Under the pieces are notes generated by a model, which worked only from the letters and a program-made list of their open reading frames with translations, was not told the DNA's origin and did not search any database. From Prochlorococcus sp. MIT 1307 (GTDB lineage: Bacteria; Cyanobacteriota; Cyanobacteriia; PCC-6307; Cyanobiaceae): 64,000 bases of DNA. Every line of letters begins with the position of its first letter. The first letter of the stretch is position 1. The translations under genes and the position numbers were made by a program. This document shows positions 1 through 64,000 of the stretch, piece after piece. The DNA is taken from positions 1,922,001 through 1,986,000 of the forward strand of contig NZ_CP139301.1 of NCBI RefSeq assembly GCF_034092395.1, in the 5' to 3' direction.

Positions 1-1
1 A

Positions 2-148
2 GATGATGAAAAGAAAAAAATCTTTAATGCTGAAGTTGACTTTCGCTCTAATGATTCAAGATTTATTTCACCGCCTCCTAGACCATCTTTAAATCATCTA
101 AGACGATGGTTGCCAGATATTAAAGAGGAATTACCAAAAGCTTCTTAG
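2..148 (+). CDS. 3' end of an unidentified protein gene (5' end outside window)
   Basis: An open frame enters from the left edge and stops with TAG at 146-148, giving 48 C-terminal residues. The tail is charged at first (DDEKKK), then has a Pro-rich turn (SPPPRPS) and a basic-aromatic stretch (LRRWLPDI). I do not recognise the family. A clear hairpin (183-206) follows the stop, which fits the end of a real transcription unit converging on groEL. Confidence 0.5.
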   Translation, partial: DDEKKKIFNAEVDFRSNDSRFISPPPRPSLNHLRRWLPDIKEELPKAS

Positions 149-182
149 AGTAGAGCTTTATCTCATTTATAAATAAATTTAG

Positions 183-206
183 AGCTTTCTCAGCGGAGAG
201 AAAGCT
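183..206. terminator. Bidirectional terminator-like hairpin between convergent genes
   Basis: AGCTTTCTC at 183-191 pairs perfectly with GAGAAAGCT at 198-206 across a 6-nt loop. It lies between the plus-strand gene ending at 148 and groEL on the minus strand. There is no strong T tract directly after it on the plus strand. A second small inverted repeat, AATGATG/CATCATT (238-259), overlaps the groEL stop codon. Confidence 0.55.
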
Positions 207-249
207 ACTTAGCAGTTTGAGTTTGATAGGCAGTATTAATGATGTGTAA

Positions 250-2031
<1,782 letters not shown>

Positions 2032-2082
2032 TCATGTATTTTTTAATCCCCCGTTTAGACGAAGTTAGTTTATGGTCCAAAT

Positions 2083-2259
2083 ATGAATGACTCCGCCACA
2101 TTATTTTTTGTTTTGATGGCTGGATTAGCCGGAACGATGACTTTGGTATATTTCCCTCTACGTCTCTTCCTTACAATTACGGCAAGGAGTAGACGCCTAA
2201 AACTACTGCAGCGAATTCGTCGTCTGAGAGACGAATTAGGGCAACCTCTGGACTCTTAA
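2083..2259 (+). CDS. Small membrane protein, 58 aa
   Basis: ATG at 2083 to TAA at 2257. The first 30 or so residues form one hydrophobic segment (LFFVLMAGLAGTMTLVYF), followed by a strongly basic, helix-prone tail (RSRRLKLLQRIRRLRDELG). This pattern fits a single-pass protein with an inside-positive C-terminus. It sits alone between divergent groEL and convergent fabG. I do not know a function. Support for its being real is the coding-like composition, the TM plus basic-tail layout and the tight fit in the gap; homology was not tested. Confidence 0.6.
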   Translation: MNDSATLFFVLMAGLAGTMTLVYFPLRLFLTITARSRRLKLLQRIRRLRDELGQPLDS

Positions 2260-2281
2260 CTATCAATTAATAAATAGAATT

Positions 2282-3034
2282 TCACCCCATTACCATTCCA
2301 CCATCTACTTGTAATACCTGGCCTGTTATATAAGCAGCAGCTGGATCTGAAGCTAAGAATCTAACGGCACCTGCTACTTGGTCAGGGGTACCAAAAGTGC
2401 CTAAGGGAATGGCATTAAGAATACGCTCTGCTTCTAGTTCTTTTGTCATGTCAGTAGCTATGAATCCTGGGGCTACTGCATTAACTGTGATTCCTCTACT
2501 AGCAAACTCTCTAGCAGTACTTCGAGTTAAACCGATTACGCCAGCTTTTGCTGAGGCGTAATTAGTCTGTCCAGCATTTCCCATAAGACCGACAACAGAG
2601 GTGATGTTAATAATCCTTCCTTTTTTTTGCTTAAGCATTGACCTTGAAACCGCTCTTGTACAAAGGAAAACTCCATTTAAATTCAAATTAATTACGGCTT
2701 GCCAGTCTTCTGTTTTCATTCTCATTAAAAGTCCATCACGAGTTATACCTGCATTGTTGACTAATACATCAATTTGACCACTTTGCTCCAATACTGTTTT
2801 TGTTAGCTTCTCTACATCTGACTCTTCTGCAACATTGGCTTGAATTGCATAAGCTTTGCCACCTTTTTCACGGATAGCTTGCACTACCTCTTCTGCTTTT
2901 TGCGGTGAATTTGAGTAGTTCACCACTACTTCAGCTCCTGATTCCCCAAGCTGGATGGCTATAGCTCTTCCTATGCCTCGACTTGCACCAGTCACTATTG
3001 CTGTTTGGCCGGATAGGAGATCATTAGAAAACAT
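2282..3034 (-). CDS. fabG: 3-oxoacyl-[acyl-carrier-protein] reductase
   Basis: Short-chain dehydrogenase that reduces 3-oxoacyl-ACP with NADPH in type II fatty acid elongation, in the cytosol. From ATG at 3034 it has 250 residues, the normal length. Visible are the Rossmann motif TGASRGIG (15-22), NNAG (93-96), catalytic Ser146, and Tyr159-x3-Lys163. The C-terminus YITGQVLQVDGGMVMG is typical of FabG. The frame also extends to a TTG at 3085, but those 17 residues are not family-like. It converges on the small ORF at 2083-2259 and is transcribed divergently from ispD. Confidence 0.95.
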   Translation of the reverse strand: MFSNDLLSGQTAIVTGASRGIGRAIAIQLGESGAEVVVNYSNSPQKAEEVVQAIREKGGKAYAIQANVAEESDVEKLTKTVLEQSGQIDVLVNNAGITRDGLLMRMKTEDWQAVINLNLNGVFLCTRAVSRSMLKQKKGRIINITSVVGLMGNAGQTNYASAKAGVIGLTRSTAREFASRGITVNAVAPGFIATDMTKELEAERILNAIPLGTFGTPDQVAGAVRFLASDPAAAYITGQVLQVDGGMVMG

Positions 3035-3502
3035 TTTTTTAAGCGGTTTTACAAGATCGTAAGGACTGGAGGCGACTGAACTCAATAGTTCGATTACTGG
3101 TTGCTGGTTGCCCAGGCTTAAAAAGGTCCCCTAACTTTTATTTGGAAGCCGCACTTTGAGTGAATCAGCCCTGTGCCATGGCTTAGGAATATCTGATATA
3201 TCTTATTTATATGCTTTGAACAAAAATTGACAGGGTTGCTATCTGATGGGATTTAGAAAACTTTAAAAGGTATAACTTTTTATATTTGTCTAAAAGATAC
3301 CTTCTCTTTTGGAATAGGTGAAATAGTAACTTTCTTTCTACCTATCTAGTCCATTGATTATGGGCCCTTTTATTTGCATGCTTTGAAGTGACTTTTTGCA
3401 GGTCTTTGACTTTGGCGAGTTCTCCCATTGAACTCTTAATAATCTGCACATTGTGATGGTTAAGAGGAGGATGTTTAATTCTTTAAAGGCGAGGAGTGTT
3501 TT
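3035..3502. other. Divergent intergenic region fabG/ispD
   Basis: This 468-bp stretch holds no convincing gene. It must carry the promoters of fabG (minus) and ispD (plus). A TTGACA hexamer at 3227-3232 is present, but I see no well-spaced -10. Just before ispD is AAGAGGAGG followed at once by ATG at 3470, opening a 14-codon frame that stops inside ispD; the spacing is too short for a normal start, so I do not call it a leader gene. Confidence 0.5.
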
Positions 3503-4183
3503 GTGCATCTCTTGATTGCAGCAGCAGGAAGCGGAACTCGTATGGGCGCGAGTGGCAACAAGCTTTTATTACCAGTGTCAGGCCGCCCTGTTTTAGCTTG
3601 GACCTTAGATGCAGTGTTTGCTGCAGAGGCAATCAAATGGATTGGGATTGTTGGACAACCCATAGATAAGACTGCAATCCTGAATTTGATCCAAGATTCC
3701 TCTAAGCCTATTAAGTGGATTAATGGTGGTAAAACTCGTCAAGAATCTGTGCAGTTGGGCTTGTCAGCTTTACCCCCTGAAGCGAAGCATGTTCTTATTC
3801 ATGATGGAGCTCGCTGTTTAATAGAACCCTCACTCTTCAACCGTTGCGCAGAAGCTGTCTTGAAAGGTAATGCGGTGATTGCTGCAACTCCTCTTACAGA
3901 CACGATTAAATGTGTTGACGGTGAAGGCTTTATTACTCATACCCCAGAACGCTCTGGCCTTTGGGCTGCCCAGACACCTCAGGGGTTTCCTGTGTTTGAT
4001 TTATCTAAAGGACATTCTGAGGCTTTGAAAAAGGGGTGGAATGTGACTGATGATGCCTCCCTTTTTGAACGCCTTGGTTGGCCTGTGCAAATAATGAAAT
4101 CCTTGCCTTCTAACATTAAGGTTACAACTCCATTTGACTTGGTTATTGCTGAAGCCGTTCTTTCTAGGAGGGCAAGATTTTAA
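3503..4183 (+). CDS. ispD: 2-C-methyl-D-erythritol 4-phosphate cytidylyltransferase
   Basis: Transfers CMP from CTP to MEP in the non-mevalonate isoprenoid pathway, which supplies phytyl, carotenoid and quinone side chains. The protein is 226 residues. The nucleotide-binding start [10 protein letters not shown] with the conserved Lys of NKLLL is near residues 6-20; HDGARC, TPQGF and the late TDDASLFE motif are all visible. Start is GTG at 3503 with GAGGAG (3491-3496) at good spacing. Its 3' end overlaps the convergent carboxypeptidase gene by 20 bp. Confidence 0.95.
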
Positions 4184-5066
4184 GTAGTCCTTTCCCTCCA
4201 TCAATTGTTGCTAGTCGTCCTTGTGGCAATGCTGCATTACCACAACAATGTCCCACAGGCAGATTATTTATTATTGGAATTTCAAGATCTTGACTACGCT
4301 CCTTCAACACTTCTTGAAGTTGGAAGGTTTCATTGAAAGGCTCACCCTCAGGTGCTTCACATTCAGAAAAGTTACCAAATGCAAGTCCTGCTAGACCTTG
4401 AAGTTGGCCTGTAAGTCTCCATTGTGTAAGCATTCGATCTATACGATAAGGCAGTTCACCAACATCTTCTAATACTAAAATTGATCCTTTTAGATCTGGC
4501 ATATGTCTACTACCAAGTAGATGAGATGCAACTGTGAGGTTGGCTACTACTAATGGACCTGTCGCTATCCCCTTGTTCCATGACTCTCCATAAAGGTCTG
4601 GGACTGTGTTCTCAAACAGTAGAGATCGCAACCTTTCTTTGCTCCATAATGGTTCGCTAGCAAGTGATGTAAGTAATGGGCCATGTATACCTCCATCGAA
4701 GCCCGCCGAAAGTCTTGATAAGAGAAGGGATGTTACATCTGAGAACCCAAGTAGCCACCCTGGTTGCCATGGTTGAGGTCGCTCCAGTAGTCGAGCGGCA
4801 CCCCAGCCTCCCCTTGCAAATGCTAACAATGGAGCAGGTTCCTTCGGATGGAGTTCGTGGTATCGAACAGAATCAATCCCAGCAAGGTAACCCCAGTAGC
4901 GCTTGCTTACAGCTTGGGGACGACAAACTAATCCCCAGCTTTCGAGAACTTTCAGTCCATCTAATAGTGCAAGATCATTATTTAATGCTGAACTTACTGC
5001 GACAGTGATCACCTCATCGCCAGATTGAAGAGGCTTTACAAAAGTATCAGGATGAAGATGCAGCAT
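4164..5066 (-). CDS. LD-carboxypeptidase family protein (peptidase S66)
   Basis: The S66 family removes the terminal D-Ala from murein tetrapeptides during cell-wall recycling; MccF-type members instead cleave acyl-adenylate toxins. The protein is 300 residues. The nucleophile Ser lies in the family motif [10 protein letters not shown], and the C-terminal [14 protein letters not shown] matches the region holding the catalytic His. There is no obvious signal peptide, so it probably acts in the cytosol. It follows ubiA on the same strand after 2 bp, so the two are likely co-transcribed. The substrate is inferred from the family only. Confidence 0.85.
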
Positions 5067-5068
5067 TC

Positions 5069-5962
5069 TTAGCTAATTCGGCCAAGAATTAATGCCAACA
5101 GTATTAACCCTCCTATCCAAACTTGATTCTTAAAATGTCTACCAAACTTTGATATTGATAAAACTGAATCATTTAAAATAAGAATTTCACGCTGCATCCC
5201 CAAGCTAGCAATTAGCCAAAAAGGCCAAAAACTCCACCCCACTCCTGCCCAGTGAGCCCCTATTGCGAGAAAGATACTTGTCAATGCATAACTGATGGCA
5301 ACTATTTTTTTTGCTTTCTTCCCAAGCGTTAGCACACTACTTTTTAAGCCTAAATTTTTATCGTCATTCCGATCAGCCATGGCATAAACAGTGTCAAAGC
5401 CAAATGTCCACATCAATGTGGCACCCCAGCATGAGAGAAGTGGTACCCCCCCTAATAAAGAAGACTCGCTAGCTGCCCATGGAATTAGTACTGCAAATCC
5501 CCAGCAAATTGCCAGCAAGGCTTGAGGCAATGCCAACCATCTTTTCGCAGAGGGATATATCAGAATTATTGGTAACGCTATTAATGCTATGCCTAAGCAG
5601 AGAGCAGAGCTGGCAGCAGGAAGGGAGACTACTATTAGAAAACTAAAAAGTAGCATCACAAAAAGTAGGCCTAAGGCAGTTGAAATCCGAACAGTCCTAA
5701 GAGCTAAGGGACGTTTGTTCGTTCGAGTGACTTGCCTATCAATTTTTCTGTCCCATAGATCATTAGCAATACAACCAGCTCCACTTACACACAAGCCACC
5801 TGCGATTATCAATAACACGAGGCTTAATGGAGGGGGTGCACTAGGTGTCATCCATAGTGACCAGCCAGCAGGGATCAATAAAATCAGTCTTCCGCTTGGT
5901 TTGTTCCAGCGAAGTAATAGGGCCCATTGCCCTAGTCGTTTTGAAAATGATCTTTTTTTCAC
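5069..5962 (-). CDS. ubiA: UbiA-family prenyltransferase (4-hydroxybenzoate polyprenyltransferase type)
   Basis: Membrane enzyme that attaches a polyprenyl chain to an aromatic acid; in cyanobacteria this is the committed step to plastoquinone. The protein is 297 residues with about eight or nine hydrophobic segments. Both Asp-rich Mg-diphosphate motifs are present: NDLWDRKIDRQVTRT near 67-81 and DTVYAMADRNDD near 190-201. It is divergent from ppx/gppA and upstream of the S66 peptidase. Other UbiA members (chlorophyll or tocopherol type) are less likely given the motif wording. Confidence 0.9.
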   Translation of the reverse strand: MKKRSFSKRLGQWALLLRWNKPSGRLILLIPAGWSLWMTPSAPPPLSLVLLIIAGGLCVSGAGCIANDLWDRKIDRQVTRTNKRPLALRTVRISTALGLLFVMLLFSFLIVVSLPAASSALCLGIALIALPIILIYPSAKRWLALPQALLAICWGFAVLIPWAASESSLLGGVPLLSCWGATLMWTFGFDTVYAMADRNDDKNLGLKSSVLTLGKKAKKIVAISYALTSIFLAIGAHWAGVGWSFWPFWLIASLGMQREILILNDSVLSISKFGRHFKNQVWIGGLILLALILGRIS

Positions 5963-6051
5963 GAATGTCTCTATTGCAAAAACCCTAGAAGGTACTTTTC
6001 AGGTTGTAGCAAATGATGGCAGAGTATTGACTCTTAAGGCTCTTTCAAGAC

Positions 6052-7689
6052 ATGTCAAGTCTCGAGCCATCTACTGATTTCTTTTCTGGGAAAGAAAGGG
6101 AAACTTTATCTCCTTCTGGGGGGGCCGAGCTTTGCCATATTGGAGCGATTGATATAGGTACAAACTCAACTCACCTTCTGGTGGCTGCAGTAGACCCTCT
6201 TTTGCATACTTTTAGTATTGAGCTTGCGGAAAAGTCAACTACACGGCTTGGAGAAAGAGACCCTGATTCAGGCTCACTTACTGAGCTTGCAATGGCGAGA
6301 GTTAGTGAAACCCTTCAACGTTTTAAGGACCTAGCAGAAAGTTATAAGGTTGAACAATTAGTGATAACTGCAACTAGTGCGGTCAGGGAGGCGCCGAATG
6401 GCCGTGTTTTTTTAGATCAAATTAAAGCTCAGCTTGGGTTAGAGGTTGATCTGATAAGTGGATCCGAAGAAGCACGGTTGATTTATTTAGGTGTTTTGTC
6501 AGGGATGTCATTTGGAGAGAATCCTCATGTACTTCTTGACATTGGCGGAGGTTCGACAGAACTAATACTTGCTGATGGACGTGATGCAAGAGCTTTAACA
6601 AGTACTCGAATTGGAGCTGTTCGTTTGCAGAGGGATTTCGTTAGGCAAGACCCACTTCCATCATCCAGGCTTGACTTTCTCAAAACTTTTATTAGAGGCT
6701 CTTTGGAGCCTGCTGTAGAAAAGATTCGCCGTCGCTTACAACCAGAAGAAACCCCAATAATGGTTGCTACAAGTGGAACTGCATTGGCATTGGGAGCACT
6801 AATTGCTAGCGAAGCAGATAACCCGCCATTGAAATTACACGGATATAAGGTTTCGCAAGAGAGTCTTGATCATTTAGTTGAAAGACTTGTGAAGTTAACG
6901 CCTGAGCAGAGATGCAAATTAACTTCATTAAGTGATAGACGTGCCGAGATCATTGTTCCAGGAGCATTAATTCTTCAAGCAACTATGCACATGTTGGAGA
7001 TGGATGAATTGGTCCTTAGTGAAAGAGCCCTCCGTGAAGGATTGATTTTTGATTGGATGATGCGCAAAGGCTTTTTGAAAGATCGCTTTAGATTTCAAAG
7101 CAGTATTAGAGAGCGCACAGTCCTCCACCAATCTCACAGGTTTGCGGTTGACCTCACGCGAGCTGAGCGTGTGGCAAAGCATTCTCTATCCCTATATGAG
7201 GGGGGATTAGGTTTTTTGCACAATGACAAAGGAAGTGGTCGCGAGTTGCTTTGGGCTGCAGCAATGTTGCATGCCTGCGGTCAGCACATAAATCGAAGTT
7301 CCTATCACAAACATTCTTGGTACTTAATTCGCCATGGAGAATTACTTGGCTATTCACATTTTGAACATTTGATGGTGGCAGCAATTGCCCGTTACCATCG
7401 TCGAAGTCTTCCAAAGAAGCGCCATGAAGCTTGGCAATTATTGCCAAAAAGAGAACATCGCCGCATCGTTTCTGAAATGGCCATGCTTTTGCGATTGGCA
7501 ACCTCTATTGATCGCAGACCTGAACCCGTAGTTGATTCAATATCAGTGAAATTAAATCGCAAGGAACTTATTTTCGAACTTCAGCCCGAGAAGGGACAAA
7601 ATCTTAGTCTTGAGAAATGGAGTCTTATGAATTGTTCAAACATTGTTGAAGATATCTTGGGCTTAGATATGAAAGTTGTTATAAATTAG
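6052..7689 (+). CDS. ppx: Exopolyphosphatase / guanosine pentaphosphatase family (Ppx/GppA)
   Basis: Hydrolyses terminal phosphates of inorganic polyphosphate or converts pppGpp to ppGpp. The protein is 545 residues. The ASKHA ATPase phosphate-1 motif GAIDIGTNSTHLL lies at about 31-43, and the second, LDIGGGSTELIL, near 160-172. From about residue 350 an HD-like helical domain follows (AAMLHACGQHIN, SHFEHLMVAAIARYHRR). The two-domain layout fits full-length Ppx rather than the short form. Which substrate dominates cannot be told from sequence. Confidence 0.93.
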   Translation: MSSLEPSTDFFSGKERETLSPSGGAELCHIGAIDIGTNSTHLLVAAVDPLLHTFSIELAEKSTTRLGERDPDSGSLTELAMARVSETLQRFKDLAESYKVEQLVITATSAVREAPNGRVFLDQIKAQLGLEVDLISGSEEARLIYLGVLSGMSFGENPHVLLDIGGGSTELILADGRDARALTSTRIGAVRLQRDFVRQDPLPSSRLDFLKTFIRGSLEPAVEKIRRRLQPEETPIMVATSGTALALGALIASEADNPPLKLHGYKVSQESLDHLVERLVKLTPEQRCKLTSLSDRRAEIIVPGALILQATMHMLEMDELVLSERALREGLIFDWMMRKGFLKDRFRFQSSIRERTVLHQSHRFAVDLTRAERVAKHSLSLYEGGLGFLHNDKGSGRELLWAAAMLHACGQHINRSSYHKHSWYLIRHGELLGYSHFEHLMVAAIARYHRRSLPKKRHEAWQLLPKREHRRIVSEMAMLLRLATSIDRRPEPVVDSISVKLNRKELIFELQPEKGQNLSLEKWSLMNCSNIVEDILGLDMKVVIN

Positions 7690-7741
7690 CTGCTTTATTT
7701 GAAAGTATATATATTTTTATACCAACTAACTATTTTTACCT

Positions 7742-8428
7742 CTAATCACTATCGCTTCTTTTTTTGACTTGTAATGAAAGTTTTGCTCCCACTTTTAATT
7801 TGTCTGGATTATTAAGCTCATTAATTTGAATTAAAGTTTTCAGGGGGATTGCATGGAACTTAGAAATCTTGGATAGAGTTTGACCTGGTTCAACTATATG
7901 GTAACTCGAATCAATTGCCTTAGTTTTTGGCGCCAATATTTTTGCGGGTTTGGGCGCCTTTTTGATTGAATGACTTGAATTTTCGTTGTTTAAGAAATTA
8001 ATTGCAAGGCTAGACGTTGTAATTCCAATTAATCCAGTAATTAATGCCCACCTTGGTATGTTTTTTAAGCCTTGCAAGTCTAAGAAGCTTTTTTGTTGTA
8101 TCTCAGGAGTGATAGGGGTAGAAAGGTTGTCTATCTGGAACTCATTAAGCAGTGCGCCTAGCTCTAGATGAAGGCGCTCAGCTACTCGTCTAACCATGGC
8201 TTTTATGAAAACTTTCTCTGGTAATAGCTCTTCTTCTCCATTCTCTAATGCAATGAGTTGCTCTTGCCCAATTCGAAGGCTTCCAGAAAGATCTTCAATT
8301 GACATATTTCTTTCTTCTCTGGCTTTTTTTATCAATCCACCGATCTTTTGTAATGGATTCAACTTTGGAAAGGGTTCATTTGGAATGCTGGGTGGATCTT
8401 GCATGTTTTCCACGTCAAGATGAATCAA
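7742..8428 (-). CDS. RodZ-like HTH, single-pass membrane protein with C-terminal LysM domain
   Basis: The protein is 228 residues. A helix-turn-helix of the Xre/HTH_25 type found in RodZ spans about 29-90 (LIKKAREERNMSIEDLSGSL). A transmembrane segment covers about 126-146. A Lys/Pro-rich linker leads to one LysM domain at 176-221 (YHIVEPGQTLSKISKFHAIP). With the HTH cytosolic, the LysM part would lie outside and could bind peptidoglycan. RodZ normally ends in a beta-rich domain, so LysM here is a different outer module. A link between cytoskeleton and cell wall is inferred, not shown. Confidence 0.8.
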   Translation of the reverse strand: MIHLDVENMQDPPSIPNEPFPKLNPLQKIGGLIKKAREERNMSIEDLSGSLRIGQEQLIALENGEEELLPEKVFIKAMVRRVAERLHLELGALLNEFQIDNLSTPITPEIQQKSFLDLQGLKNIPRWALITGLIGITTSSLAINFLNNENSSHSIKKAPKPAKILAPKTKAIDSSYHIVEPGQTLSKISKFHAIPLKTLIQINELNNPDKLKVGAKLSLQVKKRSDSD

Positions 8429-8588
8429 ATGGCTCCATATTTATTTTAAGTGCCTTGTAAAGGGTCTCTCTTGTATATGGATGTCTATATGCTTTGGCTC
8501 TTTCCTGTTGCCATTTCAACTCTCTTTGACTTGAGTGAAGTAAATATAGATTTTGCTTTTCAATCAATGTTGTCTGCGTATGAGTAGT

Positions 8589-9347
8589 TTATTTTTTAGA
8601 TGAGCGAAAAAGGTGACTATGTGTTGGCTCATAAAGTTTAGATCGGTTGTTGCTTTGTTCTAAAGCAGGGCTTATGACATAAAGAGTGGTTCTAATAAGT
8701 CCCTGTTTGATAGATGTGGCAGCCATTTGACTAAGTGGTACCACTTTTAGCCACTCATCTTCCCAGCTAACCCGATATCCAATAGCGACGGGAGTATTTG
8801 CTGGGTAATAGTTTAGAAGTGTTTTTTGAGCTTCTTTGACATGTCTTGCACTTAGGTATAGGCAAAGAGAAGCTCTTATTGATGCAAGATGCTCTAGACG
8901 TTCACGTATGGGCATACCTGTACGACCTCCTGCTCTGGTAAGAACTATTGTTTGGATTTGACCTGGGATGGTGAGTTCAGCCTTCAAAGTCGCTGCTGTT
9001 GCTTGATATGCACTAAGCCCAGGGACTACTTCTACATCGATGCCTGCTTCTTCCAGCCCACAGATTTGTTCTGATAGGGCTCCATAAAGACAGGGGTCTC
9101 CATCGTGAAGGCGAACAATCTTTTTCCCTTGTTGGTGCTTTTTGATAAGCAGTGCAAGAATTTCTTCTAGAGTTAAAGAGCTAGTACTTATACGCTCGCA
9201 GTTTTCAGGTGCTAGAGCAGCAATCTGTGGTGGAATTAATGAGTCTGCCCAAATCAATACCTCGGCTTGTTTTAAACGTTCTGAGGCCCTGATGGTCATT
9301 AAATCGATGGCCCCTGGGCCAGCTCCCACAATGGAGATTGGATTCAT
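8589..9347 (-). CDS. cobM: Precorrin-4 C11-methyltransferase
   Basis: S-adenosylmethionine-dependent methylation at C-11 of the corrin ring in cobalamin synthesis. The protein is 252 residues and of the tetrapyrrole methylase fold. The SAM-binding N-terminus [18 protein letters not shown] and the loop [12 protein letters not shown] are visible, as is [13 protein letters not shown]. Its ATG overlaps the end of lgt by 4 bp, so translation is probably coupled. Prochlorococcus makes pseudocobalamin, and cobK lies elsewhere in this window. In anaerobic-pathway naming the same family is CbiF; sequence alone does not separate them. Confidence 0.9.
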
Positions 9348-10258
9348 CTAGCCCTCTTCTTTTGAAATTTGGAAGTCCAAGGCATTTCTTTTTTAAGGTA
9401 ATAAATCCACCCAAGGCCCATTGCTCCTATCCCGATTAGAAGAACACTTATTACTTGAGCTATTCGTAATCCACCTTCACATGAAGGTGGCAAAGCTCCT
9501 AAGCAAAGTGGATCTGTGCGTAAGCCTTCTATCCAAAGTCTACCAATGCTATAGCAAATTAAATAAATACAGCTCAATGCACCTGATGGTAGTTTAGTGA
9601 TTCCTTTGAGGTCTAGTTGGAACAAAACTATTAAAAGAGCGCAAACTAGAAGATTCCAAATTGATTCATAAAGAAACGTTGGATGAAAGAATTTTTGATC
9701 TGCAAAGATTTCGGGTCTGAAATTGTAAGGAATAAATAATTTCCATGGTAGATCAGTTGGGACTCCAAAAGCTTCATTATTGAAGAAGTTACCCCAGCGC
9801 CCTATTGCTTGCCCTAGGGCTACTGAGGGTAGTAGAACATCAAGTACATTCCAAAAATGTTGATCTGTAAAGCGACAAAAAAATATTACTGAAAGAGTTC
9901 CAGCAATTAATGCACCATGAATAGCAATTCCTCCTCCCCATATCTCTAATGCACTTGGTATTGGAACATAAATCCCTAAAAGTTTTACTGAACCCCAAAA
10001 ATTTATTCCGCTATAGTTTCTCCATTCAAACCCTACATAATAGATTCTTGCCCCAATCACAGAAGACAAGACAAGTAGAGGCATTAGGTCATTTATGAGA
10101 CCTTTTTTTATGCCCCGTTGATTTGCAAGCTTAGACGATAGGTTTAGGCCTATTAATACTGCTATTGCAATTAGTAATCCATACCAACGAACAACAAAAG
10201 GACCAAGTTGAATGAATTCAGGCCCTGGAGATCTAAAAGTAGCAATTAACTCTCCCAT
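9344..10258 (-). CDS. lgt: Prolipoprotein diacylglyceryl transferase
   Basis: Inner-membrane enzyme that transfers diacylglycerol from phosphatidylglycerol to the lipobox cysteine of prolipoproteins. The protein is 304 residues with about seven membrane segments. The Lgt signature around [13 protein letters not shown] and the upstream HGALIAG, carrying the essential His, are present. It lies downstream of petA and overlaps cobM by 4 bp. Its presence means lipidation occurs in this cell, relevant to the unusual Psb27 encoded further on. Confidence 0.94.
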
Positions 10259-10296
10259 TCATTTTGGAATTGGCAATAACAAACTCCCTTCTCTAT

Positions 10297-11229
10297 TTAG
10301 ATACCCTCTGCAGCTTGAACTTTCTCTACTTGCTTTTTCTTTAAAACTAGCATGATTTGTGACAGAGTCACTCCCATGAAGAATACAAGTAGGCCAATTA
10401 CTCTTGCAGGACTTTGTAGCACTACTTCGGTGTCAACTTGACCAAAACCTCCAACATTTGGGTCATTAGTTAGATATTGACCTGACTCAACCTTGTCTTC
10501 AACTTCTACTATTAAGCTTGGTCCGACAGGAATCTCTTCTCTAACTAACTCACCATCATCTGTTTGGATATTAATCACTCTAGAATTATTTTCACCAGGA
10601 TCAATTGAAGTTATTGTTCCTGATTTAGTAGCTGTAAAAACAGAGTTGTTACTTTTTTCTCCAGTTGGGTAAACTTGGCCTCGCCCTCTATTTCCACCAA
10701 CATGAATGGAATATTTTCCAAAGTGAATATTGCTATTTGAAGAAGGGTCAGGAGAAAGTATTGGAAAGATTATTTCTTTGTTTTGATCCCCTGGTAGAGG
10801 ACCTACAAGAATAATATTTTCTTTTTCCTCACTGTATTGAGTGAAGTAAACGCCTTTGGTTTCTTCTTTGATTTTTTCAGTCCAGCGATCTTGTGGTGCA
10901 AGCTTGAAACCATCAGGAAGCATTACGACAGCTCCAACTTGTAAGGGTACTTCGCTGCCATCCGCTCCTATTTCTTGCGTTCCAGTTTTGTAGGGCACTT
11001 TTACTGCTGCCGTAAATACACTGTCAGCTCTTACCGATTGAGGGACTTCGGCTTGCGTGGTCATATTTGCAAGGTGGCAGTTAGCACAAACAATCTTTCC
11101 AGTTGCTTCTCGAGGGTTTTCATAGTTTTGTTGGGCCCAGAAAGGATAAGCCCAACTGGCTTGAGGAGTTATAAGCATCGATATGCCTATAAGTAATGAA
11201 CTGAGAAGAAAGGTTATTAGGCGGCGCAT
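10297..11229 (-). CDS. petA: Cytochrome f of the cytochrome b6f complex
   Basis: Transfers electrons from the Rieske protein to plastocyanin or cytochrome c6 on the thylakoid lumen side. The protein is 310 residues. A signal peptide ends at SWA, leaving Tyr28 (YPFWAQQ), whose amino group is an axial haem ligand. The c-type haem site CANCH is at 48-52. The large soluble domain is followed by one C-terminal membrane anchor (about 275-298) and a short basic stromal tail. It follows petC by 53 bp, forming the usual petC-petA operon. Confidence 0.97.
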
Positions 11230-11282
11230 GAGGGGAAAAATCAGTTAAGAAGCTTGGTTAGATGAAGATTGGATAGAGCCAA

Positions 11283-11819
11283 TTAACCCCACCATGGTTT
11301 ATCACCTGTTCGAAAGTCTGTTTCGGTCCATTGGCTGATCAATACGTTGTCATCTTCGACAGAAACATGAGCGATTGCAAGAGATAGTGGCGCCGGACCT
11401 CTTACAACTTTCCCATTTGTGTCATATTGACTTCCATGACAAGGGCAAATGAATTTATTTGCCCCAGAGTTCCATGGAACTACGCAACCTAGGTGAGTGC
11501 AAATGGCATTGATTCCAAAGTTGCTAATTGCATCAGCCTTCTCGACTACTAGATAGGTAGGGTCACCTTTTAGTCCTTGAACAAGGCTCCGATCCCCGAC
11601 TGGGTGCTTTGCAAGCCAGCCAGAAGAAGTGACTGGATTCCCAAGCTCATCCTTTGCAGTAGTTCCACCACCACTACCCCCAGCTCTAATAGGAGTGAAA
11701 TATTGGCTTACTGGGTACAGGGCCCCCAGTGCTACTCCTGTAACGGTCCCAAATGTGAGCAAGTTCATGAACTGCCTTCGACCCATAGAGGGCACATCTT
11801 GGGCGTTCATTTGTGTCAT
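11283..11819 (-). CDS. petC: Rieske iron-sulfur protein of cytochrome b6f
   Basis: Carries the 2Fe-2S centre that oxidises plastoquinol. The protein is 178 residues. A twin-arginine signal (GRRQFMNL, residues 13-20) precedes a single membrane helix. A Gly-rich hinge (AGGSGGG) gives the head-domain mobility. Cluster ligands are Cys107, His109, Cys125 and His128, in CTHLGC and CPCHGS, with the Cys112-Cys127 disulfide. It leads petA in an operon; tatC, the exporter of such proteins, is the next gene upstream on the same strand. Confidence 0.97.
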
Positions 11820-12244
11820 GACAGATGCACAACGAGGTCACAATGCAAACCATTATGGACTGTGAAGGTCATTTGGTCTTTGCAAAACAGAGCTTTTTAT
11901 ATGCCCGCACATTTTGAGTCTTCGTTTTTAGCCACTTTTGCTGAATCAGAAACTTCTTAAGAAGGGGACGAATCGTTTAATGGTCGGAGGAATTGGTCCC
12001 CAGTCGCTTCAGAAATGGATTTGATGCAAAAAATCCTATTATTGAGAGTTGTTGTAGGAATAATCTGAGAAGTAGTGCGGCATTGCTCTCATGAGGTCTT
12101 TGTCTACCCTCAAAATGGAAAGTTGTTGTTTTGACTCGACCTTTTGTGCAGCGTTGATAGGAAGACTCTTGAAAATGCTTCCGAAACTTGTTTTGAAGGG
12201 AAAAATCAATCAGTTGTTAGCTGATTCTTTTTTAAGCAAGTTTT
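11820..12244. other. Intergenic region upstream of petC
   Basis: This 425-bp gap should hold the petC-petA promoter. A 12-bp palindrome CTTCTTAAGAAG is at 11953-11964, and GGGGAC/GTCCCC (11964-11969 and 11996-12001) forms a longer-range inverted repeat; either could be an operator but neither matches a site I know. A 57-codon plus-strand frame with ATG at 12091 runs into the tatC 3' end and has no convincing protein features, so I do not call it. Confidence 0.4.
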
Positions 12245-13051
12245 TTATTGAAACTGATCAATAAGTGCAACTAACCCAACGCCTATAAGAAATAGAACCG
12301 TTATTGCAGTAGCTAACAACAACATTGTGATGGGATCAGTGGATGGGGTTAAAACTGCCCCTGCAATTGCAGCAGTTAAAACTACCCAGCGCCAGGCAGA
12401 AAGCATTTGTTTCCATTTCACTAGACCTAACGCACCTAAAAGAAGCTGCAAAATAGGGAGCTGAAAAGCTAGGCCTGTTGCAATCATTAAAAGCAGCACA
12501 AAATCTAAGTAACGTTCTATTGACCAAATTGGCTCAACCACATCAGCGCCATAACTAACAAGAAACCCCAGTGCTGCAGGAACTAATACCCATAAGGAGA
12601 AAAACAAACCTGTTAGAAATAAGATTGCAGATCCTGCGACTGCGGGAGCTATTAATCTTCGTTCTCGTTGGGTTAGCCCTGGCAATACAAAGGCAAGCCC
12701 TTGGTAAAGAATGTATGGAAGAGCAACTGTTAGTCCGGTATACCCAGCAACTTTTATTGATACAAATAGGAACTCGCCAGGTGATAGCTGCAAAAACCTG
12801 ATTGAACCAGCAGGGGCTTCCAGAAGACGAACAATAGGCCTTACAAATAAAAGACTACCTGCTGCTGCAATTACAACAGCAAGAAGGCTTTTAAGAACTC
12901 TTTGCCGCAATTCTTCTAGGTGATCAACCAATGGCATTTCCAAATCATTAGATGGCAAATTGGATGAGGACTTGCCATAAGGTTCATTTGGCTTTGGAGA
13001 AGGTAGGACCGACTCTTGATGATTATCAGGACTGTTCAGGAAAGGAGCCAC
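12245..13051 (-). CDS. tatC: Sec-independent (twin-arginine) translocase subunit TatC
   Basis: Polytopic receptor for twin-arginine signal peptides in thylakoid and plasma membranes. The protein is 268 residues with six hydrophobic segments. The first-loop signature DHLEELRQRVLKSL and the motif SPGEFLFVSIKVAGYTGL are clear. A hydrophilic N-terminal extension of about 38 residues, rich in Pro, Ser and Asn, precedes the core. Proximity to petC, whose product is a Tat substrate, is functionally sensible. The rqcH-like gene follows upstream on the same strand 26 bp away. Confidence 0.95.
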   Translation of the reverse strand: MAPFLNSPDNHQESVLPSPKPNEPYGKSSSNLPSNDLEMPLVDHLEELRQRVLKSLLAVVIAAAGSLLFVRPIVRLLEAPAGSIRFLQLSPGEFLFVSIKVAGYTGLTVALPYILYQGLAFVLPGLTQRERRLIAPAVAGSAILFLTGLFFSLWVLVPAALGFLVSYGADVVEPIWSIERYLDFVLLLMIATGLAFQLPILQLLLGALGLVKWKQMLSAWRWVVLTAAIAGAVLTPSTDPITMLLLATAITVLFLIGVGLVALIDQFQ

Positions 13052-13077
13052 TTTGCTTCTTTCAGGCTAAGAGAGTT

Positions 13078-14787
13078 TTAGACATTTATATGTTTCAGGC
13101 CTCTCAAGGGTTCACCCCAGCAGACTGTGCCATCGCGGTGCCGAACGGTTCCTGGTGTTGCTCCTGGCACTCTTTGCAAATGATCTGTGGCAACCATAAG
13201 TACAGGAACTCGTCGATTACCCTTGGCGCGACTAAAGAAAGCTGCTAAATCTGCAGCCATTTGTATATCCGCCTCCTCTGCTAGTCCATTTGAAGCTTTG
13301 AGTATTACATGACTGCCTGGACATTCCTGTACATGAAACCAGATATCTCCAGAGCGTGCTTTTTGTAGGCTTATCCATTCGTTTTGACGATGATTTCGCC
13401 CTATTAGAACTTCCAGCCCACTGGGAGCTTTTAAGGAGAGCGGACTGGGAGGTGTTTTTTTTCGTTGAAGTTTACGCTTGCGAGATTGATTCTTAGTAGT
13501 TGATGATGCCTGATAGTCTTCTAATTCCACACTTAACTCGATCAATCTTTCGAATTTTTCTGTATCACTTTCCCATTTGCTCGTAGAGATTTCTTCAAGA
13601 AATGAATAGCTTTCTTCTATGCTTTTTAATCTGTTCTTGTGATAACAAATGCGTTCTTTAATAATTGGGGAGGAGCGTTTTATCTTCTTAGCCTTATTAT
13701 ATAGCTTTTGAGCTCTAACAATTAACTCACTATTGGGTGATGGTTGAGAAAGTATAAGATTTGCCTTGTCTTGTAATGATTTACTTTCAGATGTTCTTGA
13801 GAGTAGGGTTTCTTGCTCAGAAAGGTGTTTTTCTTCGTTCGCTTTTATTCTTTTAAGTTTATATTCTAACTCTTTGATTAATTGATTCAGCATCTTTGAA
13901 TGAATAAGTCTTCGATAGTATTTGCCTAGTGAAAGGCTCATATCTTCTGATGTCCTTGAGTTATTACTCTTGACACTCCAAAACCTAAAAGGAGTGGGAC
14001 CGTCAAAATAAAGATATAGGCTTTCATTCTCTAGCTTTGTTAACCAATCGCGCCATCTGTTGTAAATGTAATGCCATTGATCTTCAGAAAGCTTTAGTAC
14101 AGATAAAGAAAGAAATCTTTGAGCTGTTTTTGACTCTTCGCCAGCCAATTGAAGGGCGAGTGAAGGACTAATTCCTTGATAAGTTTCTTGTAGGGCCTGT
14201 TTAAGGCTCATAGGAATAAGGGATAACCTTGCTTTCCAGCGGTGAAAGGTTTCTTTTGAGCTAGGTTCTATACCTTGTAAACGAGGAGGTGGGACATAAT
14301 TGTCTCCTGTTCCTAGAGGCCTTACACGTGATTGGTGGTCACGAACTTGTCGACCAAGAGTGATTATTTTATCTTCATTATCTAAGAGTAAGAGATTACT
14401 ATGTCTTCCCATTAGCTCAATTATAAGACTCCTATAAACAGGACTCCCAGGACGTTTGGCAAATCTAAATTCCACTACTCTTTCGAAGCCTTTTTGTTTG
14501 ATTTCAACTAATGCAATTTGATTAAGACCATGTTGAACTTGCTGTGCAAGAGTGCTTTCACTTCCGCTTCGGGAAGGAGGTGAAATTTGCACCAGCCTTG
14601 GAGCATCTGCTTGCCAACTTATTTCAAGCCATATAAGTCCTTTTAAAGTCCTTAGGCCAATCTGAATTGTTCCAGGTTCAGGTTGTTGCGCTTTCTCGAA
14701 GCGACTGGGCAAGATTATTTGTCGCAGTTCTGCAAGTACAGCCTTCAAACTGGTTATATCCATTATTTGAAGTGCAGCAGAGTTCAT
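13078..14787 (-). CDS. rqcH: NFACT family protein, RqcH (Rqc2/NEMF) homologue
   Basis: Bacterial RqcH binds stalled 50S subunits with peptidyl-tRNA and directs C-terminal alanine tailing of the nascent chain for degradation. The protein is 569 residues. The NFACT-N domain (about 9-200) includes IIELMGRHSNLLLLD. A long charged coiled coil covers about 290-430. The NFACT-R domain near the C-terminus has GRNHRQNEWISLQKARSGDIWFHV (in part) with the conserved Asp-x-Trp-x-His. Two in-frame ATGs exist, 14787 and 14763; MDITSLKAVLAEL from 14763 looks more family-like. Older annotation as fibronectin-binding is misleading here. Confidence 0.87.
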   Translation of the reverse strand: MNSAALQIMDITSLKAVLAELRQIILPSRFEKAQQPEPGTIQIGLRTLKGLIWLEISWQADAPRLVQISPPSRSGSESTLAQQVQHGLNQIALVEIKQKGFERVVEFRFAKRPGSPVYRSLIIELMGRHSNLLLLDNEDKIITLGRQVRDHQSRVRPLGTGDNYVPPPRLQGIEPSSKETFHRWKARLSLIPMSLKQALQETYQGISPSLALQLAGEESKTAQRFLSLSVLKLSEDQWHYIYNRWRDWLTKLENESLYLYFDGPTPFRFWSVKSNNSRTSEDMSLSLGKYYRRLIHSKMLNQLIKELEYKLKRIKANEEKHLSEQETLLSRTSESKSLQDKANLILSQPSPNSELIVRAQKLYNKAKKIKRSSPIIKERICYHKNRLKSIEESYSFLEEISTSKWESDTEKFERLIELSVELEDYQASSTTKNQSRKRKLQRKKTPPSPLSLKAPSGLEVLIGRNHRQNEWISLQKARSGDIWFHVQECPGSHVILKASNGLAEEADIQMAADLAAFFSRAKGNRRVPVLMVATDHLQRVPGATPGTVRHRDGTVCWGEPLRGLKHINV

Positions 14788-14857
14788 TTGCTCAGTTTTG
14801 GGATATTGAGTTCTTGATGGAATCTTTCCTACTCTGCGACTTGATTAGAAGAAACTA

Positions 14858-15427
14858 ATGCACCCTTCTCCTCTTATCGGCAGGCTTATTGTTATCACTG
14901 GACCGAGTGGAGTCGGTAAAGGGACTTTAGTTAAGCGATTGCTTTCAAGACATCGAGAAATTTGGCTTTCGGTTTCCGCTACAACTCGGATGCCAAGACA
15001 AGGAGAGATAGAAGGTCAACATTATTTCTTCATAAGAAGGGATCGATTTAAGGAGCTAGTGGATGAGGTTGGATTTCTTGAATGGGCAGAGTTTGCAGGG
15101 AATTGTTATGGGACTCCTAGCAAAGAAGTACAAAAAAAGCTTTTGAGCGGAAGGTCTGTTTTACTTGAAATTGAATTGGAAGGTGCTAGACAAGTTCGAA
15201 AAACTTTCCCTGAGGCTTTACAGATTTTTCTTGCCCCTCCAAGTTTTAGCGAACTTGAGAAAAGAATTCGAGGGAGGGCAACTGATTCTGAAGCGGCTAT
15301 TCAGCGAAGATTGTTAAGAGCAAAAGAGGAACTGAAAGCACAAAATGAATTTGACGCTGTAGTTATTAATGATGATCTAGACAAAGCACTTGAAGATTTA
15401 GAGGGGAAAATAGGCCTTAGCTCTTAA
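14858..15427 (+). CDS. gmk: Guanylate kinase
   Basis: Phosphorylates GMP to GDP with ATP in the cytosol. The protein is 189 residues, normal for bacteria. The P-loop GPSGVGKG is at 15-22, followed by the GMP-binding [17 protein letters not shown] and the YGTPS motif. It is transcribed divergently from the rqcH-like gene with about 70 bp between starts, and ends before a strong hairpin shared with psaJ. Confidence 0.96.
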
Positions 15428-15532
15428 TCGAGAGCTTTAACTTCCTTTTGTTAGAAAACCAGAGATTCAATTTATATAGTTACTAAAGGCATTCTCATAT
15501 TGATTATTAATATGTAATTTTTACAAGAAATA

Positions 15533-15574
15533 AGACCCTATGAAAGCCCTTTGTCTGGACTTTTCATAGGGTCT
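15533..15574. terminator. Bidirectional terminator between gmk and psaJ
   Basis: AGACCCTATGAAAG at 15533-15546 pairs with CTTTTCATAGGGTCT at 15560-15574, about 14 bp of stem with one bulged base and a 13-nt loop. It separates gmk (plus) from psaF-psaJ (minus). On the minus strand it is followed by a T-rich stretch (TTTCTTGTAAAAATT), fitting termination of psaFJ; on the plus strand only short T runs follow. Confidence 0.75.
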
Positions 15575-15609
15575 TTGGTAATAAAAAAATTGCGTTCAGC
15601 TATTCTTTT

Positions 15610-15747
15610 TTACCAGGTCATTGGGTGAAATAGTAAATCGGGATGGAATCGATTGAATTCAATTAGATATCCAGCTGTAACGATTATCCAGCCCGCACCG
15701 ATAACGGGCGCTGATCTGAAGATCTTGTGCTTTGCTTTGAAAGACAT
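15610..15747 (-). CDS. psaJ: Photosystem I subunit IX (PsaJ), 45 aa
   Basis: Small single-helix subunit of photosystem I next to PsaF that helps hold it at the donor side. The gene runs from ATG at 15747 to TAA at 15610-15612. The protein has a basic N-terminus, a hydrophobic segment ([17 protein letters not shown]) and the diagnostic [14 protein letters not shown]. Position 46 bp downstream of psaF matches the conserved psaF-psaJ operon, and a hairpin terminator follows. Confidence 0.96.
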
Positions 15748-15793
15748 AGGTATTTAAGAGGTGAGTTTAAAAGTTTGGTAATAAATTACTTAG

Positions 15794-16369
15794 TTAAAAA
15801 GGAACATTGCTGTAATCAGACTCTGGTGAAGTCGTGATGTTTTTGTTGCTCTCGCGCAATTCTCCGGAACGGCCCTGAGAATTAGCTGCGAATGGCCATT
15901 GTGCCCCTTTGATTAGGGCTTTTTGGAGTAGGGCAGAGTCGATAAAAATTTCCTTGTCAACAGCGTCACCAGACTCCCGAGCCATCTTGAGGTACTCCCT
16001 TCCTGCCCAGCCAATGATTCCGCAAACACCTACGAAAATATGAGCAGGGATTAGGACATTTCCTTCAAATCCCCTCATGTAAAGCGCTCCAAAAGGATCA
16101 ATTGTGGGAGCGATAATTAGATGAGGTAATCCATCGTCGCCACAGTTGACATGCCCATACCTTTCAAAGCGAGCAACTGCTTGGGCTGTAGAGGCAGTGC
16201 TTGCTCTCTCTTGGAACCTGGCGTTTTCAGAGCATAAAGAAAGACCAGATTCGGTGAATGTAGTGTCAGCTCTATCTGCGTTTAAAGCAGGCCCAGCTGC
16301 AGCATTTGCTAACGGAGCAAAGCCAACAACAAGGAAAGCCGATATAAGAATGGCGAAGAGACGTCGCAT
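15794..16369 (-). CDS. psaF: Photosystem I reaction centre subunit III (PsaF)
   Basis: Lumen-exposed photosystem I subunit near the plastocyanin/cytochrome c6 docking site. The protein is 191 residues. A signal peptide ends near ANAAAG (about 22-26). The mature part has Cys residues spaced as in other PsaF (SLCSE, HVNCGDD), the conserved HLIIAPTIDPFGA region and a membrane helix (IPAHIFVGVCGIIGWAGREYL in part). The C-terminus has an extra hydrophilic stretch after QWPFAAN. It leads the psaF-psaJ operon and is divergent from tsaD with 61 bp between, where CCTGC/GCAGG (16391-16410) forms an imperfect inverted repeat. Confidence 0.96.
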   Translation of the reverse strand: MRRLFAILISAFLVVGFAPLANAAAGPALNADRADTTFTESGLSLCSENARFQERASTASTAQAVARFERYGHVNCGDDGLPHLIIAPTIDPFGALYMRGFEGNVLIPAHIFVGVCGIIGWAGREYLKMARESGDAVDKEIFIDSALLQKALIKGAQWPFAANSQGRSGELRESNKNITTSPESDYSNVPF

Positions 16370-16430
16370 TAGTTTCGATTCCTTTTAAGACCTGCCCACT
16401 TAGGTGCAGGATGTCACAACCTTAAGTTAG

Positions 16431-17519
16431 ATGAGATACAACCCCAAATCCAAAACAGTCCTGGCCCTCGAAACAAGTTGTGACGAGACAGCAGTTGCAT
16501 TGCTGAAGTCAGAATGTGGCCAATTTCGCACTGTTGCTAATCTTGTAGCCTCTCAAATTGAGGAACATGCCAAATGGGGAGGAGTTGTTCCTGAAATTGC
16601 ATCTAGAAGGCATTTAGAGGCTCTTCCTTTCCTTGTAGAGGAAGTTTTGTCTACTTCTGGGCAATCCATGAGAGAGATTGATGCAGTTGCCGCAACTGTT
16701 ACGCCTGGATTGAATGGGGCTCTTTTGATTGGTTCTGTAACAGCAAGAACCCTTTCGGCTCTTCATCAAAAGCCTTTTTTAGGTATTCATCATTTGGAGG
16801 GACATCTCGCATCTGTTTTTTTAAATGAGAATCCTCCACGCCCCCCTTATCTGGTTTTATTGGTCAGTGGTGGGCATACAGAGTTAATAAAAGTAAATAA
16901 TGATTGTAAATATCAGCGTTTAGGAAGAAGCCATGATGATGCCGCTGGGGAAGCTTTTGACAAAGTTGCTCGATTATTGGGACTTGGTTATCCAGGGGGC
17001 CCAGCGATTGAGAAATTAGCCACGTATGGAAATCCTAAGGCATATTCTTTGCCTAAAGGGAGGGTCTCCAACCCTGCAGGGGGGTTCTATCCTTATGACT
17101 TTTCATTTAGTGGGCTAAAAACAGCAATGTTGCGTCAAGTGCAATTGCTTGAAACAAAGCAAGGCGAGTTGCCATTGGAGAACCTTGCAGCAAGTTTTGA
17201 AAATATTGTTGCAGAGGTATTGGTTGAGAGAAGTATTCGATGTGTTTTGAATCAAGAGTTGAAAACTTTAGTAATGGTTGGGGGTGTTGCAGCAAACAAA
17301 CGTTTAAGGAAAATGATGTCTGATGCGACCTCTTCCTATGGGGTTGCGTTACATATGGCCCCAAAAGCTTTTTGCACGGATAATGCAGCAATGATTGGCG
17401 TAGCAGCTTTAAAGCGCTTAGAATCAGGGGTGAGCCAAAGTTCAATACAGTTGGGAGTTTCTCCTCGCTGGTCCTTAGAGCAAGCAGATCTCTTATATCG
17501 AGCTAACGCTCCTTTTTAA
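16431..17519 (+). CDS. tsaD: tRNA N6-threonylcarbamoyladenosine biosynthesis protein TsaD
   Basis: Catalyses transfer of threonylcarbamoyl to A37 of ANN-decoding tRNAs together with TsaB/TsaE. The protein is 362 residues. The metal-binding HLEGH is at 121-125; the nucleotide-binding VSGGHTELI and the later motif [13 protein letters not shown] are present. The start is the ATG at 16431, giving [12 protein letters not shown] near the N-terminus as in the family. A high-light-inducible gene follows 44 bp downstream on the same strand. Confidence 0.96.
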
Positions 17520-17563
17520 ATTGAAGCTAAACACCACTTCTATTTAAATTCTGGAAATTGATT

Positions 17564-17743
17564 ATGGATTCACACCAAAACCATCAGGCCATTGAAGTAG
17601 ATCACCCAGTCAGTCGAGTAGAGCTTAACTCTTGGCGAAGAGGCTTTACTCCTCAAGCAGAGATTTGGAATGGCAGGATGGCATGGTTTGGTTTACTGGT
17701 TGGCTTGAGTCTTTTGGTTTCGATGAATTTTTTAATTAATTAG
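17564..17743 (+). CDS. hli: High-light-inducible (Hli) chlorophyll a/b-binding-like protein
   Basis: One-helix protein of the LHC superfamily that binds chlorophyll and carotenoid and protects photosystems or aids chlorophyll recycling. From ATG at 17564 it has 59 residues; the frame can open at TTG 17558. The diagnostic motif EIWNGRMAWFG begins the membrane helix, which runs on as LLVGLSLLVSMNFLI. The N-terminal half is hydrophilic. It sits directly downstream of tsaD, so it may depend partly on that transcript. Hli subfamily cannot be fixed by eye. Confidence 0.92.
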   Translation: MDSHQNHQAIEVDHPVSRVELNSWRRGFTPQAEIWNGRMAWFGLLVGLSLLVSMNFLIN

Positions 17744-17907
17744 AAACTTTAATTGGATTTATTTTAGAGGGGATACTTTTTGCATATTAATAATGAGATA
17801 GACTAAGCATTCGAGTAAATACTAATTCTTTGACGTAATATTCTTTTCTGTAAATGCGTAATTAAACATACCTATTTAAATTTAGATCTTTATTGAAGCC
17901 CTTCTTG

Positions 17908-18453
17908 ATGAAAGTATTTTTAGATTCTAAGTCAGAAGCATCTTTTAGTAAATGTGGGTTATATCGATGGCATTTAAAACGTCTTTTGAGCAAAAGGCGA
18001 AGTAAGATTATTTTTATAGGTTTAAACCCTTCAAAGGCTAATTCGAATTTTGATGACCCCACTATCAAACGGCTTATTAATTTCAGTTTTTCTTGGGGTT
18101 ATGGGTCATTAATAGTCATTAATTTGTTTGCAAGGGTTAGTTGTTCACCTAGGATTCTTAAACTATGTTCTGATCCAATTGGAGAAAGAAATGATCAGGA
18201 GATAGAAGGCTTTCTTTATCAATGGTCTCAAGATTCTAGTTTTGATCTTTGGTTAGGATGGGGAAATCAGGGCACTTTGCAAAAGCGTGAAATTGATGTA
18301 TTGCGCTTGGTTCAAAGACATTCAAACAATCGTTTATTTCAATTCCCTTGCGCCCTAGGACCACTAGCAATTGGACTTACAAAAAAAGGACACCCTCGGC
18401 ACCCTCTCTATATCTCTCAGAAAGAGGTCTTAAAGCCTTTTGATTTGAGCTAG
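17908..18453 (+). CDS. DUF1643 family protein
   Basis: The protein is 181 residues from ATG at 17908 (an upstream TTG at 17893 is less likely). It has the DUF1643 pattern: an N-terminal YRWHLKR, the core IFIGLNPSKAN..DDPTIKR, then WGYGSLIVINLFA, and a late LWLGWGNQG and RHPLYI. The family is common in bacteria and of unproven biochemical role. It stands alone between hli and the antiporter gene. The sequence is more AT-rich than its neighbours but the fold motifs are intact. Confidence 0.82.
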   Translation: MKVFLDSKSEASFSKCGLYRWHLKRLLSKRRSKIIFIGLNPSKANSNFDDPTIKRLINFSFSWGYGSLIVINLFARVSCSPRILKLCSDPIGERNDQEIEGFLYQWSQDSSFDLWLGWGNQGTLQKREIDVLRLVQRHSNNRLFQFPCALGPLAIGLTKKGHPRHPLYISQKEVLKPFDLS

Positions 18454-18737
18454 AGATTCCACTGGGTAATGTTTCGTGGTTTAGGTATAGAACAAAAGCC
18501 TTTTAACCTTAAAGAAAATAAAGGTTCTATTCAATTTGCAATTCTTTGTGCGTTTTACTGGTTGAAGATGTTTGAGTTGACTACCTGTTGGAGTTTTTTG
18601 AAGTTATATAAGAGGATCAGAAACGCTTTAATGGGGGTAATTTTCAATGTGTCGTTAATGAGATTGGGGGCAAACTTCTGTCCCTATGCCTAAAAATTTT
18701 TCTACAGTGATGGTTCAATTCCAATTCCCAATTTTTT
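18454..18737. other. Intergenic region before the antiporter gene
   Basis: This 284-bp gap contains a 74-codon plus-strand frame (ATG at 18469) whose product has no family pattern I recognise and mixed hydrophobic and basic composition. I regard it as probably not a gene. AACCTT/AAGGTT forms a weak hairpin inside it. Confidence 0.35.
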
Positions 18738-19985
18738 ATGACACCTGAGCGGTTAGGGCTGCTTTGGGGTCTCACCGTTTTCGCAGGCGCGGGAGCAAGG
18801 TTGTTAGCTGTTCTTACTGGTTTTCCTGGTGTTGTACTCCTTTTGCTTTCAGGACTCCTTATAGGTCGTTCTGGATTGGGTTTGGTTGAGCCTCTCGACT
18901 TAGGGCAAGGTCTGGAAACAATAGTTGGTCTTTTAGTGAGCCTTGTGCTTTTTGATGGGGGACTCAAATTGCGACTTCCAGGTGACACTCTTAAAACCAC
19001 GGTTCTGAGGATATCGCTAATAAGACTTGTCTTTTCCCTTGCTGCAGGATTGCTTGCAGCTCACTGGCTTGCTGGTTTGGGTTGGTCTGTAGCTGCTGTA
19101 TATAGCGCAATTGTCTTGGCTACAGGACCAACTGTAGTAACACCACTTGTACAGCAGATCAGGTTGGCGGCACCTTTAGGCGATGTTCTTGAGGCGGAAG
19201 GTCTGGTTCTCGAGCCTGTTGGAGCGGTTTTGGCTTTGTTGCTATTGGAATTGTTGCTTGGAGATTTACATGGCTTGAGGGAATTAGCTATTGGTTTGTT
19301 AGCACGCCTTGGAGGAGGCATTGGAATTGGTTTGTTGGTTGGTTGGTTGCTCTCAGAATGCTTGAGGCGACTTAAGCCCAATCCTTCTATTGGAATAAGA
19401 CTGCAGCTAACTCTTGGCTTTTTATTCCTCCTTTATGGCACTTGTGAATGGTTATTGCCAGAGTCTGGTTTACCTGCATCTGTGGCTGCTGGGGTTGTAG
19501 TTGGTCGTAGGCCTACAACACAGGCCAATGAGCTAGATCAACTAATCAGAGAACTTGCTCAATTAGCAATAACTATGTTGTTTCCTCTTTTGGCTGCTGA
19601 CGTCTCTTGGGGTGAGTTGAGTCCGCTTGGCTGGGGGGGGGTTACCTGTGTACTTGTATTAATGCTGGTAGTACGTCCTGTGGCCGTAAGTTTGGCGACT
19701 ATTGGGTTGCCTCTAGATCTTCGGCAGAAATTATTTTTAGCCTGGCTAGCACCAAGAGGAATAGTTACAGCTGCAGTTGCCTCACTGTTCTCTATTCGAT
19801 TAGAGCAAGCAGGTGTATTAGGAGCAGGTCGCTTGCAAGGGTTGGTATTCCTGACAATTCTTATGACTGTTGGTCTTCAAGGTCTAACGGCACAGCCTAT
19901 AGCTAAATTTTTAGGATTACTTGCTACGGATGAACCCAAAAATGAAGTTCTAGATAAACTAGATACAGCTAGTAAGTCGCTCTGA
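18738..19985 (+). CDS. Na+/H+ antiporter of the CPA1 family
   Basis: Integral membrane cation/proton exchanger for pH and Na+ balance. The protein is 415 residues and almost wholly hydrophobic, with about 12 membrane segments. The CPA1 patterns [24 protein letters not shown] and [13 protein letters not shown] are visible, and later [14 protein letters not shown]. No C-terminal cytosolic regulatory domain is present, only about 25 hydrophilic residues. The 3' end overlaps the convergent gltX by 27 bp. Confidence 0.9.
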
Positions 19986-21389
19986 GTCTTTGCCGATGCG
20001 GGCTAACAAGCTCCAACTGCTCATTAGGTCAGGACCTTGCATGCAGCCAAGTAATCCTGCCCTAAGGCTTTTCATGATTAGACCTTTTTTTACATTTGCG
20101 GATTTGGCTGATTTAGCAAGAAGCTCCTTAGCTTGATCAAGCTGGATTCCATCCCATGGATCTTGGTTGAGATGGTCTAGTAGGCATTTGAGAGCTTGCT
20201 TGGCACCTTCTTTTTCAAGCTGATTGATTGCATCTTTTTCTAGAACTGGTTTCTCAAAGAAGGGCCGACTTTGCTTGACACCATCTGTTAATAAAGTCAG
20301 GGATGGACCAATAAGTTCCATCAGGGAAATGCACCATTCATGTTCAGGCAATAACCAGCCTTCTTGAGTTAATAGCGGTTTTAATGCATCTAGGAGGACG
20401 TCAGGAGACCAACTATGAATGACTTGCGAATTTAGCCAGTTCAGTTTATCCCAGTCGAATTTGGCGCCGGCTTTATTGACTCGATCAAAGTTAAAGACAC
20501 TTGAGGCTTCTTGGATTGTGAATCTTTCAGTCATACCTTCAGGTGCCGACCAACCCAGCAAAGTCATGTAGTTAGCCATTGCTTCGGCTGTATAACCCAT
20601 TTCTTTGAATTGGCTTATTGAAGTAACTCCATCTCGCTTGGAAAGTTTTCGTCCCTCTTGGTTAAGGATTAATGGGGTGTGTGCAAATTGTGGGGTATTT
20701 AAACCGAGAGCTTTATAGAGAAGAAGTTGTTTAGCTGTATTTGCTAGGTGGTCTTCTCCGCGTATTACATGAGTAATTTCCATGGCAGCATCATCTACCA
20801 CTACAACAAGGTTATAAAGAGGTGCTCCAATTTCCATCGCAGAGGCGCGACGGGCAATTACCATGTCACCACCGAGATCTGAAGCATTCCAACGCATTTG
20901 ACCGCGTACAAGGTCATCCCATGTGATAAATGTTTCATCCTCGATTTTGAAACGTATAACAGCCTCCCTACCTTCTGAAATAAATTTTGACTCCTGATCG
21001 GGACTTAGGTTTCGATGCCGATTGTCATAACGAGGTGCTTTCCCTTGATTTCTTTGATCTTCTCGCATGGCTTCAATCTCGGCGTCAGTGGCATAACAGC
21101 GATATGCCGCCCCAGTATCTAGCAATGATTGAATTGCATCTCGATGTTCTTGTATGCGCTCACTTTGAATAATTGGCGAACCTTCCCATTCAATACCAAG
21201 CCACTCGAGTCCTTCGAGGATGTTGGTTGTATATTCAGTTTTAGACCTTTCCTTATCTGTATCCTCTATTCGCAGAAGAAATTGTCCTTTTTTGCGCGAA
21301 GCAAAGAGCCAGTTATATAGAGCTGTTCTGGCTGTCCCTATATGTAGTGTTCCTGTGGGACTAGGAGCCAGCCTTACTCTCACAGTCAT
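19959..21389 (-). CDS. gltX: Glutamyl-tRNA synthetase
   Basis: Charges tRNA-Glu; in cyanobacteria this Glu-tRNA also starts chlorophyll and haem synthesis, with hemL and hemC further along. The protein is 476 residues, class I. The HIGH-type motif [19 protein letters not shown] (about 9-27) and the KMSKS-type motif [10 protein letters not shown] are clear. The C-terminal anticodon-binding domain is complete. tRNA-Asp lies just upstream on the same strand with 17 bp between. The gene probably acts as a non-discriminating enzyme in this lineage, an inference from what is known of cyanobacteria. Confidence 0.96.
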
Positions 21390-21406
21390 GATTTTAATCT
21401 TGGAAA

Positions 21407-21480
21407 CGGGACCGACGGGATTCGAACCCGCAACTTCCGCCGTGACAGGGCGGTGCTCTAACCAGTTGAACTACGGTCCC
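21407..21480 (-). tRNA. trnD: tRNA-Asp (GTC)
   Basis: Read on the minus strand, the 74-nt cloverleaf begins GGGACCGTAG and ends with the matching acceptor strand CGGTCCC plus discriminator G. The anticodon loop CTGTCAC gives GUC, and the T arm contains GGTTCGAATCC. CCA is not encoded. Confidence 0.97.
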
Positions 21481-21839
21481 AGGTCTGTGTTTCGTTGAGC
21501 CCTATAGGGAGCTAAACCGAAATAGGTTTACCATGACACTATTGCGACGAATGAAGTATCAACCTATTCGATACCACTCGTCAACATAGTGAGTAATCTT
21601 TTTGGGATTTTCAGTTAACCATTAATGGTTGAAAAGACTCTTATTTGTTTTGGTTAGATCGAAAAGGTTTGATTTCATTGTGATTTGATCATTTAAGCTC
21701 AAAGACATTTTGTTCATATGGTGAAGTTTAAGAAGTTGTTAAAGCTGTAATCAGAGCATGTTTCCTATATCCCTCGGAGTTGGGTTCCCCGAGTGATATA
21801 GGAAGAGGACAAAGTCCAGCTAGAAGAGAGAAGAGTTCC
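21481..21839. other. Gene-free stretch with several palindromes upstream of tRNA-Asp
   Basis: No gene seen in this 359-bp gap. It holds CCCTATAGGG (21500-21509), AACCATTAATGGTT (21617-21630), and a long hairpin at 21762-21804. The promoter of tRNA-Asp (and perhaps gltX) should lie near its left end on the minus strand. Confidence 0.5.
21762..21804. terminator. Long hairpin downstream of the small SH3-like gene
   Basis: TTCCTATATC (21762-21771) and CTCGG (21773-21777) pair with CCGAG (21789-21793) and GATATAGGAA (21795-21804), 15 bp of stem with a single C/T mismatch and an 11-nt loop. It is 36 bp beyond the stop of the minus-strand gene at 21840. No T tract follows, so it may act in RNA stability rather than intrinsic termination. 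Confidence 0.45.
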
Positions 21840-22028
21840 TCATGGACGAAATCCAGCAGGTTCTATCAGGCGAACCTGATTGCCTCGAGCTGTGAACTCA
21901 CGGCCTTGATCGCTTTGCACGACCACTCGACCACCAGATTTAACTCTGATTACTCGTGCTCGAACCCAGCCAAGAGCGGCAGACTCGAGTACCTTCACGA
22001 CATCACCAGGTTGAAGATCTAACTCCAT
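21840..22028 (-). CDS. Conserved small SH3-like protein, 62 aa
   Basis: From ATG at 22028 (an upstream ATG at 22061 is less likely) the protein is MELDLQPGDVVKV followed by alternating hydrophobic and basic residues (WVRARVIRVKSGGRVVVQ) and GREFTARGNQVRLI. The pattern predicts a small beta-barrel of SH3/KOW character, as in proteins that bind nucleic acid or proteins. It sits between tRNA-Trp and tRNA-Asp on the same strand. I do not know a function; I recall similar small proteins in marine picocyanobacteria. Confidence 0.65.
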   Translation of the reverse strand: MELDLQPGDVVKVLESAALGWVRARVIRVKSGGRVVVQSDQGREFTARGNQVRLIEPAGFRP

Positions 22029-22065
22029 TCTCAAAACTAGGAAAGTGCAGGAAGGGGGCATCGGA

Positions 22066-22138
22066 CGCGCCGTGGAGGACTCGAACCCCCGACATCAGGT
22101 TTTGGAGACCTGCGTTCTACCAACTGAACTAACGGCGC
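22066..22138 (-). tRNA. trnW: tRNA-Trp (CCA)
   Basis: The minus-strand 73-nt cloverleaf begins GCGCCGTTAG and closes with ACGGCGC plus discriminator G. The anticodon loop CTCCAAA gives CCA. The D arm (TTCAGTTGGTAGAA) and T arm (GGGTTCGAGTCC) are standard. It lies 65 bp downstream of rplS on the same strand. Confidence 0.97.
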
Positions 22139-22203
22139 ATGAGAAATACCCTTTGATATTCGCCAGAGACGATGGTATTTGAATTGAACGAGGTCGAAAA
22201 ACC

Positions 22204-22683
22204 TCAACGGTCGAAGCGCTGCTTCACGCGAGTGGCCTTGCCCACCCGTTCCCGCAGATAGAAAAGCTTCGCCCTCCTTACTTTACCGCGACGTTCAACC
22301 TTTAAGGATGCGACCTGAGGGCTATGAAGCATGAAGACTCTTTCAACGCCAATTCCTTGAAAAATCCTCCGCACGGTAATGGTTTCATTTAGACCACCAT
22401 GTCTTTTTGCAATCACTACACCCTCATAGGGCTGGACGCGTTCTTTGTTCCCTTCGCTTATTCGAACACCTACGCGAACAGTATCCCCTACGTAAATTTC
22501 AGGAAGTTTACTTTTTTGTTGTGCGGCTTCGAACTCACGAATTAGATCAGCACCACTCAATTTCTCACTTTTTGCTCCTATTTGAGATGGAGCATTTTTT
22601 TGTGAGGTTGTGCTTTCTTCTTCTTTAGAGGGCTCTTGATTTGGTTCCTCAATAATTGAGGTGTCTTTCGAATCAGCTGCCAT
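22204..22683 (-). CDS. rplS: 50S ribosomal protein L19 with N-terminal extension
   Basis: Ribosomal protein at the 30S-50S interface. From ATG at 22683 it has 159 residues, compared with about 115 in most bacteria. The L19 core starts near residue 45 ([32 protein letters not shown]) and ends with [16 protein letters not shown]. The first 40 or so residues are rich in Glu, Ser and Lys and look disordered. GGAG is well spaced before this ATG. The frame runs upstream to 22884 but those residues are not family-like. Confidence 0.94.
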
Positions 22684-23135
22684 CCCAACTCCGGGTGAAA
22701 TCGGCAAATAACTAGTGTAACTGCTCGTTAATCTGTATAGGAGAGTTTTTGTTTTTTTCTTGAAGGCAAAATGCTGAATCTGCAGCCTAGATCCAGTGAG
22801 AAACATCCTTGGAATCAAAAGAGGTCCAGAGCTTCTAGAGTTCCCTTTTGCCAATCTTCTACCTTCATCAATGGCTTTTATCAAGTGAACTTGGTCATGA
22901 TCAATCTGTCCAATTGACCTCAGAACCTATTGCTGAAGTTGATACCACTTTAATTAAGGTTGAACAAATCACCTAGGGCATCAGCTAACGGTGCCTATGT
23001 CTGGATTGATTCAACAAGATCAATCTTGTGGTGATTTATCTAACAATTGATAGCGTGAGCATAGTGTTTCTGAAAATAAGCTTCTTCTAAGGAGCCCATT
23101 TTCAGGAGCTAAACTTTATTTGTCATTTCGGCTTT
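22684..23135. other. Divergent intergenic region rplS/map
   Basis: This 452-bp region should carry promoters for rplS (minus) and map (plus). I see no RNA gene or small ORF. GATTGAT/ATCAATC around 23015-23036 forms a 7-bp inverted repeat with an 8-nt loop, a possible operator. Confidence 0.4.
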
Positions 23136-23972
23136 ATGAACCTCTTTGCCGATTTAATTGCTTCTAGTTCATCTTCTCCAAAAAAAGGGGAGGGTCCTCG
23201 AATTCAAAAAAGACGAGGAGTAGAGATCAAATCAGCTAGAGAAGTCAAAATAATGCGTAAGGCGAGCAAAATTGTTGCGACTGTCTTGCGAGAGATTGAT
23301 TTGATGGTCGAGCCAGGTATGACTACTGGAGATCTTGATAAGTATGCTGAAAGCCGTATAAGAGAAATGGGAGCCACCCCAAGCTTTAAGGGATATCAAG
23401 GTTTTCCTGCAAGTATTTGTGCAAGTATTAATGAAGAGGTCGTACATGGTATCCCTAGCTCTAAGCGGTTAATAAACTCTGGTGATCTCCTAAAGGTGGA
23501 TACAGGTGCTTTTTATGATGGATATCATGGCGATAGTTGCATCACTATTTGTGTAGGAGAGGTTTCAGAGGCTGCCAGGGAGTTAAGTCGAGTTGCACAA
23601 GATGCATTGATGACTGGACTTGGTCAAATCAAGCCAAATAACACTCTTTTGGATATTGCAGGTGCGATTGAAGATTTAGTTAAAGAAAATGGCTTCAGTG
23701 TCGTTGAAGATTACACAGGTCATGGTGTAGGAAGAAATTTACATGAAGAGCCTTCAGTCTTTAATTTCAGAACAAATGAATTGCCTAATGTCACTTTGCG
23801 ACCTGGAATGACATTGGCTGTTGAGCCGATTATCAATAATGGGAGTAAGTTTTGTCGAACACTTCGTGATGGTTGGACGGTTGTAACTCAAGATGGAGAT
23901 TTATCAGCACAATGGGAACATACGATTGTTGTAACCTCTGACGGTTGCGAAATACTTACAGATCGAGGCTAA
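23136..23972 (+). CDS. map: Methionine aminopeptidase, type I
   Basis: Removes the initiator Met from nascent proteins; a dinuclear metal enzyme. The protein is 278 residues. Metal ligands are visible in [15 protein letters not shown] (the two Asp), [12 protein letters not shown] (His), and the later AVEPI and WEHTIVV (Glu). An N-terminal stretch of about 30 residues ([10 protein letters not shown]) precedes the catalytic domain. The 3' end overlaps the convergent SDR gene by 4 bp. Confidence 0.96.
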
Positions 23973-24784
23973 CTTTTTATATTGATCGAATTATTTTCTT
24001 TGCTTGGGTAAATTTTTCTAATAAGAAAAGAATAAATTGCCCTTATCATTTCCGTTAAAGGTACGAAGATATAAGTAATGGGATTTGGTGTGACTATTAT
24101 CAAAGATAAGCCGAGTTCAACCTGCCTAATAACTTGATTTGCTACAAAATTTGCACTCATAATTCCTATTGGATTTAGTTCTGATAGAAATGGACCAAGT
24201 ATCAGTTTGCGAATCTTTAGTCCTTTACGCTGGCTGTTATTTAAATTGTTCCACTTAATACTTACTAGTTGTCCAATTAGTCTTTTACTTACTTCGTATG
24301 CAGGGCTAAGAGCCGGCTGTATCTCAGCCTCTGAAGTGTTTATCCATATTTCTCTGGGATTTAAATCATTCTCATCATTTTCAACGGAGTTCTCAAATTG
24401 TTCAATTAAGCGCCAAGTACTTAATGCATTGACTTCAAGAGCTTCATTTAGTGCTTTTGTGCTTTGAAGGCCTTTTGGATTGATTCCGTGATTCAAAATA
24501 AGAATATTTAGTTTCGCTAGTGTTGGCTGAAGGGACTTCTCTTCTCCACATTTCCAGTTTACCCATTGATTAGGTTTTGTTATTGAGGCCTGTGGGTCAG
24601 GAATAGTGCCGTGAGTTAGTCCAACAACGAAAGCGCCTTTTTCTTTTAATCTTTTAGATAGAGCTTGCCCTAGGCTCCCACTTGCTCCTGTAATTCCTAC
24701 ACGGCATTGGTGCCAGCGATTGTTGATGGGTGCCTCTGTGGAATTTGTGAAGCTTTCAAGATTCTTTTGAGGCTTTTGATTCAT
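23969..24784 (-). CDS. Short-chain dehydrogenase/reductase family protein
   Basis: The protein is 271 residues. The N-terminal [15 protein letters not shown] (about 33-47) is a Rossmann NAD(P) motif, preceded by about 25 hydrophilic residues. NHG stands where NNAG is usual. Around 167-171 the YEVSKR segment supplies a Tyr-x3-Lys pair. The C-terminus has a hydrophobic segment ([18 protein letters not shown]), which may attach it to a membrane. The substrate is unknown; similar proteins occur throughout picocyanobacteria. Confidence 0.78.
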
Positions 24785-24944
24785 AATCTTCCAAGAGACT
24801 TCTTAAATTAGAAAGCGCTGGTTTGTTTTAGCTTAAACATTCAATGCCAGTTGTTATAGCCACTTAAAAGAGAATTCCATTTGCTATTGAGAAGTTTGCT
24901 GGAAAGCCTAAAATTAATTACTTTGAATGCTTGGGAGTTCGATC

Positions 24945-26060
24945 ATGGGTAGGACCTTAATGATCGGATCTTGTGAGCCTTTTAGCGGCAAATCGGCATT
25001 CGTTTTGGGAATTGCAAGGCAGCTTTTGGCGGCTAATCAAGAGATTCGTCTTGGGAAGCCATTGGCGACAAGCCTTGAATTCGAAGTTGATTATGAGGAC
25101 TTCTCTAGTGAGAAACCACTCATTGATGATGATGTTCGCTTTATTGGGGAAACTCTTGGCTTATCAGAACAACAGCTAATTCCTTCTCTCGCCCATCTGG
25201 CTCCCGCTTCAGCTGACCAACGTCTTGCCAATTCTGATGTGAATGCAGGGTCAAGCTTGGATCTTTTACGGGAAAGATTGGATATACCCTTTGATGGCAT
25301 AAATATTCTTGAGGCGGCTGGAAGCCTTCATGAGGGATTGGTTTATGGTCTAAGCCTTGGGCAATTAGCGCGAGGTTTAAATGCACAAGTAATACTTGTG
25401 CATTTATGGCAGGACAGTTGTAGCGTTGATGCCTTATTGGCGGCGAAGGAACAGCTTGGCGACAATTTGGTTGGCATTGTTTTGAATGCTGTTAACCCTG
25501 ATGATGTTCAAGCTCTGCAAAGTTCTCTTGTCCCTTCATTGGAGGCTCTTGGTTTTCGAGTACTTGGTGTAATGCCACGTTCTCCTTTGCTTAGAAGTGT
25601 CACTGTCGGCGAGTTAGTTAGGCGACTGGAAGCACGAATTTTATGTTGCTCTGAAAGAGTTGAATTAATGGTGGAGACATTAAGTATCGGAGCAATGAGT
25701 GTGAATTCTGCTATGGAGTTTTTTCGTAAGAGAAGAAATATGGCTGTTGTAACAGGGGCTGACCGGACAGATATTCAACTTGCAGCTTTAGAAGCTTCTA
25801 CGCAGTGCTTAATTCTCACTGGAGCTGGTGAACCATTACTGCAGCTGATTCATAGGGCGGAAGAGCTCGAGGTCCCATTGCTAAAGGTCGACCATGACAC
25901 TCTTTCTACTGTTGAAGTGATTGAGCAGGCATTTGGTCATGTTCGTTTACATGAAGCAGTCAAAGCAAGCTACGCTTTTCGATTGGTTGAAGAACACTGT
26001 GATTTGAATCGACTGTTTTCAACCCTTGGAATACTCTCAAAAAGTCCTAAGCACTGCTAG
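24945..26060 (+). CDS. P-loop (AAA_26/BioD-like) plus DRTGG domain protein, Pta N-terminal-like
   Basis: The protein is 371 residues from ATG at 24945, chosen because GGGAG sits 8 bp upstream (another ATG is at 24927). The first half is a dethiobiotin-synthetase-like P-loop domain (MIGSCEPFSGKSAFVLGIARQL, then INILEAAGSLHEG). The second half fits a DRTGG regulatory domain (AMSVNSAMEFFRKRRNMAVVTGADRTDIQ in part). Phosphotransacetylase carries the same two modules before its catalytic domain, which is absent here. A sensor or regulatory role linked to acetyl-phosphate metabolism is inference. The DprA-like gene follows after 17 bp. Confidence 0.8.
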   Translation: MGRTLMIGSCEPFSGKSAFVLGIARQLLAANQEIRLGKPLATSLEFEVDYEDFSSEKPLIDDDVRFIGETLGLSEQQLIPSLAHLAPASADQRLANSDVNAGSSLDLLRERLDIPFDGINILEAAGSLHEGLVYGLSLGQLARGLNAQVILVHLWQDSCSVDALLAAKEQLGDNLVGIVLNAVNPDDVQALQSSLVPSLEALGFRVLGVMPRSPLLRSVTVGELVRRLEARILCCSERVELMVETLSIGAMSVNSAMEFFRKRRNMAVVTGADRTDIQLAALEASTQCLILTGAGEPLLQLIHRAEELEVPLLKVDHDTLSTVEVIEQAFGHVRLHEAVKASYAFRLVEEHCDLNRLFSTLGILSKSPKHC

Positions 26061-26077
26061 TTTCTAATTAATCTTTA

Positions 26078-26602
26078 TTGGGATTGTCCTTGAGTCGCTC
26101 CCTGGATCTCCCGTCCTTAGATCGAGTAGATACTCTTGCTCAAGAATTGGCCTTGTTGCAAGACAAGGGGAAGAGGCGAATAGCTTTTCTTGGTAGTCGC
26201 CATGTGCCCGTTGTATCAATGCATCTTGTTGAGCTAATTGCTCGTTCTTTGGCACAAGAAGGACATTCAATTATTACTTCAGGATCTCAAGGCGTTAATG
26301 CTGCTGTAATAAGAGGCGTTTTGGATGTTGACCCATCACTTCTTACTGTTTTATTGCCTCAGAGTCTTGAAAGACAAAGCTTTGAAATAAGAGATCAACT
26401 TTCTCATGTTTTACACTTGATTGAAAAGGCTGATAATGATGATTTACCGCTGCCTATTGCAAGCAGCCTTTGTAATCAAGAAATAATAAGTCGATGCGAT
26501 CAGTTGATATGTTTTGCTTTTCACGATAGTGAGACACTGCTGACAAGTTGTCATAGTGCAGAGGAAATGGGAAAAGTTGTTAGCTTGATGTTCTTTGACT
26601 GA
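26078..26602 (+). CDS. DprA/LOG-like Rossmann protein
   Basis: The protein is up to 174 residues. The core RRIAFLGSRHVPVVSMHLVELIARSL..GHSIITSGSQGVNAAVIRG (in part) matches the nucleotide-binding Rossmann fold shared by DprA (Smf) and LOG proteins. It lacks the extra domains of full DprA. No ATG precedes the fold: in-frame TTG codons at 26078, 26084 and 26090 are the only candidates, so a TTG start is likely. It is paired with the P-loop/DRTGG gene 17 bp upstream. A role in transformation is not supported by anything else here. Confidence 0.72.
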   Translation: MGLSLSRSLDLPSLDRVDTLAQELALLQDKGKRRIAFLGSRHVPVVSMHLVELIARSLAQEGHSIITSGSQGVNAAVIRGVLDVDPSLLTVLLPQSLERQSFEIRDQLSHVLHLIEKADNDDLPLPIASSLCNQEIISRCDQLICFAFHDSETLLTSCHSAEEMGKVVSLMFFD

Positions 26603-26753
26603 CCCTATTCCTATTTAAAGGATTAAGGAGTGGTCCTGATATTTACAGAGCGGGAATATATAGGGATATTGAGATTCAAATTTTGAATGAGTTATATTTG
26701 CGTTCTTGTTTTTATAATCCATATTGTACAGCTTTAAAGTGTGAATAAGTCTC

Positions 26754-27251
26754 ATGGCTGCAAACTATTCTTTCGATGTCGTTTCTGATTTTGACCGTCA
26801 AGAGCTTATAAATGCTGTTGATCAGTTGCGAAGGGAGATAATTCAGAGATACGATCTCAAAGATACAAATACAACTATTGAGATCGAAGAAACAGAATTA
26901 ATTGTTACCTCCTCAAGTGATATGACTTTGCAGGCAGTTGAGGATATTCTTAGACAAAAGGCTACTAAAAGAAAACTTTCTCTAAAGATTTTTGCTTTTC
27001 AACCGCCTGAAGCTTCAGGCGGTAGCAAGGTTATTCAGAGGATACTTTTAAAAAAAGGGCTTACACAAGAAATGGCAAAAATGATAAGTAAAAAAATTCG
27101 TGATGAACTAAAGAAAGTAACTGTTTCAATACAGGGTGACAGAATAAGAGTAACTGGAAAGAATAAGGACGACTTGCAGAATGCAATATCCCTTTTACGC
27201 AAGCAAGAAGATGATCTTGACCTACCCCTGCAATTTGAGAATTATAGATAG
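26754..27251 (+). CDS. yajQ: YajQ family protein
   Basis: The protein is 165 residues with two ferredoxin-like ACT-type halves. Family patterns visible: YSFDVVSDFDRQEL, RYDLKDTN, KIFAFQPPEASGG and the basic second half IRDELKKVTVSIQGDRIRVTGKNKDDLQ (in part). Homologues bind nucleic acids or cyclic di-GMP; whether this one binds either is unknown. ATG at 26754. A 22-bp palindrome lies in the codons for QPPEASGG. Confidence 0.93.
   Translation: MAANYSFDVVSDFDRQELINAVDQLRREIIQRYDLKDTNTTIEIEETELIVTSSSDMTLQAVEDILRQKATKRKLSLKIFAFQPPEASGGSKVIQRILLKKGLTQEMAKMISKKIRDELKKVTVSIQGDRIRVTGKNKDDLQNAISLLRKQEDDLDLPLQFENYR
27002..27023. repeat. Perfect 22-bp palindrome inside yajQ
   Basis: The sequence reads identically on both strands from 27002 to 27023: left arm ACCGCCTGAAG, right arm its exact complement. 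It is GC-richer than its surroundings and encodes a conserved loop of the protein. No second copy was noticed in the window. Confidence 0.9.
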
Positions 27252-27584
27252 TGATTTAGCAGATAGGCTTAGGACCTAGATATTTCAATAGAAAGTAGAA
27301 AAGAGTTCTTATGATTATAAACTTATTGGATTTAGTAGGAAAATTAATTTAAAAACTTTACCATCTCTAATGGATTAATATAAATAGAAAATTCATAAAG
27401 ATAATTGCCACTCTAATAATAGCCCTGACTATTGGTAAGACGATTCTCTTCAGTACTTTAGAGATCATTTGATTGGTTGTTCCTGGTTCTGGACCTCTCA
27501 ATTGTCAGTGAATTCTTTTATCCAAATGACAATTATCACAAGACGAGCAAGGAACTCATAAAATTTATACATATAAAAATTTCT
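27252..27584. other. Gene-free stretch between yajQ and band-7 gene
   Basis: A 333-bp AT-rich gap with no RNA gene, strong hairpin or credible small ORF. It should carry the promoter of the band-7 gene. The open frame extends upstream of the called start to a TTG at 27477, but those 36 residues are not family-like. Confidence 0.45.
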
Positions 27585-28388
27585 ATGACCACTCCATTTC
27601 GCAACATCACTCCATCTGGTCCAGGTGGAAACGCAGCTGTTCTGCTCATTCTCTCTTTCGCAGGCTTCATATTGCTTACCAGTTCATTTTTTGTAGTTCC
27701 TGCTGGTCAAGTGGCCGTTGTAACTACTTTGGGTAAAGTCAGTGGAGGTGCTCGTCTACCAGGCCTAAACTTTAAAATTCCTTTTGTACAGTCAACTTAT
27801 CCATTCAATGTACAAACTCAGGTAAAACCAGAAAAGTTTGAGTCCTTAACTAAGGACTTGCAGGTGATTGCGGCTACAGCGACAGTTAAATATGCCTTGA
27901 AGCCTAATGAAGCTGGACGTGTGTTTAGGACAATTTCTTACAACGATAGAGAAATTTATAATCGTATTATTAAACCTTCTTTGTTAAAAGCGCTTAAATC
28001 TGTCTTTTCTAAATATGAGCTAGTTACTATCGCTAGCTCTTGGAGTGATATTTCTGAGATAGTTGAAAAAACTGTTGCTGATGAGCTTAATAAATTTGAT
28101 TATGTGGAGGTCCAGGCTCTTGACCTTACAGGTTTGGAAATAGCAGAAGAATATAGAGCTGCTATTGAGCAGAAACAGATTGCTGAGCAACAGTTATTGA
28201 GAGCACAAACTGAAGTGAAGATTGCTGAACAAGAAGCTAAGAGATATGAAACCCTTACTAGGAGCTTGGATGATCAGGTCTTATTTAAGTTGTTTTTAGA
28301 TAAATGGGATGGAAAAACCCAGGTTGTTCCTGCACTTCCTGGCTCTAAGGGTGGAAGTACTCCAGTAATAGTTGGAGGTCGTAAATAG
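27585..28388 (+). CDS. Prohibitin/HflC-like SPFH (band 7) membrane protein
   Basis: The protein is 267 residues from ATG at 27585. One N-terminal membrane helix (NAAVLLILSFAGFILLTSSFFVV in part, about 16-38) is followed by the SPFH domain (VPAGQVAVVTTLGKVSG) and a Gln/Glu-rich coiled coil (about 190-230). This is the layout of prohibitin 1-type proteins that form large membrane rings and modulate FtsH proteases. The tail ends with a Gly-rich stretch. The stop codon is part of a 21-bp terminator stem. Confidence 0.88.
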   Translation: MTTPFRNITPSGPGGNAAVLLILSFAGFILLTSSFFVVPAGQVAVVTTLGKVSGGARLPGLNFKIPFVQSTYPFNVQTQVKPEKFESLTKDLQVIAATATVKYALKPNEAGRVFRTISYNDREIYNRIIKPSLLKALKSVFSKYELVTIASSWSDISEIVEKTVADELNKFDYVEVQALDLTGLEIAEEYRAAIEQKQIAEQQLLRAQTEVKIAEQEAKRYETLTRSLDDQVLFKLFLDKWDGKTQVVPALPGSKGGSTPVIVGGRK

Positions 28389-28433
28389 AATTCTAAGGGC
28401 ATTATCAAGCAGGATAATGCCCTTAGAATTCTA
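28386..28433. terminator. Perfect 21-bp hairpin terminator including the stop codon
   Basis: Bases 28386-28406 pair without mismatch to 28413-28433 around a 6-nt loop (AAGCAG). The stem begins with the TAG stop of the band-7 gene. It separates that gene from convergent hemL. No long T tract follows, but stem strength is exceptional for this window. Confidence 0.75.
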
Positions 28434-28532
28434 TTCATTGCTGAAGAATTAAACCTACTTTGATATATTTAGATTGCTTTTCTTCCATTACGTTTTTAAT
28501 TGCTTTTGAATGGACATAGATCATATTAATTA

Positions 28533-28554
28533 ATCAATTAATTAATTAATTGAT
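28533..28554. repeat. 22-bp AT-only palindrome near the hemL 3' end
   Basis: ATCAATTAATT at 28533-28543 is followed at once by its complement to 28554, apart from two G/C pairs all A and T. It lies 6 bp beyond the hemL stop codon on the minus strand. It may fold in the hemL transcript end but is weak. Confidence 0.6.
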
Positions 28555-28559
28555 ATTTT

Positions 28560-29861
28560 TTACTTTTGTATTTCTGCAAAACTTTCTTGGAAGGCTTTTA
28601 AAGTTGCATTGATGTCATCTTCTGAATGGGCTAGTGAAGTAAAGCCTGCTTCGAATGCGCTAGGAGCTAGATAGACTCCTCTTTCCAGCATTGCACGATG
28701 CAATTTGCCAAATAGTTCAGTATTTGTTGCTTTTGCCTCTTCAAAATTTCTTACGGGTCCTTCGCATAGATAGAAACCAAACATTGCACTTATGCTGCTT
28801 CCTGTGATTGGGATTCCAGAGTCTTTCGCAGATTGGAGAATGCCCTCAAATAGTTTTTTAGTAGTTGCCTCAAGCTTTTCATAGGTACCATCTTGTCGAA
28901 GTAATTCAAGCGTTTTAATGCCAGCGGTCATGGCTAGGGGGTTGCCACTAAGTGTGCCAGCTTGATACATGGGCCCTGCTGGAGCGACCATTGACATGAT
29001 TTCAGTACTACCTCCATAGGCTCCTACCGGAAGGCCTCCGCCAATAACTTTTCCCAGAGTGGTCAAATCAGGAGTAACTCCAAATCTTGCTTGTGCTCCT
29101 CCATAGCTGATCCTGAATCCGGTCATTACTTCATCGAAGACAAGAAGAGCCCCATTCTCTTTGGTGAGTTCTCTTAATCCTTCTAGAAAGCCTGGTTCAG
29201 GTGTAATGAAACCTGCATTACCGACTACAGGCTCAAGAATTACCCCTGAAATTGCGTCTGGATTTTCTGCAAACAGCTCCTTTACTGCTTCGAGATCGTT
29301 ATATGGAGCTGTCAGTGTATTGGCAGTCGTACTGCGAGGAACTCCAGGAGAATCCGGAAGTCCCAGCGTGGCGACTCCTGAACCTGCTTTTACTAGAAAC
29401 ATATCTGCATGGCCGTGGTAACACCCTTCAAATTTGATTACCTTGTCTCTCCCTGTGTAGGCCCTCATTAGGCGAAGCACAGCCATGCATGCTTCGGTTC
29501 CACTGTTAACAAACCGCACCATCTCGACACTTGGGACGGCATCTATAACCATTTCTGCCAATTTATTTTCTAGTTGACAGGGGGCTCCAAAGCTTGTTCC
29601 TTTCTCTAATGCTTCTTGAAGTGATGCGGTTACTTCAGGATGAGCATGGCCACAAATTGCTGGCCCCCAGCTTCCTACATAGTCGATGAATCGATTGCCA
29701 TCTACATCCCACGCATAGGGACCTTTGACACGATCAAAAACTATTGGCTGTCCTCCTACAGACTTGAATGCCCTAACAGGAGAACTAACACCACCAGGCA
29801 TTAGCGCCTGTGCTGCGCTGAAAATGTTCTGTGAAAGGCTGGTGTTCAAGGCGTTTGTCAC
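28560..29861 (-). CDS. hemL: Glutamate-1-semialdehyde 2,1-aminomutase
   Basis: PLP enzyme converting glutamate-1-semialdehyde to 5-aminolevulinate, the entry to chlorophyll, haem and corrins. From GTG at 29861 it has 433 residues, the family length; a GTG at 29891 would add 10. Visible are [14 protein letters not shown] near the N-terminus, the PLP-binding FDEVMTGFR and the Schiff-base Lys in [17 protein letters not shown]. It works in sequence with gltX and hemC, both in this window. The coding strand converges on the band-7 gene. Confidence 0.96.
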
Positions 29862-30217
29862 GGGGACCGATGCCAATGGGCTTAGAAACACAGTTCGCCA
29901 TATTGGCCTAAAAGAGTCAATTTCGTCTCGATTTCCTTCGTACCTTCTATACCTCTTTTCTCAAACCTTTGTTTATTTTGGCTAAAAGATATTGGTCTGA
30001 TTCTTCGATAATGGAGTTATAGAAAGGGACCTGGGCTGATTTCGAAGAGCCGTTTTTATGGTTATTCGGTATTGGAACTTTTATTAACTGTGTGACGATA
30101 TTCCAATAGATCTTCACAGAGTTGAAGAGTTTGGCGGCTTGATTAGGAGATTTGCGCTGATTAATGACTGATCTTCATTCCTTTAGACAAGTTTGACCGA
30201 CTAAAACTTTGTTGATT
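29862..30217. other. Gene-free stretch upstream of hemL
   Basis: This 356-bp gap should contain the hemL promoter. TATTGGAA (about 30071) and TTCCAATA (about 30100) form an 8-bp inverted repeat separated by about 23 bp. No RNA gene or credible small ORF was seen. Confidence 0.4.
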
Positions 30218-31063
30218 TCAATATTGGAATAGGTCATTACCCTGATCAGAGTCGTCCTCATCTAATGGAGGCCAACTAATGTCAGTTAAAACTGGTGCAT
30301 GATCACTAGGTTGATCATTGCCACGTACCTTCTTATGGATTTCGCAACTCTTTGCGTTTTTAAGCAGTTCTTCGCATAGATAAATGTGATCAATTCTCCA
30401 GCCTTTGTCACGAGCCCATGCTCCGCTTCGGTAGTCCCACCAACTCCAATGATGTGTTCCAGGTTCAAATAACCTAAAAACATCTTGAAGCCTTTCACCT
30501 AAGAGGTTTTGAAGAGCACCTCTTTCAGCATCGCTGGCCATTATTCCTCCTGTTAGTCGCTCTGGACTGTGAATGTCTTTATCTTCAAGTGCGATATTGA
30601 AATCTCCTAAAATGCAAAGAGGTTCATCGCGTTTGGACTGAGCCTGGAGGTAACGTTCAAGACAATTAAGCCATTGAATTTTGTAGGTGTATTTTTCAGA
30701 GTTCAACGATGAGCCATTTGGAACATATACATTTACGACTCGAATGCCATTCACCAGTGCGCTTATAACCCGCTTTTGTTCTCCAAAATAATCAGCTTTG
30801 GAGTCACAAGGCAGTTCTCCACTAAGGCCAAGCCGAATATCCTTCAAAGGGTGGCGGCTTATTAGTGCAACTCCGTTGTAAGACTTTTGTCCATGAAAGC
30901 AAACTTGATAGCCACTTGCTTCTATCTCTGCTTTTGGAAAAAAGGGGTCCGCTACCTTTGTTTCCTGTAGACAAAGCAAGTCAGGACTAACTTCTTCTAA
31001 CCAACCTTTTACTTGTGTAAGACGAGTCCGAATTGAATTAACATTCCAGGTGGCAATTTGCAC
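30218..31063 (-). CDS. xthA: Exodeoxyribonuclease III
   Basis: AP endonuclease and 3'-5' exonuclease in base excision repair. The protein is 281 residues of the endonuclease/exonuclease/phosphatase fold. Motifs: WNVNSIRTRL (metal/Asn), LCLQETKV (Glu), VYVPNG, ILGDFNIAL (Asp, Asn) and SDHAPV (Asp-His). The start is GTG at 31063, giving MQIATWNVNS, the usual N-terminus. It is divergent from the secreted small protein gene, with 58 bp between. Confidence 0.95.
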   Translation of the reverse strand: MQIATWNVNSIRTRLTQVKGWLEEVSPDLLCLQETKVADPFFPKAEIEASGYQVCFHGQKSYNGVALISRHPLKDIRLGLSGELPCDSKADYFGEQKRVISALVNGIRVVNVYVPNGSSLNSEKYTYKIQWLNCLERYLQAQSKRDEPLCILGDFNIALEDKDIHSPERLTGGIMASDAERGALQNLLGERLQDVFRLFEPGTHHWSWWDYRSGAWARDKGWRIDHIYLCEELLKNAKSCEIHKKVRGNDQPSDHAPVLTDISWPPLDEDDSDQGNDLFQY

Positions 31064-31121
31064 TGGTTAAGATCTTCTATAGAGACCATTACCATTAAAT
31101 CAATTAATACAAGGGTCATAC

Positions 31122-31439
31122 ATGAAAAAAGCATTTCTCTCTTCTTGTTTAATCTTGCGATTAAGTGCCTCCTCAGCTTTTTCAATAGTCTGCTTTTGCT
31201 TGGCCTTTATGCTTCCTTCTCTGGCTGAGTCTCTTGGGGAAAATCAACTGCCTAAAGAGAGGGAAATACACAACACGTTTTCGGGCGAAAAAAACGGAGC
31301 ATTACTTGATGCAACTAATCCAATGGATTTAATAAATCGTTTACGCCGAGCTACTGCAATGGAAGACGCTACTAGTCCTTCTGATGCAATTGATGATGCT
31401 TTAAAAGCACTTGATGCTAATGAGCTAGACAATCCATGA
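31122..31439 (+). CDS. Predicted secreted hypothetical protein, 105 aa
   Basis: ATG at 31122. The N-terminal 36 residues are a signal peptide or membrane anchor (FSIVCFCLAFMLPSLAES), with a likely cut after LAES or SLA. The mature part is short and ends with LLDATNPMDLINRLRRATAMEDATSPSDAIDDALKAL (in part), an acidic, helix-prone segment that looks conserved. I do not know the family or a function. It stands alone between exonuclease III and the gene at 31705. Confidence 0.65.
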   Translation: MKKAFLSSCLILRLSASSAFSIVCFCLAFMLPSLAESLGENQLPKEREIHNTFSGEKNGALLDATNPMDLINRLRRATAMEDATSPSDAIDDALKALDANELDNP

Positions 31440-31542
31440 CCAGAAATAACCATTTCCCAAGGAAATTAAATATTTCGTTTAAGCCTTAGATAAAGAAAGA
31501 TGACTTGGCGCTTTTGAGAGAGAACGACTTTGCGCATCAGTT

Positions 31543-31578
31543 AACAAATTCTTAATACAATTCTTAAACAAATTCTTA
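31543..31578. promoter_or_regulatory. Three direct repeats with exact 12-bp period
   Basis: ATTCTTA occurs at 31548-31554, 31560-31566 and 31572-31578, each preceded by CAA or CAAA. Iterated direct repeats near one helical turn in spacing are typical of response-regulator binding sites. They lie about 130-160 bp upstream of the gene at 31705 and about 110 bp past the end of the secreted-protein gene. The regulator is unknown. Confidence 0.4.
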
Positions 31579-31704
31579 GTTCTACCAACAGAACTACTCT
31601 CTTTCTCTCTTGATGTCAAAGCAGAGATCTTGATAATGCAACCCTGAGTAATTCGCGTAGGTTGGCTAGATTGAAAGTCGGGCCAGCTATTCGCCCTTTC
31701 TTCG

Positions 31705-32376
31705 ATGCGAGACCATCCGATTTCCTCGGTTACCGAACCCTTGCAATACCGTGCAATAGGTATTGTTAGAGCCAAATATAGGCCAAATGATCCAGATCAG
31801 ATTACCCGGGGACACCTTGTAGATGCTAATGGGCTAGAGCTAGAAGCAGTTGTACTTGGTCGAGTCCTTACTTTGATGAGACGCCATATTGATTTAGATA
31901 AACCTCATCTTTGGGTGGTCTATCCAAGATGTAGAGAAGCTGATCATCTTCATTTGCAGATAGCTGGAATTTGGGAACCAAGTACACTTTGTGAAGCTAA
32001 TCTTCAGAAAGATGATTCAATCAGTTTAGAGAAATCTAGTAAAATTATATGTGATGAATTACCGGAAGGTGATGACTATTTTTCTATTAGAGGAGAATTA
32101 ATCTATACTAAGCCTGAGTCAGGTGATTTAGTTATAAAGGTGCGTCAAAGATCAAGACCTAATGGAAGTCGTCCTTTACCTTTTAAGCTAAACTTAAAAG
32201 GTAGTATTCCTCTAAATTGTCTTCGTAATTTTGTTAATTTAGATGTAAGAAGGCATGGAAGTCAACTTTGCTTGGAAGATCATAAGATTATTGCTCCTAT
32301 GCCTACACGAGGAGGTAAAAAGCGAGGAGAGAAAAAAGCAATTGTTCGAAAAGGACCCCGTAAACCAATTCAGTGA
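31705..32376 (+). CDS. Conserved cyanobacterial hypothetical protein with basic C-terminus
   Basis: The protein is 223 residues from ATG at 31705. It starts with LQYRAIGIVRAKYRPNDPDQITRGHLVDANG (in part), a beta-rich region, then a run rich in WVVYPRCREADHLHLQIAGIW. The C-terminal 25 residues are strongly basic (RGGKKRGEKKAIVRKGPRKPIQ in part), suggesting RNA or DNA binding. I recall similar proteins across cyanobacteria but no defined function. It precedes larC by 169 bp on the same strand. Confidence 0.65.
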   Translation: MRDHPISSVTEPLQYRAIGIVRAKYRPNDPDQITRGHLVDANGLELEAVVLGRVLTLMRRHIDLDKPHLWVVYPRCREADHLHLQIAGIWEPSTLCEANLQKDDSISLEKSSKIICDELPEGDDYFSIRGELIYTKPESGDLVIKVRQRSRPNGSRPLPFKLNLKGSIPLNCLRNFVNLDVRRHGSQLCLEDHKIIAPMPTRGGKKRGEKKAIVRKGPRKPIQ

Positions 32377-32545
32377 TAATGAGACTTTAGATTTAGTCTT
32401 GAACTATGGCAACTTTTTCCATTTGTTTAGTAGTTAGTCTCAAAATGCTTTTCAAAACTGGCCTTTTTAAATTAAGCAGAATAGTGTTAATTAAATATCG
32501 TTTCTATTTAGCCTGTACCAACTTTACTTTTAGAAGCAAGTAGTA

Positions 32546-33775
32546 ATGAAATCGCTTTTTATTGATTGTCCTACAGGTATTGCTGGAGATATGCTCTTGT
32601 CAGCACTTTTAGATATTGGAATTCCCAAGAGGGTTATTGAGGAACCTCTGTTATCAATTGGTTTGGGTAAAACCTTTTCTTTAGGTATTCAAGAAGCTCG
32701 TAGTTTTGGGATTAGAGGATTAAGAACTTGTGTAGAAGGATTGCCTGTAGCGCCTTCTTCTACACGTTTGAAGAAAATAATCGAAATAGTCGAACAGGCC
32801 TCTTGGTCAAATCCACTCAAAAATAAGGTTTTAAATGTCTTTATGACACTAGGTGCAGCTGAGGCGTCAGTGCATGGAACAGCTTTGGAGGATATTCACT
32901 TGCATGAGGTTGGATCTTTAGATGCTCTTATTGAGGTGGTGTCCATATGTGCTGCAGTTGAATATTTGAACCCTTTAGAAATTTGTTGTTCGCCTCTCCC
33001 TACTGGTTCTGGATCGGTAAGTACCTCGCATGGACTCTTGCCTGTGCCTGTCCCAGTAGTTGTAGAACTAGCAAAAACTAATCAAATAAAACTCGTTACT
33101 GGTGAGGAGTATCCCAAGGGGGAGTTAACAACGCCTACTGGTCTTGCTTTGATGGTTGTATTGGCCGATAGATATTGTCAGCCAAACTCATTTGAGATAG
33201 AGGCGGTTGGCATTGGTTTAGGTAAAAGGAATTTTGATAGACCTAATTTGTTGAGAGCTTATTTATTAGACCAAATAGAACGTCCTCGCATTTTAAGTGA
33301 AAGTAACGGACTTACTTGGCAAACTTTATTTTTTCAAGAAGCTTGGATTGATGATGCTAGCCCTGAGGATATAGCTCACCTGATTAATGAGCTGCGAAAA
33401 GCTGGAGCTATTGATGTTGTTAGTCAACCTGTTCAAATGAAGAAAGGTCGTCAAGGGGTATGCATTAAAGCAATAGTTACATCAAATGATATTGATGCAG
33501 TGCGTTTAGTTTGGTTTTTAAAAAGTACGACTATTGGTCTTAGGGAGAACTTAGGTGGCAGGTGGGTTTTATCTCGTCGAAGAGGCACATGTTTAACAGC
33601 TTTCGGGAAAATAGAAGTAAAGCAGGTTCGACGCCCAGATGGATGCTTAACAATTAAGCCTGAGCATGATGAGATAGTTCGCATAAGCCTTGAAACTGGA
33701 AAGTCTCTTGAAGATGTACGTAGTCAGGTGATTCGCACATACGAGGATTTTGTTCCTAGCGAGGACTGGTCATGA
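32546..33775 (+). CDS. larC: LarC family nickel-pincer cofactor protein (TIGR00299/DUF111)
   Basis: LarC is the CTP-dependent cyclometallase that inserts nickel into the pincer cofactor of lactate racemase. The protein is 409 residues. The N-terminal DCPTGIAGDMLLSALLDIGIP and HLHEVGSLDALIEVVS patterns define the family; the C-terminal half includes LETNVDD-like VQEAWIDDASPED. LarA, LarB and LarE are not nearby, and this family is widespread without them. Its true partner in picocyanobacteria is unknown; the nickel superoxide dismutase is a conceivable client, purely inferred. It overlaps the next gene by 4 bp. Confidence 0.85.
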   Translation: MKSLFIDCPTGIAGDMLLSALLDIGIPKRVIEEPLLSIGLGKTFSLGIQEARSFGIRGLRTCVEGLPVAPSSTRLKKIIEIVEQASWSNPLKNKVLNVFMTLGAAEASVHGTALEDIHLHEVGSLDALIEVVSICAAVEYLNPLEICCSPLPTGSGSVSTSHGLLPVPVPVVVELAKTNQIKLVTGEEYPKGELTTPTGLALMVVLADRYCQPNSFEIEAVGIGLGKRNFDRPNLLRAYLLDQIERPRILSESNGLTWQTLFFQEAWIDDASPEDIAHLINELRKAGAIDVVSQPVQMKKGRQGVCIKAIVTSNDIDAVRLVWFLKSTTIGLRENLGGRWVLSRRRGTCLTAFGKIEVKQVRRPDGCLTIKPEHDEIVRISLETGKSLEDVRSQVIRTYEDFVPSEDWS

Positions 33776-34755
33776 TATTTAATATATTGAACGTTAATTT
33801 GCGCCGTTTAAAACTATTTTTAGCTAAGGTATCTCCCCCAGGTGGTTTTCGCTTATGGATAACAATAACTAGTTTAACTTTTGTTGGATATTCGCTTTTT
33901 AGAAATAGTGAAAATTTCAACAAGATTCCTCTCGATACAATTACATTTAGTTGGATATCTTTTGGTATTGGAGTCAGCCTTCTAAGCTTAATAGTTAACG
34001 CAATTGCTTGGAGATTATTATTGTCTTGGCTGGACTATGATTCAAATAAAATTGAGCTAATACCACTTTTCCTTAGCAGCAACTTGTTGAAGTATTTACC
34101 TGGTGGTATATGGCATTTTGTTGAAAGACTTAGGGCCCTAAGGTCTCAGATGGGCTCAGGGCAAGCACTGGCTTCAGTGTTGCTTGAGCCATTGCTGATG
34201 GCAGCGGCTGCATTGCTTTGGGTCCCATTAGGAGGTTTTCAATCAGGATTGGAAGGCTTGTGTATTATCCCAGCACTATGTTTTATTAAACGTTTTAGAG
34301 ATCCTCTACTTAGAAGGCTAGAAAGACTAAAGGCTAATCAGTTAGAGCAAATTTATTCTGAAATTCATTTTGGGAGTGGCATTAATAATATTAGTCTTCA
34401 GAGAAGTAATTATCCTTTCAAAGCTTTAATTGCTGAGATCCTTTTTGTCCTTTTTAGATTTCTGGGATTTTGGTGTTGCTTAAATGCTTTTTCCCTTGAG
34501 TCGGCCATTCCTTTCATGGAATGGATGGCTGCTTTTGCTTTGGCTTGGACTATTGGTTTGGTTGTGCCTGCCGCACCTGGAGGTGTAGGTGTTTTTGAGG
34601 CAGCCTTACTTATCAGAGTGGGTACTTACGTTCCAGAAGCTCCACTTTTAGCTACACTACTTTGTTATAGACTTACAGCTACAATTGCAGACTTATTTGC
34701 TGGCTTTGGTGTTCTCCTAAGGAGTAAAATTATAGCTTCAAATATAATTAATTAG
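33772..34755 (+). CDS. UPF0104 / lysylphosphatidylglycerol synthase transmembrane-like protein
   Basis: The protein is 327 residues with about seven to eight hydrophobic helices. Patterns such as LLKYLPGGIWHFVERL and VPAAPGGVGVFEAALLI match the flippase-like membrane domain of the LPG synthase/UPF0104 superfamily. It lacks the soluble aminoacyl-transferase domain of MprF. The start overlaps the larC stop as ATGA, so translation is probably coupled. Function is unknown; lipid or lipid-linked substrate flipping is inference. Confidence 0.75.
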   Translation: MIFNILNVNLRRLKLFLAKVSPPGGFRLWITITSLTFVGYSLFRNSENFNKIPLDTITFSWISFGIGVSLLSLIVNAIAWRLLLSWLDYDSNKIELIPLFLSSNLLKYLPGGIWHFVERLRALRSQMGSGQALASVLLEPLLMAAAALLWVPLGGFQSGLEGLCIIPALCFIKRFRDPLLRRLERLKANQLEQIYSEIHFGSGINNISLQRSNYPFKALIAEILFVLFRFLGFWCCLNAFSLESAIPFMEWMAAFALAWTIGLVVPAAPGGVGVFEAALLIRVGTYVPEAPLLATLLCYRLTATIADLFAGFGVLLRSKIIASNIIN

Positions 34756-34794
34756 TCATAAGAATTAAATCTTTAATTTTACAAATATTGATTT

Positions 34795-36381
34795 TTAATG
34801 TGATCGCTCTTCTTCTATATTAGTACTACTATCTAATCCTGGAATTAATGCTAACGAAGCTATCAGTCCTAGTGAAAGTATTATAAGAGAAGGCACTATT
34901 GCTTCAGGCATCCTTTCATCACTGGCATATTGAAAGATTCGCACTGAAAGGGTATCAAAATCAAAAGGCCTTAAAGTAAAACTAAGAGGCAACTCTTTCA
35001 AGGTGTCTACAAAAACCAGTAAACCTCCAACACCTAAAGGCCCTTTGAGTAGGGGTAAATGAACATCTTTAAGAACTTTTTGCCATTTACATCCAAGTCC
35101 CATAGCAGCTTCATCAAGGGTTGGTGAAATGCGTTCAAAAGCCGCGTCAAGCCCTCCTTTTGCAACGGCTAAAAATCTATCACTATACCCCCATAATAAT
35201 AAAATTAAAGGAGCGAATCTCCAGGGTGGGCCTGCAAAGGGAAAAAGGCTTAAAGCAAGTACAGCCCCTGGAATGGCATACCCTATACCTGCTAGAAAAG
35301 TAAGACTTTTCATCCACTTACTTGTATTCCATCTTTTAGCAACTGACAGTAGTAAAGCTGCTAAAACAGCAAGACTGGCTGCGGCAAATCCAAGCCCAAG
35401 ACTTCGTACTGTGAGGAGAAGAAGTTCTCCATCGAGCCCTCTCCCCAATTGATCAAAATTGACTGCGATCCAAGCAATTGGGACACCAAGAGTGAAGGCT
35501 GGCGGACCAATTGCAATGCTTTGAGCAAGCATTGCTCTGAGTCCTTTGAGCTTCCAACAAGGTGCTTCTCCTCCCGCAACTCCTTCTGTCCAACGGCGAC
35601 TTCTACTTCTGAGGCTGCGTTCATAGGCGACAAGAATCATGACTATTAAGAGCCCGATAATTGCTAGAGCTATTGCTCCAGTTGGATTGCCATTCGTTAC
35701 CCAGTTCTCAACTATGCCAGCAGAAATGCTTGGAATATTTAGAAGTTGTACAGCACCTAGCTCATTAATTACTTCCATGCTGATCAGTGCCACTCCCGCG
35801 CCAATGGCAGGTAATGCCATTGGTAGCGCTATACGTCTGAAACTGTCCCATGGACCGACGCCTAGACTTCTACATGCTTCTAGTTGTCTCCTCCCACATT
35901 TTGTAAAACTCTCTGTGCTTAGTAGGAATACATATGGGTAAGTTGTAAGTGCCATAACTAAAATCCCCCAATTCATTCCATAAATCCTTATGGAATGAAT
36001 ACTTCCCAGGTCTATAAGTGTTGCTGAAAGTAGATATGCTGGAGTTGCAAGCGGCAACAGTTGAGCAATCCTGAGCAATTTCCTACCAGGAAAACGGCAA
36101 TTAGCTAGTAACCAACCATTTGTGGTGCCAACAAGAGCTCCAACTAGCCCAGTGAAAACAAGTAAGAATAATGTCCCCATGATTTGTCTAGGCCCGTCTA
36201 CCCCAAGGCCGATGGAACCGTTTTTTAAGCCGTTGAAACCTTCTCCTAGTAGTCCAATTAAAGGCCACAAGGCAATAAAACAAACAATTACTGCAATAGC
36301 ACTAAGTATTGTTCTACCTGAGTGCCCTTTGGAAGGATTCAAAACTTTTTGGCTTTTTTTCAGTGAGATTCCTGATTTCAT
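34795..36381 (-). CDS. futB: ABC transporter permease, iron(III)-type, two fused permease domains
   Basis: The protein is 528 residues with about 12 membrane helices in two homologous halves, each with an EAA-type loop ([42 protein letters not shown] in part). This layout matches FbpB/FutB permeases for ferric iron. Neither the binding protein nor the ATPase gene is adjacent, as expected where they lie elsewhere. The 5' end overlaps the COG0523 gene by 4 bp. The cargo is inferred from family resemblance. Confidence 0.87.
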
Positions 36382-37484
36382 TTAGCAAAACCTTTCCCAT
36401 CATCACGAGTCACGCAAGCGTGTAGCTGACTCCTAAGTGTGGAATGGTCAAGTTGGCGACCAATTAAGACAAGTTGATTCTTCCTTTCGCTTTTCCAATC
36501 TGTGTCATCAATAGAGAATCGTTTACCTGCAAGATGGAAAATATGTCTTCGTTCGCTTTCGTTGAACCATAAAATCCCTTTCGCTCGGAATACGCCCGAA
36601 GGAAGTTGGTTGTCTAGGAAATTTTGGAATTTTCGTAAGGAGAATGGATCATTACTTTCAAAAGCCAAGGATGTGAATCCTTCGATTTCTAAATGGTCAG
36701 AGTTGTGAGTTAGCTGATGTTGTGATTCATCATGATTGTGTGAATGCTGGCAATGTCCATGTTCGTGGTCACAATCGCTGTGGTCTTGGTGTTGTTGAGT
36801 TGGGCTGATTTTTATCTGATCGGTTTCAAAAAGACCAACACTCATAAGTAGAGGTAATGAAATTTCACCCTTAATAGAGCGCAAAATCCTTGCATCTTTT
36901 TTTGTCTCTCTAAGCTGTGCTTCTATCTCTAATAGGCGACTCTCTATAACCAGATCACATTTATTTAGAAGAAGGATGTCTCCATAAATAACCTGAGCTC
37001 GAGCCACTTCGCTATCGAGAAGTTTGAGGTTGAAATTTTCAGCATCGATAAGAGTGATAATTGAATCAAGTCGCGTTAGATCTCGTAGTTCGCTGCCAAG
37101 AAATGTCATCGCCACTGGGAGAGGGTCTGCAAGACCTGTTGTTTCAACTACTAAATAATCAATCGAGTTAGGTTTTTTTAGGACTCGCTGAACTGCTTCT
37201 AGTAATTCACCATTAATCGAACAACAGATGCATCCGTTGCTTAGCTCAACCATTTCCTCACCGGTCGCAACAATCAGGTCATTGTCGATACCAATTTCTC
37301 CAAACTCATTGACTAGAACCGCAGTTTTTAACCCTTTTTGATTAGTTAAAATGTGATTTAGCAATGTTGTTTTTCCCGCACCGAGGAACCCTGTGAGAAT
37401 TGTTACGGGTATCCCAAGAGAGTCCTTTGTTCCTTCATCATTATTAGAGGAATTTACTGAAGTGGTGGCGATTGATTCACTCAT
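36378..37484 (-). CDS. COG0523 (CobW) family GTPase, putative metallochaperone
   Basis: The protein is 368 residues. The P-loop GFLGAGKTT is at 32-40, the family metal motif CICC at 85-88, and the G4-type NKCD near 180. Before the C-terminal domain is a stretch very rich in His (roughly 217-250; 13 or more His), a metal-sensing or storage segment. COG0523 GTPases deliver zinc, cobalt or other metals using GTP. It is clustered with an iron-type permease and a pterin dehydratase. Zinc delivery is more likely than corrin synthesis, but the metal is not proven. Confidence 0.88.
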
Positions 37485-37554
37485 GGCTTGATGTGGATTA
37501 GGTTTTTTAGAGCAAGGCCTTTTGTAGGTGTTAGCTATTTTCTTTCCCCTTCAA

Positions 37555-37845
37555 TCATTTTGTGTCAAGCATATTGATTGCCTTGGCTAGTCGAATATCG
37601 AGTTGAGTTATTCCTCCTGCATCATGAGTAGTTAATTCAATTGTCACTTTTGAGTAGACGTTAGTCCACTCTGGGTGATGATTCATTGCTTCGGAAAGCA
37701 TTGCTACTTTCGTTATAAACCCAAAGGCTTCTATAAAATTTAAGAAACGCCACTCTCTTTTGAGTCGAGATTGCTGAAACTCCCATTTTGGAAGTTGTTG
37801 TTGAAGTGAAGCGAGTTCTTTTTTGTTTAATAGCTTTTCTTTCAT
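37555..37845 (-). CDS. phhB: Pterin-4a-carbinolamine dehydratase
   Basis: Dehydrates 4a-hydroxytetrahydropterin. The protein is 96 residues. The active-site signature [20 protein letters not shown] followed by [12 protein letters not shown] carries the conserved His-His-Pro, His and Asp. There is no phenylalanine hydroxylase gene here; in many bacteria this protein is instead linked to molybdenum cofactor or carboxysome-related roles. It lies between the COG0523 GTPase and the YjbQ-like gene, overlapping the latter by 4 bp. Confidence 0.93.
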
Positions 37846-38507
37846 TGCATTCCTTCTGGTGTGATGGAATCAGCTTTGTTTGTTGGATCCTGAATGCGAT
37901 GATTTAATAAGTCAAAGTTAGTGTTGGTGCTATCTTTGTCTTTATTCATAACCTCAGAATTGTGTCTTTTACGAACAACTTCGTTAGGCTTCGATGCATT
38001 AGTTCTCGCAGTTAGCGTAGCGTTACTTTCAGCGAAAAAGGTAGCTTTGTCTTCTTCAACTTCTCCGATTGCATGTAAATATAACTTTCTTGAATGCCTT
38101 GAATAGCGATGCTCCCAAAGGTAGATGGCCTGCCAAGTACCTAGCACAAGCTTTTTTTCATTGATACTAAGACTCAATGAACTACAAGTAAGTGTTGTTC
38201 GTATGTGTGCTGGCATATCGTCGACACCCTCTTCATTATGTCTATATAAAGTGAATTGTCCTTGATGATTGGGCTTTCTGACGCCTTCTTCAGGTACAAG
38301 TGCCTTCATAAAAGATGAAAGATCTTCTAATACTCTTGGATCAGCATTTTCATTGATCGTGAGGCTGCAGCTTGTATGCTTTGTAAATAAAACCAAGATA
38401 CCTTGGTGGAATTTATTTTTAATTATCCACTTGTTGATTTCAGAAGTTATATCTATAAACCCTTCGCCAGGGGTTTCGATTGAAAGCTCAGAGAGGATCT
38501 GTTTCAC
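37842..38507 (-). CDS. YjbQ (UPF0047) family protein with C-terminal extension
   Basis: The first 140 or so residues match Yjb[24 protein letters not shown] near the middle, then a His-rich [15 protein letters not shown], and [13 protein letters not shown]. The family is about 140 residues, has thiamine-phosphate-synthase-like activity in vitro and an unknown main role. Here 221 residues are present; the last 75 or so are Asn/Lys/Thr-rich, likely disordered and unmatched. It starts a four-gene minus-strand run with phhB, the COG0523 gene and the permease. No frameshift is needed to explain the tail. Confidence 0.82.
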
Positions 38508-39122
38508 TTACAGACCATAAATTCCCATTGATTATATTTAGGCTGCTTTCATTTGCCAACACAGATTAGATTACTGATATATGAAGGTCTTTATGAATTA
38601 TTCGTATTCTGATAGCATCAAATAAGCATTTAGGTGGAAGGGTTTTGAGATGAGTTGATAAATGCCGTTCTATTGAGAGAGCCTATTTTTTAGAGGGATT
38701 TTTTTTATGTTCGAACTCCAGTTCTCAAAGTTACCTTGTATTTAATATCTTAACCTTCATTGTATGACTTCTCTTTGCTACGTGAAATTAGATGTCAAGG
38801 ACAATAAAAAATGTTGATGGGAACTTAATCAGTTGAGTAGAGATCAAGAGGTAGTTATTTCTGATCTAAGAGTTAAAAGAAGTTGCTCGGAGGCCAAACT
38901 ATATCTGTAAAATTCCCTTTTCTCAGGCGACCTTGAGAGTTCGATTTTAATCGATGGATCTAGAAGGGACGTGCTTTTTTAGACACTCTCCATGTGATGC
39001 TCTCTTTACCCTGTCAAATAAAAAAGCTTTTTTTCCAAGAAATATAGAGGTCAATTTTTTACTTGATTGGCAAAAAAAGATATCTCGTCAACAAGTTAAG
39101 GACTTACAGCTAGCTTCTTTAT
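38508..39122. other. 615-bp gene-poor region
   Basis: The longest gap in the window. Only short frames without family character are present; one plus-strand frame from ATG 38954 runs over the start of the carboxypeptidase gene and is probably chance. A few small imperfect hairpins (for example TCTCAGG/CCTTGAGA near 38921-38938) occur. No tRNA or known ncRNA was recognised. A small RNA cannot be excluded. Confidence 0.4.
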
Positions 39123-40700
39123 ATGGTTATTTCTGTGAGGGATCCAGCTTTGCCTGCACTTGCTTGGCATCGACTTGGAGATTATTTACATGAGACTCAG
39201 CTTTTGGGCTCTATTCAGAGAACCCTTTACTGGGACCAAAACACTACTATGCCAAAAGATTCGGCTTCATGGAGAGCCGAGCAACTAAGTCTTTTAGCAA
39301 GGCATTTGCATGCAAGACAAAGTAGTAAGCATTATGAAGAACTTATTGCCGAAGCAAAGCTTGAGTTTAATCAGATTCGTTTTTCTGGAGATTTGAATCA
39401 GACAGAGATTGCGGACCGAGCTAGAAATATAGAGTTGTTAGAGCAGGATCTTATTCGTCAGAAGCGTCTTGATCCTGATTTAGTCAGCCTGCTTGCAACT
39501 GCACAAGCAAACGGCTACAACCTTTGGAAGCAAGCTAAAGAGAGTTCTAATTTCAATTGCTTTGCTCCCGCATTAAGTAATCTTATTGAGCTTAGACAAG
39601 AACAAGCAAGACAGCTTTCAGAGGCTAGAAGTTGTTGGGAGACATTGGCTCAACCATTTGAACCTGATTTGTCTATCTCTCGCTTAAAGGAATTATTTGA
39701 CCCTTTGAGATATGCCCTACCTGCGTTGCTTAATGATATTAAATCCTGGAAAAGACCAAGGAATCCTAGTTGGGATCTCGAACCAAAATCTCAGAAAGTT
39801 CTCTGTAATCAATTACTTAAGGAGTGGGGTAGAGATTCCAATATTACGGGTGTTGCGATGTCCCCACATCCATTTTCAATCACTCTTGGGCCCAAAGATT
39901 TTCGATTGACGACTCGTGTCGTGGAAGGACAACCTCTCTCATGTTTTTTGGCCACTGCGCATGAGTGGGGACATTCCTTATATGAACAAGGCTTGCCCAC
40001 GCAGTCTCATCAGTGGTTTGCATGGCCTTTAGGGCAAGCAACATCTATGGCTGTTCATGAAAGTCAGTCACTTTTTTGGGAGAATAGAGTTGCTCGAAGT
40101 AGTTCTTTCGCAGAGAGATTTTGGCCACACTTTGCTAAAGAGGGTGCTCCATTGAAATGTGGAGTTGACCTTTGGCAAGCAATGAATCCATTGACACCTG
40201 GTTGTAACCGGGTAGAAGCTGATGAATTGAGCTATGGCTTGCATATTCTTATTCGTACAGATCTTGAAATTGCTTTACTGGAGGATGGTCTAGAGGTAGA
40301 AGCCTTGCCACTTGAATGGAATAGGAGATATCAGGACTTGCTTGGAATTCTTCCCCAAAATGATACTGAGGGTTGTTTGCAAGACGTTCATTGGAGTGAG
40401 GGGCAATTCGGCTATTTCCCTTCTTACTTGTTGGGTCATTTGGTTAGTGCTCAGTTGGCAGAATCGATGAATGAGTCACTTCGTGACACCGGAATGACAG
40501 AAGACGAACCTATAGATGTTTGTATTCGCAATGCCGACGAGTCCAAGTTGCTTGATTGGCTTAGGCAGGAGGTGCATTTACACGGGCGAAAAATGAACAC
40601 AGAAACTTTGGTGGAGCACGTCACGGGCTCCTCTCTTTCAAGTTCTGCTTTCCTAAAGTATCTCCAGAACAAACTAGAGAAATTGAATAACAGCTTCTAG
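39123..40700 (+). CDS. Carboxypeptidase Taq-type, metallopeptidase M32
   Basis: The protein is 525 residues, typical of thermostable carboxypeptidase 1 (M32). The zinc site is HEWGH in ATAHEWGHSLYEQG near 280, and the downstream conserved ESQSLFWEN supplies the third ligand Glu. Also visible: YWDQNTTMPKDSASWRAEQ near the N-terminus, the M32 hallmark. It releases C-terminal residues from peptides in the cytosol. The start ATG at 39123 is the first family-like Met. ppa follows after 28 bp. Confidence 0.93.
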   Translation: MVISVRDPALPALAWHRLGDYLHETQLLGSIQRTLYWDQNTTMPKDSASWRAEQLSLLARHLHARQSSKHYEELIAEAKLEFNQIRFSGDLNQTEIADRARNIELLEQDLIRQKRLDPDLVSLLATAQANGYNLWKQAKESSNFNCFAPALSNLIELRQEQARQLSEARSCWETLAQPFEPDLSISRLKELFDPLRYALPALLNDIKSWKRPRNPSWDLEPKSQKVLCNQLLKEWGRDSNITGVAMSPHPFSITLGPKDFRLTTRVVEGQPLSCFLATAHEWGHSLYEQGLPTQSHQWFAWPLGQATSMAVHESQSLFWENRVARSSSFAERFWPHFAKEGAPLKCGVDLWQAMNPLTPGCNRVEADELSYGLHILIRTDLEIALLEDGLEVEALPLEWNRRYQDLLGILPQNDTEGCLQDVHWSEGQFGYFPSYLLGHLVSAQLAESMNESLRDTGMTEDEPIDVCIRNADESKLLDWLRQEVHLHGRKMNTETLVEHVTGSSLSSSAFLKYLQNKLEKLNNSF

Positions 40701-40728
40701 GATGGTCAGCTGGGATTTCTATTGATTT

Positions 40729-41316
40729 ATGGCCAACATCGAACAGTCCCCGAGTAGGAGCATGCCAAATTTATTACATGTTTTGCCTGCATTTGCGGAT
40801 GAAACTCTTCTGCGCCTTAACACCATTGTTGAGCTCAATTCCCATACAATCAACAAGTATGAGTTGATTACTGAAACAGGTCACCTCAAGCTTGATCGAG
40901 TGGGATATTCCACTCTGGCTTACCCATTTGCTTACGGATGTATTCCTAGAACTTGGGATGAAGATGGCGATCCTCTAGATATTGAAATCGTTGGAGTAAC
41001 AGAACCGCTAATTCCAGGGTCGATTGTTGAAGCAAGAATAATAGGAATAATGACTTTTGATGACGGAGGAGAAGTAGATGACAAAGTAATTGCTGTTCTT
41101 GCAGATGATAAACGGATGGACCATATAAAAAGTTTTGAGCAGTTAGGAGAGCATTGGTTAAGCGAAACTAAATATTATTGGGAGCACTATAAGGACCTCA
41201 AGAAGCCAGGTACCTGTAGAGTTAATGGCTTTTTTTGTGTTGAGAAAGCAGTTGAAATTGTGAAAGAGTGTGAGGCTCGCTACCTTTCAGACATAGCTCC
41301 GAAATTAGTCAATTAA
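40729..41316 (+). CDS. ppa: Inorganic pyrophosphatase, family I (first copy, complete active site)
   Basis: Hydrolyses pyrophosphate to drive biosynthesis. The protein is 195 residues. The active site is complete: VELN..NKYELI (Glu, Lys, Glu), LDRVGYS (Arg), YPFAYG (Tyr), DEDGDPLD with Asp79, Asp81 and Asp84, then DDGGEVDDKV. An N-terminal extension of about 30 residues precedes the core. It follows the M32 peptidase and converges on hemC. A second family-I gene at 56834 lacks one of these Asp residues. Confidence 0.94.
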   Translation: MANIEQSPSRSMPNLLHVLPAFADETLLRLNTIVELNSHTINKYELITETGHLKLDRVGYSTLAYPFAYGCIPRTWDEDGDPLDIEIVGVTEPLIPGSIVEARIIGIMTFDDGGEVDDKVIAVLADDKRMDHIKSFEQLGEHWLSETKYYWEHYKDLKKPGTCRVNGFFCVEKAVEIVKECEARYLSDIAPKLVN

Positions 41317-41431
41317 TCACAGCTAACTTGCTTACTATAAATAATACCTCCGTACTTATTTGAAATTCAAAGTGATATTGAGCTCAATTCTGAGCTTTAA
41401 GGCGGTTCGAATTGGATTAATAGCTCAACCC

Positions 41432-42385
41432 TTAAGCTTCTGGCCTTACAGCTTCAAATATCTCTTGAAGAATTTCACCAGCCCCTTGCTTCTTCAGCGA
41501 ATTTGCAAGATCTATTCCAATTGAGTCAGGGTTATTTATTGAGCCCCGTTTCTCATCACGAATTAATCTTTGCCCATCCAAGCTGGCAACCATTCCTGTC
41601 AAAATTAATTCTTCAGACTCAATTTTGCTGTTTACTCCGATAGGCACTTGGCACCCTCCTTCTAGTTCTCTTAGAAAGGATCGCTCAGCTAGGCATCTTA
41701 GGGAGGTTGGTTTGTGCTCAAGGCTTTTAATTACATTTAGTACCTCAGGGTTGCCTTCTACGCATTCGATTCCCAGTGCTCCCTGGCCAACTGCATGAAG
41801 AGAAATCTCACTGGGAATAATTTGGTGGATTCGATTTTCAAATCCAAGTCTGCTTAGTCCTGCGGCTGCAAGAATCAGACAGTCATATTCACCGGAATCT
41901 AGTTTTTCGAGACGGGTGATGACATTACCTCTGACATCTTTAAATATTAGTTCTGGATATTTGTGTCGCAGCTGTGCAAGTCGGCGAAGCGAACTGGTCC
42001 CTACGACTGACCCAGCAGGAAGTGTATCCAATTGATAATCAGCATTTTTCTTGTTGACTGCTAGCGCATCTGCTGGATCCTCTCTTTCTGTAATGCATCC
42101 AAGCATTAAGCCCTCAGGAAGATTGGTTGGGAGATCTTTTAGAGAATGAACAGCTATCTCTGCTCGTCCAACAAGCATTTGTGCTTCAAGTTCTTTTGTG
42201 AAAAGACCTTTATCTCCAATTTTGGCTAGTGCTACATCGAGAATTTTGTCACCTTGAGTGGCCATAGCTTCTACAGAGATGACCAGGTCAGGGTGCCTTT
42301 TTCCCAGCTCTTGCTTAACCCAATTTGTCTGGACCATGGCCAGCTGGCTTCGGCGAGAGGCGATGCGCAGTTGGTCGAGGGTCAT
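41432..42385 (-). CDS. hemC: Hydroxymethylbilane synthase (porphobilinogen deaminase)
   Basis: Polymerises four porphobilinogens to hydroxymethylbilane in chlorophyll/haem/corrin synthesis. From ATG at 42385 it has 317 residues; a further in-frame start at 42421 is less family-like. The start [14 protein letters not shown], the substrate-site HSLKDLPT and the dipyrromethane-cofactor Cys in [11 protein letters not shown] are all present. It lies downstream of the sigma factor gene on the same strand. Confidence 0.95.
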
Positions 42386-42603
42386 TGATGGAAATTCTTT
42401 GCACCTATTCACATTAAACATTCGACCTTCCGAAAATCACTCACGCTGACAATCCGTTATTAGATCGATGGTCGTAGGGCTTTTTCAAGCCGGCCATTGG
42501 TTGAAACTAATAGCTGAGATTACTTCTACTTTTTTACCTTTATTTTTATAGTTAAAAACTACTTTTTCTTGCTCGATGAATCATTGAGTTTATTAACACT
42601 ACT

Positions 42604-43896
42604 TTATTTTATATATTCTTTTAAAACCCCATTTCGATTTGGATGACGAAGCTTTCTTAGAGCTTTGGCTTCAATTTGACGGATTCGTTCACGTGTTACA
42701 TCAAAAATTTGGCCGATTTCTTCTAGTGTTTTCATCCGCCCATCATCCAGTCCATATCGAAGACGAAGAACATCTCGTTCTCTTGGACTGAGAGTGGCTA
42801 GAACACCTTCTAAATCCTCTCTGAGAAGATTTTTTGCAACGTCTTGCTCGGGATTCTCAATGTCAGCCTCGATAAAATCTCCCAGGCGAGAATCTTCTTC
42901 CTTCCCAATCGGTGTTTCAAGTGAAATTGGCAATTGAGCACTCTTAGCTATAAAACGCAATTTTTCAATTGTCATCTCCATACTTTCTGCGATTTCTTCT
43001 TCTGTGGGCTTTCTACCAAATTCTTGACTTAGGACTTTGGTCGTTTTCTTAATTCGCGAGATGGTTTCATATAAGTGCACAGGTAGTCGAATAGTGCGAC
43101 TTTGATCGGCAATTGCTCTAGTGATAGCTTGGCGAATCCACCAGGTTGCATAAGTAGAGAATTTGTATCCCTTTTCATGATCAAATTTTTCAGCAGCTCT
43201 AATAAGTCCTAGGCTTCCTTCTTGAATTAGATCTTGGAAAGAGAGTCCTCTATTCATATATTTCTTTGCAATAGAAACAACCAGGCGGAGGTTGGATTGA
43301 ACCATTTTTTCTTTTGCTCTTCGTCCAAGCATTAACCTTCGACGAAATCTGATTAGGGGCATTTCTACAAGTGCTGCCCATTCTTTAGTTGTTGGATAGT
43401 GATCGTTTTCGCTTTCGAATTGTGCTGCAAGCTCTTCTAGCTGGAGAAGATCTGCGATTTTTCTAGCCAATTCAATTTCTTCATCAGGTCTGAGGAGTCT
43501 TATCCGTCCGATTTCTTGGAGATAAACTCTAATTGAATCTTCTGTATAAACTCCTTTTGGACCGATCTTGATGCTTGCTAATGCTCGTGCTCGTGCCTCT
43601 TGTTCGCTTATTGATAATGAAGAAGTTGTAGTGGAAAAATCTGAGTTTTTAATTTCTTCTGACGAGATTTCAGCTTCAGCTAATAACTGATCAGCTGCTG
43701 CATCTAATGATTGGGTTGTAGAAATAACAGGTTTATTTTTTGATTTTTGATTCTTTTTAGATGCAGGAGAAGCGGCCTTCTTTTTTTGCTGTGGTTTTGC
43801 TTTTGGAGCTTTTTTCTTTTCTTTTCCTTCCGTGGTTGGAAGAGTTAATGCTTGGCTGGCAGGAGTGGATTTGGATTTTGTGGCGGCTTGGCTCAT
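42604..43896 (-). CDS. rpoD: Principal RNA polymerase sigma factor (group 1, SigA/RpoD)
   Basis: Directs RNA polymerase to housekeeping promoters. The protein is 430 residues. The first 95 or so are a Lys/Ala/Ser-rich, low-complexity lead. Then region 1.2 ([16 protein letters not shown]), region 2 ([26 protein letters not shown] and [15 protein letters not shown] in part), region 3, and region 4 with the HTH ([27 protein letters not shown] in part). The RTIRLPVH segment follows region 2. Length and sequence fit group 1 rather than alternative group 2 factors. Divergent from priA. Confidence 0.95.
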
Positions 43897-44284
43897 TTCA
43901 GGACACGCGAACTAACAAGGGTGATCGGCTAATCGAAATGCAATATGTTGCAAAATGCGATGCCGTGATGGCAATAACACCTAAAAACGAAGCACAGGGA
44001 ATCTTGAGAAATCGAGATAATCCAGTGATCAAAAATCCTCAGGAGAGTTTGTTGATCGTATTTATCTGATTAGATAAGAGGTGTGATGGTTTTAGATGTG
44101 GAAACTGACAAAGATGTAAATGTGGATTGGAGCAGTGCTGTCAGGGGCTTTCTCAGACCGGCATACCTTCTAATGGGGCATTCCAAAAGTGGTAGTTGCT
44201 TCTTGTCTTCCCACTGGACGGAACTCTGCTCTGTTCCGACAACAGCCTTAGGGCTGTCCAACAATCTAATTTTAAAAAAAACTT
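43897..44284. other. Divergent intergenic region rpoD/priA with structured, GC-richer segment
   Basis: A 388-bp gap holding promoters for rpoD and priA. From about 44128 to 44265 the composition is richer in GC than the flanks and contains two exact hairpins: CGGAAC/GTTCCG (44219-44224 with 44233-44238) and ACAGCC/GGCTGT (44242-44247 with 44252-44257). GATTG and CAATC near the two ends could close them into one domain. Frames crossing it on both strands look non-coding. This could be a small RNA or a priA leader. Confidence 0.35.
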
Positions 44285-46567
44285 GTGACCTCGGCAAGTA
44301 ATGATTATCAGCCACAATCTGCGGAAGTAGATGTGTGGTTGGATGTGGGGAAGGAAGGTCGTTGCTTTACCTATCAAGACATTCATCAATTTGGCCTTGG
44401 ATTTGGCGATCTTGTGCGGGTCCGTTTAAGAGGTAGGTCTATGAATGGTCTTGTAGTTGCAAGACGATTTGCCTCAAAGGAAAAGGAATGCCAGCTGCAA
44501 TATGGAACTAATGCTTTAGCAGCAGTAGATGCGCTTGTTCAGCAGGCTGCTGTTGACTCTCAATGGCAAGACTGGTTAGAAGAGATGGCCGATAATTGTC
44601 ACATTAGTGCTTTTCGAATGCTGAAAGCTGCTTTGCCTCCAGGTTGGTTGGGGCAAAGAAAGTTGATAAATGAAGGGGCTAAAAGTTTTTGGTGGGTCTT
44701 GCTTACCCATAAAACTCCTAAGGGGAGGGATCTTACTGCTCGTCAAAAAGACTTAGAAAACTTCCTTCGAATTGCAGGGGGAGGGGCCTGGCAAAAGGAG
44801 CTTCATTCTGAAGGCTTCTCTTTGGGGGTGATTAGCAGTTTGATAGCTACAGAAGTAGCGACTAGAGAGAAGCGTCAGCTGATTGATCAGGCTGAAGTTA
44901 TTTCTAATTTGTTGGATCCTTGTCTAAATGCTGAGTTAGAGGCTCCTCAACCTTTAACTGAAGAGCAAGCAGAGGCGATAAAGATTTTTGATGAACAGCC
45001 ATTGGGAAATGCTTTGTTGTTATGGGGAATTACTGGTTCAGGGAAGACAGAGGTTTATTTGCAAATTGTCGCAAAGGAATTGTTAGAGGGTAGAAATTGT
45101 TTGATCCTTGCCCCTGAAATTGGATTGATACCACAATTGGTTGATCGATTTAAAAGGCGTTTTGGTTCTCATGTATTGGAATATCACAGCGGTTGCTCTG
45201 AAAAAGAGCGCGTTAAGACATGGCGCAAGATTTTGAGATCTCAAAATCCACTTGTAGTTGTAGGGACTCGATCAGCTGTTTTCCTCCCACTTTCTCCATT
45301 GGGTTTAATTGTGCTTGATGAAGAGCATGACAGTTCGTATAAACAGGAATCGCCAATGCCTTGTTATCACGCCAGAGAGATGGCTTTGAGTCGAGCAAAA
45401 AACACTCGGGCAAAAGTTGTTTTAGGTAGTGCAACGCCATCGTTATCTACTTGGAAAAACCTTGTCCCTAATGGGCCCATAGCGCTTGCTCGATTAAATA
45501 GGCGTATTTCTGATAAGCCTTTACCAACTGTTCATGTTGTTGATATGCGGCAAGAGTTGGCCGCAGGTCATCGCCGACTTATTAGTCGCTCTCTGATGGA
45601 GCATCTTTCGCTATTGCCAGAAGCTCGGGAACAGGCAATTGTGTTAGTTCCAAGGCGAGGGTACAGCAGCTTCTTGAGTTGTAGAAGTTGTGGGGAAGTA
45701 GTGCAGTGTCCTCATTGCGATGTAGCTCTAACAGTTCACAGAGGAGGGAACGATCATCAGTGGTTGCGTTGTCATTGGTGTGATCATCGCTCAGCTGTTG
45801 AACCCTTTTGTAGTAACTGTGGTTCCAGTGCTTTTAAACCTTTCGGTGCAGGAACACAGAGAGTGATAGATCATCTGGCTCAGGAATTAGAGGGAGTTAA
45901 ATTTTTACGTTTTGATAGAGATACCACAGGAGGAAGAGATGGACATCGACATTTGCTTGAGAAATTCGCTTCTGGTGAGGCAGATGTACTCATAGGTACT
46001 CAAATGCTTGCTAAAGGGATAGACCTACCTCGAGTTACTCTTGCAGCTGTATTGGCTGCAGATGGGTTGTTACATCGCCCTGATTTGTTAGCAGGAGAAC
46101 AGAGCCTTCAGCTTTTTATGCAACTTGCAGGTCGTGCTGGTCGAGGTGAACGCCCTGGAAAGGTTTTAATACAAACTTATTGCCCAGAGCATCCCGTGAT
46201 CATGCATTTGGTGGATGGTCGCTATGAGGAGTTTTTAAAAAAGGAATTAAAACTAAGGATGGAGGCAGGCTTGGTACCTTTTAGTAGAGCTTGTCTGCTT
46301 AGATTTTCGGGAGAATCAGCATTGGCCACTGCTACTGCAGCCTCTGCATTGGCCGAGCAGATAAGACCACTATGTGATTCAAATAGTTGGAATGTAGTTG
46401 GCCCTGCTCCTGCTTTAGTTGCCAAGGTTGCTGGCAAAAGTCGGTGGCAGATTTTGTTGCATGGCCCTGAGTCAAGTCCTTTGCCTCTACCAAAAGGAAC
46501 CGAATTATGGGATGGACTTCCTAGAGGAGTTTCTCTTGCTATAGATCCAGATCCACTACAACTTTGA
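44285..46567 (+). CDS. priA: Primosomal protein N' (replication restart helicase PriA)
   Basis: Superfamily 2 DNA helicase that reloads the replisome at stalled forks. The protein is 760 residues. An N-terminal 3'-DNA-binding domain precedes the Walker A WGITGSGKTEVYL (about 250) and the DEEH box. Eight zinc-binding Cys are visible in CRSCGEVVQCPHC and CHWCDH..FCSNCG. Helicase motifs IGTQMLAKGIDLP and QLAGRAGRGERPG close the second domain. Start is GTG at 44285. A terminator hairpin includes its stop. Confidence 0.94.
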   Translation: MTSASNDYQPQSAEVDVWLDVGKEGRCFTYQDIHQFGLGFGDLVRVRLRGRSMNGLVVARRFASKEKECQLQYGTNALAAVDALVQQAAVDSQWQDWLEEMADNCHISAFRMLKAALPPGWLGQRKLINEGAKSFWWVLLTHKTPKGRDLTARQKDLENFLRIAGGGAWQKELHSEGFSLGVISSLIATEVATREKRQLIDQAEVISNLLDPCLNAELEAPQPLTEEQAEAIKIFDEQPLGNALLLWGITGSGKTEVYLQIVAKELLEGRNCLILAPEIGLIPQLVDRFKRRFGSHVLEYHSGCSEKERVKTWRKILRSQNPLVVVGTRSAVFLPLSPLGLIVLDEEHDSSYKQESPMPCYHAREMALSRAKNTRAKVVLGSATPSLSTWKNLVPNGPIALARLNRRISDKPLPTVHVVDMRQELAAGHRRLISRSLMEHLSLLPEAREQAIVLVPRRGYSSFLSCRSCGEVVQCPHCDVALTVHRGGNDHQWLRCHWCDHRSAVEPFCSNCGSSAFKPFGAGTQRVIDHLAQELEGVKFLRFDRDTTGGRDGHRHLLEKFASGEADVLIGTQMLAKGIDLPRVTLAAVLAADGLLHRPDLLAGEQSLQLFMQLAGRAGRGERPGKVLIQTYCPEHPVIMHLVDGRYEEFLKKELKLRMEAGLVPFSRACLLRFSGESALATATAASALAEQIRPLCDSNSWNVVGPAPALVAKVAGKSRWQILLHGPESSPLPLPKGTELWDGLPRGVSLAIDPDPLQL

Positions 46568-46590
46568 TTTAGTGAACTAAATCACTTTTT
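46565..46590 (+). terminator. Intrinsic terminator of priA
   Basis: TGATTTAG (46565-46572, including the stop) pairs with CTAAATCA (46577-46584) around a TGAA loop, followed by CTTTTT. It also overlaps the stop codon of the convergent DUF3153 gene. Confidence 0.7.
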
Positions 46591-47680
46591 ATGGGGGTAG
46601 TTCAGGGAAACCAAAACCCATATTTAATCGAATTCTTTGAAGGACTAGGTTTAACCCAAGCAGCATGGTTACAAAGATCGTTCCTAGACCAAGGTGATTC
46701 CATCGCCATTGGCGAAATTTAAGTGTGTTTACCTCGCCTTGCTTCATTGGCCATTTGACATGATCACCTTCCAATATTGGTAATGAGGGGCTACCGATTA
46801 GCTTTGCTTTGTCAATAGAATGAATATTTACCAATAGCTTTAATCCAGGAATTTCGGGTAAATCCTCTAAATTCACCACTAATTTAAATTCCTGCTGGAC
46901 TCCTATAAACCAATTTTTTTCTTTTAAGGACAGAATTGGCGGAGTTATTTCAAACCCTGCTGATTTAGCAGCAGTTGAGAATGTTTCTTGGAGTATAAGA
47001 CTTGCTTCTTCAGATCTCAATATAGGAGTTCTGATTTTTTGACCTCCTTCTCGGAAACTTACAACTTCCCCTTTGGAATGTCTTTCCTTTAGGGCATTCT
47101 CGAATTCAAGCTGCCATGGTAAAAGTTGTTTTGTATTACTTTTAATTTCCCATCCCAGTTTTATTCTATCGGGGCCAGAAATATCTACTTTGGTGGTTAT
47201 TTCTACACACCCACTTAACAGAATAGTTAATGCAGCAATTACAAATAGAGTTAAAATTGAGAAGCCAAAGTCCAGTCCACTTGTCTCTCCGGTTGGAGGG
47301 AGAGGAGAAGTTTCTGAATCGTTTGATTTTTTGTTAGTTGAATAATAGTTACCTTTTGTTTGAGTCGTTAAATCTAAAGTTGGCAGTTGAATTGACCAGT
47401 TGGCTGGTCTCCCTAAGCTTGGTGATTCTAGAACCTCTAATAATTGTTTAGACATTTGGCGTAGTTCATTATCTTTACAATGGGTTAATTCACGACACAT
47501 AGATATGGCTTTTTCATTGTCTCCTTTCCCCATCAACGCTGTAATCATTAGCATCCTTATCTTCGGACCCTCCTGACTATTTAGAGGTTGTTTTTGAGCT
47601 AATTCCTCTAGTGCAATTAGGCATTGACTGTAGTCACCTCGCTCTAAGGCAGCCTCAGCAAATGCTAGGGCTGAGTCCAT
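46589..47680 (-). CDS. DUF3153 membrane protein with N-terminal TPR-like region
   Basis: The protein is 363 residues. Residues 1-85 look like a pair of TPR-type helices (EAALERGDYSQCLIALEELA, then ALMGKGDNEKAISMC). A linker follows, then a hydrophobic segment at about 139-157 ending in LSGC (155-158), which resembles a lipobox but is internal. The DUF3153 domain occupies 160-320 and a second membrane helix lies near 332-350. DUF3153 is cyanobacterial and of unknown function. The gene ends 3 bp before argB on the same strand. Confidence 0.75.
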   Translation of the reverse strand: MDSALAFAEAALERGDYSQCLIALEELAQKQPLNSQEGPKIRMLMITALMGKGDNEKAISMCRELTHCKDNELRQMSKQLLEVLESPSLGRPANWSIQLPTLDLTTQTKGNYYSTNKKSNDSETSPLPPTGETSGLDFGFSILTLFVIAALTILLSGCVEITTKVDISGPDRIKLGWEIKSNTKQLLPWQLEFENALKERHSKGEVVSFREGGQKIRTPILRSEEASLILQETFSTAAKSAGFEITPPILSLKEKNWFIGVQQEFKLVVNLEDLPEIPGLKLLVNIHSIDKAKLIGSPSLPILEGDHVKWPMKQGEVNTLKFRQWRWNHLGLGTIFVTMLLGLNLVLQRIRLNMGFGFPELPP

Positions 47681-47683
47681 ATC

Positions 47684-48610
47684 TCAGCTACTTCCTAAAA
47701 ACATTGTTCCTATCCCAGAGTTGGTAAAGATTTCCAGTAGAAGGGCATGAGGAACTCGCCCATCGATGATATGAGCAGCAGCCACTCCTTGCGCTAAAGC
47801 TCTTATACAGCATTCAGTTTTAGGGGTCATTCCACCATTAACTATGTCGTCATTGATTAGTTGACGTGCTTCCATCAAACTTATTTGTTTTATTAGTGAT
47901 GAAGAGTCATTTTTGTCTCTCAGAATGCCAGGGGTGTCAGTTAAAAGGATTAGTTTTTCTGCTTCCAGGGACGCTGCAAGTTCACCCGCTACTGTATCTG
48001 CATTGATATTGTGAGAACGACCATTTTGTGTTGCAGCAACGCTTGATATAACTGGGACGTAGCCTTTTGAAAGTAGTGGCTCCAGAACATCTGGATTCAC
48101 ACTTGCAACATCTCCTACCAGGCCATGGCTCCCATCCCCCCATGGGCGAGCTTTTATTAAACCGCCGTCTATTCCACTTAGGCCAACTGCTTGTGCTCCA
48201 AGCTGGTTTATTCCGCTAACAATTTGCTTATTAACTCTTCCAACAAGCACCATTTCAACAACATCCATTGTTTCTGCATCTGTCACTCTTAGTCCGTCAC
48301 GAAATTCAGCAGCAATATCAAGCCTTTGAAGCCATTGGTTGATTTCAGGACCTCCGCCATGGACTACAACAGGTTGCACTCCTACGCTTGCCAAAAGAGC
48401 GATATCTCTAAAAACGGCCGTTTGTAAGGCCTTGTGAGCCATTGCCGCACCGCCATATTTGATGACAATTCTGCGCCCAGCAAATCTTTGGATATATGGC
48501 AGAGCTTCACTGAGTACAGAAACTCTCAGTGATTCATCTTCTAATTTGGTTACTTGATTAGCGTCCAAGAAAGGATTAATCACTGTTATGTCACTGTCCG
48601 TTAGTCCCAT
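47684..48610 (-). CDS. argB: Acetylglutamate kinase
   Basis: Second, feedback-regulated step of arginine synthesis; in cyanobacteria the PII protein GlnB relieves arginine inhibition. From ATG at 48610 it has 308 residues; a TTG at 48649 is also in frame. The motifs [23 protein letters not shown] and the late [11 protein letters not shown] are present. The start lies inside the end of the DUF2854 gene (20-bp overlap), so co-translation is likely. Confidence 0.95.
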
Positions 48611-49169
48611 GCTGAGTTGTTTGTTCAACTTCGCTTTGTTTTGGAACAATCATTAAATCAATTTGACCTTCTTGTGGTGAAATTAATTCTGCTTGCATAT
48701 CTTTAGCAAAAAATCTTCCTAGGCGCTCTTGTTTTTCTTGCCAGCGATCAAAAGGCACCCCTGCGATGTTAAACCTTAAACGAATTCCCAGGCCCTTTGT
48801 AGTTTCTAATTCTTCTATTTCCAATAGTTGTGGTGGATTTTCTTGGTCCCATAGTTTTAGGGCAATTAGAGAAGACTCAAGATGAGCATGTTGTCCATAG
48901 CGCCATCTAGTTACATCTTTCACAACTTTTGCAAGTTCTGGAGACTCTTTTCTTTCGACTTTTGAGAGTTGAGACTTAGGACTGATTTTTTTTGTTGGCC
49001 GTAATTCTGTTGTCTTTAGCGCGAGTCCCCCCAAGAAGATTGGGAACCCGTAAAAGAGTGTTGGGACGCTGAGGTTTGCTGCGCCTGATAAATAAGCTGT
49101 CAAACCTACAACTGTTAGGACAGCTCCCGAAACAGTTATTAAGTTGGCTGGGGAAATTAGTTCCTTCAT
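48591..49169 (-). CDS. DUF2854 family membrane protein
   Basis: The protein is 192 residues. Two N-terminal membrane helices ([34 protein letters not shown]) are followed by a soluble domain with [14 protein letters not shown] and [13 protein letters not shown]. This matches DUF2854, found in cyanobacteria and plastids; in plants related proteins occur in chloroplast membranes. Function unknown. It overlaps argB by 20 bp downstream, and the small gene starting at 49222 is divergent. Confidence 0.8.
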
Positions 49170-49221
49170 GATGTCATTTTTGCGCTCAATGTTCGAGGAT
49201 GGTTCTTTTGGAGGATGTTCA

Positions 49222-49413
49222 ATGGCAATTGCTCAAAATAAATCGAAAAATCTTTCTGCGTTAATAGCTAAGTTGGATAAGGATAGAGCTTGGTTATTGG
49301 AGCAGATCGATCGTGGAAACTGGCCTGAGCTTCGATTGGATTTGGCTGCATTAGAAAGGGAGCTAGGCCAACTCGTAAGCAAGGCTTCTGATCAAGTCGA
49401 GGGAGAGAGTTGA
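49222..49413 (+). CDS. Conserved small protein, 63 aa
   Basis: ATG at 49222 is preceded by GGAGG at 49210-49214, an unusually good ribosome binding site for this window, so I prefer it to the longer frame from 49144. The product (MAIAQNKSKNLSALIAKLDKD in part) is all charged helix, with RAWLLEQIDRGNWPELRLDLAALERELGQL (in part) predicted as a coiled coil. Function unknown. It ends 13 bp before convergent ssb. Confidence 0.7.
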   Translation: MAIAQNKSKNLSALIAKLDKDRAWLLEQIDRGNWPELRLDLAALERELGQLVSKASDQVEGES

Positions 49414-49426
49414 CATAAGGGATCCT

Positions 49427-49903
49427 TCAGAATGGAATGTCATCTGTATCTGGTACAAGCGGAGCGCTATTCCAGCTAACTGATTCATCTTTCGATTCTA
49501 GGCCCTGTGATCTTGGAGGATTGTTCGCAGGTGATTTCTCAGAAGATGTGTTCACTCTCGTGGAAGCAAAATTTGTACTGTTTATTTCTTCTTCAACTGG
49601 TGCAGAAAGATTGTGGAATTTAGTAAGGGTCAACTCGGCACGCTTCTCTTTGCTCCCATCTTGACGTGGGATTGTATTCATTCTCAAACGACCTTCCACA
49701 ACAAGCTTTTGTCCTTCTTGAACACGATTTTGCAACTCTTGAGCCATGTTTCCCCAGCCAACAACCTTGAGTTCGCTAGATGGGTCATCCGCTCGAAGCC
49801 CTTCGAATAACACTTCCATTTCTGCAATAGGGGTTTTGTTGTCTTGTGTATAACGAATCGTTGGAGCTTTCTTAACTTGGACTTCGAGCAAGCAGTGGTT
49901 CAT
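49427..49903 (-). CDS. ssb: Single-stranded DNA-binding protein
   Basis: Coats ssDNA in replication and repair. The protein is 158 residues. The OB fold occupies about 1-105 (NHCLLEVQVKKAPTIRYTQD, LVVEGRLRMNT). A Ser/Asn/Pro-rich linker leads to the C-terminal tip DTDDIPF, the docking peptide for partner proteins such as PriA and RecQ. Its start is 14 bp from that of divergent cobK. Confidence 0.93.
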   Translation of the reverse strand: MNHCLLEVQVKKAPTIRYTQDNKTPIAEMEVLFEGLRADDPSSELKVVGWGNMAQELQNRVQEGQKLVVEGRLRMNTIPRQDGSKEKRAELTLTKFHNLSAPVEEEINSTNFASTRVNTSSEKSPANNPPRSQGLESKDESVSWNSAPLVPDTDDIPF

Positions 49904-49917
49904 TTCATGTTCTTGTA

Positions 49918-50739
49918 GTGAGGGCTATCTTGATGCAATTTCAAAAGAATGGCCAGAGGCATATTTGGTTACTTGCAGGCACCGGTGAAGGTCCTACTAT
50001 TGCGTCTCTTTTGATTGAACAAGGCTGGAAGGTTAGCGTTAGTGTTGTTTCTATTCAAGCTTCCTGGCCTTATTCAGAGATGTCTTTGACATCTCTTTGT
50101 ATTGGGCCCCTTCAAGGCGTTGAAGGTATTAAAGGATTCCTTGACGAAGCCTTAAATGAGCACCAAGGATTTGATTGGGTGATAGATGCAACTCATCCTT
50201 TTGCAGTGGAAATCAGTTCGAATCTTGAGAAGGCCTGTAGAGAATTTGGTCAGAATTTGCTTCGATATGAGAGGCCTTTGGAGGCGCCATCTAGGACGTT
50301 TTTGATTAAGGATTTATCAGGGCTTTCTAATTGTTCTTTGCAAGGGAAAAATATTTTGATGGCTCTTGGGGCAAGACACCTTCATGAGGCTGTGCATGCA
50401 GCTCGTCAATGTGGTGCAAGGGTATTTGCTCGAGTTCTGCCAACTCCAGAAAGTCTAAAGCAATCTTTAAATTGTTTACTTCCTGAAGATGACCTGGCGG
50501 TTTTTCGCCCGCTTCAAGGTAATCAGATTGGAGATTTGGAAAGAGCTCTTTGTAGGCGTTGGTCAATCAGTGATGTTATTTGTAGGCAGTCTGGTGGGGC
50601 TACTCAAGAACTCTGGCAGGATATTTGTCATCAGGAGGGCATAAATTTATGGCTTATTTCGCGCCCTAAACTTGTTAGTAAAGTAGAAGTTTTTCATACT
50701 TTTAATGCTGTGATGGGTCGAATCTCAATATCCAAATAG
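49918..50739 (+). CDS. cobK: Precorrin-6A reductase
   Basis: NADPH-dependent reduction of precorrin-6A in corrin synthesis. The protein is 273 residues from GTG at 49918; an in-frame ATG at 49933 is possible. Family patterns: IWLLAGTGEGPTIASLL near the N-terminus, DWVIDATHPFAVEIS, RYERP, and RQSGGATQE. Together with cobM it completes part of the corrin route. cutA follows on the same strand after 32 bp. Confidence 0.92.
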   Translation: MRAILMQFQKNGQRHIWLLAGTGEGPTIASLLIEQGWKVSVSVVSIQASWPYSEMSLTSLCIGPLQGVEGIKGFLDEALNEHQGFDWVIDATHPFAVEISSNLEKACREFGQNLLRYERPLEAPSRTFLIKDLSGLSNCSLQGKNILMALGARHLHEAVHAARQCGARVFARVLPTPESLKQSLNCLLPEDDLAVFRPLQGNQIGDLERALCRRWSISDVICRQSGGATQELWQDICHQEGINLWLISRPKLVSKVEVFHTFNAVMGRISISK

Positions 50740-50771
50740 GCTTTAGAAGTTCTTTTCATGTTTGCACTTCC

Positions 50772-51119
50772 ATGGTTAATGAAGACTCTTCTGATGAATT
50801 GGTTTTAGTTCTCACAACAGAAGTAAGCACTAATATTGCTGATAGCTTGGCAAAAGAACTGTTAAGGCAAAAACTTGCGGCTTGTGTGAATCTTCGTGAA
50901 ATAAGAAGCTATTTTATGTGGGAGGGAGAACTGGAAGAAGTTAAAGAGGCTCAACTATTAATTAAAACAACTAATAATCAGTTGCAGAATCTCCTAGAAA
51001 TGATTACGGATTTACATAGTTACGAAACCCCTGAACTAATACATTGGCATGTATCTGCTAGTGATGCTTATATGGAATGGGTTAAAGAAGTTACTTTGCC
51101 TGCTTATGAGTCTAACTAA
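50772..51119 (+). CDS. cutA: CutA family divalent-ion tolerance protein
   Basis: Small trimeric ferredoxin-like protein linked to copper tolerance in Escherichia coli but of uncertain general function. The protein is 115 residues. Patterns: LAACVNLREIRSYFMWEGELEEVKEAQLLIKT and DLHSYETPELIHWHVSASDAYMEWV (in part). It overlaps the 3' end of the convergent PfkB kinase gene by 8 bp. Confidence 0.93.
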   Translation: MVNEDSSDELVLVLTTEVSTNIADSLAKELLRQKLAACVNLREIRSYFMWEGELEEVKEAQLLIKTTNNQLQNLLEMITDLHSYETPELIHWHVSASDAYMEWVKEVTLPAYESN

Positions 51120-52125
51120 AGGAGTTTTCTGCTAGCAAACTCTTAAGCGGAACCTGCGACCTTGATCCAAGCTGAGTAACAATTTGCCCCGCACATAGTG
51201 ATCCAATCGCCCCACATTTAATGAGATCTTGGCCAGCTGTATAACCATAAAGGAACCCACCTGCATATAGATCACCGGCTCCAGTAGTGTCTATTAGCGT
51301 GCCCATTTTATAGGGATTGATTTCATAGGTATTATCTTCAGAAAGAATTATTGACCCCTTTTCTCCACAAGTAAGAGCTGTTACCTCGCAGCGATCTCTT
51401 ACATTGTTTATTGCCATTTTTAAGTCTTTAGCTTGGTAAAGAGAAATTATTTCACTTTCATTAGCAAAAAGAATATCGATATGGTTATTTACAAGATTCA
51501 GAAAACTTTCTCGGTGCCTTTCTACACAGAAAGAATCAGAAAGTGAGAGGGCTACTTTCCCCCCTGCACTCTTGCATGTTTCAGCTGCAGCAATAAAGGC
51601 TCTTTTAGCAGCTGGATTGTCCCATAAATAACCTTCCAAATACAGTACTTTGGTTTTTTTGACCATTGAAAGATCTAAATCTTTTGGCTCAAGTAACACT
51701 GAAGCCCCTAGATAAGTACACATTGTGCGTTGGGCATCAGGAGTTACAAATATCAAACACCTAGCAGTTGCAGGGCCTTCTAAAGCTGGCGGTGTTTCAT
51801 AACAGGCTCCTGCAGAACGTATGTCTTGAGTGAAAATTTCGCCAAGGCTGTCATCTCTAACTCGACCAATAAATCCTGATTTGCTTCCTAGCTGTGCAAG
51901 TCCAGCAAGTGTGTTTGCGGCAGAACCGCCTGAGGTTTTGTGCCCATGTTCAATAGATCCATAAAGTTGTTCTGCCTGTTTTTCATCTAATAAAACCATG
52001 CTTCCCTTTGTTAGGGATTTGGCCTTTAAAAAAGAATCTTTGGTTTGAACAAGTATGTCAACAATGGCATTTCCAATCCCGATCACATCAAAATCATGAT
52101 TTCTAAACCTTGAATCCATTGACAT
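51112..52125 (-). CDS. PfkB-family carbohydrate/nucleoside kinase (adenosine-kinase-like)
   Basis: The protein is 337 residues of the ribokinase fold. The N-terminal VIGIGNAIVDILVQT, the substrate-site GGSAANTLAGLAQLG and the catalytic anion hole DTTGAGDLYAGGF are intact. Similarity to adenosine kinases is visible in TSGGSAANT and TMCTYLGAS, but the substrate (adenosine, guanosine or a sugar) cannot be set from sequence. It lies 56 bp downstream of purA on the same strand, which fits purine salvage. Confidence 0.85.
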   Translation of the reverse strand: MSMDSRFRNHDFDVIGIGNAIVDILVQTKDSFLKAKSLTKGSMVLLDEKQAEQLYGSIEHGHKTSGGSAANTLAGLAQLGSKSGFIGRVRDDSLGEIFTQDIRSAGACYETPPALEGPATARCLIFVTPDAQRTMCTYLGASVLLEPKDLDLSMVKKTKVLYLEGYLWDNPAAKRAFIAAAETCKSAGGKVALSLSDSFCVERHRESFLNLVNNHIDILFANESEIISLYQAKDLKMAINNVRDRCEVTALTCGEKGSIILSEDNTYEINPYKMGTLIDTTGAGDLYAGGFLYGYTAGQDLIKCGAIGSLCAGQIVTQLGSRSQVPLKSLLAENSFS

Positions 52126-52181
52126 TAAACTCTTGAATAGTGTTAGGTGAGTTGAAAAGAAAATAATTTTCTTTGAACTAG

Positions 52182-53561
<1,380 letters not shown>

Positions 53562-53589
53562 TCAAAGGACTGAAATTAAAGAGCATTTT

Positions 53590-54024
53590 TCAACTTTCTT
53601 TTGTGGCAAGTTGTGCTGCTTTCTCCAGTTCGTTGTTTAGGCGTTCTTTTAATTGATCAGGCAAAACTCGATTAGGAAAAGTCTTGTAATGTCCAGCCAT
53701 TGCATTCAGAGCTGTCTGCATTGTTGTATATGACATGCTTTGATTTACTTGAGAGCGGTTTCTATATCTTGATATATATGCGGTGATTAGCTGAACCGCT
53801 TCAATTTCTGCTTCTGGTTTACGTTCTTCATCTTTTGGAATTGCAATAGTTTCTTGGAGGCTGTGAGCTACTGAGACAGTGTCGCTGATGTAGTCGCCAC
53901 TCATTAAAGCTCCACTGGCTTCAACACTTGGGACCAGAGGACTCAATATTAGACAAAGTCCAATCAAGACAGCCAGAGCTGCTCCCAGCGCCCTCTTGTA
54001 CAGGTTCTGGAAAGCGGAAGTCAT
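53590..54024 (-). CDS. psb27: Photosystem II assembly protein Psb27, apparently without lipobox
   Basis: Lumenal factor that binds CP43 in immature photosystem II and keeps the manganese site accessible. The protein is 144 residues. Four-helix-bundle patterns YISDTVSVAHSLQETIAIP, ITAYISRYRN and SYTTMQTALNAMAGHYKTFPNR are clear. Other cyanobacterial Psb27s are lipoproteins with a Cys at the cleavage site; here the signal peptide ends SVEASG, with the only Cys (24) inside the hydrophobic core. It looks like an ordinary cleaved or anchored protein. proS follows after 47 bp. Confidence 0.9.
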   Translation of the reverse strand: MTSAFQNLYKRALGAALAVLIGLCLILSPLVPSVEASGALMSGDYISDTVSVAHSLQETIAIPKDEERKPEAEIEAVQLITAYISRYRNRSQVNQSMSYTTMQTALNAMAGHYKTFPNRVLPDQLKERLNNELEKAAQLATKES

Positions 54025-54071
54025 TTGTCAATAGCGAGGTCCTTTGACTTTATAGGGCAAGAGAAGCTATA

Positions 54072-55862
54072 TCAGGTTCTTTCTGCAAAGATCTCCTCTA
54101 ATAGTTTTTGCATGGCTTTGTCACTACTTAATAACTTGGACTGTTTATTTGATCTCTTGACTAATTCAACTTTTCCTGACGCGGCATCCCTTCCTACGAC
54201 AATTCTCCATGGGATACCAATCAGATCTGCATCTTTGAACTTAACTCCAGCTCTTTCAGCTCTATCGTCTAACAAGGTATCAATGCCTTTGGATTGCAAA
54301 AATTGATAAAGCTTTTCCCCTAAATCTTTTTGTGAGGGGTCTTTGATATTGGCTATTACAACAATTACTTCGAATGGAGCAATTGCAATTGGCCAGCAAA
54401 TACCAATTTCGTCGTGATTTTGCTCTACTGCAGCCTGGGCCAGCCTGGAAATACCTATGCCATAACAACCCATTATGAAAGGCTCTTGTTTCCCCTCTTC
54501 ATTTGTAAAACTTGCTCCTAATGCTTGGGAATATTTGCGCCCAAGTTGAAAGATGTGTCCAACTTCAATGCCTCTTTTTTCGATAAGCTTTTGGCTTGGA
54601 TCATGAAGGCATAAATCCCCGGCTTTTGCATTCCTTAGATCAAATTGTTCTGGTAGCCCTCCAAGGAGCTCCCAATTCATGAAAATTCGATGCTGGTCTT
54701 TTGTGTTAGCACCGCACACAAAGTTTGTGAGTTCGGCAGCAGTTTTATCCGCTATCCTAAGGAACTTGTTGTTCCATTGTTTCGCACCATTCAATATAGA
54801 ATCTGTTAAGTCAGGACCAATAGATCCGAAGGGCCAAACTTCTAAGCCTTGGACCTTTAGTTGCTCAGGAGTGATTTGTGAAACACCAAGAACTCCTTTG
54901 CTTCTCTTCTTAGTTAGTACATTTATTAGCTTTACATTGTTAAGCTCTTGGTCTCCTCTAATACTTATTAATATAGGTTGTTGTTCACCATCTTCAAAAA
55001 CAGCCAAGGTTAGAATTACTTTTAGAATTTGTGATTTTAAGAGATTGTTCGATTTGCAGAGATCTTCAATAGATTTTTGATTCGGAGTCTCAAGAATACT
55101 GGGCTTATTATTTGCTAAAGCGAGTGCCTCTGGTGCTTTTGAAACTGCTTTTTCTTGATTCGCTGAGTAAAGACCATCTAAGCTTAATAAGATCAAGTCT
55201 TCCCCTGACTCTGCTGTGACCATGAATTCTTGAGATCCAGAACCGCCTATCGCTCCACTATCAGCATCTACTGGGACTGTTTGTACACCACATCTTAAGA
55301 AGATTTGTTTATACGCTTTATGCATTGTGTTGTAAGTATTTCTTAGATCTTCTTCATTTGCGTGAAAAGAGTATGCATCTTTCATGATGAATTCTCGGCT
55401 ACGCATTAAGCCAAATCTTGGACGAATCTCATCTCTAAATTTTGTTTGGATCTGATAAAGACTTACTGGTAATTGTTTGTATGAGTTAAGTAGATCTCCT
55501 GCGATTTTTGTTATTATTTCTTCATGAGTAGGGCCGAGCCCGAGTTTTCTTCCTTGACGATCTTCTAGATGGAACATAATACCTTCTCCAGCTGTATAAC
55601 TGGTCCATCTGCCACTCTTTTCCCATAATTCAGCAGGATGTAATTGAGGCAAAAGTGTTTGAAGGCAACCTGCAGAGTCCATTTCTTGTTGAACAATTTT
55701 TGTGATTTTGCTCAGGACTCTCCATAGCAGAGGCATGTAGGCATACACCCCTGCTGTAATACGACGAATGAAGCCTCCTCTTAGAAGCAGTTGGTGTGAA
55801 GTTATTTCTGCTTCGGCTGGAACGTCTCTTAGCGTCACCAGCATTAGGCGGGAGACGCGCAT
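54072..55862 (-). CDS. proS: Prolyl-tRNA synthetase (bacterial type with editing domain)
   Basis: Charges tRNA-Pro. The protein is 596 residues, class II. Motif 2 (RDEIRPRFGLMRSREFIMKDAYSF) and motif 3 (GCYGIGISRLAQAAVEQNHD in part) are present. Between about residues 225 and 400 is the long insertion that edits mischarged Ala-tRNA-Pro. The C-terminal anticodon-binding domain ends with a short basic tail. The start region faces a CRP-type palindrome about 60 bp upstream. Confidence 0.95.
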   Translation of the reverse strand: MRVSRLMLVTLRDVPAEAEITSHQLLLRGGFIRRITAGVYAYMPLLWRVLSKITKIVQQEMDSAGCLQTLLPQLHPAELWEKSGRWTSYTAGEGIMFHLEDRQGRKLGLGPTHEEIITKIAGDLLNSYKQLPVSLYQIQTKFRDEIRPRFGLMRSREFIMKDAYSFHANEEDLRNTYNTMHKAYKQIFLRCGVQTVPVDADSGAIGGSGSQEFMVTAESGEDLILLSLDGLYSANQEKAVSKAPEALALANNKPSILETPNQKSIEDLCKSNNLLKSQILKVILTLAVFEDGEQQPILISIRGDQELNNVKLINVLTKKRSKGVLGVSQITPEQLKVQGLEVWPFGSIGPDLTDSILNGAKQWNNKFLRIADKTAAELTNFVCGANTKDQHRIFMNWELLGGLPEQFDLRNAKAGDLCLHDPSQKLIEKRGIEVGHIFQLGRKYSQALGASFTNEEGKQEPFIMGCYGIGISRLAQAAVEQNHDEIGICWPIAIAPFEVIVVIANIKDPSQKDLGEKLYQFLQSKGIDTLLDDRAERAGVKFKDADLIGIPWRIVVGRDAASGKVELVKRSNKQSKLLSSDKAMQKLLEEIFAERT

Positions 55863-55900
55863 AGTTCTTATTGCATAGAAGAAAAGAAACTAACACCCGG

Positions 55901-55931
55901 TATAAATAACCAATGTGAGGATTGTCACATT
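55901..55931. promoter_or_regulatory. CRP-class palindrome beside a TATAAAT box
   Basis: AATGTGA (55912-55918) and TCACATT (55925-55931) are perfect inverted repeats with a 6-bp spacer, the exact TGTGA-N6-TCACA pattern of CRP/SYCRP1-type regulators. A TATAAAT hexamer-like -10 on the plus strand lies at 55901-55907, so for the HTH-like gene at 56007 the site would cover the start of transcription. For proS it lies about 60 bp upstream of the ATG. Confidence 0.5.
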
Positions 55932-56006
55932 CCTGTGAACTGCTCTGTTGAGGTTGAGTTTGCTCTGCTAATTTCTCATGAACCGATGGCTTCCTGAGAG
56001 GAGATT

Positions 56007-56471
56007 ATGTTCAGTGGGCATGTAGATCCTAATTCTATTGGTTCTTCTTCAGTGCCTGAACTAAGTAAAGATATTCAAGCCGTAATAGCTAACTCTGACT
56101 CGCTTGTTGGCGTTGATGATGTTCAAAGATCTTTAAATCGTTCAAGGGCATCAGTGTATCGGTATACCAATACAGACCCTCGTAATCTTAACCCTACATT
56201 TAACCCGCGGAAGCTAAATCCTGAATATAGAAGTGATCAGAAAGACCCGCTTTTGTTTCATCCCAATGAAGTTGCTCGCTTCGCAAAAGATATTCTTAGA
56301 ATCAAAGAAGTAACCGTTGAGGTGCTTAACTCTCCTTCTACTGCAACTCAACAGGTATTAGTTTCTATTCTTGAAGAACTTCGTTTCATTAGATCTCATA
56401 TTGAGGACTTGAAGAATTCTCCTGCTGATCTTTCGACTCATCGTGACCTTCAAGATCGTCCTGCTGCATAG
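56007..56471 (+). CDS. Helix-turn-helix-like hypothetical protein
   Basis: The protein is 154 residues. The segment SLVGVDDVQRSLNRSRASVYRYTNTDPR (about 32-59; in part) looks like a helix-turn-helix of the resolvase or MerR kind. A hinge with repeated NP motifs (NLNPTFNPRKLNP) follows, then LLFHPNEVARFAKDIL and a C-terminal coiled coil (LVSILEELRFIRSHIEDLKN). I recall similar proteins in picocyanobacteria but no assigned role. Its upstream region holds the CRP-type palindrome. Confidence 0.65.
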   Translation: MFSGHVDPNSIGSSSVPELSKDIQAVIANSDSLVGVDDVQRSLNRSRASVYRYTNTDPRNLNPTFNPRKLNPEYRSDQKDPLLFHPNEVARFAKDILRIKEVTVEVLNSPSTATQQVLVSILEELRFIRSHIEDLKNSPADLSTHRDLQDRPAA

Positions 56472-56592
56472 CTGAATTAAATGACAGAATTAAGTGCAGC
56501 TTGTTTGGAAATGGTTTCCTCCTTTCTTTAGTTGCCTAGCTTCAAACCCCTTTTATGTCATTTCTTGCTGGGCTTTCTCAATTCACCTATGA

Positions 56593-56892
56593 ATGGATTC
56601 CGAATTAACTGCCATCTCAAAGCCTTATATCCAGGGTGAGATGTCATCAAAATCGTCTCAAAATGGAGTAATAGAAGGCATAGATGGTGAAGACCCTTAC
56701 ACTTTGAGTGGTACTTCTATTCCTTTGTTTGGTTTGACTATGGCGATTGCTGTAGTTGGAGTTCCTTTAGTAGCAGTGCTTACTGAAAGGCCTTCAAGCA
56801 GGGAAATATTTGTCCCCACTGCCGTAGAAAGTGATGGATCTAAGCTCCCTCTTACCCTCTCCCTCCCCAGGCTTGGTGAATCTCGTAGTTGA
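56593..56892 (+). CDS. Conserved small single-pass membrane protein, 99 aa
   Basis: ATG at 56593. A hydrophilic N-terminus is followed by one membrane helix ([19 protein letters not shown], about 46-64) and a short polar tail. It overlaps the second ppa gene by about 58 bp, which suggests either translational coupling or that the pyrophosphatase starts later. Function unknown. Confidence 0.55.
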
Positions 56893-57361
56893 GATTCCAG
56901 CTGGAAGTAGGAACAAGTACGAATATTTTTCTGAGGCTGGAGTAATGGCCCTTGACCGAGTATTGCACTCCTCGGTTCGCTATCCATTTGATTATGGCTT
57001 TATTCCAAATACTCTTGCAGAAGATGGTGCTCCTCTTGATGCAATGGTAATCATGGCTGAGCCAACTTTTGCGGGATGTCTTATTAAGGCTCGTCCTATT
57101 GGTGTTCTAGATATGCATGACTCTGGTGCATATGATGGAAAACTTTTATGTGTACCTGTTGCAGATCCTCGTCAGAAAACCATTCGCAGCATTCGACAAA
57201 TTGCGCCTAATCAACTTGAAGATGTTGCTGAATTTTTTCGTACTTACAAAAGCTTGGAAGGGCGAGTAATTGTTATAGATGGTTGGCGAGACTTTGATGC
57301 TGTTGATGGATTACTACAGAGTTGCATAGTGGCTGAAAAAAATGATCAAGAAATAGACTAA
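56834..57361 (+). CDS. ppa: Inorganic pyrophosphatase, family I (second copy, one active-site Asp replaced)
   Basis: The protein is 175 residues from ATG at 56834 (GTG at 56831 is adjacent). It resembles other cyanobacterial enzymes in [36 protein letters not shown] and ADPRQ. In the triad DxDPxD, the middle Asp is Ala66 (EDGAPLD), while Asp64, Asp69, Asp96, Asp101 and Lys103 remain. In E. coli the middle Asp (67) is thought to act as base for the attacking water, so activity may be altered. The other copy at 40729 keeps all three. Confidence 0.88.
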
Positions 57362-57407
57362 AAACCTAATGTACTTATTTCAATTGAAAACCTGCTGAGA
57401 AACTCTT

Positions 57408-57770
57408 ATGACATCTAAATTACAGATCTATAGTTATTCTTCTTGTTCAACATGCAAGAAAGCCCTGAAATGGCTTCAAGAAAATAACCTTAACTATACT
57501 TTGATAGACATTACTCAAAATCCACCTGAAAAAGAGATGCTTATTAAGGCAATGAAAGATTTAGGCAGCCGTAAAAGTCTTTTTAATACAAGTGGCCTTA
57601 GTTATCGGGCATTGGGTGCAAAGGTGGTTCAATCTATGAGTGATTCTGAAGCTATTAAAGCACTTCTTTCAGATGGGAAGTTAATTAAAAGACCTTTTCT
57701 AATTACTCAAGAAGATAAAATTTTGATAGGATTTAAACCTGAAATTTGGGCGGAAGCTTTACTCGTATGA
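57408..57770 (+). CDS. ArsC/Spx-family protein
   Basis: The protein is 120 residues with a thioredoxin-like fold. The motif SSCSTCKKALKWL (about 11-23) gives a Cys-x2-Cys pair at the redox site, as in Spx and MgsR; classical arsenate reductases have a single Cys here. RPFLIT near the C-terminus is a family marker. Spx-type proteins bind RNA polymerase under thiol stress; whether this one does is unknown. lepB follows after 33 bp. Confidence 0.85.
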   Translation: MTSKLQIYSYSSCSTCKKALKWLQENNLNYTLIDITQNPPEKEMLIKAMKDLGSRKSLFNTSGLSYRALGAKVVQSMSDSEAIKALLSDGKLIKRPFLITQEDKILIGFKPEIWAEALLV

Positions 57771-57803
57771 ATTACAGACCACTTAAAAAAAGTATTTTTG
57801 GTA

Positions 57804-58466
57804 ATGAAGTCTTCTGACTCTAAATCACATCCTTTTTGGGACTTTTGGGGCCCAATTTTTCTTACAGTGTTTTTATACACAGGGATCCGAAATTATATCG
57901 CAGAGGCTAGATATATACCTTCTGGCTCAATGCTTCCAGAATTAGAAATTAATGATCGACTATTGATTGAAAAGCTTACTTTTTTCAGGCGCGCACCTAG
58001 AAGAGGTGAAATAGTTGTATTTAACTCGCCATACTCTTTTGATCCACATTTGCGCAGCAGGAAAGGTCCTTCAACTTTTAAATGTGCTTTAGTTACGTTC
58101 CCATTATTTGCATTGCTTACAGGGATTGGAGATCCTGCTTGTGATGCTTATATCAAGAGAGTTGTTGCTATAGGAGGTGATCAAGTTTTAATTAATTTGA
58201 AAGGAGAGGTTTTTCTTAATGGTCGAAAGACTGTAGAGCCATATGTCACAAATTTTTGTGATCAATTAACCAAAGCCTTTCCTAATTGCAAAACCCTAAA
58301 GGCAAGGGTTCCAATGGGACATGTTTTGGTTTTGGGAGATAATCGGGGTAATAGTTGGGATGGCCGCTATTGGCCTGGAGGACCTTTCTTGCCGGAGAGG
58401 GAAATCTTAGGAAGGGCAATATGGAGATTCTGGCCTCTTAACCGTTTTGATTCTCTTAGCCTCTGA
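57804..58466 (+). CDS. lepB: Signal peptidase I
   Basis: Cleaves signal peptides at the outer face of the membrane. From ATG at 57804 the protein is 220 residues. One N-terminal membrane helix (about 16-32) precedes the catalytic Ser42 (PSGSM) and catalytic Lys118 (IKRVVAIGGD). GDNRGNSWDGRYWP is the box-E motif. Between boxes C and D is an extra segment with a hydrophobic stretch (FKCALVTFPLFALLTGIGD), longer than in many homologues. It overlaps the convergent dihydroorotase-like gene by 11 bp. Confidence 0.93.
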   Translation: MKSSDSKSHPFWDFWGPIFLTVFLYTGIRNYIAEARYIPSGSMLPELEINDRLLIEKLTFFRRAPRRGEIVVFNSPYSFDPHLRSRKGPSTFKCALVTFPLFALLTGIGDPACDAYIKRVVAIGGDQVLINLKGEVFLNGRKTVEPYVTNFCDQLTKAFPNCKTLKARVPMGHVLVLGDNRGNSWDGRYWPGGPFLPEREILGRAIWRFWPLNRFDSLSL

Positions 58467-59712
58467 GACCACATTCCACTACTTTTCCGAGAATCTCTTC
58501 CCCTTGAAATGGCTCATTCGCACAAAATGGTGTTTTCTGGTGATCTAATTTATTTATCCATTTTTTATTTGGGTCAAATAATAACCAGCGCCGACTATTC
58601 ACCTGAAGCTGCTCTTCATCTAGATTGAGCATTCGTGAGGGACCGAAACTTAGAGCTTCCCATAGTTGCTCTATTTCCCATCCTGATTTTACAACTAGTT
58701 CTTGCCATAATGAAGGTAGAACCAGTTGAAATCCGCTTAGTCCTGGTGCCCTTTTATCTGAGGGGAGTTTGGTCTCTTCTTCATTGAGGGGAACTCCGTT
58801 AACGGCTACTGCTGTAATTGTTCTCTCAAGTAATCCCTTTATTAGAGCTTTTCGATCCTCTGGTCTACCAAGTGAAGGGACAACTCTCCATTCAAGCTCG
58901 TTGTGCGAAAGCGAACTAATATCTTTTATTAAGTGCCACCAGCACACACTAGACATAATCTTAGATTTACTGTCGGCAATTATTGATACCCCTTCTGAAG
59001 TTGATATGTTCATTAGTCGCATTGAGATTTTTGGATATTGTTTATGTAGTGCAAGCAATTGACCAAGAGGAATTGTTTCGCTCGCCAAGGGATCAGGTAG
59101 CCATCCTGCTCTTAATGCTTCCACTCCTTCTCTAACCAAACCATTGTCTTGTAGTTCAATATCTCTCGGGGCTAGCAGAACCGGATATTCGCGCATTTCT
59201 CCTAGTGATAGGCCTCGCTTTAGAAGTCCAACGGGAAGCATCTTGTCGTCTTCTGCTATACCAATAGCACCATTCTTTAGTAATTCAGCATGTGGAGCGA
59301 GCTCTGAGCCTTCACCACTTTTACTGAAGCTGCCCCAGAGGTGAATGATTACGTCACTATTAGGGTTGTCGAACCCTTGAAGTTGATTGGCTCGATCCCT
59401 CCATGATGGACTACGAGGCAGGAGAGCTAAATGCCCATATCCAGCATTGGCTGCTTTATGCCGAAGAGTTGTCAGTGTCTCACTACGACTATTAAAAGGT
59501 TCTTCTAGAATGGAATGTGGATCAACCAGACAAGGTGCAAGTAATTGGTTAGGTAAAGATTTTGCTATAGCACCATCTTGATTGCCTTGTTCTCGTGCTT
59601 TTTCTCCGAAAGCTTTTATTAGACCATTACTAATTAAAACTGCGTCTTTAGTTGATTTTTTATGAGATCCGTAAAGGACTTGAACTGGATCCAATAGATG
59701 TGATTCAGGCAT
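58456..59712 (-). CDS. Dihydroorotase-like amidohydrolase with degenerate metal site
   Basis: The protein is 418 residues from ATG at 59712 (a TTG at 59745 is in frame). Overall pattern is PyrC/AllB-like: LLAPCLVDPHSILEEPF where active enzymes have D-x-H-x-H, then ELAPHAELLKNGAIGIAEDD and the C-terminal SFGPSRMLNL. Here Asp64 and His66 are kept but residue 68 is Ile, so the metal-binding His pair is broken. It may be a structural partner, as in other inactive dihydroorotase homologues. It follows the histidine phosphatase gene at 4 bp. Confidence 0.78.
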   Translation of the reverse strand: MPESHLLDPVQVLYGSHKKSTKDAVLISNGLIKAFGEKAREQGNQDGAIAKSLPNQLLAPCLVDPHSILEEPFNSRSETLTTLRHKAANAGYGHLALLPRSPSWRDRANQLQGFDNPNSDVIIHLWGSFSKSGEGSELAPHAELLKNGAIGIAEDDKMLPVGLLKRGLSLGEMREYPVLLAPRDIELQDNGLVREGVEALRAGWLPDPLASETIPLGQLLALHKQYPKISMRLMNISTSEGVSIIADSKSKIMSSVCWWHLIKDISSLSHNELEWRVVPSLGRPEDRKALIKGLLERTITAVAVNGVPLNEEETKLPSDKRAPGLSGFQLVLPSLWQELVVKSGWEIEQLWEALSFGPSRMLNLDEEQLQVNSRRWLLFDPNKKWINKLDHQKTPFCANEPFQGEEILGKVVECGLRG

Positions 59713-59716
59713 GACT

Positions 59717-61048
59717 TTAAAGTGCTCCTGATGTTGTGCAGTCAAATACCCCGCCTAGATGAGATGTCAGATTGAGACAAGTAACGACATTAGGTTGAGT
59801 TGGTTCGGTTGGGATGTCGACTACGGTGATGGCACCATTGCCTTGCTTGATCATCCAAATATCTGCTGGGCTGAGTCCTAGCAATTTACAAAGAATAGTT
59901 TTGTTGACTGCATCATGGGCGACTACTAGGGCCGTTTGCGCGGAGGTAAGGCTTGAACAGATCTTTTCCCAGGAATTTTCTGCTCGAGCCCAAACGTCTT
60001 GGATAGTTTCTCCTTCTGGCATCTGGACCTTTTCAGGATGAGTTTTCCAGGTTTCAAGAAGTTCCGGCCATTTCATTCTGATTTCTGATTCGAGTTTCCC
60101 TTCCCAGAGTCCATGACCTATTTCGATGAGACCTTCTTGAAGCTCGATTTCTATACCAGGATGATGCTTAAGGATTGCTTGTGCTGTTTGCTGAGGCCTA
60201 GACATTGAACTACTAAAGGCTTTCTCTAAGCGCACCATGCTCAGAAATAAACCTGCTGCTGCTGCTTGTGCTTTGCCATTGTCATTAAGAGGAATGTCTA
60301 TTTGACCTTGGAATCGACCTTCAAGATTCCAATTTGTTTCTCCGTGACGAACAAGAATAACTCGCGCATAATTACTGTTTTTATGTAGAGTCGAGTTTAA
60401 ATGAACGGTATTATTTAAGCATTCAAGTTGTGCTTGATAGGGCTTAAATAAGCTTGGGCTTAAATTAAAAACAGATATGGATGCATTGTCTAATTTAAGT
60501 CTTCTAAATCCCTGCTTTGGCTGGCCTAATAACTGAAGAATAATACATCGCAAAATCGCATTATGTGCAACAATTAAAATTGTATCATTGCTTTCTAGTG
60601 GATGCTCTTTGATTAGTCTTCTTATGAAGTCTGCAGCTTGGCTTTTTAGTTCTTTAATTGGTTGAAACTCCTTGCCATTACTCGTTTTTAGAACTAGCTC
60701 TTCAGGATTAGTTTGCCATGTATCGTAGATCTCAGGAAAATTTTCTTTTACTTCGTCTGAGGTCATTCCACTCCATGTTCCAAGTTCTATTTCAAGTAGA
60801 CCTTGGTCAAAATTTGGCTTTGGCTTGCTTTTGAATTCTTGAAGTAAATTTCTTGTAGTGTCGGCTGCTCTTTGTAGAGGTGAGCTATATACAGCATTTA
60901 TGGGTGTATTGGATAAAACTTTCCCAGTTTTGATCGCTTGTTCTTTTCCTTCAGGAGTAAGAGTTGAAAGATCGTTGCGACCTTGAATGCGGCGTTCGAG
61001 GTTGAAGCTGCTCAAACCATGACGAACGAGTAAAAGGCGCAAAGTCAC
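59717..61048 (-). CDS. Tandem histidine phosphatase (phosphoglycerate-mutase-like, two domains)
   Basis: The protein is 443 residues made of two complete histidine-phosphatase domains. The first carries VRHGLSSFNLERRIQG (RHG near 9-11) and VAHNA; the second carries VRHGETNWNLEGRFQG near 235 and VAHDA. Each has a full catalytic set, with Ser in one and Glu in the other at the position after RHG. Co-factor-dependent phosphoglycerate mutase and phosphatases share this fold; the double form in picocyanobacteria is usually annotated as phosphoglycerate mutase, but the substrate is unproven. Start is GTG at 61048. Confidence 0.85.
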   Translation of the reverse strand: MTLRLLLVRHGLSSFNLERRIQGRNDLSTLTPEGKEQAIKTGKVLSNTPINAVYSSPLQRAADTTRNLLQEFKSKPKPNFDQGLLEIELGTWSGMTSDEVKENFPEIYDTWQTNPEELVLKTSNGKEFQPIKELKSQAADFIRRLIKEHPLESNDTILIVAHNAILRCIILQLLGQPKQGFRRLKLDNASISVFNLSPSLFKPYQAQLECLNNTVHLNSTLHKNSNYARVILVRHGETNWNLEGRFQGQIDIPLNDNGKAQAAAAGLFLSMVRLEKAFSSSMSRPQQTAQAILKHHPGIEIELQEGLIEIGHGLWEGKLESEIRMKWPELLETWKTHPEKVQMPEGETIQDVWARAENSWEKICSSLTSAQTALVVAHDAVNKTILCKLLGLSPADIWMIKQGNGAITVVDIPTEPTQPNVVTCLNLTSHLGGVFDCTTSGAL

Positions 61049-61158
61049 TGGAAAAGAGTTTTGGTATTAATCATCGTATTTGGCAATCAGTCGATCTAGG
61101 CTTTCTTTGATTAGGAGAATTTGCTTCTTCTAGGCCTTTTTATTGGGTGGGACATCTT

Positions 61159-62514
61159 ATGAGACAAGGCACCTCGGCAGGAAAAGTTGCGCTGGCTGTT
61201 CTCTCACTCTTGTTGGCCACATTGATTTGGGGGAAAGGGCTTCAAGAAAGCTTTAGTCGTCCTTCTGTTGTCCCAAAGCTTTCTATGCGCCAGCAAGAAA
61301 TCTCTTTGTTGGCAGCTCCTGCAGTCCCTAATTCTCTAAAGCCTTTATTAATTGGAGAGAAACCTAAAAGTAATCTTAGAAAGATTCTACGCGATCTTCC
61401 TTTAGATCAACTGGAAGATCGCGAAAGATTGATTCTTGCTTTACTTGAACCATCGCAAGATGTGAGACGTTCGACTTTGCAGAAAACTGCAGAAAATGAG
61501 TCTTTATCCTCTATTCAAAAAAGATTATTAGAAAGTTCTACTGACAAGAAGAATACACAATTCATTTTGAATGACTTAGCAAAAATAAAGAATGACCCAT
61601 TGCTTTATCAACTAACTTGCTTTGCATTGGGTGGGAATGAAAAGACTTGTGTTGATGGCCTTATATCAAAATCAATGTTCCTGAGGTTGATGTTTAGCCA
61701 AGGAGTCCCGGTAATAGCGGTTCTTTTGGGTAGTGGCTTCTTGATACGTCAACTGTGGCTTTTGCTGAGGAGGGTAAATGCTTCATGGCCAGGACTTGTT
61801 GCACTACCTCTTTTTCCGATTGACATGGTGTTGCTTGTTGCAGGTGGGTTTGTTGTATTAGGAGAGGTTCTATTCCCAGCTCTAGTTGCTCCAATAACTG
61901 AAACTTTAACTAAGGACATTGGCAGTCCTCTTAAGGAGTCTTTGAGGGTATTTCTTGGTTATATAGCCATGACAATACCTCCTTTACTTATTCTTCGTCA
62001 GCAACTTGGCTCTCTTAAGGGCCTTGACCTGCCGAAAAATGGTTGGTTGCAGTGGCGGCTAAAGCCTTTTGGTAATGGATTAGTTCAGGCTTCACATGGT
62101 TGGTTAATGGTGATGCCGCTTGTATTGCTTACTAGCTGGCTAATGAACTCTCTTGTTGGGGACCAGGGGGGCAGCAATCCATTACTTGAGCTGGTTTTAA
62201 AGAGTCAAGAACCTTTGTCATTGGCTCTTCTGCTTTTGACAACTGTTGTTTTTGCACCTCTATTTGAAGAATTGATTTTTCGTGGAACTCTTCTTCCTGT
62301 TTTAGCTCAAACACTTGGCCGTAGTGGAGGAGTGATTGTGAGTGCCTTGGTTTTTGCTTTGGCTCATTTGAGTGTCGGTGAGTTTCCTCCTTTAGTGGTT
62401 TTAGGGCTTGGATTGGCGTTGCTAAGGCTTAGCTCTGGTCGTCTTTTCCCTTGTGTGCTGATGCATTCTTTGTGGAATGGAGTTACGTTCATAAATCTTC
62501 TTCTTCTTGGATAA
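61159..62514 (+). CDS. CPBP family intramembrane metalloprotease (CAAX/Abi type)
   Basis: The protein is 451 residues from ATG at 61159. The N-terminal 150 or so form a membrane anchor plus a soluble region. Several membrane helices follow. The CPBP motifs are PLFEELIFRGTLLPVLAQ (EE-x3-R), FALAHLSVGEFPP (His) and LMHSLWNG (His-Asn). Such proteases act in membrane-protein processing or, in thylakoid homologues, in acclimation; the target is unknown. It ends at a strong intrinsic terminator. Confidence 0.87.
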   Translation: MRQGTSAGKVALAVLSLLLATLIWGKGLQESFSRPSVVPKLSMRQQEISLLAAPAVPNSLKPLLIGEKPKSNLRKILRDLPLDQLEDRERLILALLEPSQDVRRSTLQKTAENESLSSIQKRLLESSTDKKNTQFILNDLAKIKNDPLLYQLTCFALGGNEKTCVDGLISKSMFLRLMFSQGVPVIAVLLGSGFLIRQLWLLLRRVNASWPGLVALPLFPIDMVLLVAGGFVVLGEVLFPALVAPITETLTKDIGSPLKESLRVFLGYIAMTIPPLLILRQQLGSLKGLDLPKNGWLQWRLKPFGNGLVQASHGWLMVMPLVLLTSWLMNSLVGDQGGSNPLLELVLKSQEPLSLALLLLTTVVFAPLFEELIFRGTLLPVLAQTLGRSGGVIVSALVFALAHLSVGEFPPLVVLGLGLALLRLSSGRLFPCVLMHSLWNGVTFINLLLLG

Positions 62515-62602
62515 ATTTATCTTTTTTAAATTATGTATGTACTAAAACCTTGCAATGAAATGTTTAGGGTGTTTGACTAATTAATTAAGTAGCTTGTTTT
62601 GT

Positions 62603-62636
62603 TGGCGTTGTTGTAAAACAACGCCATGCACTTTTT
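62603..62636 (+). terminator. Intrinsic terminator of the CPBP gene
   Basis: TGGCGTTGTT (62603-62612) pairs perfectly with AACAACGCCA (62617-62626) around a GTAA loop; CTTTTT follows at 62631-62636. This is the clearest intrinsic terminator in the window. Confidence 0.8.
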
Positions 62637-62644
62637 AATTTGCT

Positions 62645-63073
62645 GTGCCCATAGCCCGTTCATCCAGCACGCTTCGTTTGATTCATGGCTCTTTCTCTCC
62701 AAAGAAGGTTGCCCGGCAATATCCTGTCCTTGCAGGGTTTCATAGGGCTACAGATGGAGCTCTATGGGGAGTGCTTGTAGCAGTGTTAATGATGTCTGCA
62801 CTCTCATTGCACTGGAGGCATTTGTGGACTGTTGCATATACACAACTCGAGACAACTCGAGAATTGACGCACAAATTAAAATCCTCTACTGCGATGATTG
62901 AGCAGCATCTTTTGAAGCGCTCAAAACTACCTTTGTCAATGGTGAGAACTAATGCAGCAAAATTATATTATTTAGACAATCCAGATATAATTACTGGGAT
63001 TAAGAGGTCTGACTCAGTTAGAAATAGCCTTTTAAAAAGGTTTGCCTCTTACCCTGTAAATTACGGCTACTAA
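62645..63073 (+). CDS. FtsL-like single-pass protein upstream of ftsI
   Basis: The protein is 142 residues from GTG at 62645. A basic cytosolic N-terminus of about 38 residues, one membrane helix (about 39-57, LWGVLVAVLMMSALSL), then a heptad-rich coiled coil (about 62-95, AYTQLETTRELTHKLKSSTAMI in part) and a short periplasmic tail. This is the architecture of the divisome protein FtsL/FtsB, and it joins ftsI by a 1-nt overlap (TAATG). Sequence identity to FtsL was not assessed, so the assignment rests on layout and position. Confidence 0.6.
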   Translation: MPIARSSSTLRLIHGSFSPKKVARQYPVLAGFHRATDGALWGVLVAVLMMSALSLHWRHLWTVAYTQLETTRELTHKLKSSTAMIEQHLLKRSKLPLSMVRTNAAKLYYLDNPDIITGIKRSDSVRNSLLKRFASYPVNYGY

Positions 63074-64000
63074 TGCCGCTATCAAAGAATCGCCCGCCTC
63101 GTAAACCTAGACGTGACCGTTTAGGGTCAGTTGACGTTCAGTTAGTCTCAGCTTCTAGGTTGAGGTTTGTTTTTGCTATTCTTGCGGTAGGCCTATTAGG
63201 CCTTATGTCTAGGATGGCTTGGTTACAGGTATTTCGCACTTCTGAACTTCAAGCTAAAGCAAGAGCTTTTCAGATTCAAAGAATCCAGCCACTTGGTGCG
63301 AGACGTTCTATCGTTGATCGAACTGGTCGATTGGTGGCACTTGATGTTCAGCGGTTTAGGTTATGGGCACACCCTAATAATTTTCGCTTTCCTGGAGATG
63401 CCTCTTCTTTGCTTCGCAAGCCCGATGATGTTGCTCACAAGTTGTCTGCTTTAATCTCAAAATCGAAAAATGAATTAGTTGAGCTTATAGGAAATAGAGT
63501 CTCGGGTATCAGACTCGCTGAGGGACTCGAGCCTGAAGTGGCTTCTGAAATACAGAAACTCGGTATTAGTGGATTAGAACTTGAGTCCTATTTGCAACGT
63601 GTTTACCCTCAAGATGACCTCTTCGCAAATGTAGTTGGGTTTCTGAATGATGATCGGATTCCTCAAGCGGGTTTAGAACAAAGTTTAGATAAGACCCTTT
63701 CTAGAGGAAAAGAGCCAGTTCGAAGGTTGAGGCTTGCAATGGATGGCACACCTCTTCCAGATGACTTGGCACCTGGAGTGTTTTATAGAGATGACGCGCA
63801 ATTGCAGTTGACACTTGATTCACGTCTTCAAGAACTGTCGGCGAAAGCTCTAACAGATGCAATCAGCAAGTGGAATGCGACGAGGGGAGTGGCAATTGTA
63901 ATGAATGTCATGAATGGAGAGCTTTTGACATTAGCTTCGACTCCTTCCTATAACCCAAATCGCTTTTGGAAATATTCTCCAGCCCTTTATAAGGAGTGGT
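63073..64000 (+). CDS. ftsI: Septal penicillin-binding protein (FtsI/PBP3 type), 5' part
   Basis: A class B penicillin-binding protein for septal peptidoglycan cross-linking, cut by the window edge after 309 codons. ATG at 63073 overlaps the previous stop by 1 nt. A basic N-terminus and one membrane helix (about 31-50) lead to the PBP dimerisation domain (RRSIVDRTGRLVALDV, then AGLEQSLDKTLSRGKEP). The start of the transpeptidase domain is visible (LQLTLDSRLQELSAKAL, then GVAIVMNVMNGELLTLASTPSYNPN in part). The catalytic Ser motif SxxK lies beyond the edge. Confidence 0.93.
   Translation, partial: MPLSKNRPPRKPRRDRLGSVDVQLVSASRLRFVFAILAVGLLGLMSRMAWLQVFRTSELQAKARAFQIQRIQPLGARRSIVDRTGRLVALDVQRFRLWAHPNNFRFPGDASSLLRKPDDVAHKLSALISKSKNELVELIGNRVSGIRLAEGLEPEVASEIQKLGISGLELESYLQRVYPQDDLFANVVGFLNDDRIPQAGLEQSLDKTLSRGKEPVRRLRLAMDGTPLPDDLAPGVFYRDDAQLQLTLDSRLQELSAKALTDAISKWNATRGVAIVMNVMNGELLTLASTPSYNPNRFWKYSPALYKEW

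Follow-up and report, generated by a model that had tools for sequence, protein, structure and literature searches.

A conserved non-catalytic dihydroorotase homologue of cyanobacteria, a candidate partner of aspartate transcarbamoylase

The 64,000-nucleotide stretch of DNA analysed here, hereafter the window, encodes a PRK07369-type pseudo-dihydroorotase (pDHO), for which the sequence evidence gives good support to a reading as a non-catalytic dihydroorotase homologue that has kept the scaffold and lost both the metal and the substrate sites. We regard it as fairly probable that pDHO is a PyrC'/PyrX-type non-catalytic partner of aspartate transcarbamoylase (ATCase, PyrB), stabilising the active trimer of the latter. 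pDHO would bind PyrB and would hold the trimer in its active form, by analogy with the inactive subunit of Pseudomonas and with the role proposed for that of Sinorhizobium meliloti, and dihydroorotate would be made by a separate enzyme, in the window genome the type II PyrC. Inactive dihydroorotase subunits as such are already known; nothing was met in the literature on the cyanobacterial family, on its being encoded apart from pyrB, on a second type of pocket or on the disappearance of the gene from one branch, and no paper on a cyanobacterial pseudo-dihydroorotase was among the literature matches listed, which covered few subscription papers.

Similarity to type I dihydroorotases extends over most of the length of pDHO, with matches to the structures 3gri (E-value 3.1e-23, query residues 52-409), 3mpg (3.1e-22) and 3d6n from Aquifex (3e-18). 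The best NCBIfam model was NF005614 'dihydroorotase' (PRK07369) with 265.2 bits, below its cut-off of 456, and Pfam returned no family for pDHO at E<=1. The start codon is ATG; an alternative TTG at position 59745 would give 11 amino acids more. An AlphaFold2 model built from a 7-row alignment (mean pLDDT 42.9, pTM 0.39) was discarded. It should be mentioned that 'dihydroorotase' equivalog models exceed their cut-offs on proteins devoid of the metal site, NF005614 on the orthologues L065 (541.2 bits) and L067 (677.6 bits) and NF006558 on L317; this label is a likely source of wrong annotation and, on orthologues without a metal site, would mislead pathway models.

The sequence-only reading had singled out D-P-H-S-I in place of D-x-H-x-H, and the alignment bore this out, the second His of the motif being Ile. 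The damage is nevertheless wider than this motif, as later metal His/Asp positions and substrate residues are gone too (Table 1). Compared with the S. aureus enzyme, pDHO retains H58 (as H66) and D150 (as D155), and the metal positions H60, H177, H230 and D303 are occupied by I68, A181, N235 and N305, which leaves two of the six ligands and falls short of the set found in active type I enzymes. Substrate binding depends on R62 (again in S. aureus numbering) and on the Asn residues of the PNT and MNPP motifs; in pDHO these positions are E70, R100 and V278, so that the Arg/Asn set of an active type I dihydroorotase is lacking, and H307 is replaced by L309. With metal ligands and substrate residues lost, the earlier view of the protein as a non-catalytic dihydroorotase homologue is well supported by sequence.

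Table 1. Features of pDHO and its immediate neighbours in the window
Feature	Position	Strand	Basis or remark
Pseudo-dihydroorotase (pDHO), PRK07369-type, 418 aa	58456..59712	-	ORF, profile and structure-homologue matches, alignment
D64-P-H-S-I68 where DxHxH expected	59509..59523	-	Codons counted from ATG at 59712
A181, position of beta-site His177 (S. aureus numbering)	59170..59172	-	
N235, position of beta-site His230 (S. aureus numbering)	59008..59010	-	
N305, position of catalytic/alpha-site Asp303 (S. aureus numbering)	58798..58800	-	
gpmB-like tandem histidine phosphatase, 443 aa	59717..61048	-	Directly upstream of pDHO, 4 nt gap
Signal peptidase I (lepB)	57798..58466	+	Convergent; overlaps pDHO end by 11 bp

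The DHO chain of the Aquifex aeolicus DHO-ATC complex (class A1), i.e. the homologue 3d6n above, offers a further point of comparison. In PMC3880350, H61, H63 and D153 are described as ligands of its alpha site, with D305 nearby, and H180 and H232 of the beta site as dispensable. The first His and the Asp aligned with Aquifex D153 are kept in pDHO, and the remaining positions hold Ile, Ala, Asn and Asn; the Aquifex chain is active, whereas the window protein is without equivalents of H63 and D305.

To place these losses in the family, 77 cyanobacterial orthologues were aligned, 68 from the 138 matching genomes and nine from the 16 genomes that keep the gene in g18, a low-GC, Prochlorococcus-like genus. 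From an earlier alignment, L042 and L043 (duplicates of L032 and L034), L036-L039 (of L007, L008, L010 and L011) and L003 (of L001) had been left out. All 77 proteins have at most three of the six metal ligands, four of them exactly three, and therefore the loss of ligands is not a matter of chance. H58 is kept in 57 orthologues, H60 in 13, H177 in none, H230 in one, D303 in 20 and Arg62 in none. Three tryptophans are close to invariant (Trp258 in 76, Trp336 and Trp351 in all 77), where a second type I family of these genomes, termed QxH and described below, has Pro, Leu and a variable residue. Based on the sequences, pDHO is a fixed, altered protein rather than a decaying one.

Two pocket types could be distinguished at positions 58/177/230/303. 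Outside the family of the window genome, 20 rows carry Tyr (18), Trp (19), Arg (20) and Asp (20); in picocyanobacteria, to which the window belongs, His-Ala-Asn-His/Asn is found in most of 48. Positions 230 and 303 swap together, the pairs being N-H in 34 proteins, N-N in 20, R-D in 20, N-Q in two and H-S in one. Such regular replacements could be expected of a protein that still catalyses something through a rebuilt site, and P. aeruginosa PyrC2 is reported (PMC2770081) to be active despite non-conserved zinc residues. We nonetheless consider continued catalysis very unlikely, because one orthologous family harbours two pocket chemistries, the H60, PNT and MNPP positions are variable, and no polar pocket set is common to all members.

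The gene was present in 138 of 149 relatives and in 106 of the 108 good genomes among them; this sample included just two genomes of g18, and these were the only good ones without it. Across the 149 relatives it is kept whichever active dihydroorotase a genome uses. Judging from this distribution, pDHO is inherited throughout cyanobacteria and its conservation appears to be ancient. Median dN/dS was 0.195 for pDHO (36 pairs among nine g18 copies), against 0.096 for PyrB and 0.135 for gpmB; it was not measurable in the window's own genus, in which the closest relatives are 71% identical. A functionless relic might be suspected from the clean loss of the gene in most of g18 and from the fast evolution of the copies remaining there (33.7-37.2% identity to the window protein), yet the open reading frame, a dN/dS well below 1 even in the g18 copies, retention across the class and the three tryptophans absent from the QxH family make a relic extremely improbable.

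It had been suggested that intact pyrC and pyrB should be sought elsewhere in the genome, and both were found in the single contig of 2,032,419 bases. An intact type II PyrC is encoded at G000:C1:487414-488448 (TIGR00856, 437.8 bits, above the cut-off), so that pDHO is not the sole dihydroorotase of its genome, the circumstance which would have implied its activity. The translation has the HLHL, GAK, IHGE, LEHIT and TDSAPH motifs, read against the E. coli dihydroorotase ligand set as given in PMC2770081. As in the PyrC'/PyrX class, a homologue without the metal site is therefore accompanied by a separate dihydroorotase that is predicted to be active.

Type II PyrC exceeded the cut-off in 94 of the 149 relatives. 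For comparison, a second type I protein was taken from other genomes, 20 sequences in all; one was another amidohydrolase and 19 (L082-L099, L101) belonged to the QxH type, which keeps four of the six ligands, H60, H177, H230 and D303 being intact and H58 and D150 replaced in all 19. The QxH protein of G100 was assigned to PRK07575 in NCBIfam (739.9 bits, above the cut-off). In genomes without type II PyrC, QxH proteins look like the only candidate for an active dihydroorotase. In G122 (L284), the QxH gene lies in two frames with stops in the match, owing to a sequencing error or a real break, and no type II PyrC above the cut-off was among the matches listed for that genome.

The neighbourhood of pDHO was inspected in 40 regions of about 17-20 kb, which had not been chosen for gpmB. 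Just past lepB, which itself stands convergent on the far side of pDHO in 30 regions, a QxH gene occurs in 12 of the 40 regions and a relic of one in another, a count that does not reflect frequency, as at least 12 regions were chosen for the proximity of pDHO and QxH. This arrangement would agree with pDHO assisting or regulating, without catalysis of its own, the active dihydroorotase instead of ATCase. We deem such a role quite unlikely, however, as pDHO is retained in genomes that have lost QxH and rely on the unrelated type II PyrC, both in the window genome and in G114. The latter carries, between lepB and the next gene, the QxH relic (L286 8450-8740) made up of residues 39-100 and 398-438 with the middle gone, beside a whole pDHO; it also has type II PyrC, which indicates that pDHO persists when one active enzyme is exchanged for another. 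Service to a neighbouring QxH enzyme, considered as a candidate role, was likewise weakened by the genomes without QxH that keep pDHO.

Support for the ATCase partnership comes in part from relatives outside cyanobacteria. A search of plasmid records with pDHO matched 25 records at 22-27% identity. Among them, the S. meliloti record CP090106 has a 'dihydroorotase' gene directly after pyrB, whose product scores 778.8 bits with PRK09059 and retains none of the six ligands; from its pyrB context it is probably the orthologue of smc01361. As stated in PMC5929573, disruption of smc01361, which adjoins pyrB, results in pyrimidine auxotrophy; the proposal made there is that its product, PyrX, is an inactive dihydroorotase which PyrB requires.

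A dihydroorotase tree of 43 rows was calculated, from which two wrong-frame ORFs (Nonomuraea and Methylobacterium) were excluded and to which a hydantoinase-like outgroup row was added. A branch supported at 99/99 separates all 31 pseudo-dihydroorotases (24 cyanobacterial, five alphaproteobacterial and two from Bacteroidetes) from the other 12 rows (six intact enzymes, five QxH proteins and the outgroup). Should the root lie among these 12 rows, the pseudoenzymes would be of one origin and, provided that it lies among intact enzymes, pDHO groups with S. meliloti-type PyrX; long branches and uneven composition were flagged in this tree, and Pseudomonas PyrC' was not among its rows. In the PyrB tree, cyanobacterial PyrB was not joined with PyrX-linked PyrB. 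Two further features of the dihydroorotase tree can be mentioned. The g18 rows cyH_G163 and cyH_G291 share a very long stem of 1.83 changes per column, with purifying selection within the group, and the alphaproteobacterial row of Azospirillum keeps three of six ligands.

pDHO thus resembles PyrX of the S. meliloti smc01361 type (PRK09059) in its type I family, its missing metal site, the separate active PyrC and its position on the same side of the 99/99 branch. It differs in that the alphaproteobacterial PyrX adjoins pyrB and in the residues which replace the ligands. The likeness to Pseudomonas PyrC' (there also called pDHO) of the class A2 ATCase, an inactive dihydroorotase homologue of about 45 kDa beside a separate active enzyme, is one of description (PMC7053772) and not of sequence, and from it we infer the cyanobacterial partnership. 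According to the same paper, P. aeruginosa ATCase chains on their own are inactive monomers, which the inactive pDHO dimer assembles into an active dodecamer, and pDHO is required for the active ATCase trimer. The pseudo-DHO domain of fungal CAD-like Ura2, an inactive dihydroorotase domain tied to ATCase, was again compared by description and not by sequence, and is part of a fused polypeptide. If the partnership of pDHO and PyrB is true, ATCase in cyanobacteria, including Prochlorococcus, is a two-protein enzyme. Labedan in 2004 reportedly sorted ATCases by quaternary structure, which may bear on pDHO.

The genomic position speaks less clearly for PyrB. Pseudomonas PyrC' is encoded with pyrB, and adjacency to pyrB is a usual, not a defining, trait of PyrC'/PyrX genes; in the window genome, pyrB (G000:C1:1028851-1029834) is unlinked, at about 0.95 Mb from the pDHO match (C1:1980459-1981712), which does not show this trait. 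The scaffold role for ATCase that had been proposed from sequence alone stays plausible, favoured by the grouping with PyrX and by the literature on PyrX and PyrC', and draws no help from gene linkage or from the mirror-tree results given below.

What does adjoin pDHO is gpmB, and this conserved neighbour is the main rival lead. With gaps of -100 to 600 allowed, 31 of the 40 regions have gpmB immediately upstream of pDHO in the same orientation; in three more the match ends overlap by 180, in one there is an intervening stretch, and in five gpmB was not found near pDHO. Together with the narrow gap in the window, this would befit a non-catalytic protein whose partner is not PyrB but the GpmB-like tandem phosphatase, with a role in the metabolism of serine or phosphoglycerate. 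We think this rather unlikely, as gpmB stays in place beside lepB, without rate change, in all 15 g18 genomes inspected that have lost pDHO, and a published gpmB-dihydroorotase complex was not met in the literature, in which it was not searched for by name.

The loss in g18 provides a natural contrast for the preferred reading, that of an ATCase partner. In a wider draw of the genus, pDHO was present in 16 of 151 genomes and in seven of 51 good ones. Genomes with the gene (keepers) have it between gpmB and lepB in ten cases out of ten, and in those without it (losers) lepB follows straight after gpmB (15/15): the loss is a clean single-gene deletion. Keepers probably correspond to the HLI clade, losers to HLII and kin; the pyrB stretches of two losers had 31-32% GC. 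PyrB persists in the losers (of 45 genomes from both groups combined, 41 gave a match above the cut-off), and so PyrB manages without pDHO in those lineages. A swap of PyrB for another class upon the loss of pDHO was rejected, since loser PyrB groups with keeper PyrB. Of 26 g18 genomes searched for type II PyrC, 21 had it, among them the keeper G163 (536955-537980); the five genomes without a match include two keepers, G158 and G291, perhaps because of assembly gaps in these two.

Several comparisons addressed whether PyrB changed along with this loss. For most genes around pyrB, keepers and losers form two separate branches, so that these comparisons rest on one event. Among 16 neighbouring genes (one more was skipped for too few sequences), PyrB had the highest density of fixed keeper/loser differences, 5.8 per 100 columns, followed by a short protein with 5.4. 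In the ratio of between- to within-group differences it ranked second with 3.36, the top value of 4.33 belonging to a protein that hardly varies and has a single fixed site. The distance to the respective protein of the window genome, taken as outgroup, was larger in losers than in keepers by 0.0385 for PyrB (95% CI 0.005-0.072), a modest excess and one of six tests at 95%, uncorrected. The corresponding values of the other five proteins, all with intervals across zero, were -0.0096 for gpmB, +0.0129 for PyrC II, +0.0037 for OTC, -0.0247 for MPG and -0.0092 for abi. Clade-wide changes were nearly even, with ten in losers to seven in keepers in one comparison and five to six in another.

At otherwise conserved PyrB sites, five changes were specific to losers (R61K, P116T, L150I, V249I and G299D) and three to keepers. 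The Arg before G299 is presumably the counterpart of E. coli R269. In E. coli, R269 is a trimer contact, as given in PMC7053772. The mirror-tree approach was applied to 21 genomes with all four proteins and gave a partial r of 0.493 for pDHO and PyrB (0.412 with 17 genomes). Equally high values for pDHO-lepB (0.520) and PyrB-gpmB (0.417-0.430) mean that it shows no specificity.

Tentatively, these data allow for a possible, though not the probable, history in which cyanobacteria have used a pseudo-dihydroorotase-dependent ATCase from before their divergence, and the low-GC Prochlorococcus branch (probably HLII and kin) freed its ATCase through PyrB changes such as R61K, P116T and G299D before losing the pDHO gene altogether, and so escaped naturally from its reliance on a pseudoenzyme. 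If the partnership holds, closely related genomes that differ in the presence of the partner would allow testing how an enzyme gains and drops the need for a dead relative, and the contrast of keepers and losers in g18 allows a direct test of whether loser PyrB is self-sufficient.

Minor observations concern the surroundings of related genes. Both Bacteroidetes pseudo-dihydroorotases (L041 4279-5553 and L321 2827-4107) lie ahead of DUF4199 and glycosyltransferase genes, an order annotated for L321 and similar in L041, and no pyrB was among the features listed around L321. One of them is carried by a Rufibacter tibetensis plasmid of 12.5 kb. In L005, pyrB (1483-2499) shares 4 bp with the end of the upstream ORF (842-1486), which we take to encode a 3-methyladenine DNA glycosylase, and a related ORF adjoins pyrB in genus g18.
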